Source of the DNA: Thalassotalea crassostreae
Lineage (GTDB): Bacteria > Pseudomonadota > Gammaproteobacteria > Enterobacterales > Alteromonadaceae
DNA length: 64,000 nt
Direction: 5' to 3'
NCBI RefSeq assembly: GCF_001831495.1
Contig: NZ_CP017689.1
Span: 310,001 to 374,000 of the forward strand
Shown here: piece by piece, positions 1 through 64,000 of the stretch
Position numbering within the stretch: position 1 is the first letter of the stretch
Layout of the letters: every line of letters starts with the position of its first letter
Translations under genes and position numbers: made by a program
The notes under the pieces: generated by a model
Database searches by the model: none
Told to the model about the DNA's origin: nothing
What the model saw: only the letters and a program-made list of their open reading frames with translations

Positions 1-1
1 T

Positions 2-1144
2 TATGTTTTATATTTGCTGTCCTTAACCGGTATGTTGGGAATTGTTGCTACGGGTGATGCCTTTAACGTATTCGTATTTTTAGAAATTTCATCATTATCT
101 GCATACGCCTTAATCGCTTTAGGCAAAAAAAGGCAAGCACTGTGGGCCTCATATCAATACCTGATCATGGGAACCATAGGTGCCACATTTATATTGATAG
201 GTATCGGCTTAATGTATCAAATGACCGGCACACTGAATATGCAAGACTTGTCGCAGCGTTTACCTGAGGTCGTGCATACCCGCACTGTTTTTGCTGCATT
301 TGCTTTTGTCATTGTTGGTGTATGTTTGAAGCTAGCCATGTTTCCTCTGCATTTTTGGTTACCTAATGCCTATGCCTATGCACCATCGATTGTGACCGCA
401 TTTTTTGCCGCAACGGCAACGAAAGTCGCGGTATATTTATTGATCAGATTTACCTTCACAGTTTTTGGCGTATCTTTTTCTTTCACCACCTTGCCACTAC
501 AAACATTGTTTATGTCACTTGGTCTGCTCGGTATTTTTATTGCCTCCGTTACAGCGATATATCAAAACAATGTTAAGCATATTTTTGCATTTTCTAGTAT
601 TGCTCAAATTGGCTATATGATTGTTGGTTTTAGCTTAAGTACGGTAACGGGCCTTACCGCGACTTTATTGCATATGTTCAATCATGCACTGATGAAAGGT
701 GCAATATTTTTAGCCTTAGCAGCTATTATTTATCGACTCGGTAACGCAGATCTTAAAAACCTTCAAGGTCTAGGTCGTCAAATGCCATTGACTATGGCTG
801 CGATAGTTATTGGCGGCTTAAGTTTGATAGGAGTACCACTAACGGTAGGTTTTGTCAGTAAATGGTATTTACTTATGGCGCTAATTGAGCAAGATTTATG
901 GCCGATTGTGGTGCTGATACTTATCGGCTCAATGTTGGCAGTCATTTACGTTTGGCGCATCGTAGAGGTTGCGTATTTTAAAGAGCCATTAGATAAAAAC
1001 GCACCGGTAAAAGAAGCGCCGCTGAGTTTTATTATTCCGATATGGACGCTTGTAATTGCCAATATCTATTTTGGCATAGATACCCGTCTTAGTGTGCAAG
1101 TAGCTGAAGCTGCAGCTCAAAGTTTGTTTGGAGCATCACTATGA
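2..1144 (+). CDS. Cation/proton antiporter subunit, MrpD/NuoN-like (5' partial)
   Basis: Membrane subunit of a proton-translocating antiporter complex (Proton_antipo_M family). The reading frame is open to the window edge, so the N-terminus is missing; the TTG at 14 is probably not the start. About ten hydrophobic segments are visible. The family hallmark is the amphipathic stretch around KLAMFPLHFWLPNAY followed by APSIVTAFFAATATKVAVY, where the lysines are the usual proton-path residues. It overlaps the next antiporter gene by 4 bp (ATGA), which indicates translational coupling. Mrp subunit D or a NuoN-like subunit cannot be told apart without the missing part and the upstream genes. Confidence 0.88.
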   Translation, partial: YVLYLLSLTGMLGIVATGDAFNVFVFLEISSLSAYALIALGKKRQALWASYQYLIMGTIGATFILIGIGLMYQMTGTLNMQDLSQRLPEVVHTRTVFAAFAFVIVGVCLKLAMFPLHFWLPNAYAYAPSIVTAFFAATATKVAVYLLIRFTFTVFGVSFSFTTLPLQTLFMSLGLLGIFIASVTAIYQNNVKHIFAFSSIAQIGYMIVGFSLSTVTGLTATLLHMFNHALMKGAIFLALAAIIYRLGNADLKNLQGLGRQMPLTMAAIVIGGLSLIGVPLTVGFVSKWYLLMALIEQDLWPIVVLILIGSMLAVIYVWRIVEVAYFKEPLDKNAPVKEAPLSFIIPIWTLVIANIYFGIDTRLSVQVAEAAAQSLFGASL

Positions 1145-2664
1145 ATTTTTCCTTAGAACTAATGCTTCAACTCGCCATTATCATACCTTTAGTGTCGACG
1201 TTTGCCATTGTTGCAACCGGTAAGTACCCGAACATTCGAGAAAGTGTCACCATTATCACTTGTCTAATTTTAATATTTTTAGTGGTGAGTTTATACCAAG
1301 GATTATCTGCCGGTGAAGCCATTGATGTTTTCTGGTGGGAGCTTTTACCAGGTTTAAATATTAGCTTTAGTATTGAACCTTTGGGTATGCTATTTGCGCT
1401 CATCGCTAGCTTCTTATGGTTAGTAACTACATGCTATGCCATTGGCTATATGAGAAGTCATAACGAGAAAAATCAAACCCGATTTTATGTGTGCTTTGCC
1501 ATAGCGATTGGGGCGGTAATGGGACTGGCTTTTTCTGCTAATCTTTTTACTCTATTTATTTTTTATGAAGTACTAACGCTATCTACTTACCCATTGGTTA
1601 CCCACGCAGGTACAGAAAAAGCTAAACAAGGTGGGCGTATATATCTTGGTATCTTGCTTACCACGTCAATAGTCTTTTTCTTGTTCGCCATAGTCAGCAC
1701 TTGGTTTGTTGCAGGCACTTTAGATTTTACCCTTGGTGGGATTTTTGCCGATGATGTTAATAAAGTAGTGGCAGGCGCCTTATTGGTGCTATTTATCTTT
1801 GGTATTGGTAAAGCAGCTATTATGCCGTTTCACCGCTGGTTACCGGCGGCTATGGTTGCACCAACTCCGGTGAGCTCGCTGTTACATGCTGTAGCAGTAG
1901 TAAAAGCAGGTGTGTTTACGGTTCTAAAAGTGTGTGTATTTATTTTCGGCTTAGATTTACTGGCAGTATTACCTACCACTCAATTTTTATTGTATTTGGC
2001 CGGTGCTTCAGTGTTACTTGCCTCCATCGTTGCGATGCGACAAGACAATCTTAAAGCGCGTTTAGCTTACTCAACGGTTAGTCAGCTAGGATATATCACC
2101 ATCGGTGCATTGCTCGCGACTTCCTCTGGCGTTTACGGCAGTTCAATGCATATAGCAATGCATGCCTTTGGAAAAATTACCCTTTTCTTTTGTGCTGGCG
2201 CCATTTTAGTCACGTTGCATAAGTCTAAAATTAGTGAAATGCGTGGTATTGGTTACCAAATGCCATTGACAATGATCGCTTTCTTTATCGCCAGTTTAAG
2301 TATTATCGGAGTACCGCCGACGGGAGGTACATGGAGCAAGTGGTATCTGATGATGGGAACAATAGAAACTGAACAGTTTGTATTGATGGTGATTTTGATG
2401 CTGAGTTCTTTACTCAATATTGCCTATTTATTACCGATCCCATTCCATGCGTTTTTTCCTGACTTAAAAGCTTTTAAAGTGTCTGATAATTCTTCGACCA
2501 ATATGAAAACGTCAGCAAGCACATTGCCGGCTTTCGATATAAAGGAGGCGCCAATGCCTTCATTAATCGCAATTTCAGTCACAACGATAGGATGTCTAAC
2601 TTTGTTTATTTATCCCCAACCTTTATTTGAGTTGGTTACTTCAGTATTGATAGGTAGGGAGTAA
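1141..2664 (+). CDS. Cation/proton antiporter subunit, MrpA/NuoL-like
   Basis: A 507-residue polytopic membrane protein of the NuoL/MrpA-MrpD family. The conserved block GKAAIMPFHRWLPAAMVAPT followed by SSLLHAVAVVKAG matches the NuoL signature, with the TM5 glutamate region and the TM7 lysine present. It lacks the extra C-terminal MrpA/MrpB extension of a classical MrpA. The start overlaps the preceding gene by 4 bp and the 103-residue protein follows 3 bp downstream, so all belong to one operon. It probably couples proton entry to sodium or potassium export at the inner membrane; the ion is inferred from the family. Confidence 0.88.
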   Translation: MNFSLELMLQLAIIIPLVSTFAIVATGKYPNIRESVTIITCLILIFLVVSLYQGLSAGEAIDVFWWELLPGLNISFSIEPLGMLFALIASFLWLVTTCYAIGYMRSHNEKNQTRFYVCFAIAIGAVMGLAFSANLFTLFIFYEVLTLSTYPLVTHAGTEKAKQGGRIYLGILLTTSIVFFLFAIVSTWFVAGTLDFTLGGIFADDVNKVVAGALLVLFIFGIGKAAIMPFHRWLPAAMVAPTPVSSLLHAVAVVKAGVFTVLKVCVFIFGLDLLAVLPTTQFLLYLAGASVLLASIVAMRQDNLKARLAYSTVSQLGYITIGALLATSSGVYGSSMHIAMHAFGKITLFFCAGAILVTLHKSKISEMRGIGYQMPLTMIAFFIASLSIIGVPPTGGTWSKWYLMMGTIETEQFVLMVILMLSSLLNIAYLLPIPFHAFFPDLKAFKVSDNSSTNMKTSASTLPAFDIKEAPMPSLIAISVTTIGCLTLFIYPQPLFELVTSVLIGRE

Positions 2665-2667
2665 GTC

Positions 2668-2979
2668 ATGAAAAATGAAAAAACATACCTATTTGATAAT
2701 CCAAAAAACATAAAACGACTAATGCAGATATTTTATTTTTGTTGTGTTGTATTGGTAATTTTAGATTTTGTTATTCATCGTCATACCATGCATGAATGGG
2801 ACTCGCTCTGGGCCTTTTATCCAGTCTATGGTTTTGTAGGTTGCGTAGTGCTAGTTATCGTCGCAAGTTGGATGCGAAAGTTTCTCATTCGCCCTGAAGA
2901 TTATTATGATAATCCCGACAGCGCAGAGCCTGAAGAAAAACAATTAAAGGCAAAAGGAGAGCATCATGTGGATGATTGA
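2668..2979 (+). CDS. Small two-helix membrane subunit of the antiporter operon
   Basis: A 103-residue protein with two predicted membrane helices (about residues 16-36 and 51-71), a cytoplasmic basic segment after the second helix, and an acidic, charged C-terminal tail. No family is recognised with certainty. It lies 3 bp after one antiporter subunit and overlaps the next by 14 bp, so it is very likely an accessory subunit of the same complex, in the place where small Mrp subunits normally sit. Confidence 0.7.
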   Translation: MKNEKTYLFDNPKNIKRLMQIFYFCCVVLVILDFVIHRHTMHEWDSLWAFYPVYGFVGCVVLVIVASWMRKFLIRPEDYYDNPDSAEPEEKQLKAKGEHHVDD

Positions 2980-4666
2980 TCTTCCTCCTTTCTCAGCGTT
3001 TTTTATAGGCGCGTTACTCATACTATGTACACGCGGTATGGTAAGAAGCGCGGTTATGCTTGCGATTCCAATTTTGAGTGCAATTCATCTGTCAATGGTC
3101 CCAGAAGGGATCTATTTACAGTTCACTCTATTTGATTACCAACTAACACCATATCGTCTTGATAAGTTAAGCCTGATGTTTGGTTATGTTTTTCATATCG
3201 CAGCGTTGATCGGTATTATTTACTCATTGCACCTGCGCGATACAATGCAACAAGTATCAGCAATGCTCTATGCTGGTAGCGCTTTAGGCGCTGTGTTTGC
3301 TGGTGATTTGTTAACATTGTTTGTTTTTTGGGAATTGTTAGCGTTTACGTCGGTATTTCTTATCTGGGCACGCAGAACCGAGCGCTCATTTAAAGCTGGC
3401 ATGCGTTATTTAATTATCCAAGTATTGTCTGGGGTGATTTTACTCGCAGGTACGCTATTTTATCTATTTGAAAACAATACCTTAGAATTTGGCTATATTG
3501 GCTTAGATAATATTTCTGGTTGGTTAATCTTTATCTCTTTTGGTATTAAATGTGCATTTCCTTTTGCCCATAATTGGTTAACCGATGCTTACCCTGAAGC
3601 GACTGTAACAGGAACAGTATTTTTAAGTGCCTTTACTACTAAAGTTGCTGTTTACGCATTAGCTAGAGCCTACCCAGGTACTGAACTTTTAGTTTACATT
3701 GGCGCTGCGATGACGTGTTTCCCAATATTCTTTGCCGTGATCGAAAATGATTTACGCCGTGTATTGGCGTACAGTTTGATTAACCAAGTAGGGTTTATGG
3801 TTGTCGGTATTGGTATCGGTACTGCGCTGGCCATCAATGGTGCTGTTTCTCATGCCTTTAATGATGTAATTTTTAAGGGCTTATTGTTTATGTCAATGGG
3901 TGCTGTACTGCATATGACAGGGCGCATGAATGGTTCTGATTTGGGTGGATTGTATAAAACGATGCCTAAAACAACCATACTATGTATTGTCGGCGCTGCA
4001 TCGATTTCAGCATTCCCACTATTTAGCGGTTTTGTTAGTAAATCGATGGTAATGACTGCAGCAATAGAGCAGGGTTATGATTGGATATGGTTAATGTTAT
4101 TGTTCGCTTCGGCAGGTGTATTCCATCACGCAGGCATTAAAATACCTTATTTTGCTTTCTTTGCTCATGATTCAGGGATCAGAGCAAATGATCCACCTAA
4201 TAATATGCTGTTGGCGATGGCTATTGCAGCAGCACTTTGTATCGCTATTGGTATATACCCGCAAGCACTGTACTCATTGTTACCATATGACACAGGTTAC
4301 AATCCATATGATGCAACGCATGTATTAGCACAAACACAGTTGTTATTCTTTTCTGCATTAGCTTTTGTATGGCTTAACCTTAAAGGTTTATATCCACCTG
4401 AGTTACGCTCTACCCATCTCGATTTTGATTGGGTATATCGTCGCGCAGTTCCAAGTGTGCTGCAGCAGGCGTTTAGTGTACTCTGGCGTTTTGACCGTGT
4501 CTTAAGAGATATGATTAAACAAAGGTTATCTGCTTGCTTTGATTTCTTTGCCGGTAAAAATGATCGAATAAGCATTCTATTATCTCAAAAATACCCTTCA
4601 GGAAGCATGGCTTTATGGGTTGTAGTAATACTCGCGACGTATTTATTGTTAAGTATTGTTCGCTAA
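2966..4666 (+). CDS. Cation/proton antiporter subunit, MrpD/NuoM-like (third large subunit)
   Basis: A 566-residue polytopic protein of the Proton_antipo_M family. The motif GIKCAFPFAHNWLTDAYPEA with downstream FTTKVAVYALARAYPG is a diverged form of the family signature. The usual KAAxxPLHxWLP lysine is shifted, so proton-path residues may differ from the two sister subunits. A C-terminal amphipathic region and a last helix (about residues 545-565) extend beyond the core. The start ATG at 2966 has a strong GGAG six bases upstream and lies inside the preceding gene. Three large antiporter-type subunits in one operon exceed the two of a canonical Mrp system. Confidence 0.87.
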   Translation: MWMIDLPPFSAFFIGALLILCTRGMVRSAVMLAIPILSAIHLSMVPEGIYLQFTLFDYQLTPYRLDKLSLMFGYVFHIAALIGIIYSLHLRDTMQQVSAMLYAGSALGAVFAGDLLTLFVFWELLAFTSVFLIWARRTERSFKAGMRYLIIQVLSGVILLAGTLFYLFENNTLEFGYIGLDNISGWLIFISFGIKCAFPFAHNWLTDAYPEATVTGTVFLSAFTTKVAVYALARAYPGTELLVYIGAAMTCFPIFFAVIENDLRRVLAYSLINQVGFMVVGIGIGTALAINGAVSHAFNDVIFKGLLFMSMGAVLHMTGRMNGSDLGGLYKTMPKTTILCIVGAASISAFPLFSGFVSKSMVMTAAIEQGYDWIWLMLLFASAGVFHHAGIKIPYFAFFAHDSGIRANDPPNNMLLAMAIAAALCIAIGIYPQALYSLLPYDTGYNPYDATHVLAQTQLLFFSALAFVWLNLKGLYPPELRSTHLDFDWVYRRAVPSVLQQAFSVLWRFDRVLRDMIKQRLSACFDFFAGKNDRISILLSQKYPSGSMALWVVVILATYLLLSIVR

Positions 4667-4889
4667 AGTGTAGCTCATTTAATCGTTTTAATGGCTGAAA
4701 TAACTTCGTAAAAACTGACAATAAAAAGCTAAGATTAAAGTAAGTATTTTTGGCTACACTTTATAACATTTTAAGATTACGCATTATGTAAAGTTATTGT
4801 TATTATTAGTAAAACAAACCATATAGCAGCTAGTTGCTCTGAAGATTAATTAGGCTGTTGCTGATACATTAACAAAGAGAATAAATACC

Positions 4890-5420
4890 ATGCGAATTCT
4901 AACCGCTCTAATACTTGTGTTATCAATCTCTGCTTGTGTTCAAGTGCAAAACGACATCGCGCCCGCCGAGTCTCAGTTGGTAATTTCAAGTTCATTTGAA
5001 AGAGATATTAGCCTTGACGCAAATTCGACTTATGCATTTACTCCATTGCAAAAAAGTGAAAACTTACCAGTACTTAGCGATATAACTGATGAAATTGAGA
5101 TGTATTTTAATGCCAAGGGTTATAAACAAGTGTTAGCTAGCGAACAGCCTACTTTTCATATTGGTTTTATCTTAGAGCATGAAGATGACTTGAGTGACGA
5201 GCAATTGTCTGAGACATTCGGGCTAAATCCGGGCCTTCCAAACCTTCCTAATTTAGAAAAAGGTACGTTGTTAATGTTCGTGTTAGATGGCGATAATCAG
5301 AGCTTTGTATGGCGAGGTGCGGCGCAAGGTTTTATCCTAAAAGATACGACTGAAGAAGAACGCGACTATCGACTTAAAACCATTATTTATTCGATGCTAA
5401 ATCAATTTGATAACAAATAA
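4890..5420 (+). CDS. DUF4136-type lipoprotein
   Basis: A 176-residue putative outer-membrane or periplasmic lipoprotein. A short signal peptide ends in the lipobox ISAC, with the Cys at residue 16. The rest resembles the DUF4136 family: a beta-rich domain, here with the pattern YxxFTPLQ near the N-terminus and FVWRGAAQG near the C-terminus. Function is unknown. It is 223 bp from the antiporter operon and is followed by another small exported protein on the same strand. Confidence 0.7.
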   Translation: MRILTALILVLSISACVQVQNDIAPAESQLVISSSFERDISLDANSTYAFTPLQKSENLPVLSDITDEIEMYFNAKGYKQVLASEQPTFHIGFILEHEDDLSDEQLSETFGLNPGLPNLPNLEKGTLLMFVLDGDNQSFVWRGAAQGFILKDTTEEERDYRLKTIIYSMLNQFDNK

Positions 5421-5494
5421 TAACATTTTTTTTTAAACTTATTAGGCCACTAGGCGGTCTACTAGGCAAGTATAATTTAAAAAGGGGTTCCTCT

Positions 5495-5992
5495 ATGAAT
5501 CGTTGGATTAAAGTTTTTATCTTATTGTTAGTTCCTAGCTTTGCAGTGCATGCTGCACAGGTAGAGGTTGTTTGGCAATCAGCTGACAATTATAGGGACA
5601 TAAAATCTGCTAATGAAAAAACGTCTAAGTTCCAAGAAAAAGTGTTTAAAGAGCTTGAACAACATTTTAGTGAACTAGCAAACAAATTAGACCAAAAGCA
5701 AACATTGAAAATTACCGTACATGATGTCGATTTAGCTGGTGATATTCGTTACATGGTCGGTCCAAATAATGAAACTATGCGAATTGTAAGAGATATTGAT
5801 TTCCCTAAAATGAAATTCGATTACCAACTTTTGGATGCGAGCAAAAATAGCGTTAAAAAAGGTAGTGCTGATATCAAAGACATGGGCTTTATGACCGGCA
5901 TTAAAAAAAGTTTGGCTAATGATAGTTTTCATTATGAAAAGAATATGATCGATGATTGGTTTTACAGTACTTTTGATGTCAAAGATCAGTAA
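5495..5992 (+). CDS. DUF3016 periplasmic protein
   Basis: A 165-residue protein with a clear signal peptide (cleavage likely after VHA, residue about 20). The mature part matches the DUF3016 family, seen in many Alteromonadales and Shewanella genomes: AQVEVVWQ at the start and a conserved FYSTF-type C-terminus. Its role is not known. A strong AAGGGG ribosome-binding site precedes the ATG. A terminator follows directly, so it ends the transcription unit. Confidence 0.75.
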   Translation: MNRWIKVFILLLVPSFAVHAAQVEVVWQSADNYRDIKSANEKTSKFQEKVFKELEQHFSELANKLDQKQTLKITVHDVDLAGDIRYMVGPNNETMRIVRDIDFPKMKFDYQLLDASKNSVKKGSADIKDMGFMTGIKKSLANDSFHYEKNMIDDWFYSTFDVKDQ

Positions 5993-6032
5993 AAACGAAC
6001 GATGATTATGTAAATGAAATCATGGTAAAAAC

Positions 6033-6058
6033 AAAAAAGGTCCTAATGGACCTTTTTT
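6033..6058. terminator. Bidirectional intrinsic terminator
   Basis: Stem AAAAAAGGTCC / GGACCTTTTTT with loop TAAT. The A and T runs on both sides let it serve both the DUF3016 gene (plus strand) and the convergent outer-membrane gene (minus strand). Confidence 0.85.
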
Positions 6059-6087
6059 ATTGAGTAAGCCTAACCCTATTAACGCGA

Positions 6088-7029
6088 TTACTCCCAACGA
6101 TAGGCATATGCTAGGGCATAAACATCAGTATCATTGCCACGTCTGGTCGTAACTCCCATATTTGCTAAAAACTTTATACTATGTTGGCTATTCAAAGCAA
6201 AACTGTAGGTGAAACCTGCTCGATAATTGCCTTCTTTATTTGAAGAGCGGGCGCCATCGATAAAAGTGTCACCGCCAAAAAAATAATTACCATTTAATGC
6301 AATCCATTGGCCCGGAGCAATATCATAAATAAGGTGCGATTGAATATTGTATATAGGGTCTTGCTCTAACGTGAATTGGTTTTGAAGCTCGTCATTGTCA
6401 CCAAATATTTTTGCTGAAACTGCGATATCCCATTCCCATCGTCCAACTGGAAATGATGCACCAATTTCCGGTTTTACCCACCAACGATTACCACCAAGAT
6501 TTAGAACATAATCTGAATCGTAATCCGCAGTAGGGATGCTGACTTGAATACTACTACCAACTACTATGCCTTTTGGTTGCTTGACAAAATCTTTCATTTC
6601 CATGGCCTTTGCACCATAAAAATTATAGTTTAAACGCATCTTTGTATCGGTATAGCCACACCAGTCTCGGTAAATTTTGTCACCATTATTGACTGGTTCT
6701 CCATTTATTTCAGAACCATCTGGACCTTGAAATCTAGCGCTGCCGTCAACACAACCGCGACCTACTGACATATCAAACTTACTGGAATTGCCAAATAATT
6801 CAAATGTACGCGCATAAGCAACCGCAACGCTATCAATATCTAACTTTAGATCGTCGACTGCCGAATCTGGACTTAAGTACAAGTCACCTTCGACTCGGCC
6901 GTATACTACGGCTGCAAAGTTCTGACCTATAGGTAAATTTAAATAAGAACGTGGATCAAGCTCTTGTGCGCTAACTGAAGACAATCCGCACAATAATACT
7001 GTGGTAAGCGCGTAGCGATTGTTATACAT
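6088..7029 (-). CDS. Outer-membrane beta-barrel protein, MetA-type transporter family
   Basis: A 313-residue exported protein. A signal peptide ends near SVSAQ (residues 1-21). The rest is made of alternating amphipathic beta strands and ends in an aromatic residue pair (YRWE), as in outer-membrane barrels. The pattern SSIQVSIPTADYDSD with later FGGDTFIDGARSSNKEGNYRA fits the phenol_MetA_deg family of putative outer-membrane transporters. It is transcribed alone, towards the shared terminator. The substrate cannot be predicted. Confidence 0.65.
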   Translation of the reverse strand: MYNNRYALTTVLLCGLSSVSAQELDPRSYLNLPIGQNFAAVVYGRVEGDLYLSPDSAVDDLKLDIDSVAVAYARTFELFGNSSKFDMSVGRGCVDGSARFQGPDGSEINGEPVNNGDKIYRDWCGYTDTKMRLNYNFYGAKAMEMKDFVKQPKGIVVGSSIQVSIPTADYDSDYVLNLGGNRWWVKPEIGASFPVGRWEWDIAVSAKIFGDNDELQNQFTLEQDPIYNIQSHLIYDIAPGQWIALNGNYFFGGDTFIDGARSSNKEGNYRAGFTYSFALNSQHSIKFLANMGVTTRRGNDTDVYALAYAYRWE

Positions 7030-7083
7030 GTTTTTCCCTAAAGTGTTTTTACTTTCTATTTTATTTTTTTATTAGCTGTTAAT

Positions 7084-7389
7084 TTAGTTTTTATAATGAC
7101 TTTCAAATTCACCAATCACTTTATATAGCTGCTCTATCTTTTTTACCAAAGCAATTAAAACTGCTTGTTCATTATTTTTTTGCCATAGCAATAATTCATC
7201 AGCGATTTCTTCGATATACGGTTGAAATGTCGTTGCATTACACTTAAACCCAGAATCTTTTGCAAATATAGCGCTAAAATTACCTTGCTTAGACGTTTTC
7301 AACTCCGCCAAAGCACTGTCAGCAACTAAAGAGCGTTTTAATAATTGAGATATGTTTTCTATTAATTGCTTTTCTATTTTATCTGTCAT
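7084..7389 (-). CDS. Small hypothetical protein downstream of epmB
   Basis: A 101-residue protein with no recognised domain; mostly helical, charged, with no signal or membrane segment. The frame could begin 27 codons earlier, but that would run into the end of epmB. The ATG at 7389 (MTDKIEK) has a purine-rich AGAAAG just upstream and gives a sensible start, so it is preferred. It lies 40 bp after epmB on the same strand and is probably co-transcribed. A PriC-like replication role is possible from its size and helical make-up but is not supported by a motif I can name. Confidence 0.5.
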   Translation of the reverse strand: MTDKIEKQLIENISQLLKRSLVADSALAELKTSKQGNFSAIFAKDSGFKCNATTFQPYIEEIADELLLWQKNNEQAVLIALVKKIEQLYKVIGEFESHYKN

Positions 7390-7429
7390 CTTCTTTCTAC
7401 TGTTGATGGCTAAAATTTTATAAAATTTA

Positions 7430-8446
7430 TTATGCCAAATTAATTGATGTTTTGTTAGCTTCGCCAGCAATTTCTTGCACCAACTTGGGCATAAGAAAGC
7501 CTGGCAATACTGCCATCATTTCTTTCGCTATTGCGACAGCCTGCTGGTTACTGATATCAAAATGAGACGCACCACTTACTTTATCTAGTAAATGTAAATA
7601 ATAAGGCATGATACCAGCATCAAATAATGCTTCTGACAGGTCACATAAAACCGCACTGCTATCATTGATACCTCTTAATAATACGCTTTGATTCAATAAA
7701 GGTATATTTTTATCATGCAAAGGCTTTAAGGCTAATTTTAATGTTTCATCTACTTCATTGGCATGATTGATATGTAAAACCAAGACCGGTTTAAGCCGTG
7801 TCTGAGTCAAAATTGATACCAGTTGCTCAGTTATTCGATTTGGGATAACTACAGGTAGACGAGTATGTATTCTGACTCTCTTTATATGCGCAATAGCATC
7901 AAGTTGCTCAATCAACCAGGCAAGATGGTTGTCCTTCGCCATTAATGGGTCACCTCCAGAAAATATCACTTCATTTATTTCTGAATGATCATTTATATAG
8001 TCAATTGCTTGTTGCCATCGTTGCTTATTTGGGCTGTTGTCTTGGTACGGGAAGTGTCGACGAAAACAGTAACGACAATTGACCGCACAACCGGCTTTAA
8101 CGATCATTAGAACTCGATGTTTATATTTGTGGAGTAATCCTTCGGCGACGGTATCATGTTCTTCTAACGGGTCGCTGACAAATCCATCTACAGCGATATA
8201 CTCTTTGTTGAGTGGCATCACCTGAGCAAGAAGCGGATCGTTAAAATCACCTTTGCGCATTTTTTCAATAAAAGGAATCGGTACTCGGACCGGGAAAAGT
8301 TGGCGGGCAGCAAAGTGTGACTGATACTGTTTTGGCTCAATGTTGAGCATTTTAAGTAATTGTTCAGGGTCAGTAACGATATTTGCAAGATCTTTTTGCC
8401 AAGAACAGTGCAAATCGTTGTCGATTCGGGTTATCATTTGCTCCAT
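7430..8446 (-). CDS. epmB: EF-P beta-lysylation protein EpmB (lysine 2,3-aminomutase family)
   Basis: A radical-SAM enzyme that converts (S)-alpha-lysine to (R)-beta-lysine for modification of elongation factor P. The radical-SAM cluster motif CxxxCxxC is C120, C124 and C127 (CAVNCRYCFRRHF), followed by the conserved FSGGDPL block. Length (338 residues) is typical. It is divergent from efp, and epmA follows efp, so the whole EF-P modification set is within 3 kb. The PLP-binding lysine lies in the C-terminal part as in KamA. Confidence 0.95.
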   Translation of the reverse strand: MEQMITRIDNDLHCSWQKDLANIVTDPEQLLKMLNIEPKQYQSHFAARQLFPVRVPIPFIEKMRKGDFNDPLLAQVMPLNKEYIAVDGFVSDPLEEHDTVAEGLLHKYKHRVLMIVKAGCAVNCRYCFRRHFPYQDNSPNKQRWQQAIDYINDHSEINEVIFSGGDPLMAKDNHLAWLIEQLDAIAHIKRVRIHTRLPVVIPNRITEQLVSILTQTRLKPVLVLHINHANEVDETLKLALKPLHDKNIPLLNQSVLLRGINDSSAVLCDLSEALFDAGIMPYYLHLLDKVSGASHFDISNQQAVAIAKEMMAVLPGFLMPKLVQEIAGEANKTSINLA

Positions 8447-8596
8447 TAAAAATCTTCGCTTAGTAATTAAATTGCTAGGCGTTATTATAGCAAGAAGTAA
8501 TTTAATATTACCTGTATTTATTTTCCTTGCGACACTATCGAGTAGTAGCGATTCTACTTAATAGAATAAAAGTATATATAAACATAAGAGAACACT

Positions 8597-9166
8597 ATGG
8601 CTAATTTTAGTACTAATGAGTTTAAAGCCGGTCTTAAATTAATGATCGACGGCGAACCTTGTAATATTCTTGATAACGAAATTGTAAAACCTGGTAAGGG
8701 TCAAGCATTCAACCGTATTCGAATTCGCAAACTTATCTCAGGTAAAGTGATTGAGAAAACATACAAGTCTGGTGAGTCTGTAGAAGGCGCAGATGTTATG
8801 GAAACCGATCTAGCTTACCTATATGAAGATGGTGAGTTTTGGCATTTCATGAACAATGACACTTTTGAGCAAATCGCTGCTGATGAAAAAGCCGTTGGCG
8901 ATAATGTTAAATGGTTGAAAGATGGTGACGTTTGTATCATTACTCTTTGGAATGGCGCACCGATCACAGTAACACCGCCAAATTTTGTTGAATTAGAAGT
9001 TGTTGAAACCGATCCTGGTCTAAAAGGTGATACCGCAGGTACAGGTGGTAAACCAGCGACACTTAGCACTGGAGCAGTAGTACGTGTTCCATTATTCATC
9101 CAAATCGGTGAAATTGTTAAAGTAGATACTCGTACAGGTGAATATGTATCTCGTGCTAGCAAATAA
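8597..9166 (+). CDS. efp: Elongation factor P
   Basis: Translation factor that relieves ribosome stalling at proline runs. It has 189 residues, with the N-terminal KOW-like domain and two OB domains of the family. The modified lysine is K34 in the loop KPGKGQ, the target of EpmA with beta-lysine from EpmB. The C-terminal signature ([14 protein letters not shown]) is intact. The promoter region lies in the 150 bp between it and the divergent epmB; a terminator follows. Confidence 0.97.
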
Positions 9167-9185
9167 GCATTAGCACAAAATAATG

Positions 9186-9211
9186 AAAAAGGAGCGTAAG
9201 CTCCTTTTTTT
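9186..9211 (+). terminator. Intrinsic terminator after efp
   Basis: Stem GGAGC / GCTCC (9191-9195 and 9200-9204), loop GTAA, preceded by A's and followed by seven T's. It separates efp from epmA. Confidence 0.85.
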
Positions 9212-9280
9212 AATTCTAGGTTTAGGATATTTGTAACAGCTAGAATAGGCAAAAAATCGACATATAAAGTAGGGGTATCG

Positions 9281-10255
9281 ATGAATTGGCAACCAAGCGC
9301 TTCAATAGAAAACTTACGACATCGAGCGGATATATTGGCAAAAATAAGAACATTTTTTACTGCTAAAAACGTTCTTGAAGTTGACACTCAAGCCTTGTCT
9401 CATGCGACGGTGACCGATCTTCACTTGGTCAGTTTTGAAACTCGCTTTATTGACACTGGTGCCAACCAAGAATCCGCCCAAACATTGTATTTACAGACTT
9501 CTCCTGAGTTTGCCATGAAGCGTCTCTTAGCAGCGAACTCAGGCTGCATTTATCAAATATGTAAGGCATTTAGAAATGAAGAATCTGGACGCCATCATAA
9601 TCCTGAATTTACCATGCTAGAGTGGTACAGAGTAGGTTTTAATCATTTTGACCTAATGAATGAAGTGGCTGAGTTGATTTTGCTTGTACTCGATTGTGAA
9701 CAGCCGCTACAAAAAACCTATCAACAAGTATTCATCGAACATGTTGGCGTCGATCCACTAGAAGCTACGATAGAGCAGTTGAAAGCAGTAACAATTGAAC
9801 ATCGACTCAATGCCGATTGGATCCAACGCGAAGATAATAAAGATACAATATTACAATTTCTCTTTGCTGAGCTAGTTGAGTCTAAAATAGCCAATGATGC
9901 TCCTTGTTTTGTATATAATTATCCCTCTACACAAGCCGCTTTAGCTAAAATTTCGGCCAGCGACAACCGTGTCGCCGAGCGATTTGAGCTATTTTATCGT
10001 GGCATAGAGCTAGCTAATGGCTTCAATGAATTGACTGATAGTGCTGAACAAGAGTGTCGCTTTAATGCAGATAATAAGCTAAGAAAGCGATATCAACTAA
10101 CGGAAAAGCCTGTCGATAAAAACCTTATATCAGCGCTTTCATTTGGTTTGCCAGATTGTGCTGGCGTTGCACTGGGTATTGATAGATTGGTTATGTTGGC
10201 TCTAAATGCGAGTAACATTGATGACGTAATCGCATTTCCTATTAACAAAGCGTAA
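9281..10255 (+). CDS. epmA: EF-P lysine ligase EpmA (PoxA/GenX)
   Basis: A class II lysyl-tRNA-synthetase paralogue without the anticodon-binding domain; it attaches beta-lysine to K34 of EF-P. It has 324 residues, close to the usual 325. Class II motifs are visible: motif 2 as FRNEESGRHHNPEFTMLEWY, and motif 3 as GVALGIDRLVML near the C-terminus. The ATG at 9281 has an AGGGG upstream. Gene order efp-epmA on one strand and epmB divergent supports the assignment. Confidence 0.95.
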   Translation: MNWQPSASIENLRHRADILAKIRTFFTAKNVLEVDTQALSHATVTDLHLVSFETRFIDTGANQESAQTLYLQTSPEFAMKRLLAANSGCIYQICKAFRNEESGRHHNPEFTMLEWYRVGFNHFDLMNEVAELILLVLDCEQPLQKTYQQVFIEHVGVDPLEATIEQLKAVTIEHRLNADWIQREDNKDTILQFLFAELVESKIANDAPCFVYNYPSTQAALAKISASDNRVAERFELFYRGIELANGFNELTDSAEQECRFNADNKLRKRYQLTEKPVDKNLISALSFGLPDCAGVALGIDRLVMLALNASNIDDVIAFPINKA

Positions 10256-10267
10256 CAAAAAATAAAT

Positions 10268-10280
10268 GTTATATTATAAC
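10268..10280. promoter_or_regulatory. Putative Zur (zinc uptake regulator) box
   Basis: A perfect 13-bp palindrome GTTATATTATAAC with AT-rich flanks that restore symmetry at 10264-10265 and 10283-10284. It matches the core of the enterobacterial Zur box (GTTATAnTATAAC). It lies 76 bp before the MerC-like gene and 13 bp after the epmA stop, so it fits repression of the MerC-like gene in zinc-replete cells. Assignment is by similarity to the known consensus only. Confidence 0.65.
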
Positions 10281-10355
10281 TATTGTGATAATATCACCTA
10301 AATTTTCTTGTTTATCGTTTAGCTTTTTACACAGCTAATTAATTAGAGTATCAAT

Positions 10356-10742
10356 ATGCTTGACCGTCTAGGTATTACTGCAACTTCATTATGTGCATTA
10401 CATTGCATTTTATTGCCAGTATTCGTGCCTTTATTTTCCCTATTAGGCCTAGATTTTTTAGGCTCTCATGAAGGTGAGCATATTTTCTTATTTGCAACTC
10501 TTACCTTAGGCTCAATCGCACTTTTCTCTGGTTTTAAACGTTACCACAGAAAAATTTACCCTTTCTATTTGTTATTTCTCGGTGGTTTCATCTATTGGCA
10601 TAAGCACAGTGTTGAAGAGTCAATGCAACCATTAATGATCATTGCCGGTGCAGCGTTGTTAGTCGCAGCACATATTGTAAACTTAAAGCTATGTAATAAT
10701 TGTCGCAGTTGTAAAGATGATGGCTGTGGTCTCGAGTCTTAG
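10356..10742 (+). CDS. MerC-domain membrane protein, putative zinc-responsive metal transporter
   Basis: A 128-residue inner-membrane protein of the MerC family with four predicted helices. The metal-relay pair in helix 1 is C13 and C17 (CALHC). The C-terminus has a second Cys cluster (CNNCRSCKDDGC). MerC in mer operons carries Hg(II) inward, but no merA, merR or merT is near. The Zur-type palindrome upstream suggests it handles zinc instead; that role is inference. It ends in a convergent terminator shared with ntrC. Confidence 0.75.
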   Translation: MLDRLGITATSLCALHCILLPVFVPLFSLLGLDFLGSHEGEHIFLFATLTLGSIALFSGFKRYHRKIYPFYLLFLGGFIYWHKHSVEESMQPLMIIAGAALLVAAHIVNLKLCNNCRSCKDDGCGLES

Positions 10743-10791
10743 TCTTTAACGCTGACATATAGCCCGGATAAACTAGGCAAAGAATTTAAAC

Positions 10792-10819
10792 AAAAAGAGG
10801 AGCATAAGCTCCTCTTTTT
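10792..10819. terminator. Bidirectional terminator between the merC-like gene and ntrC
   Basis: Long stem AAAAAGAGGAGC / GCTCCTCTTTTT with loop ATAA; A/T runs on both sides allow use from either strand. Confidence 0.88.
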
Positions 10820-10858
10820 TATTTTCTATTAAGTGCTCTTAAGCGCCAGCAAAGACAT

Positions 10859-12268
10859 TTAGTCAGCTAATTCTTTCAACTTGCGAGTTAGGGTATTTCG
10901 ACCCCAGCCTAGTTTTTTTGCCGCTTCCTGTTTGTGTCCATGAGTATAATTTAAAGCACGTTCTAAACATACCTTTTCAAATTCCGGCATCGCGGTATCT
11001 AAAATATTATCTCTACCTTCATTGAGTTGTTCGTCGATATAGGCCGATAATATTTGTTGCCACGAACTATGCTCGCCATTGGTTTTATGAACATGTGTAT
11101 GCTCACTAATCTCGCTCGGCATATCATCTACCAATATTTCTTGGCCAGTTGCCATTACTGTTAAATAACGACAGGTATTCTCTAATTGTCTAACATTACC
11201 TTGCCAGTCACAGCGCTGCATGTATTTTATCGCTTCTTTTGAAATAGACTTACATTCAACGCCCAATTCTTTCGCCGCCAAGGATAGAAAATGTTTGGCA
11301 AGTTGTTCAATGTCTTCTTTACGCTCTTTTAAACTAGGTAACTTAATGCGAATAACATTTAAACGATGGAATAAGTCTTCACGAAAATCGCCTTTAGCAA
11401 CACCTTCTTCCAAGTTTTGATGGGTTGCTGCAATAATCCTTACATCAACTTTAATCGGGTTATGACCACCTACACGATAAAATTGACCATCCGCTAAAAC
11501 ACGAAGCAGTCGCGTTTGCACTTCCAATGGCATATCGCCAATTTCATCTAGAAACAGGGTACCGCCGTGTGCTTGTTCAAAGCGCCCTTGGCGCACGGAG
11601 TTGGCACCAGTAAACGCACCTTTTTCATGACCAAATAATTCAGACTCAACCAAATCTTTTGGAATCGCCGCCATATTAAGTGGAATAAAAGGAGCGCTTT
11701 TTCTTGGACTATGCATATGTAACGCGTGAGCCACTAATTCTTTACCTGTTCCTGATTCGCCATTAATTAATACACTGATACTCGAACGTGATAATCGACC
11801 GATTGCTCTGAATACTTCTTGCATCGCTGGTGCTTCACCAATAATACCTACGGCATTAGAAGATGCGTTAGATTTGGCTTTCTTCTCATTTTGTTCATCG
11901 GCGTGGGTGATTGCACGTTTTGTTAGTGCCATTGCTTCGTCAATGTCAAACGGTTTAGGCAAATATTCAAACGCGCCACCTTGATAAGCATTAACCGCAC
12001 TATCCAAATCAGAATGTGCAGTCATAATTATTACTGGTAAATCAGGGTATTTATCATTGATGATTGATAACATTTTCATGCCATCCATTTTTGGCATTCT
12101 GATATCAGAAATAATTACCTGTGGCTGGCTAAAATCAAGAGCGGCAAGTAAATCGTCAGCATTGCTAAATGATGCACAGCTAATCTTCTCGCCGTTGAGA
12201 GCTCGCTCTAATACCCAGCGAATAGAGTTATCATCATCAACAACCCAAACTTGTTCCATGTTCATCAT
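10859..12268 (-). CDS. ntrC: Nitrogen regulator NtrC (NR-I)
   Basis: Sigma-54-dependent enhancer-binding response regulator of nitrogen assimilation. Domains in order: receiver (residues 1-120, phospho-acceptor Asp in [11 protein letters not shown]), AAA+ domain (about 140-380) with Walker A GESGTGKE and the sigma-54 contact loop GAFTGA, and a C-terminal Fis-type helix-turn-helix ([19 protein letters not shown]). At 469 residues it is full length. It overlaps ntrB by 4 bp. Its palindromic targets are seen before ntrB and before glnA in this window. Confidence 0.97.
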
Positions 12269-13347
12269 TTATCTCTCTTAGGTAGTGGTAGTAAAATTGT
12301 GAATTCGGTATGGCCAGGAAAACTATGGCAACTTAACTTCCCGTTATGTTGATGAATCAGTGTTTGAGCTATAGAAAGTCCTAATCCTGTACCATCGTCA
12401 CGTCCGGAAACCATTGGATAAAATAAAGTATCCTGAATTTCAGGTGAAATACCTGGACCGTTATCAATAATGGCAATCTTAACGGCTGTTTTAACTCGTT
12501 TACCATTAATTGTTTGATTGGTCGCGATTCTGGTTTTTAATTTGATCGTTCCATGCTCATCGAGCACTTGAATGGCGTTATTGATTATATTTAATAATGT
12601 TTGCTGTAACTTTTCTGTATCAAGTTCTATATCGGGAATAGACGGATCATAATCGCGACTAATATCGATTTCTTTCGGATTATTTAATGTTACTAGCTGA
12701 TAGACCTTTTCCAGAACTTGGTGGATATTATGAAATTCAAGTTTTGGTAACTGATTAGGGCCAAGTAAACGATCGACTAAGTTTGTGAGTCTATCAGCTT
12801 GCTCGATAATTAAATTGGTAAATTCTTGCTGCGGCTCTGCGATTTCTTTTTCAAGTAGTTGAGCTGCTCCGCGAAGTCCACCAAGCGGGTTTTTAATCTC
12901 ATGAGCTAAACCGCGAATCAAATCTCGAGCGGCTATCCATTGTTGCTCTTGAAACACTTCTGCACTTATTTGGCGTTGCTTATCAATGCGCTTACATTCA
13001 ATAAGTAAATGTTCATTGCCATTGAATACAGCAACTGAAGCAGTGACTTCTAAGGTAATATGATAATTCTCAATAAACTCAAATACGACTTCTGAATCGG
13101 TGAAATCCTGTGCTGATGATAACACTTGTAATAATCGATCATTGGTCAGACTCGAATAGGTAAAAATACCTAGAAATGGTTGCTGATACAGGCGATTAAG
13201 GCTTTTTGAAAATAGCGCTTCTGCTGACGAGTTTAAATATTGGATGTTTAAGTTCTCATCCAAAATGACTACGGCAGTAACTAGTTGACCAACAAGTTGT
13301 TGACTATAGAGGTTTCTTATTTCTTTTAAACTTACGTTTGTATACAA
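12265..13347 (-). CDS. ntrB: Nitrogen sensor histidine kinase NtrB (NR-II)
   Basis: Cytoplasmic kinase/phosphatase for NtrC, controlled by PII proteins. It has an N-terminal PAS domain (residues 10-125), a phospho-acceptor His in HEIKNPLGGLRGAAQ, and an HATPase domain with the N box (NIINNAIQVL) and G boxes (DNGPGI, GTGLGLSIA). At 360 residues it is typical. The start is a TTG; no ATG occurs near, and a strong GGAGAAG lies six bases upstream, which decides the start. An NtrC palindrome sits just upstream of that ribosome-binding site. Confidence 0.96.
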   Translation of the reverse strand: MYTNVSLKEIRNLYSQQLVGQLVTAVVILDENLNIQYLNSSAEALFSKSLNRLYQQPFLGIFTYSSLTNDRLLQVLSSAQDFTDSEVVFEFIENYHITLEVTASVAVFNGNEHLLIECKRIDKQRQISAEVFQEQQWIAARDLIRGLAHEIKNPLGGLRGAAQLLEKEIAEPQQEFTNLIIEQADRLTNLVDRLLGPNQLPKLEFHNIHQVLEKVYQLVTLNNPKEIDISRDYDPSIPDIELDTEKLQQTLLNIINNAIQVLDEHGTIKLKTRIATNQTINGKRVKTAVKIAIIDNGPGISPEIQDTLFYPMVSGRDDGTGLGLSIAQTLIHQHNGKLSCHSFPGHTEFTILLPLPKRDK

Positions 13348-13359
13348 GGTCTTCTCCGT

Positions 13360-13376
13360 TGCACCAATTTGGTGCG
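13360..13376. promoter_or_regulatory. NtrC binding site in the ntrB leader
   Basis: TGCACCAATTTGGTGCG, an almost perfect copy of the NtrC consensus (TGCAC-N5-TGGTGCA). It lies only 13 bp upstream of the ntrB TTG start, next to the ribosome-binding site. That position fits a repressing (autoregulatory) site, as at the E. coli glnL promoter, rather than an enhancer. Confidence 0.85.
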
Positions 13377-13437
13377 GCCATTTATTGTAGTGTAATAAAT
13401 AGCGGGCGTATTTGCACCCGTTTAGAGAAAAAAGTGG

Positions 13438-13962
13438 TTAATTAACTCGTGCACGGTGCAAGTAAACTGTTCTTTGTTTACTTGATGCAATAACCTTGCC
13501 TTGATTGTTCAAAAGTTCCAATTTTATTTTATGCTCGCCACGATCGACGTCTCGAAGGATAAATACAGAGCGAGTTTGTGGCTCACCGTGTACTTCACCA
13601 TTAAATACTAAACGTACTTTAAAGCCTCGTTTAAATACTGGTGCAACACGTCCTGAGATATAAATAGAGCCTGAGTTATCTCTAATTGTTGCATGGTCTT
13701 CAGGTTGACTGATTGCAACTTGATAGTCCTCTGCGACAACTCTTGGGGTCGGAGTTAGGATTGAAGTGTCTACATTTGAAATGATAGTGTTTTTCTCAGT
13801 GATTTCAATTTCTTCAGCGATATCTTCTTTGCCTGGTTTAGGGCTATCAGAATAGACTAAGTCGCCATTTGCGTTGCGCCAGACATAGATCTTACTTGAC
13901 GCAGCCAATGTTGGCAGTGTCATTGATAATATAATCAACGCTGTTAATGCGACCCTTAGCAT
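13438..13962 (-). CDS. DUF4124-domain exported protein
   Basis: A 174-residue protein with a signal peptide (cleavage near TLAAS, residue about 21). The N-terminal DUF4124 domain follows (KIYVWRNANGDLVYSDSPKPG, residues 24-44), a motif common in gammaproteobacterial envelope proteins. Residues 85-170 form a beta-sandwich-like domain (SGSIYISGRVAPVF... VRLVFNG), similar to penicillin-binding-protein activator or Ig-like folds. Function is unknown. The gene is often found between glnA and ntrBC in related bacteria, as here. Confidence 0.75.
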   Translation of the reverse strand: MLRVALTALIILSMTLPTLAASSKIYVWRNANGDLVYSDSPKPGKEDIAEEIEITEKNTIISNVDTSILTPTPRVVAEDYQVAISQPEDHATIRDNSGSIYISGRVAPVFKRGFKVRLVFNGEVHGEPQTRSVFILRDVDRGEHKIKLELLNNQGKVIASSKQRTVYLHRARVN

Positions 13963-14181
13963 TTATTTTAATATCCTTTTTTAAATCACTAATGTTAATT
14001 TAACTAATTAAAGCCAATTGTGCTAGTAAATTGTCTCACTTTTTACTGTAAGAATTTAACCTAACTCATTGAATCAGGTTGATCTTTAACGTTTGTTAGG
14101 GTTTTAGTATTGTAGCCAAGTAGTTAAGACAACAATTAGCCGCGGCAATTTCTGCTATTAAATAGCAAACACTAGCGCAAT

Positions 14182-14209
14182 AAAAAAGCCCGCCGAAGCG
14201 AGCTTTTTT
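14182..14209 (-). terminator. Intrinsic terminator after glnA
   Basis: On the minus strand: AAAAAAGCTCGC, loop TTCG, then GCGGGCTTTTTT, with one mismatch in the stem. It lies about 20 bp past the glnA stop codon. Confidence 0.85.
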
Positions 14210-14228
14210 GTTTTTAACTAATTGCTGA

Positions 14229-15635
14229 TTAACAGCTGTAGTACATTTCAAACTCAACTGGGTGAGTTGTACTGTTTAACTTCTCAACTTCAGCACGTTT
14301 AAGATCAATGTATGCTGCAATCATGTCGTCGTCCATAACGCCACCAGCTGTTAAGAAATCTTTATCAGCTTCAAGAGCGTCTAATGCTTCTTCAAATGAT
14401 GCTGCAACTTGTGGAATTGCTGCTGCTTCTTCTGCTGGAAGGTCGTATAAATCTTTATCCATAGCATCGCCAGGGTGAATTTTGTTTTTGATACCGTCAA
14501 GGCCAGCCATTAACATTGCAGAGAATGCTAAGTACGGGTTTGCCGTTGGATCAGGGAAACGTACTTCGATACGACGAGCTTTCGGGCTAGGTACCACTGG
14601 AATACGAATAGATGCAGAACGGTTACGAGCAGAGTATGCAAGCATAACAGGTGCTTCGAAACCAGGTACTAGACGCTTGTATGAGTTAGTTGAAGCGTTA
14701 GTGAAAGCGTTTAGTGCTTTAGCGTGCTTAATGATACCACCAATGTAGTATAAAGCTGTCTCAGATAAACCACCGTATTGATCACCAGAGAACAAGTTAA
14801 CACCGTCTTTAGCTAAAGATTGGTGAACGTGCATACCAGTACCGTTATCACCAACTAATGGCTTAGGCATAAATGTTGCTGTTTTACCGTATGCGTGAGC
14901 AACGTTATGAACAACATATTTGTATATTTGAACTTCATCAGCTTTGCTAACCATAGTGTTAAAACGACAAGCAATTTCGTTTTGACCACATGTTGCAACT
15001 TCGTGGTGATGTGCTTCAACAACTAAGCCCATTTCTTCCATGATTAAACACATAGCTGAACGTAAATCTTGAGATGAATCAACAGGAGCTACTGGGAAGT
15101 AACCGCCTTTAACACCTGGACGGTGACCAGTATTACCGTCTTCATAGTGAGTTGCACCATTCCATGCAGCTTCTTTGTCGTCAACTTTGTACATTGAACC
15201 AGACATGTCTGTGTGGAATTTAACGTCATCAAAAACGAAGAACTCTGGCTCTGGACCAATTAAAACAGTATCAGCGATACCTGTAGAACGCATGTACTCT
15301 TCTGCACGCTTAGCTACAGAGCGAGGGTCACGAGAGTAACCTTGCATAGTTGCAGGCTCTAAAATATCACATGTAATATTTAATGTAGCTTCTTCAGTGA
15401 ATGGATCTAGTACTGCTGTAGAAGCATCTGGCATTAATACCATGTCAGATTCGTTAATACCTTTCCAACCAGCGATTGAAGAACCGTCAAACATTTTACC
15501 ATCTTCGAAGAAATCTTCGTCGATTTGATGATGAGGAATTGAAACGTGTTGCTCTTTACCTTTTGAATCAGTAAAACGTAGATCAACGAATTTTACATCG
15601 TTTTCTTTGATTAAATCTAATACTGCTTGTGACAT
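14229..15635 (-). CDS. glnA: Glutamine synthetase, type I
   Basis: ATP-dependent synthesis of glutamine from glutamate and ammonia; cytoplasmic dodecamer. The frame extends further upstream, but the ATG at 15635 ([21 protein letters not shown]) gives 468 residues, the usual GSI length, and has GGAG ahead of it. Seen: the DGSS loop ([10 protein letters not shown]), the ATP-binding [17 protein letters not shown], and the adenylylation region with Tyr in [11 protein letters not shown] sigma-54 promoter and two overlapping NtrC sites lie upstream. Confidence 0.98.
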
Positions 15636-15700
15636 GAACGTCTCCGTAAGTTTCTGCAGGTTATAATTAAAATGTATAAACATTAAGTTATGTTTTCTAA

Positions 15701-15717
15701 AGCTAGAATCGTGCCAA
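15701..15717 (-). promoter_or_regulatory. Sigma-54 promoter of glnA
   Basis: On the minus strand: TTGGCACGATTCTAGCT, which fits the -24/-12 consensus TGGCAC-N5-TTGCW with one mismatch in the -12 element. Transcription would start near 15689, about 54 bp before the glnA start. It pairs logically with the NtrC sites about 120-130 bp further upstream. Confidence 0.85.
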
Positions 15718-15799
15718 GTTTTTAAACGCCTATTATTACTACTTATTTTAAAAACGTAATGATTAAAAACCTTATTGATGGATCATGTTGGTGCGTCGT

Positions 15800-15829
15800 T
15801 GCACTTATATGGTGCACTAATTTGGTGCG
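15800..15829. promoter_or_regulatory. Two overlapping NtrC enhancer sites upstream of glnA
   Basis: TGCACTTATATGGTGCA (15800-15816) and TGCACTAATTTGGTGCG (15813-15829) share their TGCA. Both match the NtrC consensus. A weaker third copy with only a good right half lies at 15779-15795, 21 bp away from the first. They sit about 110-140 bp before the expected transcription start, as enhancers at glnAp2 do in enteric bacteria. They lie between glnA and the divergent Sel1-repeat gene. Confidence 0.88.
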
Positions 15830-16042
15830 ATGTAAAAGCGCATTAATAATGTGTGCTAAAAAGGAATTATAATTATTTTAAGGTCGAGTACTTGCTCTGC
15901 AACTAAACTAAAGAATTCAATGCCATTGTTCAATGTAAAGTTACGCAAATATTGTGAATATTCGAATTTAGTTGTTATACACTGCAATTTCATTTTTGAA
16001 ATACTAAAAATAAAACTAATAAAAAGCTCGAATAAAACTACT

Positions 16043-17551
16043 ATGAAAATTAAATCATTATTAATCGTTTATTGGTGCGCAATAATGTGCACTTTATTTG
16101 TATATAAAGCAGAGGCGATCAATGTCGATTTGGCAAATCAGTTATTTCATGATGGTGAATATCAAAAAGCTAAAAAAGAATATTTACTAGCAGTCAATAG
16201 TGGTAATCCGGCAATATATTATCAACTTGGAATGATTAGCCTAAAAGAAGACACGCCGAATAAAGACATCAATGCGATAATCTGGTTTGCCCTAGCGGCA
16301 GAACAAGATTACGAAAACTCGGCACAAATATATTCTGAAATAATGTCTAATATTGCCCCTTCAGAACGAGAAAAAGTAATTGCTATAGTGGCCAAGTTTA
16401 AGAGCTCTTATGGGATTGAAAAGGTTAAGAAAAAATACTATCCAGAGCTTAAAGATGAGCAACTAAAAAATAAAATAAGTTTTGAGAATAGCACTGATTC
16501 GAGTAATCATTTTGAGACTACCGAATTGTTTGAAGACGATTTTGAACAATCGTTTGATGATGAAGACCCTAGCGTATTTGAAGACGATTATGATTCTGGT
16601 TGGACGGACAATACTTTTGCCCGCCAACAACCACGAAGCATTGAAAATCGAAATTATTTTTTAGTTGTTGATTACGACGTTGCCCCTGATGGTTCGAGAA
16701 GAGATTTTTCCCCTGTGCAAGTGATTGGCAATCCCAGAAAAGGTATTGAACAACTCGCCCATTCTCCACTGTCTACTCCAATGCTAGATAATAATAGCGT
16801 TAGCTTTGTTCACCGAGCATATCTAGGCGTTGCTAACTATTCAATCTTTCAAATCAGAAAAGAATTTCCATCGCTATACAGCAAAATCCGGAAATTAGTG
16901 AGTCGTTTAAAAGGAAGTGACGTTGCAGATGAGCAATATAAACTTGCTCTTATCTATAGTTATTTCACTTGGCTGAAAATTGAAGATCAACAAATTGAAG
17001 AATTGCTTCTAGACGCCGCCAATAAAAATCATGCACGAGCTCAGTTTGAGTATGGGATGAAACTTTACCGTGAACAACGTGAAATAAAAACGTCGTTAAA
17101 ATGGATAGAAAAAGCTGCGCAAGCTGGTGTATTTGATGCTCAATACCGACTAGGTAAGTTACTATTGGATAGTCCGTTTGTTAAAAATGATCAAAGCAAA
17201 GCGGCTTTCTGGTTAAATGCAGCAGCTTATAATGGTCACATGATGGCGCTTAAACATTTAACTTACCTTAAACTTGACGCGAACGTCGATGAATTAATTG
17301 ATGTTAAACAAGCTATTGAAAATTTAGATGTAATGCAAAGTACTTTTAAGGATGATCCAGAGTATTATTATCTACGAGCACTTGCCTATAGAAATAAAGA
17401 ATCTAGACGTTTGGATTTAGCAGTAATCTCCATGCGCGAAGCTATTGACCTTGCCGACGACTACGGTTGGGATGTCACTGAATGGCAAAATATGCTCAAG
17501 CAATGGACGTCGGGTGGTTCGGTCACGATTGCTGAAATCGAGGAAGGATAA
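16043..17551 (+). CDS. Exported Sel1-like repeat protein
   Basis: A 502-residue protein with an N-terminal signal sequence (KSLLIVYWCAIMCTLFVYKAEA, written here from the ATG at 16043). The frame is open 41 codons further upstream, but only the inner ATG places a signal peptide at the N-terminus. Sel1/TPR-like helical repeats occur at about residues 25-100 and 330-430 (for example AQFEYGMKLY and AQYRLGKLLL with AAFWLNAAAYNGH). Between them lies an acidic, Asp/Glu-rich linker (residues 145-195). Such proteins act as scaffolds; the partner is unknown. The start lacks a good ribosome-binding site. Confidence 0.65.
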   Translation: MKIKSLLIVYWCAIMCTLFVYKAEAINVDLANQLFHDGEYQKAKKEYLLAVNSGNPAIYYQLGMISLKEDTPNKDINAIIWFALAAEQDYENSAQIYSEIMSNIAPSEREKVIAIVAKFKSSYGIEKVKKKYYPELKDEQLKNKISFENSTDSSNHFETTELFEDDFEQSFDDEDPSVFEDDYDSGWTDNTFARQQPRSIENRNYFLVVDYDVAPDGSRRDFSPVQVIGNPRKGIEQLAHSPLSTPMLDNNSVSFVHRAYLGVANYSIFQIRKEFPSLYSKIRKLVSRLKGSDVADEQYKLALIYSYFTWLKIEDQQIEELLLDAANKNHARAQFEYGMKLYREQREIKTSLKWIEKAAQAGVFDAQYRLGKLLLDSPFVKNDQSKAAFWLNAAAYNGHMMALKHLTYLKLDANVDELIDVKQAIENLDVMQSTFKDDPEYYYLRALAYRNKESRRLDLAVISMREAIDLADDYGWDVTEWQNMLKQWTSGGSVTIAEIEEG

Positions 17552-17574
17552 TTCGATATTTGAACTAAAGTAGA

Positions 17575-17603
17575 GAGAGTATTGATTTTAACTGAATACT
17601 CTC
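17575..17603. other. Perfect inverted repeat between the Sel1 gene and typA
   Basis: GAGAGTATT / AATACTCTC, 9 bp arms, 11-bp loop. There is no T run, so it is not a typical terminator; AATACTCT recurs at 17615. It may be a processing or protein-binding site. A TATAAT at 17718-17723 further on is the probable -10 of typA; its -35 is poor. Confidence 0.4.
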
Positions 17604-17766
17604 CTCCATCTCTCAATACTCTACAATTCATCTCTTTTCCAATTCCAACTGCTATTTTTATGCCTATTTATAGCAATTGAATACAAAAAAGCTCAATACA
17701 TAGCTTATGTTTTAGTCTATAATACGCGCAAAATTATACCCCTTGGGCTAATAAAGGCTAAATATA

Positions 17767-19587
17767 GTGCTAGATAACTTACGTAACATTGCGATAATCG
17801 CTCACGTTGACCACGGTAAAACTACTTTGGTTGATAAACTTCTTGATCAATCAGGAACTCTTGACTCTCGTGCAGATCATGACGAACGAATCATGGATTC
17901 GAACGACATTGAAAAAGAACGTGGTATCACCATTCTTGCAAAAAACACTGCAATCAACTGGAACGAGTACCGTGTAAATATTGTAGATACTCCTGGTCAC
18001 GCCGATTTCGGTGGTGAAGTTGAACGTGTTATGTCAATGGTAGATTCTGTTTTACTTATCGTTGATGCACAAGAAGGTCCTATGCCGCAAACTCGCTTTG
18101 TAACTAAAAAAGCATTTGCCCAAGGTCTTAAGCCAATTGTTGTAATTAACAAAATTGACAAGCCAGGTTCTCGTCCTGAGTGGGTTATGGATCAAGTTTT
18201 CGATTTGTTTGATAACTTAGGCGCTACTGATGACCAACTTGATTTCCAAGTGGTATATGCATCAGCAATCAACGGTTGGGCATCTATGGATGCAGATGAA
18301 GAAGGCACAGATATGACGCCTTTATTCCAAACTATCGTTGATCAAGTACCTGCACCAGATGCAGATACTGAAGGTTCATTCCAAATGCAGATCTCGCAAC
18401 TTGATTACAGCTCATACTTAGGTGTAATTGGTGTTGGTCGAATCACTCGTGGTTCAGTTAAACCAAACCAACAAGTAACGGTTGAAGGGTCAAACGGTAA
18501 GATTCATAACGGTAAAGTGGGTAAGGTATTTGGTTACCTTGGTCTTGAGCGTCACGAAGTTGAAAAAGCAGAAGCTGGCGATATCATCGCTATCACTGGT
18601 TTAGGTGAGCTTAAAATCTCTGACACTATCTGTTGTCCAAATGAAGTTGAAGCATTACCGCCATTGTCGGTAGATGAACCAACTATCAACATGACATTCC
18701 AAGTAAATACTTCTCCATTCTCAGGTCAAGAAGGTAAATATGTTACTTCACGTAACATCAAAGATCGCTTGGAAAAAGAGCTTGTTCATAACGTTGCATT
18801 ACGTGTTGAGCAATTAGACGATCCAGACAAATTTAAAGTATCTGGTCGTGGTGAACTTCATTTAGGTATCTTAATTGAAAACATGCGTCGTGAAGGTTAC
18901 GAATTAGCGGTATCTCGTCCAGAAGTTATCATGCGCGAAGTTGATGGCCAAATGGAAGAACCATACGAAACAGTGACTATTGATGTTGAAGAGCAACATC
19001 AGGGTACTATCATGGAGCGTATGGGTGTTCGTAAAGCTGAACTTACTGATATGGCCCCAGATGGTAAAGGTCGTATCCGTATGGACTTCATCATGCCATC
19101 TCGTGGTTTGATTGGTTTCCAAACTGAATTTATGACTATCACTTCAGGTTCCGGGTTGATTTACCATACATTCCTACAGTACGGTCCACATAAAGGTGGT
19201 GAAATCGGTCAACGCTTAAACGGTGTAATGATTGCAAACGCAACGGGTAAAGCACTGACAAACGCAATCTTTAACTTACAATCACGCGGTCGTATGTTAA
19301 TTGGTCACGGCTTAGATATTTACGAAGGTCAAGTTATCGGTATTCACTCACGTGATAACGACTTAACCGTAAATGCTCTTAAAGGTAAGCAGTTAACGAA
19401 CGTTCGTTCATCGGGTACTGATGAAGCACAAACATTAACGCCGCCAATTATCATGTCTTTAGAGCAAGCGCTTGAATTCATCGATAATGATGAGTTGGTT
19501 GAGGTTACGCCAGAGAGCATCCGTATACGTAAGAAGTTCTTAAAAGAGAGCGACCGTAAACGTGAGTCTCGCCCTAAAAAAGCTTAA
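17767..19587 (+). CDS. typA: Ribosome-associated GTPase TypA/BipA
   Basis: Translational GTPase of the EF-G/LepA superfamily, involved in ribosome assembly and growth in the cold. It starts with GTG ([20 protein letters not shown]), aligned with the E. coli start, with AAAGG upstream. G motifs: AHVDHGKTT (G1), RGITI (G2), [12 protein letters not shown] (G3), [10 protein letters not shown] (G4). At 606 residues it is the normal length, with the C-terminal TypA-specific domain ([21 protein letters not shown]). A terminator follows. Confidence 0.97.
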
Positions 19588-19608
19588 TTAGCTTTTCAAT
19601 TAGTCAAT

Positions 19609-19635
19609 AAAAAGCCAGCTTATGCTGGCTTTTTT
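19609..19635 (+). terminator. Intrinsic terminator after typA
   Basis: Stem AGCCAGC / GCTGGCT, loop TTAT, A's before and T's after. Confidence 0.88.
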
Positions 19636-19796
19636 GTGTCTCATAATAAAGCTCTCACTAGATTGAGTTTTCTATTGATAAACAATCGCCTATTTTTTGA
19701 CGCTTTATATCGCATTTAAATTTTTATATTTACACGATATTCAAAATTTTATTTTTTATTTAGTACTTATCATTAGTACTTTAGAAGGAAAAACTT

Positions 19797-20903
19797 ATGA
19801 ATACGGTACCAAATGACTTACTTACTAAGCTTTCATCTTGTCTGTGCCCCCCTGGTAATGGTGTATACACAGTAAATACTGCGCGAGAGCGAAAAGAAAA
19901 ATTGCATCAAGATTTATTTGGTACGGTTACTAGCGTTGATGAACTATGGGAAAAGTCATTAAACGATTTAACCAATTGTTCAAATGCAGTAATTCTGGGA
20001 GTCGCATCTGATTGTGGTGGTGGTATTTTAAGAGGTGCCAATTGGGGACCTTTATTTTTACGCTCAACTTTATTGGCGAATTATCCTAACCTTGATGCTT
20101 TTGACTTAGGCGATATTAGAGTAATACCACATTTGCTTCATGACAAATATTTAAATGATTCAACTATATCTAATTGTCAACAATCACTTTATGGCAAGAA
20201 TATTACTTACCCTGTATCGCCACTATCTATTACAGAAGAGATATTACACGACTTGTATGCTGAATTTCCTGAAAAAGGAATATTTGGGATAGGAGGTGAT
20301 CACTCAGTTAGTTATCCTTTGGTAAAAACTTATTTACAAGCCAAGAAAAAGCAAGGTATTAAATCGGCTGTTATTCATTTTGACGCGCATACTGACCTAC
20401 TGCATGAACGGTTAGGAATTGATTTATGCTTTGGTTCATGGTGCACACATATCCTAGATGATTTAGATGAACCTAGAAATTTAATTCAACTAGGCATACG
20501 CTCTAGCGGTAAACCACAAGAGTACTGGGAAAATAAGTTTGGCGTTAAGCAATATTGGACAGCAGAGATAAAGCGTCAAGGTGTTGAAATAATAATTGAA
20601 CAAATAAAACAACAGTTAATTGCCGATGGTATTGAAGAATTATATGTAAGTTTTGATATTGATGCCATAGATGCAAAGTTCGCTTCAGCAACGGGTACCC
20701 CAGAGCCTGATGGCTTATATCCAGACGAGGTTATGGCTATATTACGCGCTCTTGCACAGGTCTTTAAAATATCTGGAGCAGATATGATGGAAATAGCGCC
20801 ATTTACCGATAGTACAATAAACAGTGACGACTCTTGTGAGACAACATTAGCTGTAGCCGGCGAAATATCAGCATTTTTGATAGCTCAAATAGCTAAAATT
20901 TGA
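19797..20903 (+). CDS. Arginase/agmatinase-family ureohydrolase
   Basis: A 368-residue Mn-dependent amidinohydrolase. All metal ligands are present: H169 (GGDHS), D196, H198 and D200 (DAHTD), D287 and D289 (SFDIDAID). The first 60 residues are an extra N-terminal segment compared with agmatinase. The substrate cannot be read from motifs; arginine, agmatine, formiminoglutamate, guanidinobutyrate or guanidine are family possibilities. It is separate from the hut genes and heads an island with an NCS1 permease, a TonB receptor and a DUF917 enzyme, so it may act on the compound they import. A degenerate copy of the island operator lies at 19742-19756. Confidence 0.85.
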   Translation: MNTVPNDLLTKLSSCLCPPGNGVYTVNTARERKEKLHQDLFGTVTSVDELWEKSLNDLTNCSNAVILGVASDCGGGILRGANWGPLFLRSTLLANYPNLDAFDLGDIRVIPHLLHDKYLNDSTISNCQQSLYGKNITYPVSPLSITEEILHDLYAEFPEKGIFGIGGDHSVSYPLVKTYLQAKKKQGIKSAVIHFDAHTDLLHERLGIDLCFGSWCTHILDDLDEPRNLIQLGIRSSGKPQEYWENKFGVKQYWTAEIKRQGVEIIIEQIKQQLIADGIEELYVSFDIDAIDAKFASATGTPEPDGLYPDEVMAILRALAQVFKISGADMMEIAPFTDSTINSDDSCETTLAVAGEISAFLIAQIAKI

Positions 20904-20921
20904 ATCAGTCAATCTATTCTC

Positions 20922-20938
20922 ACAAAATAATATTTTGT
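20922..20938. promoter_or_regulatory. Palindromic operator upstream of the NCS1 permease
   Basis: ACAAAATAATATTTTGT, a perfect 17-bp palindrome of the form CAAAATA-N-TATTTTG. The same core occurs at 23014-23028, between the Lrp-type regulator and the TonB receptor. It lies about 110 bp before the permease. The most likely binder is the Lrp/AsnC-type protein encoded in the island (inference). Confidence 0.6.
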
Positions 20939-21046
20939 AATTTTTGTTATTTTGAATTGGATGGTTTGAATTGAAGTAAATTAAGCAATTGAAAAATTTT
21001 TTAATCCTGTAATATAAAACAGCCCTAACTAAAACAGAGATATTTG

Positions 21047-22333
21047 ATGGATACAAATAATGAGTTTGAACATGCAGAAGTAAAAGCAACCGATTTGGTT
21101 TCTTGGCCAAGAATTGCTGCTGTTTCAGCCATGGTAAGCTTCTCTTTACCTACTTTCGTAACAGGGTTAGAAATTTATCAAGCATTAACTATTCATGATG
21201 CTCTATGGGCGTTAATAATTGGATCGTTAATATTAATGGCAATAGGCGGAGCCATGGGAACTATTGGTGCAAGAAGCCGATTAAGTTCTTATTTTCTGGT
21301 AAGAATCGCTTTTGGCAATGCCGGAGCTGGCATCGTAAATTTGGCTTTTGCGATATCTCTTATAGGCTGGTTTGGTTTTAATATAGACTTATTTTCTAAT
21401 GCAGTGGTCCAATTACTCGGTGCAGAATTTAATATTATTATTCCTGAATGGCCAATAGATATTTTTGCTGGTATTTGCATGCTGGTTACAACCTTGTATG
21501 GATTTAGAGCAATAAATATCTTGGCATCTGTTATGGTCCCCGTGCTTGCGATTGTTACCGGAATGATGTTTTGGGGGGCAATTGAAGAAATGACTTTCAA
21601 TCAGTTCTTATCATTTGAAAAATCTGCCGCACTAACTCTAGGTGAAGGGGTGTCAGCGATTGTTGGTGTGATAATTATAGGAGCAATTATTCTGCCAGAT
21701 ATCACTCGTTTTTCAAAAGAAAAAAGAGGTGGAGTGTATACTGTTTTCTGGTCGTATATGGTTGTTGAGCTATTTGTTTTATTTGTATCTGTATTTGCAG
21801 CAACAGCGATGCAAGAAACGAAAATATTAAGTTTGATGCTTGATTTGAATCTTGGTTTTTCGGCCTTTTTTATCGTTATTGCAGGTAGTTGGGTACTTAA
21901 TTCACTGAATTTATACAGCACGACGTTAAGTGTCGAGGCTACATTTCCCAAATGGGATAAACGAGCAGTAATTATTATACTCGGTGCAATCGGCATTCTT
22001 GCCGCTTTTATGAATATACTCGACATATTTATCGAATTTTTATCGTTTTTATCGGATATATTTGTGCCAGTAGCAGGTGTCATAATTATCGATGCGCTAT
22101 TTATTAGGCCCGAGGGTTACAACATAAAGACTTTAGAAAATCATTTTAGATTTTCTATTCCTGCTTTTTTTGCTTGGTTAGTTGGTGCTACATTCGCAGT
22201 ATTTAATGGTACCTTTTTTACTGCTAATGTATCTGGAATTACAGTCATTGATGCCATCGTATTAACCGGTATTATTTATACGATATTAATGAAGTGTGCA
22301 AAGTTCTTACCGTTTCGTACCATGATTAAGTAA
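21047..22333 (+). CDS. NCS1-family cytosine/purine-type permease
   Basis: A 428-residue inner-membrane transporter with about twelve hydrophobic segments, related to CodB and other NCS1 symporters for nucleobases, hydantoins and allantoin. Hallmarks are an N-terminal charged region, VSFSLPTFVTGLEIYQAL in helix 1 and GARSRLSSYFLVRIAFGNAGA after helix 2. The ATG at 21047 is chosen over the TTG three bases earlier. It sits between the ureohydrolase and the regulator; the substrate is probably a nitrogen-rich small molecule. Confidence 0.85.
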   Translation: MDTNNEFEHAEVKATDLVSWPRIAAVSAMVSFSLPTFVTGLEIYQALTIHDALWALIIGSLILMAIGGAMGTIGARSRLSSYFLVRIAFGNAGAGIVNLAFAISLIGWFGFNIDLFSNAVVQLLGAEFNIIIPEWPIDIFAGICMLVTTLYGFRAINILASVMVPVLAIVTGMMFWGAIEEMTFNQFLSFEKSAALTLGEGVSAIVGVIIIGAIILPDITRFSKEKRGGVYTVFWSYMVVELFVLFVSVFAATAMQETKILSLMLDLNLGFSAFFIVIAGSWVLNSLNLYSTTLSVEATFPKWDKRAVIIILGAIGILAAFMNILDIFIEFLSFLSDIFVPVAGVIIIDALFIRPEGYNIKTLENHFRFSIPAFFAWLVGATFAVFNGTFFTANVSGITVIDAIVLTGIIYTILMKCAKFLPFRTMIK

Positions 22334-22369
22334 AGTTCAGATGATTATAAGAATAAAGCGTTTGATCAT

Positions 22370-22897
22370 TTAATCGTTTTCTTCATCATCTTCAAATTTC
22401 ATTTCATCACGCCACTTCAAACGCTCTAATGGAAAGCCTAAAAAGAATTTTGAGCGCTCTAATACAACCCTTGTTTTTAGCTTTTTGATGACAAATTCTT
22501 GGTTAGCACTAAGCTGGTCACATTTTTCATTGAGAGACTCTATATCGGCAAAGCAACAAAATGAAATATAGTCCACGTCGCCACTAATTTGCATACAATC
22601 CATTATTTCTGGAATGGTATCAATCACAGCAAGAAATTTCTTTCTAACAGGAAAGCTATTATCTTCTAAAGTAAATTCGATATACGCAAATACATGTTCG
22701 CATATTTGCTCCAAATTTATATCTGCACCAAAAGTTCTAAAATAGCCTGCTTCTTTAAGGATCTTGACTCGCTGAAAGCAGGCGCTTGGTGACAAATTTA
22801 CAATTTCAGCCAATTCTATATTGGTTAAGTCCGCCTTTAGATGCAAGGTAGCTAATATTTTTTTATTGTATCTATCTATTTTTATTGATTTTTTCAT
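22370..22897 (-). CDS. Lrp/AsnC-family transcriptional regulator
   Basis: A 175-residue regulator with an N-terminal winged helix (IDRYNKKILATLHLKADLTNIELAEIV then LSPSACFQRVKILKEAGY, residues 5-55) and a C-terminal RAM/ligand-sensing domain. The ATG at 22897 is used; the upstream 18 codons have no Lrp character. It is convergent with the permease and divergent from the TonB receptor; the palindrome at 23014-23028 lies in the divergent gap. It likely controls the island in response to the imported compound or a product. Confidence 0.88.
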   Translation of the reverse strand: MKKSIKIDRYNKKILATLHLKADLTNIELAEIVNLSPSACFQRVKILKEAGYFRTFGADINLEQICEHVFAYIEFTLEDNSFPVRKKFLAVIDTIPEIMDCMQISGDVDYISFCCFADIESLNEKCDQLSANQEFVIKKLKTRVVLERSKFFLGFPLERLKWRDEMKFEDDEEND

Positions 22898-23013
22898 TCT
22901 AATAACAACCGCAAAGTAATAACCAATATAGTGAACTAATAAAATGTTCAATGCAAAGTTTGACTTGGAAATTAACGTTATTCGGTTTTTTTTTACATTG
23001 AATTCATCAATTG

Positions 23014-23028
23014 CAAAATATTATTTTG
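23014..23028. promoter_or_regulatory. Second copy of the palindromic operator, in the regulator/TonB-receptor gap
   Basis: CAAAATATTATTTTG, a perfect palindrome with the same arms as the site at 20922-20938. It is 117 bp from the regulator start and 82 bp from the receptor start, so one site could control both. Confidence 0.6.
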
Positions 23029-23109
23029 TATAGGTAAGAGACAATGAATTGACCACATTATAACAGTAATAAAAATTCTGACGTTAAATGAAAGGGAAGG
23101 ACATCGTTT

Positions 23110-25254
23110 ATGAATAAATCTAACATAAAACATTTTAAGAAAACGCTTTTGGCAACCGCGTTCAGCTTGTCATTCGTTCCGCATGTGTATGCTGAAGAAT
23201 CAGAGCAAAACGAGGCGAATACGATTGAAACTATTTCAGTTGTTGCTCGAGGGCGTGTTGAAACAATTCAATCGGTTCCAGATTCAGTTACCGCATTTAG
23301 CTCAGATATGATCGAAAATTCGCGTATTACCAATTTTCGAGATGTTGCAGACATGACACCAAATTTAACCCAGTTAGATAACTTTAGGCCTGGTTTAGCG
23401 CGCATTACTATTCGTGGATTGATTACTCCACAAGTAGGCGATCCACCAATAGCTTTCGTTGTTGATGGTGTAACTTCACCAGATCTTGAATTTATCAATC
23501 AAGATTTAGTCGATATCGAGCGAATAGAAGTTATGCGCGGCGCCCAAGGTGCATTGTATGGTCGAGGAGCGATAGGGGGAGCGGTAATCGTTACCACTAA
23601 AAAACCAACTGAAGATCTTGAGGGCACTATAAAAGCGTCAATAGAAAGCGGTAATACTTATAATCTAAATGGCGTAGTTTCGGGCTCGCTAAATGATGCA
23701 GATACCGCATTTTTCAGAGTCGGTGGTTATATAAAAGATAGTGATGGTTTAATTGATAACGAATATTCTGGTGAAGAGGCAGACCCATTTGAAGAATCTT
23801 CATTATTTGGCCAGTTAGAATTTGAATTAACCGATGATACTACATTAAATTTTCGAGGTAGAACCACATCGAGTGAAGCGGGTTTTGCCTACTATCAAGG
23901 GGTATCTGAAGATACCATCGAAGATTTTTCAATTGAGACCTCACAGAATATTATTAATGAAGATGAGCGTGATGTTTATGAGTTAAGTGCTAAATTAACA
24001 ACCGATTATGAACTGGGTACTTTTGAATTTATAACCGCTTATAGTGAATCGGAAAATGTACATTTTTATGATGGTGATTACTCTGCTGATCCAACGTTTA
24101 TTGATGAAGAAGACTTGTTTAGAGCACCGTTTGGTACTGAAGGTATATACGACATAGAATCACTTACCGTTGAATCAAGATTTATCTCGCATTCAGACCA
24201 AGACTTTAGATGGTCAGTTTCAGCATTTTATCAGGAGCGTGATAGAGACACCGCGGTTCATTTTTATGATGACTTTACCGACGCTGAAATACTCACTCGT
24301 AGTGATTTCGCCAACGAAGCACCATATTTTTCAATTATTGACAACAATAGCAGTGCAGCTTGGGCTTTAGCTGGTCAAGTTAACTATGATTTAACTCCAA
24401 AATGGGAATTAACTGGTGCATTACGTTATGACTTTGACGAACGTGAATCATTTGATCCTACAAATAAGGAAAGTACTTATGCTAAAAAGGACTTTAGTCA
24501 ATTGCAGCCTAAAGTTACTGTGGCATATCAAGTTAAAGAGAATGTCTTGTTGTATACCGGTTACTCTAAAGGCTTTAGAAGTGGCGGTTTTAATGAACCA
24601 GCAGAAGGTATTAGTCGTGACTTTGATAAAGAGGTCTCTGATAGCTACGAATTGGGTTTCAAAACAACATTACTTGACGGTAAAGTGCTATTAAATGGCG
24701 CAGCATTCTTAATTGAACAAGATGATGCACAGTTTACCAATTTTAATGTAGACACATTTACTTTGGAAAATTTGTCAATTGATGAAGTTGAAACGACAGG
24801 TCTAGAGTTGGAGGTTGCGGTTGCGGCCACTGAAAGCCTTGATATTAGGCTTAGTGCCGGAATAGTCGACTCTGAAATTATGGCATTTGCATCACGCCCT
24901 GATCTCATTGGAGAGTCTCAATTTTATGTGCCTGAATATAATTATAGCCTCTCTTTAAACCACTACTTTGAGTTGGAGAACGACTGGTCAATTGTTTCTC
25001 GAGCAGACATTCAAATTGATGGGCCTAAATCCTTTAGTATCGATATACCAGAGGTTAAGTCTTCTAGTTATACCTATGTTAACGCCGGAATTGGATTAAA
25101 ATCAGAAAGTTTTACCGTCCAAGTCTATGCAGACAATTTAACCGATGAACGCGCGATAGAAGACATCTTTCTTTTTGGCGATGGTATAACCGATCTTGCA
25201 CGTCAACCAAACAAACCAAGAAGTTATGGTGTAGAAGTTATTTATAACTTTTAG
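23110..25254 (+). CDS. TonB-dependent outer-membrane receptor
   Basis: A 714-residue receptor. It has a signal peptide (cleavage near VYAEE, residue about 28), a TonB box (ETISVVA), a plug domain (residues 50-160, with RITIRGL and the end motif RGAQGALYGRGAIGGAV) and a 22-strand barrel with a C-terminal aromatic (EVIYNF). It belongs to the broad group of receptors for small organic ligands, not to the SusC type. Its island setting suggests uptake of the same compound that the NCS1 permease carries across the inner membrane. Confidence 0.92.
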   Translation: MNKSNIKHFKKTLLATAFSLSFVPHVYAEESEQNEANTIETISVVARGRVETIQSVPDSVTAFSSDMIENSRITNFRDVADMTPNLTQLDNFRPGLARITIRGLITPQVGDPPIAFVVDGVTSPDLEFINQDLVDIERIEVMRGAQGALYGRGAIGGAVIVTTKKPTEDLEGTIKASIESGNTYNLNGVVSGSLNDADTAFFRVGGYIKDSDGLIDNEYSGEEADPFEESSLFGQLEFELTDDTTLNFRGRTTSSEAGFAYYQGVSEDTIEDFSIETSQNIINEDERDVYELSAKLTTDYELGTFEFITAYSESENVHFYDGDYSADPTFIDEEDLFRAPFGTEGIYDIESLTVESRFISHSDQDFRWSVSAFYQERDRDTAVHFYDDFTDAEILTRSDFANEAPYFSIIDNNSSAAWALAGQVNYDLTPKWELTGALRYDFDERESFDPTNKESTYAKKDFSQLQPKVTVAYQVKENVLLYTGYSKGFRSGGFNEPAEGISRDFDKEVSDSYELGFKTTLLDGKVLLNGAAFLIEQDDAQFTNFNVDTFTLENLSIDEVETTGLELEVAVAATESLDIRLSAGIVDSEIMAFASRPDLIGESQFYVPEYNYSLSLNHYFELENDWSIVSRADIQIDGPKSFSIDIPEVKSSSYTYVNAGIGLKSESFTVQVYADNLTDERAIEDIFLFGDGITDLARQPNKPRSYGVEVIYNF

Positions 25255-25265
25255 GATACTCCCTT

Positions 25266-25307
25266 GCTCCTTTATTTTACATAAAGTGGAATTTTAGGAG
25301 CTTTTTT
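25266..25307 (+). terminator. Probable terminator after the TonB receptor
   Basis: GCTCCT (25266) pairs with AGGAGC (25296-25301), followed by six T's; an inner CTTTA/TAAAG pair shortens the loop. The long loop makes it less certain. It would separate the receptor from the DUF917 gene. Confidence 0.5.
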
Positions 25308-25404
25308 AAAATCAGTACTACTCGTTTATCCTAATATTAACAATCTAAAGTTTTTATTTTTAGGCAAGGGATAAATTGTTTGTAGTAAAGTTTAAGAGAA
25401 AAAT

Positions 25405-26517
25405 ATGCGAAATCTTTGTCGGGAAGAACTTATAGATATATTGCATGGCTGTGCCATTTTAGGTACTGGTGGTGGCGGCGAATTAACTGAAGGTGTCGCC
25501 TATATAGATGAGGCGTTATCATTAGGGAAATCATTCAAGTTAATTAGTGTCGATGAAGTTCCTAAAGGTGAAAAGGTATGTACTCCTTATATTTTAGGAG
25601 CAATTTCTCCATTAACTGAAGATGAAGAGCTTAGCTATAAAGATTTACCTAGAACTGGTAGTCATTCTATTCTAGCCGCTTATCAGCGATTAGTTGAATA
25701 TACCGGCGAATCTGTATATGGCACAATTTGTTGCGAACTTGGCGGGTCTAACACTGCGGTCTCTTTTTACCTAGCTGCTATGTTCGATGGTTATATCATC
25801 GATGCAGATCCTGCTGGTCGCGCAGTACCTGAGATTACACACTCTACTTACTATTTGAACAACTTACCTGCAGCACCTATTTTTACAGCAAATGAATTTG
25901 GTGAGTGCTTTATCTGTGAGAATATCGTAGATGATTTACGAGCTGAAACTGTAGTACGTGCACTCGCTAAAATTAGCCGAAATGATATCGCGGCAATTGA
26001 TCACGCTTTGCCAATAGAGCAAATAAGAGATGCTGTAATTCACGGCACAATAAGCAAAGCATTGCAATTAGGTCAGGCAATGCGAACAGCCAAAGAAAAC
26101 AATGAAAATATAGCATCAATTATTGCTCAACAAGGAAATGGTTTTATTGCTTTTGAGGGAAAAGTAACAGACTTTGATTTTCGCACAATAGATGGGTTTA
26201 CCTTAGGCGATGTAACGCTAATGGGAACAGGCATATTTAGTGAAAATGAACTCCATATTAACGTTAAAAATGAAAATATGGTGGCAAAATTAAACGGTGA
26301 AGTGTACGCAACTATCCCAGACCTTATTTGTTGCATAGATTTATCAAATGGAATGCCAATAACCAATCCTAATTACCAAAAAGGCATGGAAGTAGCCGTT
26401 ATTATTTTACCAGCTCCTAAGGAGTTTACGACAGAAAAAGGGTTATCTATTTTCGGCCCTAGCTATGCGGGTATTGATGCAGAATACAAACCTGCTATAC
26501 CTCCTAGTAATATTTAA
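25405..26517 (+). CDS. DUF917 / S-methyl-thiohydantoin desulfurase-type enzyme
   Basis: A 370-residue protein of the DUF917 family (S-Me-THD domains). Glycine-rich block near the start (AILGTGGGGELTEG, about residues 17-30), a central DADPAGRAVPEI motif (about 133-144) and a C-terminal domain (residues about 180-365). Characterised relatives remove the sulfur group from S-methyl thiohydantoins, and others accompany hydantoinases. Together with an NCS1 permease this points to a hydantoin-like or ergothioneine-derived substrate. That is inference from family and context. Confidence 0.8.
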   Translation: MRNLCREELIDILHGCAILGTGGGGELTEGVAYIDEALSLGKSFKLISVDEVPKGEKVCTPYILGAISPLTEDEELSYKDLPRTGSHSILAAYQRLVEYTGESVYGTICCELGGSNTAVSFYLAAMFDGYIIDADPAGRAVPEITHSTYYLNNLPAAPIFTANEFGECFICENIVDDLRAETVVRALAKISRNDIAAIDHALPIEQIRDAVIHGTISKALQLGQAMRTAKENNENIASIIAQQGNGFIAFEGKVTDFDFRTIDGFTLGDVTLMGTGIFSENELHINVKNENMVAKLNGEVYATIPDLICCIDLSNGMPITNPNYQKGMEVAVIILPAPKEFTTEKGLSIFGPSYAGIDAEYKPAIPPSNI

Positions 26518-26565
26518 TTTCCCTAATACTCAAAGCAATTAGTTTAGATATGTGCAGTAAAGGGT

Positions 26566-26601
26566 AAAAAAGGCTCTTGGATAGATTCAAGAGCCTTTTT
26601 T
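26566..26601. terminator. Bidirectional terminator between the DUF917 gene and sodB
   Basis: Stem GGCTCTTG / CAAGAGCC with A's before and T's after; convergent genes on both sides. Confidence 0.88.
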
Positions 26602-26615
26602 CTTACTTAAATCGA

Positions 26616-27200
26616 CTAAGCAGTGAAGTTTGCGTTTGCAAATTCCCAGTTAGCTAAAGCGTAGAAAGCTTCCATGTAGCTAGGACGTAAGTTGCGGTAA
26701 TCGATGTAGTAAGCGTGTTCCCAAAGATCAACAGTAATAAGTGGCGTAACACCTTCTTCTGTTAATGGTGTTGCAGCATTTGACGTGTTTACAATTGCTA
26801 ATGAACCATCAGCGTTTTTAACTAACCAAGTCCAGCTTGAACCGAAGTTGTTTACTGCACTATCTGTGAATTTAGCTTTAAATTCTTCAAAAGAACCGAA
26901 CTGTGCGTCGATCGCTGCAGCTAGTTCACCAACTGGTGCATTAGTACCGTTTGGTGTTAATGAGTTCCAGTAGAACGTGTGGTTCCAAATTTGTGCTGCG
27001 TTGTTAAACACACCGCCAGATGACTTTTTAACGATTTCTTCTAAAGAAGCGTCAGCAAAATCTGTACCTTCAATTAGACCATTTAATTTTACAACGTATG
27101 TATTGTGGTGCTTACCGTAATGGAACTCTAAAGTTTCTTGTGAAATATGAGGCGCTAAAGCGTCCATTGCATAAGGTAAAGCTGGTAATGAAATAGCCAT
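26616..27200 (-). CDS. sodB: Superoxide dismutase, iron type
   Basis: Cytoplasmic Fe superoxide dismutase, 194 residues from the ATG at 27200 ([12 protein letters not shown]), preceded by GGAG. The open frame extends 17 codons further but that part has no SOD character. Metal ligands are in [15 protein letters not shown] (first His), FYWN region (second His) and [13 protein letters not shown] (Asp and His). Sequence features around the active site ([11 protein letters not shown]) match FeSOD rather than MnSOD. No clear Fur box was found in its leader. Confidence 0.95.
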
Positions 27201-27523
27201 GTTTTTCTCCGAAGAAATGATATTTAAGAATGAAATTTTAATATTTACCACATGCTTTTATATGGGACACGTAGATAAAAAACGCTGTATTTTACTTTGT
27301 TTTAACTACTCTTTACCAGATAATTTATAGAATAATTAGTTAGGTTATATAGATAAAATTTAATTTTTGCTAAATGTTAATTAATTGCTAATTAAATTCA
27401 GACGATGTATTTTATCAAGTTGTACAATAATAATACTAAATATAAGTCGCACTAAACTAAAATCTTGTAAGTTATTTTAGCTATGCGTCTAAATAATAAT
27501 AAATAAAATTTTAAGGGTGAATT

Positions 27524-28168
27524 ATGCATACAATGGAAATTATAAATTTTCTAAGCCGTTGGGCTCACGTACTATTCGGTATTACTTGGATAGGTCTTTT
27601 ATATTACTTTAACTTTATTCAAGGTGGCTATTTCAAAAAAGCAACTCCTGAAGCATTAGCTGATGCGAAAAAACATTTGGCTCCAGAAGCATTGTGGTGG
27701 TTCCGTTGGGGCGCGATGTTTACCTTTATCACTGGTCTAATACTACTAGTAGGCGTTTATAAACTTGGTTATTTAAATGCAGGCATCATTTTAGGTGCAA
27801 CTTTAGGTACGTTAATGTTTTTGAACGTATGGTTAATTATTTGGCCAAACCAGAAGATTGCTTTAGGTATGGTTGAAGGTGATGCTCCTGCAGCCGGTGC
27901 TAAAGCACTATTAGCTTCTCGTACTAACACTTTATTCTCGGGGCCTATGGCGTTATTCATGCTAGCAGGTGGCCATGCAGGTGCAATGAACTTAGGTTGG
28001 GGCACAGGTGTTGGTTCAACAGGTATGTGGGTTGGTTTGGCAATCATTGCTGCTCTTGAAGTAAATGCAATTGTTGGTAAACAAGGCTTCATGACAACAG
28101 TACGTGGCGTTATTACAAGCTCTCTTGTATTAACAGCAGTACTTGTTGCAGTGTTACTTCACGTATAA
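27524..28168 (+). CDS. PuuD-type urate oxidase N-terminal membrane domain protein
   Basis: A 214-residue integral membrane protein with about six helices, matching the membrane domain of PuuD urate hydroxylase (WAHVLFGITWIGLLYYFNF at the N-terminus with conserved His, and MLAGGHAGAMN later). Characterised PuuD has a C-terminal cytochrome c domain with CxxCH; this protein ends before it, so electron transfer would need a partner. Start ATG at 27524 has AAGGGTGA upstream. Function as a urate oxidase is unproven for this short form. Confidence 0.7.
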   Translation: MHTMEIINFLSRWAHVLFGITWIGLLYYFNFIQGGYFKKATPEALADAKKHLAPEALWWFRWGAMFTFITGLILLVGVYKLGYLNAGIILGATLGTLMFLNVWLIIWPNQKIALGMVEGDAPAAGAKALLASRTNTLFSGPMALFMLAGGHAGAMNLGWGTGVGSTGMWVGLAIIAALEVNAIVGKQGFMTTVRGVITSSLVLTAVLVAVLLHV

Positions 28169-28195
28169 ATTATAAATTAACAGTAATGTCATAAT

Positions 28196-28220
28196 AAACC
28201 GGACTTTTGAGTCCGGTTTT
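28196..28220 (+). terminator. Intrinsic terminator after the PuuD-like gene
   Basis: Stem AAACCGGACT / AGTCCGGTTT, loop TTTG, followed by T's. Confidence 0.88.
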
Positions 28221-28327
28221 TATTTGTATGAACATTGTTTTAGTGTGATTTTAAGCAGACACAATTATTGTATGTTATGCTTTTGTAAGAAATAATAAAT
28301 TATCTTTTTGTTAAATAAGAGTTTTAT

Positions 28328-29101
28328 ATGACCAAGTCTATTGCTGTTGCCTCACTTTGTAGTGTTTTATTTTTCTTACCGATTATTGCACATGCCCAAA
28401 CAGATGCAGAAAAACAAGCAGAATTAGACCGCAAAGAAGCTGCTACTAAAGGAACGGGGCTAGATCCAACAGAAGTAATTGGCCGAATCGAATTTAATTA
28501 TACTTATTCTGAATTTAAAGATGGTGCGGTTAGACACAGCGGAATATTAGTTTTAGATAAAGATATTAGTGACACATCTGTAGTTGGCGTCGAAGTACCA
28601 TTAGCGACGGCAGAAGCTGCAGATGGTAATCGCACCAATGGTATTGGTGACGTTAAAATAAGTTTCAAATCAAGAATATATTCAGAAGGAAAATTTTCTA
28701 CTTCAATGGGAGCTGGACTCTCCTTCGATACTGCCACGGATGATGGGTTAGGGGATGACTATAATTCCGTGCGCTTAGGTATGTTCAATGCTTACAAACA
28801 TGGCGAATGGTTATTTGCCGCCATTAATGGTCTTAATATTACGGAAGAAGAAGAAGAAAATAGCATAAATATTGTCCCTTTAATTGCTTATCAACCTATG
28901 GGGAAATATATCAGCTATGCGACTGTCGCATTTCCTTATGCTTATCGGTTTGATAGCGGTGATTCTGTTACTACCGCATTCTTCCACTTAGGTAAGGTTA
29001 TGGCAAATAAAGATGTCTACTCTCTTGGTACTAAAATTAATATCGATGGCCCAGATACGGAAGATTTTGTACTGTTTTTAGGGTATCGACGTCTATTCTA
29101 G
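28328..29101 (+). CDS. Outer-membrane beta-barrel protein of unknown function
   Basis: A 257-residue protein with a signal peptide (cleavage after AHA, residue about 24), a short charged segment, then alternating beta strands ending in FLGYRRLF, a typical outer-membrane C-terminus with final Phe. The blocks GDVKISFKSRIY and GAGLSFDTATDDGLGDDYNSV resemble the MetA-type transporter barrels. No substrate can be assigned. Confidence 0.6.
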   Translation: MTKSIAVASLCSVLFFLPIIAHAQTDAEKQAELDRKEAATKGTGLDPTEVIGRIEFNYTYSEFKDGAVRHSGILVLDKDISDTSVVGVEVPLATAEAADGNRTNGIGDVKISFKSRIYSEGKFSTSMGAGLSFDTATDDGLGDDYNSVRLGMFNAYKHGEWLFAAINGLNITEEEEENSINIVPLIAYQPMGKYISYATVAFPYAYRFDSGDSVTTAFFHLGKVMANKDVYSLGTKINIDGPDTEDFVLFLGYRRLF

Positions 29102-29115
29102 CTAGTAACCAACGA

Positions 29116-29327
29116 TTAACTACCTCTATAACGGGCGGCATCAATAATCGCCCACAGGTGGAAAATCACACCAACAAAAGCAAATACCCAGCTGACCTAA
29201 AGCACATAGGTGATGACAAAAAATAGAAAAGCTGGGAGAATTCTACCTTGTACTAACTGCCCTAAACCGACGATAAAAAACTGCAGATTGCAGCTAACAC
29301 ATTTCCACCAGAACCTTGTCCGCTCAT
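29116..29327 (-). pseudogene. Decayed small membrane protein gene (frameshift plus stop)
   Basis: On the minus strand an ATG at 29327, with AAGAGG six bases upstream, starts MSGQGSGGNVLAAICSF. The frame then breaks: one T is missing from a T run (A's at 29275-29280 on the plus strand). In the restored frame it continues IVGLGQLVQGRILPAF and, after an in-frame TAG at 29197-29199, VSWVFAFVGVIFHLWAIID to a stop at 29116. The intact protein would be about 70 residues with two membrane helices, like small Gly-rich PGLGQ-type inner-membrane proteins. Two independent lesions make a sequencing error less likely. Confidence 0.7.
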
Positions 29328-29409
29328 AGAAGCCTCTTGTAATAATTTTCATATATTTTTCATTCTTTAGTATAGTTAATATAACACCAAGAAAAATATA
29401 GATAAATTG

Positions 29410-30282
29410 ATGAAATTGTCACAAATTATTACGACGTACCCTAAATTGATACCTTATGTACGTTTTATTGATCATTATTTTAAGCGTTGTCGACATGATC
29501 AAATTCAAGTATCTGCAGGTTACTTATCATACGTAACTATCATGTCGCTTGTGCCTTTGATTATGGTGATGTTTTCAATAGTATCGGCATTTCCAATTTT
29601 TGGTGAAATCCATCAAGATTTAGAACGATTTATTTTTACTAACTTTGTGCCAACTGCCTCGGAGCTTATTCAAGAGCATGTTGACGGCTTTGTTGCCAAC
29701 GCATCGCAGATGTCAGCAACCGCGATATTTTTTCTATTTGTTTTGGCTATGATGCTTATTTCTGCGGTCGATAAATCATTAAATCGTATCTGGCGAATTC
29801 ATAAACGACGCAAAGCAATAACCTCTTTTGCAATTTATTGGATGATCCTGACTTTAGGGCCTGTGCTCATTAGTGTCAGTATTCTCGCAACAACCTATGT
29901 GGTTTCTTTGATGTCCGACAGTGGACTCGATATCGGTATGGTTCAAAGTTTAATGATAAGGGCTTTACCTTTGATTTCATCAATGGCTGGTTTCATTGTG
30001 TTATACATGTTGGTACCCAATACCCATGTTCGTTTTAAATATGCGTGTTACGGTGCAATTATTGCGACTATACTATTTGAGTTAGCGAAAAAAGGCTTTG
30101 CAGCTTATGTCACTCATTTGCCTTCTTATGAAGCAATATACGGGGCTATAGCTATTATTCCTATACTGTTTGTTTGGGTGTATCTCTCGTGGTTGGTGGT
30201 ATTTGTCGGCGCAGAATTTACTGCTTGTTTGCAAGAAGTTGCGACTGGTACGCATCGTTCGTCTAGACTTAAAAACAAGTAA
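29410..30282 (+). CDS. yihY: YihY/BrkB-family inner-membrane protein
   Basis: A 290-residue polytopic membrane protein of the YihY (BrkB) family; six helices. Family blocks: SAGYLSYVTIMSLVPLIMV near residue 40, SLNRIWRIHKRRK near 125, and IIPILFVWVYLSWLVVFVGAE near the C-terminus. It was once thought to be RNase BN, which is wrong; its role is unknown. The ATG at 29410 is taken instead of the TTG at 29407. The order yihY, dtd, fabY is that of enteric bacteria, with pip inserted. Confidence 0.88.
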   Translation: MKLSQIITTYPKLIPYVRFIDHYFKRCRHDQIQVSAGYLSYVTIMSLVPLIMVMFSIVSAFPIFGEIHQDLERFIFTNFVPTASELIQEHVDGFVANASQMSATAIFFLFVLAMMLISAVDKSLNRIWRIHKRRKAITSFAIYWMILTLGPVLISVSILATTYVVSLMSDSGLDIGMVQSLMIRALPLISSMAGFIVLYMLVPNTHVRFKYACYGAIIATILFELAKKGFAAYVTHLPSYEAIYGAIAIIPILFVWVYLSWLVVFVGAEFTACLQEVATGTHRSSRLKNK

Positions 30283-30335
30283 TTATTTCAATTATCGTTA
30301 ATCACCTTATTTAATAAACACCTAGGAATCAAACT

Positions 30336-31298
30336 TTGAGAACCTTGTATCCGAAAATTAAGCCTAATAAAACCGAGTTTTTAACGTTTGGCCGCCACAA
30401 TGTTTACATTGAAGAATGTGGTAACCCCAACGGTATTCCGGTTATTTATTTACACGGTGGACCTGGGGGAGGCAGTAGTCCAGATCATAGGCGTTACTTT
30501 GATCCGGAAAAATATCGCATTATTCTTTTTGATCAACGAGGCTGCGGAAATTCTACACCGCACAATGAAACCGAAGATAACACTACCGATGACTTAATTG
30601 ATGACATTGAAGAGATCCGAGAACACTTTGCGATCAAAACGTGGTTGGTTTGTGGTGGTTCATGGGGAACAACTCTAGCACTTGCCTATGGCATCAAGCA
30701 TGCCGATAAAGTATTAGGTTTTATCTTACGAGGAATATTTTTAGGGACAGATGAAGAGGTCGATTGGCTTATTGGCGCTGATGGTGCGGCGAATATTTAT
30801 CCTGAACATTACCAAGATTTTATTAGTCCACTGAATGATCAAAAGTTTGCTGATCCAGTAAAGGCCTACCATAAGATATTACATTCTAATAACGACATTG
30901 CCCGTATTGCAGCGGCAAAAGCTTGGTCGTTATGGGAAACACGTATTTCAGCATTAAGAATGGATATATCAGGTTTTCATAGTAAAGAAGAAACTCATGG
31001 TGCTATCGCGATGGCAACACTGGAAAACCATTACTTCATAAATCATTGTTTTTTTGAACCCAATTATTTACTGAATAATGTTCACAAAGTTGCCCATTTA
31101 CCGGCCTTTATTATTCATGGTCGTTATGACATGGTGTGCCAACTTAAACCAGCTTATCTATTGGCGGAAAAGTGGCAAAACAGTGAATTGCAAATAATTC
31201 CTGCATGTGGACATAGTGGTTTTGAAGAGGGAATAGTTGATGCTATTTGCAAAGCTTCTGATAAGATGGCCTCTTTTCTAGAAAACAAAGAACCTTAG
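30336..31298 (+). CDS. pip: Prolyl aminopeptidase
   Basis: Alpha/beta hydrolase (peptidase S33) that removes N-terminal proline from peptides; cytoplasmic. It has 320 residues. Visible: oxyanion block HGGPGGGSSPDHRRYFDP, DQRGCGNSTPH, nucleophile Ser in GGSWGTTLAL, acid Asp in GRYDMVC and catalytic His in GHSG. It starts with TTG, with AGGA eight bases upstream; no better start is seen. Confidence 0.95.
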   Translation: MRTLYPKIKPNKTEFLTFGRHNVYIEECGNPNGIPVIYLHGGPGGGSSPDHRRYFDPEKYRIILFDQRGCGNSTPHNETEDNTTDDLIDDIEEIREHFAIKTWLVCGGSWGTTLALAYGIKHADKVLGFILRGIFLGTDEEVDWLIGADGAANIYPEHYQDFISPLNDQKFADPVKAYHKILHSNNDIARIAAAKAWSLWETRISALRMDISGFHSKEETHGAIAMATLENHYFINHCFFEPNYLLNNVHKVAHLPAFIIHGRYDMVCQLKPAYLLAEKWQNSELQIIPACGHSGFEEGIVDAICKASDKMASFLENKEP

Positions 31299-31315
31299 GT
31301 TGTAAGTAGTAAAAT

Positions 31316-31753
31316 ATGATTGCATTAGTACAAAGGGTGACACAAGCTAGTGTTCGCATAAATGGGCAAGTTAACGGTGAAATTGAGCACGGTATTATGT
31401 TGTTGCTCGGCGTACAAAAAGATGATGACGAAGCGAAAGCCAAACGTATGGCAGAGCGAGTTGCTAGTTATCGTATGTTTGAAGATAAAAACGGCAAAAT
31501 AAATCTAGATGTGGGCCAAGTGGGGGGCGATATCTTAGTTGTTTCACAGTTTACCTTAGCTGCGGATACTAAAAGTGGTAAGCGTCCGAGTTTCTCAACA
31601 TGTGCTGACCCTAAGACAGGTGAACATCTTTATCATTTCTTTTGTCAGCAACTTAAAGAAAAAGGATTTAGAGTGCCAACAGGGCAGTTCGGTGCCGATA
31701 TGCAAGTTTCTTTAGTTAACGATGGGCCAGTGACTTTTTCACTTACCGTATAA
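31316..31753 (+). CDS. dtd: D-aminoacyl-tRNA deacylase
   Basis: Hydrolyses D-aminoacyl-tRNA and mischarged Gly-tRNA(Ala). It has 145 residues, the standard size. The two signature motifs are present: [17 protein letters not shown] and, near the C-terminus, the Gly-cisPro motif as NDGPVTF. It lies 17 bp after pip and 23 bp before fabY, in one transcription unit. Confidence 0.96.
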
Positions 31754-31776
31754 ACCTTACAGTTTGAGTTAATTCT

Positions 31777-32691
31777 ATGACAACCCCTCAATTTAAAGTT
31801 AAACAACCGAAAACCGAACAAGATTTTGAACGTTATCATCAATTACGTTTTGATGTGCTCAGAGCACCGTGGCAACAACCTAAAGGTAGTGAAGTAGACG
31901 ATCTCGAAGGGCAATCTGTGCATCGTATGATTGTGGACGAAAACGAAAACGTTGTTGCGGTTGGACGCTTTCATAAAGTGTCTTGTTTTGTTGCTCAAAT
32001 TCGATTTATGGCTGTTTCAAACGAACACCAAGGGTTAGGTCTCGGACGAATGATGCTAGACGCACTCGAACAACAAGCTAGACTTCAAGGTGTTGAGCTA
32101 ATTGAACTCAATGCGCGAGATGTGGCTTTAGAGTTTTACAAAAGTTGTGGCTACCAATATGTAGCGTTAGCTCACTTGCTCTATGATGAAATTCAACATC
32201 ATAAAATGAGCAAAAATCTTAGCCCAATAGAGAATAACTGTACTCAATTTTTAAGTGACCTTAAGCAGGTATGGCACAATACTATTCCTGTATCTAAGCA
32301 TATGTTAATTCATCCAGCGTCATTGCAAGATAATCGATTTACCGTATGCGCTAATAGAGAAGCAAATATTAATCTTCATAACACTATGTTCGCTGGCAGT
32401 ATCTATACGTTAGCGACATTAACGGGTTGGGGGTGGGTCCATATGCTGCTAAAACTCAATGAATTAGACGGCGATATCGTTTTAGCAGACGCTGACATTC
32501 GTTACCATAAACCATTACATGGTCAGCCATTAGCCATAACAGAAGAAGAATTAACTTCAGGTAATATCAAAGTTGTCAACAAAGGTAGAAAAGCGCGAGT
32601 TATGGTGCAAGTGCATGTACATGATGGTGATCAGGTAGTCGCCACCTTCAATGGCAAGTACGTTATTATCCCAAACCTAGGTAATGTTTAA
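31777..32691 (+). CDS. fabY: FabY/YiiD-like protein: GNAT domain fused to a hotdog thioesterase
   Basis: A 304-residue two-domain protein. Residues 1-145 form a GNAT acetyltransferase-like domain with the acetyl-CoA loop EHQGLGLGRMM. Residues 160-304 form the YiiD C-terminal hotdog fold (NLHNTMFAGSIYTLATLTGWGWVHM). The E. coli homologue YiiD sits next to dtd and functions in an alternative initiation of fatty acid synthesis from malonyl-ACP. Same neighbour and length support the name; activity here is inferred. Confidence 0.85.
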   Translation: MTTPQFKVKQPKTEQDFERYHQLRFDVLRAPWQQPKGSEVDDLEGQSVHRMIVDENENVVAVGRFHKVSCFVAQIRFMAVSNEHQGLGLGRMMLDALEQQARLQGVELIELNARDVALEFYKSCGYQYVALAHLLYDEIQHHKMSKNLSPIENNCTQFLSDLKQVWHNTIPVSKHMLIHPASLQDNRFTVCANREANINLHNTMFAGSIYTLATLTGWGWVHMLLKLNELDGDIVLADADIRYHKPLHGQPLAITEEELTSGNIKVVNKGRKARVMVQVHVHDGDQVVATFNGKYVIIPNLGNV

Positions 32692-33609
32692 ATGAGCGAC
32701 ATATCTTATCAAGTAGGGATCATTGGTGCTGGCTGGGTAGGTAAAGCTTTGGCAGCGCACTTAACCGAGAAGCAAATCACGACATTAGTTACTGCGCGCA
32801 GTCAACAGGTGTTAAATACATTGGCGAACAGTGGTTTAACAGCGGTTAATTTTGATGCCGACTTTAGCGTTGAAGTAAATTCTTCAGTAGAAGTTGACGT
32901 CGAGCCTATTAAGCATCTACAAAAGTGTCACACTTTAGTGATATGCATACCACCGAAAATGCGCACTGTAGAGGCGATTGAGAATAATAATTATGGCAAA
33001 CAAATAGCCAACATAATTAATATCGCTCAAGCAAAAGGTTCTCATGTTAAGCAACTCATCTTACTGAGTAGTACCGCTGTGTATGGTGGATTGACAGGAG
33101 CGGTTAACGAGCAAACACCGCTAGCGAAAAGCAATGATAAATCGACCATTCTACAAAACGTAGAACAGCAAGTTCTAAGTAGTAAAGTCCAGTCTCCAGT
33201 TGTATTGCGATTGGCCGGATTAATTGGCTACAATCGCTTTCCTGGGCGTTTCTTTGCCGGGCGTACCATCGCTGATCCAGAGTCAGTCGTTAACCTAATT
33301 CATCGAGATGATGTGATTAAAGTACTCTCTAAATTGATTGAAGATAATCTAGCTAAACAAGAGTTTATCAGCACACCTGCAGTGCTAAATGTTGTTGCAC
33401 CGACTCATCCAAGTCGAAAATCATTCTATGGTAAAGCTGTTTCACTTATCAGTGATGAACCGGCAGAATTTAACACTCAGCCTAAGTCGTCAGAGGAATT
33501 AGGTAAGCAAGTTGATTCGATTATGATAGATTTACTCAATGTCGAATATACACATCCATGCTTAATGACGTATCTCGAAAATAGTGCAATAGAAGAGTTA
33601 AACAGCTAA
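32692..33609 (+). CDS. NAD(P)-binding epimerase-like protein (YeeZ-type)
   Basis: A 305-residue protein with a Rossmann fold: dinucleotide loop GIIGAGWVGKALA at the N-terminus, TAVYGGLTGAVNE in the middle (SDR-extended YxxxK not obvious). It resembles YeeZ-like NAD-dependent epimerase/dehydratases. It begins immediately after the fabY stop (no gap), so it is translationally coupled. The substrate is unknown. Confidence 0.75.
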   Translation: MSDISYQVGIIGAGWVGKALAAHLTEKQITTLVTARSQQVLNTLANSGLTAVNFDADFSVEVNSSVEVDVEPIKHLQKCHTLVICIPPKMRTVEAIENNNYGKQIANIINIAQAKGSHVKQLILLSSTAVYGGLTGAVNEQTPLAKSNDKSTILQNVEQQVLSSKVQSPVVLRLAGLIGYNRFPGRFFAGRTIADPESVVNLIHRDDVIKVLSKLIEDNLAKQEFISTPAVLNVVAPTHPSRKSFYGKAVSLISDEPAEFNTQPKSSEELGKQVDSIMIDLLNVEYTHPCLMTYLENSAIEELNS

Positions 33610-33630
33610 TAATATAAACCTGAACATATA

Positions 33631-33897
33631 ATGATAAAACCAACACACACGCAAGAGCCAAAACATAGACTAAGTCGAAAGAAGATAGTGTTACTAATGG
33701 GGTTATTGTTTATCCACAATACCATTCTTGATTTATTTTTTGTTTCTGGCAATGGCATCCATTTTTTTTGGTCTAATGCCTTTAGCTTTAAGACCAATTT
33801 TATTCACTTAATGACAGTAGCTTTATCAACCGCGTTATTTATTTGTTTTCACGGTTATTTTAGTAAACGTAAAACTAGGCAGAAAAGTGATTCCTAG
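33631..33897 (+). CDS. Small two-helix membrane protein
   Basis: An 88-residue protein with a basic N-terminus and two hydrophobic helices (about residues 20-40 and 53-75), ending in a basic tail. No family recognised. It follows the epimerase by 21 bp and may be the last gene of the dtd-fabY unit. Confidence 0.55.
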   Translation: MIKPTHTQEPKHRLSRKKIVLLMGLLFIHNTILDLFFVSGNGIHFFWSNAFSFKTNFIHLMTVALSTALFICFHGYFSKRKTRQKSDS

Positions 33898-34004
33898 CGC
33901 CAGAGATAAAAGCAAACACTGATCTGTTTAATGATAAATTGATTAAGCAATCAATAAGCCGGTAAAATATAGTCGCCTAACAATATTGGAATACAATTAA
34001 CCCC

Positions 34005-34490
34005 ATGAACACATTTGAAAGTAAATTTATACTTGATAAAAAGCATTTTACAGAGTGCTATGAGCAATCATTAGAATATGCCCCTAAACGTAAGTTTCGC
34101 TACTCTAAGTGTCTGCTTTTAGTTTGTTTTGGTATGTTCATCTATATGATGCAAATTGAAAAATTAAGTGGTCACTTAGGTGCATTCTTTTTTATATTAG
34201 CGTTTATCGAAGCGTTAAGTGTTAAATACGCACAGGCGTGGTGGGTGACAAGGCAAATGTGGTCTAAAGCGTCAAATAGTGAAGTTATCTTAACGGTTGA
34301 TGATGAAGGCATTAATACGAAAACGGACTTTTCTGAAGTTAAAATATTGTGGAAAGATATTGTCGAGCATAAACTTTCCAGCAAAGGCATCATTTTGCTG
34401 CAAGAAAATGGCGCTAATAGCTATATTTCGGAACAAAATGTAAGCGCAGAAGCCTGGAGTTTTATGTTGTCCGAACTAAAGGCTAGCTAA
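34005..34490 (+). CDS. YcxB-like membrane protein
   Basis: A 161-residue protein. Two membrane helices (residues 32-48 and 55-72) are followed by a cytoplasmic beta domain with the YcxB pattern: VILTVDDEGINTKTDFSEVKILWKDI, then IILLQENG. The family is widespread with unknown function. It stands alone between the fabY unit and the convergent carrier gene. Confidence 0.65.
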   Translation: MNTFESKFILDKKHFTECYEQSLEYAPKRKFRYSKCLLLVCFGMFIYMMQIEKLSGHLGAFFFILAFIEALSVKYAQAWWVTRQMWSKASNSEVILTVDDEGINTKTDFSEVKILWKDIVEHKLSSKGIILLQENGANSYISEQNVSAEAWSFMLSELKAS

Positions 34491-34552
34491 ATTAAAGTTA
34501 GCTATAAGTTTAAGTAAGAAAACTTTGTTTAAATTGTAAATTTCTAACCAGG

Positions 34553-35908
34553 CTACTCGATTTTTGACTTTTCTTCTTGGCATTTTAATTGATAATTCCG
34601 ACCAATAAAAAAAGCTAAAATAACCATAACTAACGTCAAAAACAGGTTAACAAGGAGAAATTTTTTCGGCAGCATATTTAAAAGGTTTAAACCTACAAAT
34701 ACAGTTGCTGCTTGCAGTAAATCTCCTATTCGCCAACAAACAGTATCAATGACAGCCCTAGCTTCATATTGTTGCCTTCGTGTCGTTGGCAAAAATAGTA
34801 TTTGTAATGTAGTTTTTTGAAGTGAATAATTTAGACCGTTCTCGGATATCTTAACGACTTTAAATAGGGTAATTAGGGGAAAAAATGCAAGTAGTCCATA
34901 ACCCATAAATACCAATAATGGCGTTAATACAAAAGCAATGTTAAATCCTGCCCATTTTATTAGCCTTGAAACGATAAAAAATTGCACAAATAGGCCGACT
35001 AAATTTACCCAAAAATAAAACTCGCTGTAGAATTTGCCAATATAATTTTCTTTTGAATCGTTTATATTGCCAAGTTCTACTCTCTGCTCATAAAAGCTTT
35101 CGATCAATACTGCCATTAGGTATTCGCCGATACTACTACACCAGTTCATTAAAATTACAAACACCGCAATAAGTAGTAAGTAACCGCTTTTAGTTACAAG
35201 AGAGAAGCCGCTTAGCAAAGAGGGTTGTTGTTTAGTTTGAGCTGGCGCTATATTGAACCCTTCACTTTTATTGAGTTTTACATTGGCTGCCAAAAATGCA
35301 GACGCTAATAAAGGAATAATACTAATCAACAGCATTTGGAAGCTGTTAAAGTAATCAATTAACCCTCTCGAGATAGCTGAACCTACCCAAGCACCTAAGC
35401 TCGCACCAACAGCAACTAAAGCAAAAAGCCTTTCTCCAGATGCTCTATTATAAACTTGAGAAGTAAAAGCCCAAAACTGTGACACCATGAGCACGCCAAA
35501 AGCGCCAAGCCAAAGAAAGAACGGCACCGAAAGCTTATATCCAGCTTGCCCTAAGAAATAAAACAGTAAAAGGTTGAAAGAGAAAAATACAGCGATAAAA
35601 ATCATGAAGCTACGGCTACTATATTTACGCGAAAATATGCCATAAATAGGAAGTAAAATAATCAGTACAACAACTTGTAAGGCGATAGCATAACTGCGAA
35701 CTTCGGCGTCACCTTCCACCAAAATTAATGTATCTCTGACCGGCTTCAATAGATAAGCGGTAAGTAGTAAGAAAAATAAAGAACCCATTAGTAGCAGAAT
35801 ATTCCAGCCTTCACCTGGCTTAATATCTGCCCCGCTTGCTAACAGTCGTTCAATCCAAGTGAAGCGTTTTGAATTATTATTTGGTTCAGCGGTATTGCTA
35901 TTTTCCAT
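34553..35908 (-). CDS. ATP/ADP-carrier-like (Npt/TLC family) membrane protein
   Basis: A 451-residue protein with about twelve membrane helices. The N-terminal helix pair with LTAYLLKPVRDTLILVEGDAEVRSYA is the signature of the Npt/TLC nucleotide transporter family known from rickettsiae, chlamydiae and plastids; many free-living bacteria have relatives of unknown substrate. The ATG at 35908 is preferred to an upstream GTG. It lies 27 bp after a periplasmic phosphatase/kinase-like fusion on the same strand, so the two probably form an operon. Confidence 0.75.
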   Translation of the reverse strand: MENSNTAEPNNNSKRFTWIERLLASGADIKPGEGWNILLLMGSLFFLLLTAYLLKPVRDTLILVEGDAEVRSYAIALQVVVLIILLPIYGIFSRKYSSRSFMIFIAVFFSFNLLLFYFLGQAGYKLSVPFFLWLGAFGVLMVSQFWAFTSQVYNRASGERLFALVAVGASLGAWVGSAISRGLIDYFNSFQMLLISIIPLLASAFLAANVKLNKSEGFNIAPAQTKQQPSLLSGFSLVTKSGYLLLIAVFVILMNWCSSIGEYLMAVLIESFYEQRVELGNINDSKENYIGKFYSEFYFWVNLVGLFVQFFIVSRLIKWAGFNIAFVLTPLLVFMGYGLLAFFPLITLFKVVKISENGLNYSLQKTTLQILFLPTTRRQQYEARAVIDTVCWRIGDLLQAATVFVGLNLLNMLPKKFLLVNLFLTLVMVILAFFIGRNYQLKCQEEKSKIE

Positions 35909-35935
35909 TAACTGCACACTCTGTATTATTGTTAG

Positions 35936-37861
35936 CTAAGGAGTCGTAGCGTTTGATAAAATGAAATCTCGGCGTTTTATTATCGCACTAATTTGCGAGT
36001 TACTGAGTAAATCATTGAGTTCTTTGTGTAAATTTTCATAACTAAGATCTGACAATTTCTCTCTAAACAAAGAGGATAACTTTAGTTTCGCATTTTTATA
36101 CATATCTGGTGGCTTCGATGATACGCCAAATGCGATTGAGTGATCGATAAGGTAGAGCATAAAATCTTTTCTAGAAAAGTTTAAATTGGTCTGATTTCTA
36201 TCGTCGTTGTATATCAATACATCGAATATATAACGAGTAATATATTGTTCTAATTTCGGACAATGGCTTTCGAAGGCAATACCTTTTTCTTCTATTTTTG
36301 TTTCACTGATCAAGTCATCTACCCAATATTGTAACAACCCATATTTCCCGTCGACCCTTCTGCGCACCGCAACCGGTACAAGATTTAAGTCTAGCATTCT
36401 ATCTAGACGAAATGCGGCAATTTCAAATTGATATCTATCGGCTATATATTTTTTGTTAGGATATCTGCCTTTGTCCATACCAGGATCGGAATCGTACGTT
36501 TTAAATAGCGCTCGTATTTGTTTACCGTCCTTCGACAAAGTGACTACGTTGGAGTTTGTTACCCCCACACCAATTGGTTTTGATTTAATAACTTCAGCGG
36601 TCAATAGAAAACTTTTAATTTCCTCATCTGTCATCGAATTCGAGCCGACGCTGAATTGATTTTCCTCACTGACTATTGGTTCAAAACTGTTAGATTCTGT
36701 GGTTTGAATTTTTATTTCATCACCATCGAATATGATTGCAGTGGCATTGCCTTTATAAACTTTCTTTAGCATTCCTGTGTCTGCAAGAATGACTTGTCCT
36801 GATAAACGGCTTTTTACTTCTTTATATAACGGTGTGTGACCGACAACGATTCGTTTAGCATCGAGCCGCTTAAGTATGCGCTCTGTATTAAAAGATTCAC
36901 TATAAGGATGACAATAGACATTTCCTCTGTACCACATTGGACTTTCGTCGGAAAAAGCAAAACTATTTTGCAATTCATATAGACGCACTAGGTCATTGTA
37001 CCAATCGGGGATCTTATTTTTTGAACTGGATTTATTTTTAACAATGTAGGGTTTTATCGCTTTATTTAAATATTCAACTCTTGTCCAAAAGTCAGTAGTT
37101 AAAGCGAGTATTCCTTTGGCTTGCAAAGTTGCGACAAGATCTTGATATTCCCATACGGGTTCCATTATTTTATTGATCTCGTTTAAATCCTTGTCTTGCA
37201 AAGTGGAAGACAAGCCACCGTGTACAAAAATTGAATCATTTACTTTAATGACAGGGCGGGCCAAACGAAGCCATTTTCCATATTGCCCATTAGGTGAAAA
37301 GGCTGCGACAAAGCCACTGTATCCTGGTGGGTATTGCTGAACGAATTTTACAGCTAACTCTTCGTCACTTAAGTCTGGATAATTAGCTCTATACTGTGCT
37401 TCCAAAGCCGTTCTTTGTTGCTTAGTTTCGTCACCTATAAAAGCGGAAAACTCTTCTTTTGATACATATCTGAGATCGCCCGTTGTGACCATTAATTCAT
37501 GATTACCTAATACTTGCAATACCATGCCACCACTGGTGAGTGCTTGTTGCTGAAGCTTGATTAGTAAATCCATAACTTTACGAGAATCTGCTCCTCGATC
37601 GAGCAAGTCGCCTAAGCTAACTAAATAAGTATCGCCGCCTATCCAATCATCATTTTCATTAATTAGTTCTAGCTTCTTCAAAAGGGCATGAAATTCTGCA
37701 TAAGCACCATGAATATCGCCAATGGCTATGACTTTATTTGATGTTTTATAAGTCGCCGAAAAATCAGTTTTTGCATCCGCTATGCCGATACAAAAGCAGC
37801 AAATAAGTAAATGTATGGATACAAGATTTTTCAAACGCAATATTCTTAACACAATAGTCAA
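35936..37861 (-). CDS. Exported PPP-type metallophosphatase fused to a kinase-like domain
   Basis: A 641-residue protein with a signal peptide (residues 1-30). Residues 43-370 form a Shewanella-like PPP phosphatase: GDIHG (D49, H51), GDLLDRG (D85), GNHE (N120, H121), VHGGL and GHTP. Residues about 425-640 look like a small protein/lipid-kinase fold: lysine K454 in RALFKTYD, catalytic-loop-like DDRNQTNLN (D554, N559) and a metal-binding DHS (D573) in LIDHSIAFG. This arrangement resembles Fam20C/HipA/PI4K-like kinases. Phosphatase assignment is firm; the kinase part is inferred from motif order. It is upstream of the ATP/ADP-carrier-like gene. Confidence 0.75.
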   Translation of the reverse strand: MTIVLRILRLKNLVSIHLLICCFCIGIADAKTDFSATYKTSNKVIAIGDIHGAYAEFHALLKKLELINENDDWIGGDTYLVSLGDLLDRGADSRKVMDLLIKLQQQALTSGGMVLQVLGNHELMVTTGDLRYVSKEEFSAFIGDETKQQRTALEAQYRANYPDLSDEELAVKFVQQYPPGYSGFVAAFSPNGQYGKWLRLARPVIKVNDSIFVHGGLSSTLQDKDLNEINKIMEPVWEYQDLVATLQAKGILALTTDFWTRVEYLNKAIKPYIVKNKSSSKNKIPDWYNDLVRLYELQNSFAFSDESPMWYRGNVYCHPYSESFNTERILKRLDAKRIVVGHTPLYKEVKSRLSGQVILADTGMLKKVYKGNATAIIFDGDEIKIQTTESNSFEPIVSEENQFSVGSNSMTDEEIKSFLLTAEVIKSKPIGVGVTNSNVVTLSKDGKQIRALFKTYDSDPGMDKGRYPNKKYIADRYQFEIAAFRLDRMLDLNLVPVAVRRRVDGKYGLLQYWVDDLISETKIEEKGIAFESHCPKLEQYITRYIFDVLIYNDDRNQTNLNFSRKDFMLYLIDHSIAFGVSSKPPDMYKNAKLKLSSLFREKLSDLSYENLHKELNDLLSNSQISAIIKRRDFILSNATTP

Positions 37862-38113
37862 ATACCCATAGGTTATTCTTTACTTCTTAGCTTAGACAAA
37901 CTTATAAGGTGTTGCAAATAATGGATTTTTTCGAATTTTTAGTTAGAAGCTTTTTGACTGAATTCGTTATATGAGGAAAGGGAAAAGGAAAGAGAAAAAG
38001 AGAGCTACTGTATTTTTCGAATTTAAGAATTTCTACTTTTATTCAAAACTGGTAACTCTCCATAATCGCTCGCAATTTAAACGTCCTATTTAAAATTGCG
38101 AGTGAATGATGCG

Positions 38114-39058
38114 TTAACTCTTATCTGAGTTGAGACCCATGGTTTTCATCCAGTGACCATAATCAAGTAGGTTAGCAGGTAAAATTACTTTGCGGCCTTC
38201 TTTGCCTAAACCTTTCATTTGCTCTAAATATTGCTCTGAAAGTTGCATTTCTAAAGCCTTTTGACCGCCATCTTGATTAATTACATTAGCAACTTTCTTA
38301 ATTGACTCTGCAGTCGCTTTTGCTAAAGATAGAATTTCAGATGCTTTACCTTCTGCGGCGTTAATTCGACGCTGTTTTTCACCTTCTGAAATGTTGATGG
38401 TTTCGCGTTTAATACCTTCACTGCGATTAATAACACTTTGTTTATCACCTTCACTTTTCGCTAAGATTGCTCGACGTTCACGTTCGGCATTTACTTGCAT
38501 TTCCATTGCTAAACGCACGGTTTGTGGTGGCGTTATGTTTTTAATCTCGTAACGGTGAACTCGAATACCCCATGCTTCACCAGCCTTATCTAATACTTCT
38601 ACAACCTTTGCACTGATCACATCACGCTCTTCAAAGGTTCGGTCTAAATCTAAAGTACCTATGATTGAACGAGTCGTTGTTTGCGCTAGTTGCATTGCGG
38701 CAAATCGATAATCAACAATGCCGTAGCTTGATTTAATTGGTTCGATTACCGAGATGTAGATCACACCATCAACTTCTACATTTACTTCATCTTTTGAGAA
38801 ACACTCTTGCGGTGGAACATCAATGGTTTCTTCTTTTAGATCTTGTATATATGCCACACGGTCAATAAAAGGAAATAGGGCATGGAAACCTGCGTCTAAG
38901 GTTTTATGATATTTACCTAAGCGTTCAACCACATAAGCCGATTTCGTTGGCACTAAACAAATTGATTGAAACAATTTAATAATAAAGGTTAAAAATATTG
39001 CGCCCCAGATCACGAGGACGGCGATATCGGTCGGATGAAATTCAGAAAAATATTCCAT
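38114..39058 (-). CDS. SPFH/stomatin-family membrane protein (paraslipin type)
   Basis: A 314-residue inner-membrane protein with one N-terminal helix (residues 12-32), an SPFH domain (VVERLGKYHKTLDAGFHALFPFIDRVAY) and a coiled-coil C-terminus with repeated SEG/AEG motifs. It is paralogous to the next gene upstream, whose stop codon overlaps its start by one base. With NfeD these proteins form membrane microdomain complexes in other bacteria. Confidence 0.88.
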   Translation of the reverse strand: MEYFSEFHPTDIAVLVIWGAIFLTFIIKLFQSICLVPTKSAYVVERLGKYHKTLDAGFHALFPFIDRVAYIQDLKEETIDVPPQECFSKDEVNVEVDGVIYISVIEPIKSSYGIVDYRFAAMQLAQTTTRSIIGTLDLDRTFEERDVISAKVVEVLDKAGEAWGIRVHRYEIKNITPPQTVRLAMEMQVNAERERRAILAKSEGDKQSVINRSEGIKRETINISEGEKQRRINAAEGKASEILSLAKATAESIKKVANVINQDGGQKALEMQLSEQYLEQMKGLGKEGRKVILPANLLDYGHWMKTMGLNSDKS

Positions 39059-39972
39059 TATTTAGCTCCTTTTGCTGCTGCTGTTACTTTGTCCATGCCT
39101 TCGAAAAAGCCTTCAAGTTTGGCGATTTCACTCGGTAAAATAGACACGTCAGCTTTATCTAATATGTTACCTGTTTGCTCGATATACTCTTCCATCAAGC
39201 GCATCTTAATAGCATCATCACCACAAGGTTGAGTGGCTGCCTCTGCAATTAAACTAATACCTTGCGCCGTTGCTTCAGCAATAATTTCAATTTCTCTAGC
39301 GCGGCCTTCAGCTTCGTTAATTTGTTTTTGTTTGTCACCTTCAGATAAGTTGATTGCCTCTTGGCGCTCACCTTCAGATAAGTTAATCATTGAATCACGA
39401 GCAGCATTTGCTAGTGTGATCTCAGCTCGTTTTTGACGCTCCGCTTCCATTTGTTTTTCAAGAGTGTGAATTACATTCAATGATGGTGTGATATTTCGCA
39501 CTTCATAACGTAATACTTTAATGCCCCATGGATCCGATGCTTTATCGATTTCTCTAACGATGGTTTCGTTTAGCGTATCTCGTTCTGAAAAGGTTTCACT
39601 TAAACTTAGTTTACCGATTTCACTTCGCATCGTAGTTTGCGCTAAGTTCACGCTTGCGCGACGGTAATCTTCAATACCGTAACTTGCTTTTGCGCCATCC
39701 ATCACTTTGATATAAACCAAACCATCAACATCAATTTGGATGTTATCTTTTGAAATACAACTTTGTGCTGGAATGTCGAGTACTTGCTCACGGGTTTCGT
39801 GGCGATAGGCAACACGATCAAAAAACGGAATTAAAAAATGTAATCCTGGCTGCATAACAGCGCGGAATTTTCCTAAACGCTCAATTACGCAAACCTCTCG
39901 CATTTCGACAATGAGTACCAGTTTAAAAATAATAAACAGTACGATTAATAAAAAAATGGTTAATACAAACAT
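39058..39972 (-). CDS. SPFH/stomatin-family membrane protein (second paralogue)
   Basis: A 304-residue protein from the ATG at 39972, which has GGAG upstream; the nine codons before it are left out. N-terminal helix (residues 1-20), SPFH domain (VIERLGKFRAVMQPGLHFLIPFFDRVAYRHE), then a coiled coil with SEGERQEAINLSEGDKQ. It is close to QmcA/stomatin. It lies 81 bp downstream of nfeD. Confidence 0.88.
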   Translation of the reverse strand: MFVLTIFLLIVLFIIFKLVLIVEMREVCVIERLGKFRAVMQPGLHFLIPFFDRVAYRHETREQVLDIPAQSCISKDNIQIDVDGLVYIKVMDGAKASYGIEDYRRASVNLAQTTMRSEIGKLSLSETFSERDTLNETIVREIDKASDPWGIKVLRYEVRNITPSLNVIHTLEKQMEAERQKRAEITLANAARDSMINLSEGERQEAINLSEGDKQKQINEAEGRAREIEIIAEATAQGISLIAEAATQPCGDDAIKMRLMEEYIEQTGNILDKADVSILPSEIAKLEGFFEGMDKVTAAAKGAK

Positions 39973-40053
39973 ACAACTCTCCTTTGCAGGGGGTAGCAAA
40001 TACTTGATTTGCTAACGGTCCTTAGTTTTTAGCTTTTTATAATTAGGGTTGGT

Positions 40054-40506
40054 TTAGTTAATTTTTTCAACTACATAAGATATGTTATCGCGGCAAACAA
40101 TTGTAGCCTTATCTCCGCGTTTGATTTCACTGCCGTCACCTAAAGCACTCCAGTCAGTGCCTTGAAAATGAATACGGCCTTTTTTATTGCCAGGTCCAAT
40201 GGTGTCAATGACCTCTACTTCTTTACCGAAAATATCTAACTCTTCATCGGTATTCTCGATACTGCTATCACCGCCGACCAACGATTGACCAACGTTACGA
40301 AACGCTAATAACAGCACTATCGATAAAATGAACCAAAGAGTAAATGCATGCATCCAGTTATCGATAATACCGAACTGCAATGTCAGTGCCACAGTAACAG
40401 CAGAAGTACCTAGGAATACCACAATGCCACCGGGAATAACTAATTCGGCAAGCATTAAGAAAAAGCCGATTAGGCCCCATGCCATTACACTGTTTGAAAA
40501 TTCCAT
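40054..40506 (-). CDS. NfeD-family protein (short form)
   Basis: A 150-residue short NfeD: three to four membrane helices (residues 5-75) and a C-terminal OB-fold (residues 90-150, with GRIHFQGTDWSALGDG and GDKATIVCRDNISYVV). The ATG at 40506 has AAGGAG upstream. Short NfeD proteins lie beside stomatins and help place them in membrane domains, as here with two SPFH genes downstream. Confidence 0.88.
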   Translation of the reverse strand: MEFSNSVMAWGLIGFFLMLAELVIPGGIVVFLGTSAVTVALTLQFGIIDNWMHAFTLWFILSIVLLLAFRNVGQSLVGGDSSIENTDEELDIFGKEVEVIDTIGPGNKKGRIHFQGTDWSALGDGSEIKRGDKATIVCRDNISYVVEKIN

Positions 40507-40684
40507 AAGTGACTCCTTTTTATCAAGTGATGAATCTTTGATAAACACTTTGATTGTTAATAAGTTGTTAGATACCTTAGCAAATATTTTAGTAAAATGC
40601 GACATAATATGTCACAAAGTATTTCTGGTGCGGTTAAAAATTAGCACCAAATTAAACTAAAACAGCCATTTTTATTGGTTTTTT

Positions 40685-41064
40685 GGGGCGTCAAAAAACT
40701 ATACATCCTTGTGTTTTTTGCATGTGAAGTTGGGGACATATGGGTAGGCTTCGAATTAAATACCATCCATGGCAATTCGACATACCTCACTTCCTGTGGG
40801 GCGTCAAAAAACTATACATCCTTGTGTTTTTTGCATACAAAGTAGAGGACATATGGGTAGGCGTCGAATTAAATACCATCCATGGCAATTCGACATACCC
40901 CACTTCCTGTGGGGCGTCAAAAAACTATACATCCTTGTGTTTTTTGCATACAAAGTAGAGGACATATGGGTAGGCGTCGAATTAAATACCATCCATGGCA
41001 ATTCGACATACCCCACTTCCTGTGGGGCGTCAAAAAACTATACATCCTTGTGTTTTTTGCATAC
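40685..41064. repeat. Tandem repeat, 113-bp unit, 3.4 copies
   Basis: Units start at 40685, 40798, 40911 and 41024 (GGGGCGTCAAAAAACTATAC...). The second and third are identical; the first differs at several bases; the fourth stops after 41 bp. Each unit holds three inverted repeats: CAAAAAAC/GTTTTTTG, GTCGAATT/AATTCGAC and CCCCAC/GTGGGG. Because 113 is not a multiple of three, each unit shifts frame, and the overlapping frames open through the array are artefacts. Confidence 0.97.
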
Positions 41065-41080
41065 CTAACGTCCTGTTAGG
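40685..41080. ncRNA. Candidate structured RNA with multiple GGA (or UCC) hairpin loops
   Basis: Read on the minus strand, all hairpin loops show GGA. ACAAGGATGT occurs at 40703-40712, 40816-40825, 40929-40938 and 41042-41051. CATGGATGG occurs at 40763, 40876 and 40989. AGGAA occurs at 40791, 40904 and 41017, and AGGAC at 41070. That is eleven in about 400 nt, like CsrB/RsmX sponges; ACACAAGGATGT matches the CsrA SELEX consensus at 11 of 12 positions. The hairpin at 41064-41080 (CCTAAC/GTTAGG) keeps pairing with different bases from CCCCAC/GTGGGG. On the plus strand the loops are UCC-rich and a T7 terminator follows. The strand is undecided. Confidence 0.55.
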
Positions 41081-41081
41081 C

Positions 41082-41107
41082 AAAAACCTGCAGGAGCAGG
41101 TTTTTTT
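41082..41107. terminator. Terminator hairpin between hutU and the repeat array
   Basis: Stem AAAAACCTGC / GCAGGTTTTT with loop AGGA, seven T's on the plus strand and five on the minus strand. It could end hutU (minus) or a plus-strand RNA from the array. Confidence 0.8.
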
Positions 41108-41150
41108 ATTATTCTAGATTTTTTGGTTGAAATAACCAGCGTGCTTATGA

Positions 41151-43172
41151 TTAAAATAAGTTATCTAAAATGTTGTCTTCAACAAGGTTTGCTAAAGTCA
41201 CTTTGAGCTTTGGTGTTCTCGCCATTTCACGTTTAATAGCAAAATTAGCTTCTTCATTTCGAGCCCAGCTGCGTCGAGCAATGCCATTGTTCACATCAAA
41301 TAACAGCATAGACTTTAATCTACGTTCAGCATCGGCGCTACCGTCTAACAGCATACCAAAACCGCCGTTGGTCACTTCACCCCAACCGACACCGCCGCCG
41401 TTATGAATTGATACCCACGTAGCACCGCGGAAGCTATCACCAATAACGTTGTGAATTGCCATGTCAGCAGTAAAGCGACTACCATCATAGATGTTAGACG
41501 TTTCTCTAAATGGAGAGTCGGTACCACTAACATCGTGATGATCTCGACCTAATACAACTGGACCAATTTCACCGCTATTTATCGCATCGTTAAATGCTTT
41601 AGCAATCTCAATTCGACCTTGCGCATCGGCATAAAGAATGCGAGCTTGTGAGCCAACCACTAACTTGTTCTGTTTAGCGTCTTTTATCCAAGTAATGTTG
41701 TCTTGCATTTGTTGCTGAATTTCTTCCGGCGACTCTTCCATAATTTTAGTTAAAACACGTGCTGCAATGGCATCTGTCTTATCTAAGTCTTCTGGCTTGC
41801 CAGAAGCACATACCCAGCGGAATGGGCCAAAGCCGTAGTCAAAACACATAGGGCCAAGAATATCTTGAACATATGAAGGGTATTTAAAATCAACACCGTT
41901 TTCAGCCATAACATCACCGCCGGCGCGAGAGGCCTCTAATAAGAATGCGTTACCGTAATCAAAGAAATAGGTACCACGGGCAGTATGCTTGTTGACGGCA
42001 TCTGCATGACGTTTCAATGTTTGTTGAACTTTAACTTTGAAAACTTCAGGCTCTTCACGAATTAATCGATTCGACTCTTCATAACTAATATCAACCGGAT
42101 AGTAACCGCCTGACCAAGGGTTATGCAAAGATGTTTGGTCTGAACCTAAGTGCACAAATATTTTGTGCTCATAGAACGCTTCCCATACATCAACAATATT
42201 ACCGATGTATGCAATAGACACGACTTCTTCATTTGCTTGTGCTTCATTAACGCGCTTGATTAGTGCGTCCATGTTATCGATAAGCTCATCAACCCAACCT
42301 TGCTGGTGACGCTTTATCGCAGCTTTTGGGTTCACTTCGGCACATACAGTAATACAGTTTGCGATATTACCTGCTTTTGGTTGAGCGCCACTCATACCGC
42401 CTAAACCAGCGGTTAAGAAGATTTTACCTTTTGAAGATTCGCCTTTGTTTAATACTTTACGGAATGCGTTCATTACCGTAATTGTTGTACCGTGAACAAT
42501 ACCTTGTGGACCGATATACATAAATGAACCGGCGGTCATTTGTCCGTATTGACTCACACCTAAGGCATTAAACTTTTCCCAATCATCTGGTTGCGAATAA
42601 TTAGGGATCATCATTCCGTTGGTTACAACCACACGTGGCGCATCAACTGATGATGGAAACAGTCCCATAGGGTGACCAGAATATAAGTGTAGAGTTTGAT
42701 CGCTCTCCATCTCACTTAAATATTTCATTGCTAATAGGTATTGTGCCCAGTTTTGGAACACGGCACCGTTACCACCATAGGTAATAAGTTCTTCAGGGTG
42801 CTGTGCTACAGCAGGATCAAGGTTATTATCAACCATCAGCATGATTGCCGCAGCTTGCTCACATTTAGCAGGGTAATTACTTACCGAACGTGCTTTTAAA
42901 TCGTAGCTAGGTTTAAAACGGTACATGTAAATACGACCAAAATCTTTTAATTCCTGGGCGAATTCTTGGGCAAGTTCTTTATGCCATTCTTTTGGGAAAT
43001 AGCGTAATGCATTTCTTAAAGCTAGCTGCTTTTCTTCATTATTAAGAATGTCTTTTCGCTTAGGAGCGCGGTTAGCATCTTGCGGGTACGGCTTAGCTGC
43101 AGGCAATTCACTCGGAATACCTTGCTTAATCTGTTGCTGAAAATCGTCTAAATTTGTCATTTTGTTTTCCAT
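41151..43172 (-). CDS. hutU: Urocanate hydratase, long form
   Basis: Second step of histidine degradation: urocanate to imidazolonepropionate, NAD-dependent, cytoplasmic. It has 673 residues, longer than the classical 555-residue enzyme, as in the long urocanase clade of Colwellia and Bacteroidetes. Seen: NAD-binding GLGGMSGAQPKAG, FDYGFGPFRWVCASG with the family Cys, and GRDHHDVSGTDSPFRET. It is 17 bp after hutH in the operon hutC-hutH-hutU. hutI and hutG are not in the window. Confidence 0.96.
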   Translation of the reverse strand: MENKMTNLDDFQQQIKQGIPSELPAAKPYPQDANRAPKRKDILNNEEKQLALRNALRYFPKEWHKELAQEFAQELKDFGRIYMYRFKPSYDLKARSVSNYPAKCEQAAAIMLMVDNNLDPAVAQHPEELITYGGNGAVFQNWAQYLLAMKYLSEMESDQTLHLYSGHPMGLFPSSVDAPRVVVTNGMMIPNYSQPDDWEKFNALGVSQYGQMTAGSFMYIGPQGIVHGTTITVMNAFRKVLNKGESSKGKIFLTAGLGGMSGAQPKAGNIANCITVCAEVNPKAAIKRHQQGWVDELIDNMDALIKRVNEAQANEEVVSIAYIGNIVDVWEAFYEHKIFVHLGSDQTSLHNPWSGGYYPVDISYEESNRLIREEPEVFKVKVQQTLKRHADAVNKHTARGTYFFDYGNAFLLEASRAGGDVMAENGVDFKYPSYVQDILGPMCFDYGFGPFRWVCASGKPEDLDKTDAIAARVLTKIMEESPEEIQQQMQDNITWIKDAKQNKLVVGSQARILYADAQGRIEIAKAFNDAINSGEIGPVVLGRDHHDVSGTDSPFRETSNIYDGSRFTADMAIHNVIGDSFRGATWVSIHNGGGVGWGEVTNGGFGMLLDGSADAERRLKSMLLFDVNNGIARRSWARNEEANFAIKREMARTPKLKVTLANLVEDNILDNLF

Positions 43173-43189
43173 GATAAAGGCCCCTAAAA

Positions 43190-44692
43190 TTACAGTTCAA
43201 CGTTTACATCAAACGCTTGTGATTTAACCAGCGCGATAATTGCATCGATATCAGGCTTTAATAATCGGTCTTCTTCAAGTTTGTCGACTTTAGCTCGGAT
43301 AATCGCAAAGTTCTTTTCGATAATATCTGAACATTTATTTGGTCTTCTAAACTCAATTGCTTGGGCGGCGTACATTAGCTCGATCGCTAAGATTTTATCG
43401 ACATTGCCCAATATTTGATTAAGCTGTCTACCAGAAATACTACCCATTGATACGTGGTCTTCTTGACCCATAGACGTTGGAACACTGTCTGCAGATGGTG
43501 GGAAACACAAAGATTTGTTTTCCGTCACTAATGCTGCGGTAGCATATTGTGGGATCATCATCCCTGAATTTAAGCCACCAGCTTTCGTTAATAATCTAGG
43601 TAATCCGTGCAAGCCTTCTAGTAATAAATAACAGCGTCTATCTGAAATGTTACCTAGTTCAGCGGCAGCGATTGACGCGTAATCTAAAACCATCGCTAAT
43701 GGTTGGCCATGGAAGCTACCACCAGAAATAGCTTCTTCGCTACTGATAACAATTGGGTTATCAGTAACTGAATTCATCTCAATTTCAGCCATTTCCTTTA
43801 AGTGGTAATAGGCATTTCTCGATGCGCCATGTACTTGTGGGATGCATCGTAAAGAGTATGGATCTTGCACTCGATCACATTCTTCGTGATCGGCCATGTT
43901 TTGTGAATCTTTGAAAAATGCTCTCATCCGTGCGGCAACTTCTAAGTTACCAACAAAAGCACGGGTTTGATGAAGTTCTGCTCTAAATGGCGACTCACTG
44001 CCTTGCATACCTTCAATACTCATCGCACCGGTAAGATCTGCTAGGTCTAATAAGTAACGCATTTTAGATAGGGCAGTAATGGCATGAGACAAAATAAACT
44101 GCGTACCATTAATTAACGCTAAACCCTCCTTGGCGTGTAAATCCATGATCTCTAGACCATGTTGTTCTAACACTTGACGCGCTGGAACGATATTACCACT
44201 TTGCCAGAATTCACCTTCACCAATTAACGGTAAAAATAAATGAGATAGTGGTGCTAAATCACCAGAAGCACCAACTGAACCTTGCTCCGGCACAACAGGG
44301 ATTAAATCGAGTTCGATAAACTTTAACATGCGCTCAACTACAGCAAGACGAATACCAGAAAAACCGCGACTTAATGCATGAACTTTGGTGATCAACATTA
44401 GTTTTGAAATAGATTTTGCAATCGGCTCACCAACACCAACAGCGTGAGTGATAAGTAGATTTTTCTGCAACAAATGAGTTTCTGCAGGAGAGATCTGGGT
44501 GTCACAAAGTGGGCCAAAGCCTGTATTGATTCCATATACAGCTTCATCTGAGCTCGCCATTTTTTCTACTCGCTGTCTACTTACGTTGATTTGATCCAAT
44601 GCTTGTTGGCTAAGTTCTGCTTTAATACTGCCGTCAGCAATGCCGTTGACAATATCAAGGTTTAGGTGGTCAACACCGTATTTAAACGTCAT
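43190..44692 (-). CDS. hutH: Histidine ammonia-lyase
   Basis: First step of histidine degradation: histidine to urocanate plus ammonia. It has 500 residues from the ATG at 44692 (MTFKYGVDHLN). The MIO prosthetic group comes from ASG in GSVGASGDLAPLSHLFLP. Other family blocks: YGINTGFGPLCD near the N-terminus and TENKSLCFPPSADSVPTS. It is 13 bp downstream of hutC. Confidence 0.97.
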   Translation of the reverse strand: MTFKYGVDHLNLDIVNGIADGSIKAELSQQALDQINVSRQRVEKMASSDEAVYGINTGFGPLCDTQISPAETHLLQKNLLITHAVGVGEPIAKSISKLMLITKVHALSRGFSGIRLAVVERMLKFIELDLIPVVPEQGSVGASGDLAPLSHLFLPLIGEGEFWQSGNIVPARQVLEQHGLEIMDLHAKEGLALINGTQFILSHAITALSKMRYLLDLADLTGAMSIEGMQGSESPFRAELHQTRAFVGNLEVAARMRAFFKDSQNMADHEECDRVQDPYSLRCIPQVHGASRNAYYHLKEMAEIEMNSVTDNPIVISSEEAISGGSFHGQPLAMVLDYASIAAAELGNISDRRCYLLLEGLHGLPRLLTKAGGLNSGMMIPQYATAALVTENKSLCFPPSADSVPTSMGQEDHVSMGSISGRQLNQILGNVDKILAIELMYAAQAIEFRRPNKCSDIIEKNFAIIRAKVDKLEEDRLLKPDIDAIIALVKSQAFDVNVEL

Positions 44693-44705
44693 ATTGAATT
44701 CCAAA

Positions 44706-45410
44706 TTAATTAAATATTGAATGGCCACCGAGGCGATATTTATTACCCGGTGACGTTAAAATAGCTAAACTGACAACACCGGAACGAGACCAGGTGCGGC
44801 GTTTAACTTGTAAACAAGGTTGTTGGTTTGATATATCCAACAAAGTAATTATTTTTTGCTCTGCAATAACCGCTTCTATTTCGTGAGTCGCTTCAGTTAA
44901 AGGCGCTTCTTTTGATAAAAACTCATGGGGCGTTATTACGGAAAAATCTTGGTTGATGTATTCAGGAGCTAATGCTGCATTCACATAGCGTTGTTCTAAT
45001 TGAATAGGAGCGCCATCTTGCATATGCAAAATTTTGGAAAAGTAAATCGTGTCACCAATGGCAATATCTAATTCAATTGCTATTGCGGCATCTGCACTGC
45101 TTTTTTCAAGAGTGACAGGGACCGCTGAATAGCGATGGCCTGCTTCTTGAACTTCATCGGCAATATTACGAATTTCCAAAAGTGATGATTGTGATTTAAA
45201 GCTAGCGACGAAAGTGCCTGAGCCTTTTGAGCGAGATAAAACACCTTCATCGGTCAATTCTTGTAATGCGCGTCTAGCGGTCATTCTCGATACTTCAAAT
45301 TGTGTCGCCAACTCATTTTCTGATGGAATGCGCTGCTGCTCAAGCCACTCGCCAGATTCTATTTGATTAAAAATATGCTGCTTTATTTGTGTGAACTTCG
45401 GTGCTGCCAC
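44706..45410 (-). CDS. hutC: Histidine utilization repressor HutC (GntR family)
   Basis: GntR/HutC-type regulator that releases DNA when it binds urocanate. Winged helix at residues 10-75 (IPSENELATQFEVSRMTARRALQEL), then the UTRA ligand domain. The frame is open to 45458, but the GTG at 45410 has AGGA seven bases upstream and gives 234 residues, so it is chosen. Two TTGTATATACAA palindromes lie upstream, so it represses its own operon. Confidence 0.93.
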   Translation of the reverse strand: MAAPKFTQIKQHIFNQIESGEWLEQQRIPSENELATQFEVSRMTARRALQELTDEGVLSRSKGSGTFVASFKSQSSLLEIRNIADEVQEAGHRYSAVPVTLEKSSADAAIAIELDIAIGDTIYFSKILHMQDGAPIQLEQRYVNAALAPEYINQDFSVITPHEFLSKEAPLTEATHEIEAVIAEQKIITLLDISNQQPCLQVKRRTWSRSGVVSLAILTSPGNKYRLGGHSIFN

Positions 45411-45446
45411 TGTTTTTTCCTGAATATCTCGGTTATATAAAGTAAG

Positions 45447-45458
45447 TTGTATATACAA
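45447..45458. promoter_or_regulatory. HutC operator 1
   Basis: TTGTATATACAA, a perfect 12-bp palindrome matching known HutC operators, 37 bp before the hutC GTG. Confidence 0.8.
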
Positions 45459-45487
45459 ATTTTGAGGTGTAATATCGCATATTTAAT

Positions 45488-45499
45488 TTGTATATACAA
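45488..45499. promoter_or_regulatory. HutC operator 2
   Basis: A second identical TTGTATATACAA, 41 bp from the first (four helical turns), and 75 bp before the divergent pyroglutamyl-peptidase-like gene. It could serve both directions. Confidence 0.78.
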
Positions 45500-45573
45500 G
45501 TTGTAATTAAGTGGCTTGTTGATTCTAAATAGATTACTCTTTTGGCTATTGAAAATTAGAACTATGAACACAC

Positions 45574-46731
45574 ATGAAAAAAATAATTATTGCAGCCACT
45601 CTCTTTGTTTTTCTAAGCGCTGCAAGTGCTAATAGTAACACTTACGTTAACTATGAAGAGCTAAAGCAGAGTGAAGCATTAAAACAAATACCAAAAGTGA
45701 GTAAACGCTTTGAACCATTGGCGAGCCAATTTATAACAGCACTACAGCATGCAAAATCTGAAGTGCAACTTGCTGCGATAATTTTGCAATATGGTGATCA
45801 ACTGTGGCAACAAGCAACGACTGAATTGCAAGATGATAACTACGATGATAGAAGCCTTTATTGGGCACGTCTTTATATGACTCGAAATCTAAGATCGTCG
45901 AAGATATTTCATCAGTTAAGTGCAAAGCAGCAAACACGAATATTGTTTGATTTTGAGTTAGCGAGTCGCGGAACTATCGATATTCATTTTACGGCCAAAG
46001 CCGATAAAAAAATCTTAATCACTGGTTTTGATCCGTTTTATCTACATCGCAATATTGGACAGTCTAACCCGTCAGGGGTTGCTGCGATGTATTTAGATGG
46101 CAAAATTATTGAGCACAAAGGCGTAACAGCTGAGATTCAGTCGTTGATAATCCCCGTGCGTTTTGCTGATTTTGATCAAGGTATGATTGAAACTATGCTC
46201 ACACCGTATTTTAAATCAGCTGATGTCGATATGATTAGTACCATTAGCATGGGTCGAACTGACTTTGATTTAGAGCGCTTTCCCGGCAAAAGACGCAGTA
46301 GTGTTGCGCCAGGAAATCTGGGCGTTTATAGCGGCGCTAATGCTAAAAATCCAATTGTTCCATTTTTAAATGGGGAAAAACTTCAAGGCCCAGAATTTGT
46401 CGAATTTAGTTTACCTGTGACTGAAATGCTGAAAGCAACAGGCAAATATAAAATTAATGATAACCACAAAGTACAAACGCTAGAGAAAGATTGGTTTGAA
46501 GCGAAATCATTGGCAGAGCTAGAGCAGCAAACATCGGTCAATGGTGGCGGTGGCGGCTATCTATCTAATGAAATTTCTTATCGCAGTATTTTATTACGAA
46601 ATCGTTATAACCCAACATTGCCGGTCGGTCATATTCATACACCGAGAATAAAAGATTGGGATAAAGAGGTAGTAAAAGAAATTGTTATCCAGATAGAGAA
46701 AATGTTAACTCTTTCAGTCAATGCTATTTAA
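45574..46731 (+). CDS. Exported pyroglutamyl-peptidase (C15)-like protein with Cys-to-Ser change
   Basis: A 385-residue protein with a signal peptide (cleavage after SAASA, residue about 19), a helical N-terminal extension (20-145) and a C15-type domain (from ILITGFDPF, about residue 148). Catalytic Glu is E234 (DFDLER) and His is H353 or H355 (GHIHTP). The nucleophile position, Cys in active enzymes (the YxCN motif), is Ser here: S331 in GGGYLSNEISY. Periplasmic location is unusual for C15. It may be a serine version, a binding protein or inactive. It is divergent from hutC and shares the hut operator region. Confidence 0.75.
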   Translation: MKKIIIAATLFVFLSAASANSNTYVNYEELKQSEALKQIPKVSKRFEPLASQFITALQHAKSEVQLAAIILQYGDQLWQQATTELQDDNYDDRSLYWARLYMTRNLRSSKIFHQLSAKQQTRILFDFELASRGTIDIHFTAKADKKILITGFDPFYLHRNIGQSNPSGVAAMYLDGKIIEHKGVTAEIQSLIIPVRFADFDQGMIETMLTPYFKSADVDMISTISMGRTDFDLERFPGKRRSSVAPGNLGVYSGANAKNPIVPFLNGEKLQGPEFVEFSLPVTEMLKATGKYKINDNHKVQTLEKDWFEAKSLAELEQQTSVNGGGGGYLSNEISYRSILLRNRYNPTLPVGHIHTPRIKDWDKEVVKEIVIQIEKMLTLSVNAI

Positions 46732-46786
46732 TCATAGTTTCATATAAACGAGTGCCATGTTAAATGGTGGCATTAGCCAAAAAGAA

Positions 46787-46817
46787 AAATCCAACGCTAT
46801 TAAAAACGCTGGATTTT
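46787..46817. terminator. Terminator between the C15-like gene and the laminarin operon
   Basis: AAAAATCCA pairs with TGGATTTTT around a 16-base loop, with T's on the plus side and A's before; convergent genes flank it. Confidence 0.7.
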
Positions 46818-46843
46818 TTTATGCTCAGATATCTGCAATAAGG

Positions 46844-48061
46844 TTACTTAACCTGGTAGCCTTTGGCACCGTAGTACAGTAGGTATAGATAACAAACGGC
46901 AGGTAAAATAAAAGCTAATTGTACACCGATAGCATCAGCAAGTGCACCTTGCATCAACGGAATAATCGCGCCGCCGACAATAGCAACACACAATAATCCT
47001 GAACCTTTTCCGGTTAGGATACCAAGCTTGTTAATTGCTAAACTAAAAATGGTAGGGAACATAATTGAGTTACATAGGCCGACCGCTAAAATGGCATACA
47101 TCGCTACGTAACCTGACGTAAATATCGTAATTAGAATCAATACAACAGCAGCCACACTGTTAAACATCAATACTTTATTGGCAGCGACTCGCATCATAAT
47201 ACCAGCACCAATAAATCGACCAACCATAGCACCCCCCCAATAATAGGCGACAATATGAGCGGCTTCTGATTCTTCTAATCCGGCAATTGATGGGTCGGCG
47301 AAAAAGTTAACTAAGAAGCTACCAATTGATACTTCCGCACCAACATAAATAAAGATAGCAATCACCCCTAGAACAAGATGCTTTTGCTTGATTAAATCGG
47401 CAAAACTCGCATGACTACTGTCATCGGAATCGCCAATTTTCGGCAGTTTAATTACGCTAAATATTAATGCCAAAATAAACAATACAGCCGCAAGAAATAA
47501 GTACGGGCCTTGCACTGCCGCAGCTTTTTCAGACAGATCGTTAACCGCTTCTGCACCGACAGACAGAATGAAGATAGCACCAAAAATAGGCGCAACAGTC
47601 GTACCTAAAGAATTAAAGGCTTGGGTTAGAGTCAATCGACTCGATGCTGTTTCTACTTTACCTAAGCGACTCACGTATGGGTTGGCAGAAACCTGCAATA
47701 TGGTGATACCACTTGCTAATACAAATAACGCCCCTAAAAATAAACCATAGGTTTGTATACTAGCCGCTGGATAAAATAAAGCACAACCAATGCCTGCAAC
47801 CGTTAAACCAACCACAATTCCTCGCTGATATCCGACAGCCCTGACGAGGCTACCAGCAGGATAAGACATAAGCGCATAAGCACCAAAAAACGCTAGGTTA
47901 ACCGCCATAGCTTGAAAGTAGCTTAAGTCGAACAACCCTTTCAAGTGAGGGATAAGAATGTCGTTTAAGCTCGTTATGAAACCCCAGATAAAAAATAAAG
48001 ACGTTAGTATTATTAATGGTGTTTGATAATTTGTATTTTTTTCTACGTTATTGTTAGTCAT
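46844..48061 (-). CDS. FHS-family sugar/proton symporter (FucP-like MFS)
   Basis: A 405-residue inner-membrane transporter with twelve helices. FucP-type markers: [22 protein letters not shown] at helix 1 and [10 protein letters not shown] in helix 4-5. Relatives carry fucose, glucose, galactose or N-acetylglucosamine. As the last gene of the five-gene glucan operon, glucose is the likely cargo. Confidence 0.88.
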
Positions 48062-48110
48062 CGATTATTTCAAAATTGTTAATCTGTAGAGCTCAGCACA
48101 CAGTTGTCTG

Positions 48111-50651
48111 TTAATCATTACATTGCACTTGCGCTGTTGATGATTGACTTTTATTTAATGTTATATTGCTAAATTTAAGCGTTGCTTTGCTGTTACTCGT
48201 TAAAGCAAATGGACTCAATATTTGTGATACTTGTTCTGGGTTGTTGACTAGACAATTCAAATTAATGGCTACGTTCGTCCATTGATTGAATTCTAAGTTA
48301 TCAATTATTGGTTTTAATTCGACAGTTTTATTGCAGCCTTGCTCACATACTACATTTAATTTGAGCGATTGAGACGGTTTTTGTTGAACCAATATATCAA
48401 ACGACAAGTGTGCATCTGCAGAGTAATAATCACGTAGATCTTCAGGGAAACCATTGCCGGATTGAATAATGAAAGACGCAGTTTCTGTACCTAGGAAATC
48501 TAACTGAAAAGAATCTTCTTGAACATTTCTATCAGCAGTTCGGTAGCGAATACCGTTCAATGCTTGAGAATTACTGTTGATATCTATTGATTGTGCATCT
48601 GATTTTAGTGCCATTTCCCAAGGATTAAATAATTTTCCTGAGAATATAGCAAGCTCAGTATTGTTATTATCATCATTGGCAACGGTCTCATCTAAATTGT
48701 TTGCGAGTAACACATTGTCAGAATAAGTTAAGCCATAGCCATATTCAAATAATGGCGCGTAGTCTTTATCAAAGCGGTTAATATCGGTTTGAATTGCAGT
48801 TTCAGGCCATGAAAAAGAAAGTTTGCCACTAAAATCATGGTTTACCTTGTCATCTTTGGTTCTAAGGAGCACTTCGGCAATACCTTCACCTTGGGTACCT
48901 GGTAGCCATGCGACAACAAATGCATCACTAGCGTTTAGCTCAGGGTTTACCCACATTGGGCGGCCAGTAATGAATACAGCAACTACCGGAATATCTTGGT
49001 CCTTCAGTTGGTTTAACAAACGAGCGTCTTTCTTATTACCGCGTTGAAAGTCTAAATTACTGATGTCGCCGTTACCTTCTGCGTATGGTTCTTCGCCAAA
49101 AACAACAATCGCGACATCAGGTTTATCAGTGAAACTACCATCAACGCTCAATGTTGCAGTACCGCCAGCTTGCTCTACGCTATTCTTAATACCTGCAAAA
49201 ATAGAAGTAGCACCTGGAAAATCAGCATTGCTATTTCCTGTACCTTGCCAGGTAACACTCCAACCACCAGATTGCTTACCAATGTTATCCGCTCCGTCAC
49301 CAGCAACGAGAATATTAAGCGATGGTGAAAGTGGCAATAATCCACTGTTATTTTTTAATAACACTAGAGATTCACGCACTGCTTGACGAGCAACATCTCG
49401 ATGTTTTGCCGCACCAATAAGCTCTTTTTTACCGGAGATTTCTCTTTTTGCAGGGCTTGGTTTATCAAACAATCCAGCTCTTAGCTTCACTCGCAATATC
49501 CGACTAACAGCGTCATCAACTCTAGCCATTGGAATTTCGCCGCTATTGATTTGGGCAATCGTATTTTCATACAGAGGCTTCCATGACTCGGTAGGAGCCA
49601 TAAAAATATCTAAACCAGCATTAATCGCTTTTGGGCAACTTTCGTTGCTACAACCTGCCACTTGACCATGACCATTCCAATCACCAACAACAAAACCATC
49701 AAACCCCATTTTTGTCTTAAGTACATCGGTCAATAGATATTTACTGCCATGAACTTTCTCGCCATTCCAGCTGTTGAATGATGCCATAACAGATTGAGAA
49801 CCGGCTTTTAAACCACCCACATAGCCTTGCGCGTGAATATCAAAAAGTTCTTGTTCTGAGCTAATATTATTGCCTTGATCATCGCCATCAACGGTGCCGC
49901 CGTCACCTATAAAGTGCTTGATAGTGCTAATAACGCGGTCATCGCCTAAGAAATTTTTATTGGCATGGCCTTGTAAACCTTTAACGATTGCTGCGGAGTA
50001 TTCGCGAACAATCTCTGGATCTTCCGAATAGCCTTCATAAGTTCGGCCCCAGCGATCATCTCTAACTACTGCTACGGTTGGTGCAAAAACCCAGTCTATG
50101 CCGGTAACCATTACTTCAGTTGCTGTTATGTGCGCTATTTCTTCTATTAATTGCGGATTATTGGCGGCGCCTAAACCGATATTATGAGGAAATAGTGTCG
50201 CACCGATCACATTATTATGTCCGTGTACAGCATCCGTTCCCCACATCGTTGGAATAGATGAACCATCAATAGAGCTATCAATTGAGGCTTGGTACATTTT
50301 CTCGGCTAACATAACCCAATCATCGACACTTGCGTGTTTATTGTCGTTTGGAAATGCACCGCCACCATTTAAGTACGAACCAAATCCATATTTTCGCATA
50401 TCTTCTATGGTGATATCTCTGATCTCTGGTTGGATCATTTGCGCTACTTTTTGTTGCACAGTCATGGTAGCTAAGATTTCACTTATTTGTGCTTCAATCT
50501 TGGCATCTGTTTTTACTTCTATATCTAGCTTGGGCCAGATATCTTGCTTATTCTCGCTACAAGAGAACAGAGAAATTGAAATAGCGGAGGCAACCAAAAT
50601 AGAAGCAATTGATTTACCGTGATTGTGAACTGAGAGAGTTGTATTTTTCAT
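48111..50651 (-). CDS. GH3 exo-beta-glucan glucohydrolase, lipoprotein (ExoP-like)
   Basis: An 846-residue GH3 enzyme. Signal peptide with lipobox (SLFSC, Cys about residue 28), so it is membrane-anchored. GH3 N-domain with nucleophile Asp in FVVGDWNG, GH3 C-domain with acid/base Glu region GEEPYAEGNGD, and a C-terminal domain (about 680-846) of the ExoP type. It releases glucose from beta-1,3/1,4-glucan ends. It shares close similarity with the 615-residue GH3 encoded upstream. Confidence 0.92.
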   Translation of the reverse strand: MKNTTLSVHNHGKSIASILVASAISISLFSCSENKQDIWPKLDIEVKTDAKIEAQISEILATMTVQQKVAQMIQPEIRDITIEDMRKYGFGSYLNGGGAFPNDNKHASVDDWVMLAEKMYQASIDSSIDGSSIPTMWGTDAVHGHNNVIGATLFPHNIGLGAANNPQLIEEIAHITATEVMVTGIDWVFAPTVAVVRDDRWGRTYEGYSEDPEIVREYSAAIVKGLQGHANKNFLGDDRVISTIKHFIGDGGTVDGDDQGNNISSEQELFDIHAQGYVGGLKAGSQSVMASFNSWNGEKVHGSKYLLTDVLKTKMGFDGFVVGDWNGHGQVAGCSNESCPKAINAGLDIFMAPTESWKPLYENTIAQINSGEIPMARVDDAVSRILRVKLRAGLFDKPSPAKREISGKKELIGAAKHRDVARQAVRESLVLLKNNSGLLPLSPSLNILVAGDGADNIGKQSGGWSVTWQGTGNSNADFPGATSIFAGIKNSVEQAGGTATLSVDGSFTDKPDVAIVVFGEEPYAEGNGDISNLDFQRGNKKDARLLNQLKDQDIPVVAVFITGRPMWVNPELNASDAFVVAWLPGTQGEGIAEVLLRTKDDKVNHDFSGKLSFSWPETAIQTDINRFDKDYAPLFEYGYGLTYSDNVLLANNLDETVANDDNNNTELAIFSGKLFNPWEMALKSDAQSIDINSNSQALNGIRYRTADRNVQEDSFQLDFLGTETASFIIQSGNGFPEDLRDYYSADAHLSFDILVQQKPSQSLKLNVVCEQGCNKTVELKPIIDNLEFNQWTNVAINLNCLVNNPEQVSQILSPFALTSNSKATLKFSNITLNKSQSSTAQVQCND

Positions 50652-50681
50652 AATATGCAAATTTATTGAGCTAGAAAGCCA

Positions 50682-52133
50682 TTAGAGTTTTAAAATTCTG
50701 TTTTTATTTAATAACAACAGACCAGCAGAAAGGAGTAACATAAATGATAGACTACCACTGCTGCTTCCGCTGTTATTGTTTTCATTAACAGTATTGTCAG
50801 TACTTTCAACTGAGTCATCGCTTTGTGAGGCCGGTATAATGACAGAAACTGCTGTGGTATCTGTCAAGTTGCCATCTGATACTTCTAATTGAAAGACTAA
50901 AGTTTCTTCGTTATTTACTTCAGGCGCCTTGAAGGTTGGCGAAACACTAGTGTGATTTAGTAATTCAACATTCGTACCAGATGCTTGTTGCCAAGCATAA
51001 AACAGTACGTCGTTTTCAGGATCTGTTGATCCATCAGCTGATAATTGTACATTTTTGCCTGGTATTATTTCGTCACTAGCTACGCTTGCCGCAGCCACGG
51101 GTGCTTCATTTGGTCGATCTGCTATTACACAGCCGTCAGCGTCAACGTTACTATTTGCTGGCGTGTTTGGGCAGTTATCAGCGTCGTCCTCAACACCATC
51201 GTTATCTTGGTCATTGGAAATTTCATCTTCTTCATTAAGCGTTAAAGACTCATCACAGTATGTAGCGCTGTTAGTTGAATCTTTTTGACAGTGCGCTACA
51301 TAATCAACCTCCATCGTTGCCATGGTTAAATTAGGGTCAATTGAACCGCCTAGGTTACCACCCATCGCTACGTTGATTAATACAAACATTGGTTCTTTGT
51401 ATTGTGCACAGGCGCTTATGTCTTGCGATGTGACTAGAATGTCATCAATGAAAAATTTGACGCTGTTTTCGTCCCATTCCATAGCATATCGATGCCATTG
51501 CAACACATCACTTGCACCACCTGGGTAGTTATATCTTACCTCGCTACCACAGCTATTGGTGTTGAAAAAATTAGTAATGTAAGTATTCGGAACGTTCGAA
51601 AACCATTCCCAAATATCAATTTCACCGGCACCTGGAGTCGGCCAGTGACTAAAGTCATTGTCGTTTTTCTTAGGATGTTCTGCAATTCGATTTTCTAATG
51701 CCCAAAACGCTGGCCAAGTGCCGCCTTCTAAATTATTAAACTTGATCCTAGCTTCGATACGACCATATAAAAACTCTGCTTTATCTTTACTGTTCAATCG
51801 GCCGGAAGTCCAGCTTTTAGCTGCTCCGCCAAGTCCCGGACAATTAATCTGTTGTTTACGAGCAATGATTTTTAGAACGCCATTTTCAACATGATAATTT
51901 TTGTTAGCGCTGCTGTCGTCATTGGTATAACACTGAACTTCGTTGTTATAGTTCGCTTGTATCTGAGCGGTCCAGTTATCCCAGTTAACTGAATCACCAT
52001 CAAATCTATCAATCCACTCAAGTGACCAACCAGCGGTTGCAGATGTTGTAGCTATTGCTACGATAGAAAGACTTAACGCCGTTTTCTGTACGAGTGCTTT
52101 AGTTGTTGTTATTAAGTTAAATGGATTAAACAT
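50682..52133 (-). CDS. GH16 laminarinase with TSP3 repeats and GlyGly-CTERM-type tail
   Basis: A 483-residue secreted endo-beta-1,3-glucanase. The second ATG of a pair (52133) is chosen because GGAG stands five bases ahead. Domains: signal peptide (1-35), GH16 catalytic domain (about 37-290) with the EIDIWE active site, calcium-binding thrombospondin-3 repeat (DQDNDGVEDDADNCP), a PKD-like domain (about 345-425), a Ser/Asn-rich linker and a C-terminal SGSSSGSLSF-helix-KNR tail. This tail fits the GlyGly-CTERM surface-sorting signal of rhombosortase systems. Confidence 0.93.
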   Translation of the reverse strand: MFNPFNLITTTKALVQKTALSLSIVAIATTSATAGWSLEWIDRFDGDSVNWDNWTAQIQANYNNEVQCYTNDDSSANKNYHVENGVLKIIARKQQINCPGLGGAAKSWTSGRLNSKDKAEFLYGRIEARIKFNNLEGGTWPAFWALENRIAEHPKKNDNDFSHWPTPGAGEIDIWEWFSNVPNTYITNFFNTNSCGSEVRYNYPGGASDVLQWHRYAMEWDENSVKFFIDDILVTSQDISACAQYKEPMFVLINVAMGGNLGGSIDPNLTMATMEVDYVAHCQKDSTNSATYCDESLTLNEEDEISNDQDNDGVEDDADNCPNTPANSNVDADGCVIADRPNEAPVAAASVASDEIIPGKNVQLSADGSTDPENDVLFYAWQQASGTNVELLNHTSVSPTFKAPEVNNEETLVFQLEVSDGNLTDTTAVSVIIPASQSDDSVESTDNTVNENNNSGSSSGSLSFMLLLSAGLLLLNKNRILKL

Positions 52134-52146
52134 CATTGCTCCGGAA

Positions 52147-53994
52147 TTAATTTTTATATTGCAAACCAAAGCCATATTCGAACAATGGCTTGATTTTATT
52201 TGATGGACTATATTGATTCGATTTGTAGGTCGGTAAATTTTCATCACGTTGTGGCCAAGGAAAAGATAGTTTTCCTTGAAAATCATGTGTGCCAAATAGC
52301 ACATCACTAACTCCTTGGCCTTCAGAGCCAGGAAGCCAAGCGGCTATAAATGCGGCCGAGGCACTTAATTCACTTTCAATTATCAATGGTCGACCGGAAA
52401 TTAATACGGTGATCACCGGTACGTTATTATCAGTGAGGTGCTTAATAGTTTGATAGTCTTCTGGATGCAAATCAGCCAAAGTTAGCGTTTTTCCATAGGG
52501 TTTTATGATATTTAGCTCACCATTAACCATCGAACCAGATTGGATTAAAAGGTCGTTACCATTGCGGATGTCTCCCATGCCTTCGGCATAAGAGTGCTCA
52601 CCGATTACAACGACAGCGGCATCAAACATTGAATAGTCGTTCTCGTTTTCAACATCTTTTATATGTTTAGCGTTCGCTGCAATCTTACTGATCCCTTGCC
52701 AAATTGACGTGCCATTTTTTATCAATTCGTTACCCGTAACACCTTGCCAGTCTATGGTGAATCCACCGCATTGATGACCAAGATTATCGGCATTCTTACC
52801 GGTCACCAAAATGCGACTTGATTTATTTAGAGGTAAAATATTGTCTTTATTTTTCAGTAATACTAACGATTTTCTTACTGCTTCTCGCGCGATTTCGCGG
52901 TGCTCATTACTACCAAAACTTTGATTATTTGACATTTTTCGCAGTGTTGGGCGAACTTTATCAAACAACCCATAGTGTACTTTAACGCTCAGAATTCTTT
53001 TTACCGCATCATCAATTCGATCCATCTCAACGGTGCCAAGTTCGACATGACTGTGCAAATGTTCGATAAATTCTTTCCAATTATTCGGTAGCATGAACAT
53101 GTCAATGCCAGCGTTGACACTAATCCCAATGGATTGGTAAATATCATTGGAAAGGTAATCGATTGCCTCCATGTCAGACAACACAAATCCGTTGAATTTT
53201 AGTTTCGTTTTCAGCATGTCGGTAATGAGAAATTTGTGACCGTGACATTTATCACCATTCCAACTGCTAAAAGATGCCATGACTGTCATAGCACCAGACT
53301 TTATCGCTTGCTTAAAAGGAGCAACATGGGTGCTTTCTAAGCTCGGCCAGTCTAATATGGTATCGCCTTGGTCAATACCATGGATAGTGCCACCATCACC
53401 GACCCAATGTTTAATACCTGCGATAATACCTTGGTGAGGAAAATCAAATTGCATTTCTTCAATAATATTAGTGGTGTAGCGATTCACGATTTCAGGGGTG
53501 TGGGAAAAGCTTTCGTAAGTTCGACCCCAATGATAGTTTTGTGCCAAGGCGACATTGGGAGCAAATACCCAATCTATACCGCAGGCCATAACCTCTTTAG
53601 TTGTTACCTTTGAAACTTTTTTAATCAGCTCAGAGTCACGTGCTGCGCCTAGGCCAATATTGTGGGGAAATATTGTTGCACCACTGATATTATTATTGCC
53701 ATGAACGGCATCGACACCATACAGAATGGGAATGGACAAATGTTCGTCATCGGATTCAACAGAAGCGCACCAATAAGAATCAATCATCTCCAGCCAATCG
53801 CTTGGCGTATTATTTTTAGGGCTAGAACCGGCGCCGCTTAAAACTGAACCTAAATGATATTTTTTTACTTCTTCAGCAGTACAGGTTGCACGCTCAACCT
53901 GCAGCATCTGACCTATTTTTTGAGCAAGTGTCATTTTGCTCATAAGGTTTTCTACCTTAGCTAGGGTCGATTTTGAAGGCGTAAATTTGGTCAT
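52147..53994 (-). CDS. GH3 beta-glucosidase, probably cytoplasmic
   Basis: A 615-residue GH3 enzyme with no signal peptide. Nucleophile Asp in FVLSDMEAID; acid/base region GEHSYAEGMGD; both GH3 domains, no third domain. Very similar to the lipoprotein GH3 of the operon, but the substrate loop DDRWGRTYE is changed to NYHWGRTYE, so specificity may differ. It would cleave imported laminari-oligosaccharides. Confidence 0.9.
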   Translation of the reverse strand: MTKFTPSKSTLAKVENLMSKMTLAQKIGQMLQVERATCTAEEVKKYHLGSVLSGAGSSPKNNTPSDWLEMIDSYWCASVESDDEHLSIPILYGVDAVHGNNNISGATIFPHNIGLGAARDSELIKKVSKVTTKEVMACGIDWVFAPNVALAQNYHWGRTYESFSHTPEIVNRYTTNIIEEMQFDFPHQGIIAGIKHWVGDGGTIHGIDQGDTILDWPSLESTHVAPFKQAIKSGAMTVMASFSSWNGDKCHGHKFLITDMLKTKLKFNGFVLSDMEAIDYLSNDIYQSIGISVNAGIDMFMLPNNWKEFIEHLHSHVELGTVEMDRIDDAVKRILSVKVHYGLFDKVRPTLRKMSNNQSFGSNEHREIAREAVRKSLVLLKNKDNILPLNKSSRILVTGKNADNLGHQCGGFTIDWQGVTGNELIKNGTSIWQGISKIAANAKHIKDVENENDYSMFDAAVVVIGEHSYAEGMGDIRNGNDLLIQSGSMVNGELNIIKPYGKTLTLADLHPEDYQTIKHLTDNNVPVITVLISGRPLIIESELSASAAFIAAWLPGSEGQGVSDVLFGTHDFQGKLSFPWPQRDENLPTYKSNQYSPSNKIKPLFEYGFGLQYKN

Positions 53995-56223
53995 TTAGTT
54001 ATTCGCTAGCAAATGAAAGTCAGCGCATAAAGAGGCATTACTATCGCCGCCAACCCACAATTGAAACTTGCCAGGCTCAGCATTTAATTTCATATCTCTA
54101 TCGTAAAAAGTAAGGTCTTGAGCACAAAGTTCAAAACTCACTTGCTTAGATTCGCCTGCTAATAAATGAACTCTTTTAAAGCGTTTTAGCTCTTTTACAG
54201 GTCTAGTGACGCTGCCAACCAAATCGCGTATATAGAGTTGTGCAATTTCATCACTTGCGACGTCACCAATATTGGTTAATTGACAGGTAATTGTTAACGT
54301 CTGATTGAAATTAATTTCAGCAGCACTTAGCTCCAAATCGGTATAACTAAACTTGCTGTATGACAAGCCAAAACCAAATGGAAATTGCGGTGTGAAATGG
54401 GTGTCTAAGTGACTTGCTGACATGCCAAGAGACGTTTGAGGTGCGCGCATTGGAATATCATTCATATGCACATAGCTATCGTCGCTCACTGGCCGACCAC
54501 CATGTTTTTGTGCATAGTAAAGTGGAATTTGACCGACGGTTCTTGGAAACGTAACCGGTAATTTACCGCTTGGTACTGCGTTGCCAAATAGTAAGTCAGC
54601 AATAGCCGGGCCGCCCATTGAACCCGGGTGCCACGCATAAAGTATGCTATCTACTTTTTCGATTACTTTGGCTAATGTTAGCGGTCGTCCTGCCATGATC
54701 ACGGCGATAATAGGAGTTCCTGTTTTAGCAAGTTCATCGATTAAGTATTGTTGCTTGCCGGGTAAATCAATATTGGAGCGGCAATGCGCTTCGCCAGATA
54801 AAATGGCTTCTTCACCGACAAATAACACTGCTACATCTGATTTTGCCGCTAATGCTACGGCGTCATTTATCTGTTCTATATTGTCTGTTCTGGTATTGTC
54901 TAATGCTTTAGCATAGTTCACTAAAACATCGTCACCGACATGTTTTTTAATCGCTTGCAAACATGTTTGGCTATGCTGCTCTTCACCATCAAAAACCCAA
55001 GTGCCCAATTGTTCATAACCATCATCAGCAAGTGGACCAATAACAGCCAATGAATTTATATTAGCTGTCGATAATGGCAAGGTGTTATTGTGATTTTGCA
55101 AAAGCACACAACTTTTTATCGCCGCATCTTTAGCCGAGTTCAAATGCTGTTCATTAACAATGTTTGGCAATTGCTCAGCGCAAGTATAAGGATTTTCAAA
55201 AAGACCTAATTGGTATTTCAAAGTAAGTATACGGGCGACCATTTGATCAATGTGGGCAATATCAATTTTACCTTCAGCAATTAACGATTCACTATGATCG
55301 CGATAGGTAGGGCTTGCCATTTCCATATCAATGCCAGCATCGATGGCCATTAATGCCGCTTGCTTGTCATCTTCGGTAAAGCCATGTGTGGAAAGTTGCT
55401 TGATTGAATCCCAATCACTTACTAATAGTCCGTTGTAGTCCCATTCATCACGTAAGATATCGTTCATCAGCCACTTGTTACCAGAAGCTGGGACGCCATT
55501 TAGATCACTAAACGCAGCCATGAATGTTGCTACACCAGCCTCAGCAGCAGCTTTAAATGGCGGTAAGTAAACATTGCGTAATTCATTTTCAGGAATGTTC
55601 ACCGTATGGTAATCTCGGCCACTTTCGCTAGCACCGTAACCGGCAAAGTGTTTAGCACAAGAAGCAATAGAGCCTAGTTCGTTTAGTTTATTACCTTGAA
55701 AGCCTTTGACCATGGCAGTGCCGAGAGTAGAACAAAGATAAGGGTCCTCGCCAAGGCTTTCTGCGATGCGTCCCCAACGAGGGTCACGACTGATGTCTAT
55801 CATGGGGGCGAATGTCCAATTGATGCCAACTGTTGACGCCTCTAAAGCCGCTATTCTTGCACCTTGCTCTATGACATCTGGTGACCAACTTGCCGCTTGA
55901 CCAAGTGGAATCGGAAATATGGTTTTGAAACCGTGTATAACATCACGGCCAATTAATAATGGGATGCCTAATCGGCTTTCTTTTGTCGCAATTCGTTGTA
56001 GTTCATTAACGGTAGTTACATCAACTTCATTAATAACAGAGCCTATTTTTCCATCACGTATTGCTGCAGCAAAGTCGTCAGGAATCGATCCTTCTGCGCC
56101 ATTTACTTGACTCATTTGACCGATTTTTTCACTAATTGTCATTTGTGCTAACAGCTGCGAAACCACTAAATCATAGTTAGCGCTATGTTGTTGTTTTGAT
56201 TTTGCACAACTTACAGCAGACAT
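53995..56223 (-). CDS. GH3 beta-glucosidase (BglX-like) with Fn3-like domain
   Basis: A 742-residue GH3 enzyme with the BglX layout: N-domain (to about 370), C-domain, and a C-terminal fibronectin-III-like domain (about 640-735). Nucleophile Asp in LLVSDWDSI; HFAGYGASESGRDYH is the family block. The N-terminus (MSAVSCAKSKQQ) is not a convincing signal peptide, so location is unclear. It is the first gene of the leftward operon and abuts the next gene exactly. Confidence 0.92.
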   Translation of the reverse strand: MSAVSCAKSKQQHSANYDLVVSQLLAQMTISEKIGQMSQVNGAEGSIPDDFAAAIRDGKIGSVINEVDVTTVNELQRIATKESRLGIPLLIGRDVIHGFKTIFPIPLGQAASWSPDVIEQGARIAALEASTVGINWTFAPMIDISRDPRWGRIAESLGEDPYLCSTLGTAMVKGFQGNKLNELGSIASCAKHFAGYGASESGRDYHTVNIPENELRNVYLPPFKAAAEAGVATFMAAFSDLNGVPASGNKWLMNDILRDEWDYNGLLVSDWDSIKQLSTHGFTEDDKQAALMAIDAGIDMEMASPTYRDHSESLIAEGKIDIAHIDQMVARILTLKYQLGLFENPYTCAEQLPNIVNEQHLNSAKDAAIKSCVLLQNHNNTLPLSTANINSLAVIGPLADDGYEQLGTWVFDGEEQHSQTCLQAIKKHVGDDVLVNYAKALDNTRTDNIEQINDAVALAAKSDVAVLFVGEEAILSGEAHCRSNIDLPGKQQYLIDELAKTGTPIIAVIMAGRPLTLAKVIEKVDSILYAWHPGSMGGPAIADLLFGNAVPSGKLPVTFPRTVGQIPLYYAQKHGGRPVSDDSYVHMNDIPMRAPQTSLGMSASHLDTHFTPQFPFGFGLSYSKFSYTDLELSAAEINFNQTLTITCQLTNIGDVASDEIAQLYIRDLVGSVTRPVKELKRFKRVHLLAGESKQVSFELCAQDLTFYDRDMKLNAEPGKFQLWVGGDSNASLCADFHLLANN

Positions 56224-56388
56224 TATTTAACCTATTAAAAATCTTTTTATGAGCTTAAGAATAAGAGTAAGACTGAGAGAAACAATCCAAATAAGACCAA
56301 ATGGACTGAGTGTGAGATGACTCGGCAATTTCAGCGTTTTCGGGCTTAAATAATAGTCAGCGGGGCTTTAAAAACATGGGATGACCAA

Positions 56389-56420
56389 CTCACCGTTTAA
56401 TTTTCCCTATCTCACCGTTT
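56389..56420. promoter_or_regulatory. Direct repeats in the divergent promoter region of the glucan locus
   Basis: CTCACCGTTT at 56389-56398 and again at 56411-56420, 22 bp apart (two helical turns), in the 297-bp gap between the GH3 operon and the GPH symporter. Such spacing fits a dimeric activator or repressor; its identity is unknown and no regulator gene is in the locus. Confidence 0.45.
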
Positions 56421-56520
56421 TTCACTTGTTTTACAACTTCTTATAGATATGGTCACAGTAACCAATAATTTAATGTCTTCGGCAGTGTCGATGTATCAAT
56501 GAAAATAATAAGAGAGCGAT

Positions 56521-57963
56521 ATGACAACCAACACCCATTATCAAACAGCGCCAGAAGACAGAATTTCGATCGTACAAAAGTTTATTTATGGTCTTGGAGC
56601 ACTTACCAATAACCTTTTAGGCGCAGCAATTGGCACCATGTTAATCGTGTTAAATCTGGGCTTAGGTATGAATCCTGCGCTTGTTGGCTTGCTTGCATCA
56701 TTACCCCGTTTAACCGACGCCATCACTGATCCTTTAATGGGCTATATTTCTGACCGTACAAAATCAAGATGGGGTCGACGCAGACCTTATATCTTTGGCG
56801 GCGCGATTGTCGCGGGGATCATTTTCACGTTGCTGTGGCAGCTGCCAACGGGTCAAAGTGAATCTTTTGTGTTTTGGTATTTTCTCATTGGCTCAGTGAT
56901 TTTTTATCTTGCCTATACTGTCTACGCAACTCCTTGGGTTGCTCTAGGTTATGAACTAACACCTGATTACCATGAACGTACAAGAGTAATGGCAGTACAA
57001 AACTTCATGGGCCAATTTGCATGGTTAATCGCGCCTTGGTTCTTGTGGTTTATGCAGTCAGAAACATTCTTTGATGACATGGTTTCTGGTGCTGGTTGGT
57101 TAGCATTGTTAATTGGTATTTTCACTATCTGTGTTGGTATTTTACCGGCGATATTCTTAACTGAACGAAATAACAATAAACAATCGACAGTTGCCAACAC
57201 CACACCGAATACCGAACAAAAACCAGCAGGCATTAAAGATTTTTTCCGTGGCTTTGCCATTACCTTGAAATTTAAACCATTCCTTTATTTATGTGCAGCA
57301 ACCTTTTTGGTATTCAATGGTTTTATGTTGGTATCGTCTTTTCAAACTTACGTCATTATTTACTACGTGTTTGGTGGCGATCAGTCCCTCGGCGCTGAAT
57401 ATGCTGGTTGGTCTGGAACCGTATCGGCAATCGCAACATTTTGCGTAATATTTATCTCCAGTAAGCTTTCTACCATGTACGGTAAGCGCAAAGCATTCTT
57501 TATCACTACAGGCATTTCAATCCTTGGTTTTGCTCTCAAGTGGTTCTGTTACACCCCTGAACAACCGTTATTGATGTTGATTCCGCCAGTGCTAATTGCC
57601 TTTGGTTTAGGCGGTCTATTTACGTTAATGCCATCTATGGTTGCTGATGTTTGTGATTATGATGAATTGAAGACTAACCAACGCAGAGAAGGGATGTTCG
57701 GTTCGATTTACTGGTGGGTAGTTAAATTGGGTATGGCATTAGCGCTAGCCGCAGGTGGTTTCTTATTAAATGCTACAGGCTTTGATGTTGCTCTTGCGGA
57801 GCAGCAAACAGAACAAGCAATATTCTTAATGCGTTTATTTGACGTAGTGTTCCCAATGTTAGCTTCAGCACTGGCAATTTTCTTAGTTATGAAATACCCA
57901 ATTGATGAAGAATTTGCTCACGATGTTCGAACTGAACTTGAACAACGTCGTGGCAGTAATTAA
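56521..57963 (+). CDS. GPH-family glycoside/cation symporter
   Basis: A 480-residue, twelve-helix transporter of the glycoside-pentoside-hexuronide family (MelB/XynP). The family motif is DAITDPLMGYISDRTKSRWGRRRPY after helix 2, and YDELKTNQRREGMFGSIYWW lies in the second half. It likely imports gluco-oligosaccharides produced by the laminarinase. Divergent from the GH3 operon, with a CotH-like gene 48 bp downstream. Confidence 0.93.
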   Translation: MTTNTHYQTAPEDRISIVQKFIYGLGALTNNLLGAAIGTMLIVLNLGLGMNPALVGLLASLPRLTDAITDPLMGYISDRTKSRWGRRRPYIFGGAIVAGIIFTLLWQLPTGQSESFVFWYFLIGSVIFYLAYTVYATPWVALGYELTPDYHERTRVMAVQNFMGQFAWLIAPWFLWFMQSETFFDDMVSGAGWLALLIGIFTICVGILPAIFLTERNNNKQSTVANTTPNTEQKPAGIKDFFRGFAITLKFKPFLYLCAATFLVFNGFMLVSSFQTYVIIYYVFGGDQSLGAEYAGWSGTVSAIATFCVIFISSKLSTMYGKRKAFFITTGISILGFALKWFCYTPEQPLLMLIPPVLIAFGLGGLFTLMPSMVADVCDYDELKTNQRREGMFGSIYWWVVKLGMALALAAGGFLLNATGFDVALAEQQTEQAIFLMRLFDVVFPMLASALAIFLVMKYPIDEEFAHDVRTELEQRRGSN

Positions 57964-58011
57964 AAAATTAGTTAAACCAAATAAAAACCAAATTTAAAAA
58001 GAGAAATAACA

Positions 58012-59577
58012 GTGTTTAGAACTGCAAAGAACTATAAAAATAAGCTGTCGACTTTGTTGATCACGTTAATACTTACGCTGATGTTAAGTGCGTGTGGCGG
58101 TGGTAACTCCAAAAAAGATGATGTGGTAGAAGTTGAAGAAAATGTTACTGAAACAACGCAGACAGCTAGTTTGCAGTCTTTTTATTTTCTAAGAACTCAT
58201 AACCCGTTGCTAACAACAGATATTTACGTAGAAATTAACGGTAATACCTTATCGGCACGAGTGAATATTGATGTGCCAGTAGATAGTTTAGTGGCAACGT
58301 TTAAATACGAAGGCGCTAAAGTTTATGTGAATAATGAAGAACAACAGAGTGACTTCACTATCAACGACTTTACCAATACTGTGACCTATACCGTTGAAAC
58401 AGATAACGGTACGCAAAAGCATTATGATGTTGACCTTACGGTTTTTACTGGTTTGCCGATCATTAATATTGTCACTGAAAATTATCAACCAATAGATTCC
58501 AAAGAAGATTACGTTCAAGGAATGGTATCGGTTCGAGCGAAAGATAGCGAAAATGCAATGACCGATGTCGAAATGAAGATTCGAGGTCGAGGTAATTCAA
58601 CTTGGTTTACACATCCTAAAAAGCCATTTCAAATGAAGCTCGAAGATAAAGCTGAAATGATGGGCATGCCGAAAGACAAAAAATGGTTGTTTTTAGCGGA
58701 ATACTCAGACAAAACGTTATTGCGTAATACCATTGCTTTTGAACTGGGTCATATCAGTAAATTAGATTGGACGCCGGCGAGTACATTTGCCGAAGTATTT
58801 TTAAATGGACTATACAACGGTACGTACAACATAACCCAAAAAGTAGAAGAGTCAGACAACAGAGTCGCGCTAGGTGACACTGGCTATTTACTTGAAATTG
58901 ACCAGTTCGAAAGACTTGATGATGATGACGTTTATTTTTACAGTCATAACTTTTTGCTAAACATTAAAGAACCTGAATTAGAATTTGAAAGTGATGAGTT
59001 TCATTATATTAAAAACTTAATTAGGGATTTTGAAACAGCATTACATAGCTCATCATTTAGCGATGTTAATAATGGTTACGCGAAATATATCGATATTGAT
59101 AGCTTTATTGATTGGTACTTGATCAGCGAAATTACCAAAAATGTAGATTCTAAGTTTTTCTCTAGTATTTACTTAAATGTCATGCCAGGTGAGACAATAA
59201 AAATGGGGCCGCTGTGGGACTTCGATTTAGCCTTTGGCAATACCGACTACGCTGACAGCCAATATTATTATGGCTTTTGGGTTAAAGAGCACACATGGTT
59301 TAAGCGCCTTTTCCAAGACCCTGCATTTGTAAGCAAAGTACAGCAACGATTTGCGTACTTTAAAGACCAGCAAGAATACATACTTAATACCATCGACGAA
59401 AAAGCTAACGCATTAAATTATGCCCAGCAAAAGAATGATAATAAATGGCAAACAATTGGTATTTATGTTTGGCCAAATGCAGTTGTTCTTGATACCTACC
59501 AAGAAGAAGTCGATCATATGAAAAACTGGTATATCGATAGAATGGACTGGTTAGATCAAGCATTTAATAATTTATAA
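58012..59577 (+). CDS. CotH kinase-like lipoprotein
   Basis: A 521-residue protein with a lipobox (LSACGGG), a beta domain of the cadherin-like type (about 50-145), and a CotH domain (about 150-515). CotH signs: IRGRGNSTW (glycine-rich loop), KPFQMKL (lysine), DWYLISEITKNVDS, and the metal-binding WDFDLAFGN. CotH proteins are atypical secreted kinases in spore coats and occur often near polysaccharide loci in marine bacteria; their targets there are unknown. It starts with GTG. Confidence 0.88.
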   Translation: MFRTAKNYKNKLSTLLITLILTLMLSACGGGNSKKDDVVEVEENVTETTQTASLQSFYFLRTHNPLLTTDIYVEINGNTLSARVNIDVPVDSLVATFKYEGAKVYVNNEEQQSDFTINDFTNTVTYTVETDNGTQKHYDVDLTVFTGLPIINIVTENYQPIDSKEDYVQGMVSVRAKDSENAMTDVEMKIRGRGNSTWFTHPKKPFQMKLEDKAEMMGMPKDKKWLFLAEYSDKTLLRNTIAFELGHISKLDWTPASTFAEVFLNGLYNGTYNITQKVEESDNRVALGDTGYLLEIDQFERLDDDDVYFYSHNFLLNIKEPELEFESDEFHYIKNLIRDFETALHSSSFSDVNNGYAKYIDIDSFIDWYLISEITKNVDSKFFSSIYLNVMPGETIKMGPLWDFDLAFGNTDYADSQYYYGFWVKEHTWFKRLFQDPAFVSKVQQRFAYFKDQQEYILNTIDEKANALNYAQQKNDNKWQTIGIYVWPNAVVLDTYQEEVDHMKNWYIDRMDWLDQAFNNL

Positions 59578-59588
59578 TCCACTAAATA

Positions 59589-59607
59589 GGGCCAATAAGT
59601 TTGGCCC
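59589..59607 (+). other. GC hairpin after the CotH-like gene
   Basis: GGGCCAA / TTGGCCC with a five-base loop, 12 bp past the stop. No T run follows, so it is a weak or factor-assisted terminator at best. The rest of the gap to 59824 shows nothing I can identify. Confidence 0.45.
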
Positions 59608-59823
59608 CTCTCAACATCAACTACAGATCCTAAACATTCTTCTCAACACCTACCTTGTGGCCTGTTACAAAATAACGTAATGTAAATTAAAAGCCGATAC
59701 TGGCTACTAAAAATTTGGCTATATTCGCCAGCTATATGCCTGCATTTCCAACGGATAGTGTAGGTTTTTTCTCTTTAATAAGATGTTATATTTTTTGAGG
59801 GTGCAGCTATCTTTGTTAGAGTA

Positions 59824-60159
59824 TTGATAAGTTTGACTGCTGTAGTGTTAATCGCAGGAGTAGGACTTACCTTTTTTAAACCACAGCAACATGTCGAAAT
59901 TATATCTTCTAGTTTCAAATGCTATGATGGTTCGTGCCAATATACTTATCAACTGAAAAATACCAGCTCAACCCTTCAATCAGGTAATGTCTATATCTTA
60001 TTAACATACGGTAAAGTTAGAAGTGGTTATGTCCAAGATATAGGGTATATTGAAAAAGAGTTTAATTTGGCTGGCAACGCAGAAATAACTTTTTCTGGTA
60101 TCTATAAATCTCCTAAAGAGTTAGATGCATACTTTAGGTTAAACAATAAAAAAATATAA
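59824..60159 (+). CDS. Integron cassette protein 1, small exported or anchored protein
   Basis: A 111-residue protein with an N-terminal hydrophobic helix (VVLIAGVGLTFF) and a beta-rich domain with two Cys (SFKCYDGSCQYTYQLKN) that may pair. The start is a TTG without ribosome-binding site; the frame is open 14 codons further upstream but has no ATG. It ends inside the R'' box of the first attC, as cassette genes do. No family recognised. Confidence 0.5.
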   Translation: MISLTAVVLIAGVGLTFFKPQQHVEIISSSFKCYDGSCQYTYQLKNTSSTLQSGNVYILLTYGKVRSGYVQDIGYIEKEFNLAGNAEITFSGIYKSPKELDAYFRLNNKKI

Positions 60160-60253
60160 CAAGGCGCTCAAGAAGGACGCAAAACACTTGGCTTGCGTTC
60201 GTGCCTCACTAATTTTAGCCAAGTATTTTTCGCCTCTTAGCTAGGCGTTATAC
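60154..60253 (+). repeat. attC site 1
   Basis: Begins ATATAAC (R''), ends GTTATAC (R'), 100 bp. Inner inverted arms ACTTGGCT / AGCCAAGT and GCGC...GGCG outer pairing. This is the layout of integron attC sites. Confidence 0.85.
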
Positions 60254-60269
60254 GCAAAACGGAGTTTGA

Positions 60270-61106
60270 GTGAAATCTCTATCTTATATTTTCATATTTC
60301 TTTTCATTAATTCGATTCAATTAGTCAAAGCTCAAGATAGAAATACCTTTGAGATTCCGCGAAGTAATGTTATCGAGATTCAAGATCCTGATTCAGGAAG
60401 GGTTTACCCTCTTTTTATAAAATTACCACGCTCATATAACAACCGAGAAGATAAGTCATATCCTGTTATCTACTTAACCGACGCATGGTATAGTTTCCAA
60501 ATTGTATCTGGCGCTACTAGATTTCCAATGAATACAGGAAAAATGAAAGAGGCTATAATTGTCGGGATTTCAAACTCAAAAGGATCTAAAGGCCCCTCTA
60601 GTCGGATTCGTGATTATACTCATACTGAAGATTCAAGCTGGAAGTTTCAAACAGGAAAAGCGAAAGAACATATTAGTTTTATTGAAAAGTCAGTTTTCCC
60701 TTTCATTGAAAAAAACTACAGAGTAAATGAATCTAGGACTTTTGTTGGTAATTCACTTGGTGGACTACTTGGGGCATACGTATTGTTTACTAAACCTGAT
60801 ATGTTTAATAATTATGTCTTAGGCAGCCCATCTGTTTGGTTTAAAGATAATGATATTCTTAAAATTAAAACAGATCCTAATTTAAATAAGCATAAGGTGT
60901 TTATTGCTGTTGGTGCTAATGAGACAATTCAACTGGATTCGTCAAAACACGACATGGTTAAAGGTGCAAAGGAACTTGAGTTAAAGCTATCAGGTGAGTC
61001 ATTCCCTAATACAAAAGTAAAGCTAATAACTATTCAAGGCGCAAACCATGAAACTGCGTTCCCAACTACTGCAATTCAAGGGTTGTATTGGCTGTTCAAA
61101 GAATAG
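60270..61106 (+). CDS. Integron cassette protein 2, exported esterase (PF00756-like)
   Basis: A 278-residue alpha/beta hydrolase of the esterase D/IroE-like group. Signal peptide (cleavage after VKA, residue about 21). Nucleophile Ser in GNSLGG; Asp likely in the GANETIQLDSS region; His in GANHETAFP. The start is GTG with GGAG eight bases upstream, 17 bp from the cassette boundary. Relatives act on enterobactin or simple esters; the substrate here is unknown. The gene is AT-rich like the other cassettes. Confidence 0.75.
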   Translation: MKSLSYIFIFLFINSIQLVKAQDRNTFEIPRSNVIEIQDPDSGRVYPLFIKLPRSYNNREDKSYPVIYLTDAWYSFQIVSGATRFPMNTGKMKEAIIVGISNSKGSKGPSSRIRDYTHTEDSSWKFQTGKAKEHISFIEKSVFPFIEKNYRVNESRTFVGNSLGGLLGAYVLFTKPDMFNNYVLGSPSVWFKDNDILKIKTDPNLNKHKVFIAVGANETIQLDSSKHDMVKGAKELELKLSGESFPNTKVKLITIQGANHETAFPTTAIQGLYWLFKE

Positions 61107-61129
61107 TGGTAATTGCATATAATAAGCTG

Positions 61130-61217
61130 TAAACAAGGACAAAATACAGTTGGATTTTGCTCCTCCGTCGCTTAATTTTAACCAACTATATTTTGCCCAT
61201 TAACAGGTGTGTTTGTT
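61130..61217 (+). repeat. attC site 2 (degenerate)
   Basis: TGTAAAC at the left, a GTTT at the right, and clear inner arms CAAAATA-c-AGTTGG / CCAACT-a-TATTTTG. The R boxes diverge from the consensus, so exact ends are uncertain. Confidence 0.6.
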
Positions 61218-61226
61218 GATAAAAAT

Positions 61227-61322
61227 ATGCCTAAATCTAAAACTTTAGTAATAATGTACGCAGTTTTAATTCTCTTTTTTTGTGGATTCTTTTATTTTTT
61301 ATATAAAATGGCTAGTGCTTAA
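61227..61322 (+). CDS. Integron cassette protein 3, 31-residue membrane peptide
   Basis: ATG at 61227 to TAA at 61320-61322, coding for a single hydrophobic helix (LVIMYAVLILFFCGFFYFLY) with a basic N-terminus. It is the only frame of note between attC 2 and attC 3. There is no clear ribosome-binding site, so expression is uncertain. Confidence 0.4.
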   Translation: MPKSKTLVIMYAVLILFFCGFFYFLYKMASA

Positions 61323-61330
61323 TAATAGTC

Positions 61331-61411
61331 AGCTAACAAAATAATTGGATTGGGTTCGTGCCTCGCTAATTTTAGCCAAGTATTTGAGCGCCTCTTAGCT
61401 TGGCGTTAGTT
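61331..61411 (+). repeat. attC site 3
   Basis: AGCTAAC (R'') to GTTAGTT (R'), 81 bp, complementary at six of seven bases. Right half nearly identical to attC 1. Confidence 0.82.
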
Positions 61412-61450
61412 GCTCCTCAAATAGTGATTAGCGTTATGATGTTATGGTGC

Positions 61451-61456
61451 TATAAT
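61451..61456 (+). promoter_or_regulatory. Promoter (-10) of the toxin-antitoxin cassette
   Basis: TATAAT, within a run of GTTATG repeats (61433-61466) that may be the antitoxin operator. AAGGAG follows before the ATG at 61485. Confidence 0.6.
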
Positions 61457-61484
61457 GTTGTTATGTGCATAAGGAGTTACAATC

Positions 61485-61718
61485 ATGAGTAATTTATCAA
61501 AGCGTTCTACCGTTTATTTTGAACCAGATATACATCAAGCATTAAAAATCAGAGCTGCTTCGTCTGATCTCTCAGTTTCTGAGCTTATTGATGAAGCTGT
61601 TCGTTTATTAATGCGCGAAGACCAAGAAGATTTAGCAGCGATCTCCAACAGGGTTGCGGAACCTGAAATATCTTATGAAGACTTATTAAATGATCTGAAG
61701 TCACATGGCAAAATATAA
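61485..61718 (+). CDS. Antitoxin, ribbon-helix-helix/RelB type (cassette 4)
   Basis: A 77-residue antitoxin. N-terminal ribbon-helix-helix (RSTVYFEPDIHQALKIRAAS then LSVSELIDEAVRLL), C-terminal toxin-binding tail. Overlaps the toxin gene by 14 bp. Its own promoter lies inside the cassette, as usual for toxin-antitoxin cassettes, which stabilise arrays. Confidence 0.9.
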   Translation: MSNLSKRSTVYFEPDIHQALKIRAASSDLSVSELIDEAVRLLMREDQEDLAAISNRVAEPEISYEDLLNDLKSHGKI

Positions 61719-61968
61719 AATAACTTTCAAAAAATCAGTTTCAAAAGATCTTCGCAATATCCCCAATCAGGATGTAAAAAAAATCTTGAGTAAGATCGAG
61801 GTTATTGCTGAAAACCCTAGAGCAGATGGGTGTATAAAGCTTTCTGGTCAAGAAAATTATAGAGTTAGACAAGGTCTTTATAGAATAGTCTACGAAATAA
61901 GGGATGAAGTCGTAGTCGTGAATGTAATAAAAGTCGCGCATCGATCAAATGTTTATAAGAACAACTAA
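61705..61968 (+). CDS. RelE/ParE-type toxin (cassette 4)
   Basis: An 87-residue toxin with the RelE fold pattern: YKITFKKSVSKDLRNIP, then KLSGQENYRVRQGLYRIVYEI and a C-terminal VIKVAHRSNVY. The basic residues fit an mRNA interferase of the RelE branch. The stop is inside the R'' region of attC 4. Confidence 0.92.
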   Translation: MAKYKITFKKSVSKDLRNIPNQDVKKILSKIEVIAENPRADGCIKLSGQENYRVRQGLYRIVYEIRDEVVVVNVIKVAHRSNVYKNN

Positions 61969-62063
61969 CAAGGCGCTAAAGTTGACAATTAACACTGTCA
62001 CAGTTTTAGCAAACAACGCAAAAACAGCGCCATTATTAATCGCCACTTAGCTTAGCGTTATAT
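61963..62063 (+). repeat. attC site 4
   Basis: AACTAAC (R'') to GTTATAT (R'), 101 bp; internal TTTTAGCAAACAACGC and outer AAGGCGC pairing with the GCG next to R'. Confidence 0.85.
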
Positions 62064-62082
62064 ACACAAAAGGAACTTTCAC

Positions 62083-62274
62083 ATGATAAAAGAGAGCTGG
62101 AAATCTATTATCACAATTAGCGGAGCAGTAACTCTAGGTAGTCTAACCGCGAAGAAACTAATTATTGGTGAGTTTGATATAACTGATTTTAGTATCGTAT
62201 TTTCCATTTCAATATTCGCGGGCATATTTTTTTCTTATATCCGTAACATTAGTAAAAACAACAAAGATAATTAA
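62083..62274 (+). CDS. Integron cassette protein 5, small membrane protein
   Basis: A 63-residue protein with one or two hydrophobic segments (residues 9-28 and 35-53) and a basic, Asn/Lys-rich C-terminus. AAAGGAACT stands ahead of the ATG. No family recognised. Confidence 0.6.
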   Translation: MIKESWKSIITISGAVTLGSLTAKKLIIGEFDITDFSIVFSISIFAGIFFSYIRNISKNNKDN

Positions 62275-62278
62275 GTGT

Positions 62279-62379
62279 ACATAACAAGGCGCTTAATTGG
62301 ACAATGAACACTGTCACATTTTTAGCAAACAACGCAAAAACAGCGCCATTACTAATCGCCACTTAGCTTGGCGTTAAGG
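62279..62379 (+). repeat. attC site 5
   Basis: ACATAAC (R'') to GTTAAGG (R'), 101 bp, nearly identical to attC 4 over its whole length, so the two cassettes were probably gained from the same kind of array. Confidence 0.85.
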
Positions 62380-62386
62380 CATCTTC

Positions 62387-62711
62387 ATGGGAATGTTCTT
62401 CCTACTAGTATGGATCGGTTCAGCATTAACAGGTGCATTGGTAGCTCTGACAATTCGTGGAATTTTATATTTCAGAGACAGAAAAAATAAGAAAATATAT
62501 CCAGTCAATCTATACGTTCTAGTAATCACCATTCAATTTCTTACGCTATATTTTGGTAAAGGCATTGTAATGCAAATATTTCCTAGCACTTATGGCAATA
62601 GCAGTGGTGCTGACTTTGGCGGGGGCCAGCTTTGAAGAGCATTGTTTTGGTATAGCCGGAGTGTTTTTCTTAGTATTTATTATTAAGCCCATTGTATTCG
62701 GCATTTTTTAA
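62387..62711 (+). CDS. Integron cassette protein 6, membrane protein with probable frameshift
   Basis: The uninterrupted frame gives 82 residues with two hydrophobic helices and ends at 62635. If the frame shifts at the G5 run (62621-62625), coding continues to a TAA at 62709-62711 and adds a third hydrophobic helix (FGIAGVFFLVFIIKPIVFGIF). The stop would then sit right before the next R'' box, as in the other cassettes, which suggests the longer version is the original. Frameshift mutation or sequencing error cannot be told apart. Confidence 0.5.
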
Positions 62712-62713
62712 AG

Positions 62714-62726
62714 CTTTAACAAGAGA
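62714..62726 (+). repeat. Broken attC site 6
   Basis: CTTTAACAAG, the left end of an attC (R'' plus the AAG that follows it in attC 1, 4 and 5); the rest is missing and IS110-family sequence begins. Confidence 0.5.
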
Positions 62727-62747
62727 CTATGGCGTCAATAACTAATT

Positions 62748-63698
62748 TCATACTTTTGGCGCCTCCCACATAACACCATCTCTAAGCATTGAATTTAAGA
62801 TCACAATCATCTTCCTAATGCAGGCAATAATAGCGACTTTTTTAGGTTTTCCTGCCTCTAATAATCGCTGATATGTTGCTTTAAAAACTGGATTTGATTG
62901 CATTGCAGACATCATTGCCATGTATAAAACTGTTCGCACTTGAGGGCGGCCTCCTTGTATTTTTCGATGTCCCTTATACCGACCACTTTCTCGGTTCATA
63001 GGCGCAACACCAATTAATGCGCTAGCTTGCTTACTGTTGATATAGCCTAATTCAGGCAAATTACTGATGATTGATGCCGCTGCAATTTTGCCAATGCCTG
63101 TCATGCTTTGAAGTATCATATTTTTCGCTTGATATTCTGGGCAACTTTCAATGAGTTTAACGATTTTTTCTTCAATTTTTATTATCTGATTTTTGAATAA
63201 AGTAAGCACTGGTTTGATTGTCATAGCCAATTCTTTGGGCATAATTTGTAGTCGATTCTTTTCCATGGTTTGCATATTTAATAATTGGTTACGGCGGGTG
63301 ACTAAATCGCTCATAGCTTGCATGGTGTCTGGTTTAAGTTTGGACAATGATGGTTTAATTGCTTCGCTATAGTGGGCAATTAATTGTGCATCAAGTTTAT
63401 CTGTTTTAGCGCGCTGACCAATGGCACCTGCAAACCTTTTTATATGGATAGGGTTTGCGATAGTGAATGGTAAACCTGCGTTAGCACAGGCGATGATAAA
63501 TGGCATTTCAAGCCGTCCAGTTGCTTCAATAACAATACGTTCAGGTTTGTGCTTTTTGATGATTTTAACGGCTTCCTTAATGCCTTTTTTATCGTTTGCT
63601 ACGGTGAAATAAATGTCCAATGGACGAATATAAATGTCGAGCTGATATTTTCCTGTATCAACACCAACGTTAATGTTTTGATTTGTATGTGCTTTCAT
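62748..63698 (-). CDS. IS110-family DEDD transposase
   Basis: A 316-residue recombinase. N-terminal DEDD_Tnp_IS110 domain (GVDTGKYQLDIYIRP, then VIEATGRLEMPF; DKLDAQLIAHY) and C-terminal Transposase_20 domain (LQSMTGIGKIAAASII with SALIGVAPMNRESGRYKGHRKIQGGRPQVR split across residues 220-255, containing the conserved Ser region). Length is complete. Confidence 0.94.
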   Translation of the reverse strand: MKAHTNQNINVGVDTGKYQLDIYIRPLDIYFTVANDKKGIKEAVKIIKKHKPERIVIEATGRLEMPFIIACANAGLPFTIANPIHIKRFAGAIGQRAKTDKLDAQLIAHYSEAIKPSLSKLKPDTMQAMSDLVTRRNQLLNMQTMEKNRLQIMPKELAMTIKPVLTLFKNQIIKIEEKIVKLIESCPEYQAKNMILQSMTGIGKIAAASIISNLPELGYINSKQASALIGVAPMNRESGRYKGHRKIQGGRPQVRTVLYMAMMSAMQSNPVFKATYQRLLEAGKPKKVAIIACIRKMIVILNSMLRDGVMWEAPKV

Positions 63699-63880
63699 AA
63701 TAAGCTAACCCTTACTTGCATAATGCGGGTTCGAGACCCAGTAGACTATTCGAGTGTAATGCTTGGAGTTCTTCGTCGCGTTCGTTCTTGTTATCGGTCT
63801 CTCAACAGAGGAGCCTTCGTTCAATCGAACTACGACAAAGAAGGGCTTTAGTTGCAGCTAAAGCCTGGGTCTCACTTTAC
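63699..63880 (-). ncRNA. Candidate bridge (seek) RNA region of the IS110 element
   Basis: About 180 nt upstream of the transposase, with several stem-loops: GGCTTTAG/CTAAAGCC (63842-63863), GTTC/GAAC (63810-63823), CTCT/AGAG near 63800 and GGG/CCC around TTCGAGA (63727-63739). In the IS110 group this flank encodes the guide RNA for target choice. Assignment is by position and structure only. From 63881 to 64000 nothing further is identified. Confidence 0.45.
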
Positions 63881-64000
63881 CGAAAATTAAAAATAATTAA
63901 TAAAAGATATGGGTTTATTATCCATACAAGCCGTTCAAGCGAGACTTCTAACAGTTGGCTGGTTTCGCTTATTGAACCAGTCTATAAAGCCACTTTCTTC

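Follow-up and report, generated by a model that had tools for sequence, protein, structure and literature searches.

A dispersed family of two-hairpin repeats with GGA-bearing loops behind terminators: a possible scattered CsrA decoy

The tandem hairpin array lying behind hutU in the 64-kb window (the whole 64,000-nt stretch of DNA analysed here) belongs to a family of dispersed, mosaic repeats and is not a lone sponge gene. The family unit is approximately 51 nt long and consists of two hairpins. The family, its fold, its strand and its placement behind T-tracts are well supported, and no earlier description of the family was found in the open-licence literature searched. Our leading explanation, to which we give slightly less than an even chance, is that the unit is a mobile-like repeat whose hairpins, once in read-through RNA, would bind CsrA, and that the copies together would form a scattered decoy. 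A first-pass annotation had interpreted the array as a CsrB/RsmX-like sponge RNA or, on the opposite strand, as an anti-Shine-Dalgarno RNA; the array is confirmed as a real observation, and that interpretation is partly supported.

In the window, TRF placed a 113-bp unit in 3.4 copies (97% matches) at 40684-41064, in agreement with the first-pass annotation. Units 2 and 3 are identical, as it had stated, and unit 1 differs from either at 7 positions. A CRISPR array (short repeats, unique spacers) was rejected: what repeats is the entire 113-bp unit, and its second and third copies are identical. So was a coding repeat, since a 99-aa plus-strand ORF runs through the array; both exclusions had been made before and hold. 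The trinucleotide GGA occurs 11 times on the minus strand of the array and 3 times on the plus strand. On the minus strand, the array contains four copies of hairpin B1, bearing ACACAAGGATGT, three of A2, CCCCACAGGAAGTGRGG, and three of B2, CCATGGATGG within TCGAATT/AATTCGA. Reading this strand from the hutU stop, the hairpin AAAAACCTGC-TCCT-GCAGGTTTTT (41082-41105) is followed by GCC, A1 and B1, and then by repeats of A2, B2, the inverted degenerate hairpin X, and B1 (Table 1). By eye comparison with other loci, X is read as an inverted A-type hairpin. A1 corresponds to the extra hairpin proposed at 41064-41080, which does fold as a hairpin. The plus-strand terminator reported earlier is likewise present: the terminator scan listed the 41082-41105 hairpin on the plus strand only, and with its T7 it can also act on that strand. 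Of the two flanking gene names, hutU was borne out by NCBIfam TIGR01228, and nfeD received no NCBIfam match. The start of the latter ORF is probably at 40506, behind AAGGAGT (by eye). HutU has 673 aa, of which the NCBIfam profile covers residues 101-650, leaving an N-terminal extension.

Table 1. Coordinates of the array, its hairpins and the flanking genes in the window
Feature	Position	Strand	Basis or remark
Whole tandem array, 113-bp unit	40684..41080	- (hutU sense)	TRF, model matches, hairpin coordinates
Intrinsic-terminator-like hairpin behind hutU, T5 then GCC of A1	41082..41105	-	Sequence
Hairpin A1, CCTAAC-AGGAC-GTTAGG, adjoining T-tract	41064..41080	-	Hairpin coordinates; folds as hairpin
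Hairpin B1 copy 4 (CAAAAAAC ... ACAAGGATGT ... GTTTTTTG)	41031..41059	-	Hairpin coordinates
Hairpin B1 copy 3	40918..40946	-	Copies 2 and 1 at 40805-40833 and 40692-40720
Hairpin A2 unit 3 (CCCCAC-AGGAA-GTGGGG)	41011..41027	-	Model match, fold, hairpin coordinates
Hairpin A2 unit 2	40898..40914	-	Model match, hairpin coordinates
Hairpin A2 unit 1, one change (CCCCAC/GTGAGG)	40785-40801	-	Hairpin coordinates
Hairpin B2 unit 3, outer stem TCGAATT/AATTCGA, ATGGA in loop	40977..41006	-	Model, fold, coordinates
Hairpin B2 unit 2	40864..40893	-	Model match; unit 1 copy at 40751-40780
Degenerate inverted hairpin X	40947..40972	+	Further copies at 40834-40859 and 40721-40746
hutU (urocanate hydratase), upstream of array	41151..43172	-	NCBIfam TIGR01228 above cut-off; ORF
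ORF downstream of array	40054..40605	-	ORF listing

A DNA search of the genome carrying the window returned four further places resembling the array. A loose pattern gave 5 matches in this genome and 0 in the reversed control; over 146 genomes it matched 82, a count that was discarded because many stems were unpaired and the reversed control matched too. A stricter pattern, run over the public genome collection, yielded 15 loci, located in Thalassomonas (2), Thalassotalea, Agaribacterium (2), an Arenicella MAG, an Algicola MAG, seven MAGs under the labels Gammaproteobacteria, Lysobacterales or Chromatiales, and an acidobacterial MAG; the last contained no unit and was taken as chance. A covariance model of the two-hairpin unit was built from 10 sequences, none of them from the window (13 units were aligned, one was dropped, then two with a shifted hairpin B). 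Applied to the window, this model matched four stretches of the array, all on the minus strand (E = 1.3e-6, 1.3e-6, 4.5e-4 and 0.0086), and nothing outside the array at E up to 10. The minus strand, on which the first-pass annotation saw the GGA loops, is the modelled strand here, a result now extended over many loci.

Over the whole of the same genome, 33 model matches at E up to 0.1 (27 at 0.001) fell into 19 clusters. The units occur in both orientations, and on both strands even within single arrays, giving a mosaic; part of each array accordingly exposes UCC, which counts against a CsrA decoy. At E up to 0.001 and with this genome counted, the model matched at least 24 of 59 genomes in the sample of relatives, at least 73 of 369 in the class and at least 33 of 398 in the phylum, 18 of the last 33 belonging to one family outside the class; these counts are lower bounds, since the larger searches applied stricter filters and capped the candidates taken from each genome. 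The covariance-model search suggested in the first-pass annotation did therefore match a unit, of two hairpins, in many related genomes. One genome (G027) alone had at least 94 model matches, many of them tandem with periods of 51-52 nt. With the queries used, searches for carriage by phages, viruses and plasmids gave no match.

These results bear on the possibility of a dedicated CsrB/RsmX-like sponge gene at the array locus. Such a gene would account for the eleven GGA of the minus strand, but the family is dispersed, and scatter over the genome, which the first-pass annotation had itself listed as evidence against its reading, was found in both orientations. Promoter-like sites at the array numbered 2, with 2.2 expected from shuffles, and the Rfam comparison proposed for CsrB/RsmX gave nothing at the gathering score and no Csr RNA among the weak matches, which also removed a known Rfam RNA from consideration. 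We regard a sponge gene at this site as very unlikely.

For the analysis of the fold, 142 matches from 85 chosen loci, making 132 distinct rows, were fitted to the model. Overlapping or duplicate loci of the window's own genome and most loose-pattern loci (L012-L041) were left out, as were L054 (same as L034), L055 (no unit, ascribed to chance), L083 and L085 (overlap), and L079 (weak, from G109). In this alignment 97.2% of the cells pair, and changes on both sides were observed at 14 of 14 pairs, a signal that single-stranded DNA hairpins would give as well. Covariation was 0.545, compared with 0.165 in shuffled and at most 0.075 in slid alignments, and 0 of 500 shuffles were as high; an earlier MAFFT alignment of 12 sequences had given 0.406 (shuffled, 0.154; slid, at most 0.140). 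The earlier claim that a folded strand has been under evolution is thus upheld by compensatory stems across many loci. Since G-U cells (67) exceed A-C cells (18) on the modelled strand, this strand is taken to be the folding one; hairpins of single-stranded DNA would show this excess too.

Four of five single units folded alone adopted the modelled structure (z -2.43 to -4.27); from the window stretch 41036-41085 (A1/B1, cut short), only A1 formed (z -1.70). The whole window unit folded better on the plus strand (-34.8 kcal/mol, z -3.66) than on the minus strand (-31.5, z -2.39). In the minus-strand fold, B1 has its GGA paired to a UCC in the fourth, inverted hairpin X. Of the earlier statement that eleven loops expose GGA on the minus strand, the number is correct, and the loops are not all predicted to be open because of this pairing. 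Both predictions, the paired GGA of B1 and the better plus-strand fold, would count against a decoy. The folding energies and the T7 terminator on the plus strand agree with the other proposal of the first-pass annotation, namely a plus-strand RNA whose UCC-rich loops pair with Shine-Dalgarno sequences. We consider this extremely unlikely, as promoter-like sites did not exceed those in shuffles, the nearby plus-strand ORFs are only mechanical ones of the ORF listing, and both the G-U counts and the orientation at T-tracts favour the minus strand.

Of 136 distinct units, 120 had GGA in loop A and 127 had it in loop B, fractions that are partly selected because the model was built from GGA-bearing units. 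The commonest loops were AGGAU or ANGGA with U, A or C as the next base, and the distance between the two GGA was 25 or 26 nt in 105 of the 106 units measured. The CsrA-type loops of the earlier reading are accordingly found, in ANGGA-like form, across many loci. The hutU site of G006, which was located by position, is less subject to bias: its array starts behind a T-tract with GTTC-ATGGAA-GAAC and contains two inverted units that the model recognises. In a test scoring GGA in loops of perfect stems, the first 150 nt of this array contained 2 (2 of 1000 shuffles as high). One window unit contained one (stem of at least 5; 68 of 2000 shuffles as high), which also counts against a decoy, and its plus strand contained zero. 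A translated micro-ORF was considered, since 119 of 136 units have an ATG in the linker, at start-codon-like spacing after the GGA of hairpin A. It was set aside because some units show early in-frame stops (by eye) and the tandem period is 51 in some cases and 52 in others.

The SELEX consensus for CsrA is RUACARGGAUGU, with GGA mostly in hairpin loops (PMC7652899), the RsmA/RsmN motif is ANGGAN (PMC3791407), and the motif from CsrA RIP-seq in Pseudoalteromonas fuliginea is AuGGA (PMC11882849). The hcnA RNA GGGCUUCACGGAUGAAGCCC is described as a high-affinity RsmE ligand whose complex has been solved (PDB 2JPP; PMC13287468, PMC11882435). Two hairpin-B copies of the genome studied here, near 3778867 and 3779007, have 16 consecutive nucleotides in common with this RNA. 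The agreement could be chance, given the many different stems of the family, and the two copies are concrete candidate ligands. Judged by sequence, loop and stem appear to agree with CsrA/RsmE ligands, and RNA of the unit probably binds CsrA in vitro; a role of this RNA in the Csr regulation of living cells is doubtful, though a real possibility.

The genome carrying the window has one CsrA gene, canonical-looking by eye. A CsrA match was present in 69 of 73 genomes that have the element and in 244 of 296 that lack it (Fisher p 0.0099), a comparison of lists by eye in which genome size and completeness are confounders. The four element-positive genomes with no CsrA match speak against a decoy, and a true absence of CsrA from such genomes would weigh against any CsrA reading. 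They are G268 (95% complete), G382, G244 and G359 (55-77%); G268 and G382 belong to one genus.

Placement was assessed on 111 units that had not been found by the T-tract pattern. At least 5 T within 8 nt upstream were present in 29, compared with 2 units having at least 5 A upstream, 1 having T downstream and 0 having A downstream. After removal of two internal T-runs of the window array, 27 of the 111 directly followed a terminator-like T-tract in sense orientation and 0 had the mirror arrangement; three of the 27 had also served, with other locus numbers, to train the model. A hairpin ahead of the T-tract was plain by eye in 26 of the 27, the exception being L084. The 111 loci are the best-scoring ones, which favours likeness to a training set itself mostly linked to T-tracts; training on such GGA-bearing units biases the loop and placement counts alike and is to be set against the decoy.

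In the genome carrying the window, hairpin A lies in sense directly behind a T-tract in 12 of the 19 clusters; in one of the 12 the T-tract is interrupted, and in two the model-matching units are inverted. The other 7 lie elsewhere, a further point against a decoy. In the window, the arrangement is on the minus strand behind hutU, where the hairpin is followed by TTTTT and GCC. A hairpin that might form a second terminator was found within 900 nt downstream in 4 of 6 views of this genome scanned, a count made without shuffle control. The hosts include the sRNA SdsR in two species (Rfam, above threshold) and the interval from polA to engB (both genes identified by eye), which is the position of Spot 42 in E. 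coli. Other copies are near rRNA and tRNA genes, and two, in 23S-5S spacers, are antisense to the rRNA (by eye), an orientation that does not favour a decoy. Copies in 23S-5S spacers, or in duplicated stretches beside 5S- or tRNA-like genes, were seen at L064, L086, L092, L111 and L205, the RNAs being identified by eye.

The strict position behind T-tracts, that behind SdsR in two species included, would also be expected of a terminator-linked cis RNA element acting in 3'-end stability, fail-safe termination or processing and having nothing to do with CsrA. This explanation leaves ANGGA in both loops unaccounted for, as well as the 7 of 19 clusters located elsewhere, and it is considered improbable.

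Two other features were noticed. The T-tract at 1405925 ends a non-coding stretch (minus strand of L199, about 3070-3500), which shows partial conservation in Thalassotalea litorea and is possibly an undescribed sRNA gene; it had no Rfam match at E up to 0.05. At L002:2324-2399, near a small heat-shock-like gene, a ROSE-type thermometer is weakly matched, at 35.7 bits against a threshold of 65.

Gain and loss were followed at the hutU site. Each of the 15 genomes of the genus gave a hutU match; the sequence behind the gene was read for up to 620 nt in the 13 close orthologues, two matches of 36-37% identity being excluded. Arrays of differing sequence were present in 2 of the 13, and the array was absent from 11, which counts against a decoy. 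In G001, for example, hutU, a terminator and an nfeD-like gene follow one another with no array between. At two orthologous sites, SdsR (in G013) and locus 1405925 compared with T. litorea, hairpin A behind the T-tract is kept and the rest has changed; both pairs were picked because both copies matched the pattern, and they show persistence and not frequency. In a RAYT flank, approximately 51 nt, corresponding to one unit, lie inside a REPIN of G470, and the orthologous REPIN upstream in G372 is without the unit.

Such gain and loss, at hutU and within the REPIN, point to the main rival explanation, a selfish BIME/REP-like DNA repeat. Its hairpins would be substrates of some mobility machinery that inserts them behind T-tracts, with the ANGGA loops as the recognition signal of that machinery and no role in Csr. 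Dispersed copies in both orientations, mosaic arrays, the tandem copies at 51-52 nt in the genome with at least 94 matches, and the strict junction and orientation at T-tracts are all in its favour. Against it stand the persistence of hairpin A at the two orthologous sites and the Y1 transposases, none of which could be linked to the family at the sites inspected. The Y1 gene of the window's own genome is flanked by other repeats and not by family units, G027, with the most matches in the sample of relatives, has no Y1 match, and the surroundings of Y1 genes at 31 of 42 places yielded no more than 6 matches at E up to 1, of which two fell within another REP. We rate a selfish repeat as a serious possibility, although well short of probable.

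Several observations were made around Y1 genes. At L115 (genome 2597224-2597553), a Y1 gene lies between GGGTCAGATC-type repeats, and repeats of this type also lie beside several hairpin arrays of the same genome (ends of L010 and L206). In G470, units are nested in REPs of the GGCGGAC...GTCCGCC type on both sides of a RAYT-like gene; the coordinates for this nesting and the orthologous site are L163:1288-1360 and 2068-2145, and L161, minus strand, about 1940-1970. A RAYT link drawn from units on both sides of the Y1 gene at L163 was dropped, both units being inside the REPs of that gene. At L162:1660-1740 (G277), a short Y1 transposase match has a unit a few bases away, which has perhaps inserted into or truncated the gene.

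For the scattered decoy, the following mechanism is proposed. The unit would act as a pair of RNA hairpins with ANGGA-type loops, in many cases placed in sense just behind the T-tract of an intrinsic terminator. RNA carrying CsrA-ligand hairpins would arise mainly from transcription running through the terminator, here that of hutU on the minus strand. The copies would jointly titrate CsrA, each at a dose set by host-gene expression and read-through. A genome-wide distributed CsrA sponge, in which mobile two-hairpin ligands at many terminators form a common sink in many bacteria, is the broadest form of the proposal and is on the unlikely side. If true, gain and loss of copies would re-tune the Csr network quickly, beside any CsrB-type gene. 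Should the hairpins bind CsrA, many Gammaproteobacteria would have, as part of their Csr control, a scattered and fast-evolving read-through sink, visible only through whole-genome comparison. If they do not, the fixed ANGGA loop and the strict terminator junction across many families would still need explaining.

Group IIC introns insert behind intrinsic terminators in sense orientation, and the present unit resembles them in this respect; unlike them, it has no reverse transcriptase and its start is not group II-like (by eye). REP and BIME elements are dispersed intergenic palindromes with mosaic arrays and alternating orientation, all of which the present unit shares. It differs from them in being loop-conserved and stem-variable, in having two hairpins and in its sense placement behind T-tracts; they have RAYT transposases, whereas no linked Y1 gene was found for it in the places tested. 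In Pseudomonas putida, palindromic intergenic RNAs flanking ISPpu8 were recovered with RsmA, RsmE and RsmI (PMC7937890), and they are, by description, repeated like the unit. Taken as analogies, these IS-linked RNAs, a 3'-UTR RNA sequestering RsmA and rrn read-through RNAs may count as precedents for the decoy.

With CsrB/CsrC, RsmX/Y/Z and Pf1-Pf3, the family has in common many GGA in hairpin loops and CsrA as the likely ligand; Pf1, Pf2 and Pf3 carry 25, 21 and 9 GGA (PMC11882849). Those sponges are single genes with a promoter and a terminator, whereas the unit is dispersed, lies behind terminators, showed no promoter excess in the window and had no Rfam match at threshold. RsmU of Xanthomonas campestris is derived from a 3'-UTR and sequesters RsmA; it is described as having no Rfam homologue and as limited to Xanthomonas, and its mutant with all four GGA changed still bound RsmA (PMC7694677). 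Compared by description, it is a single locus, unlike the dispersed unit. RrA, RrB and RrF are read-through RNAs from between the dual rrn terminators of E. coli, have GGA in loops, as does the present unit, and are described as binding CsrA in vitro (PMC8144298). By the same kind of comparison, they are three near-identical rrn copies, whereas the unit described here is located behind many different genes.
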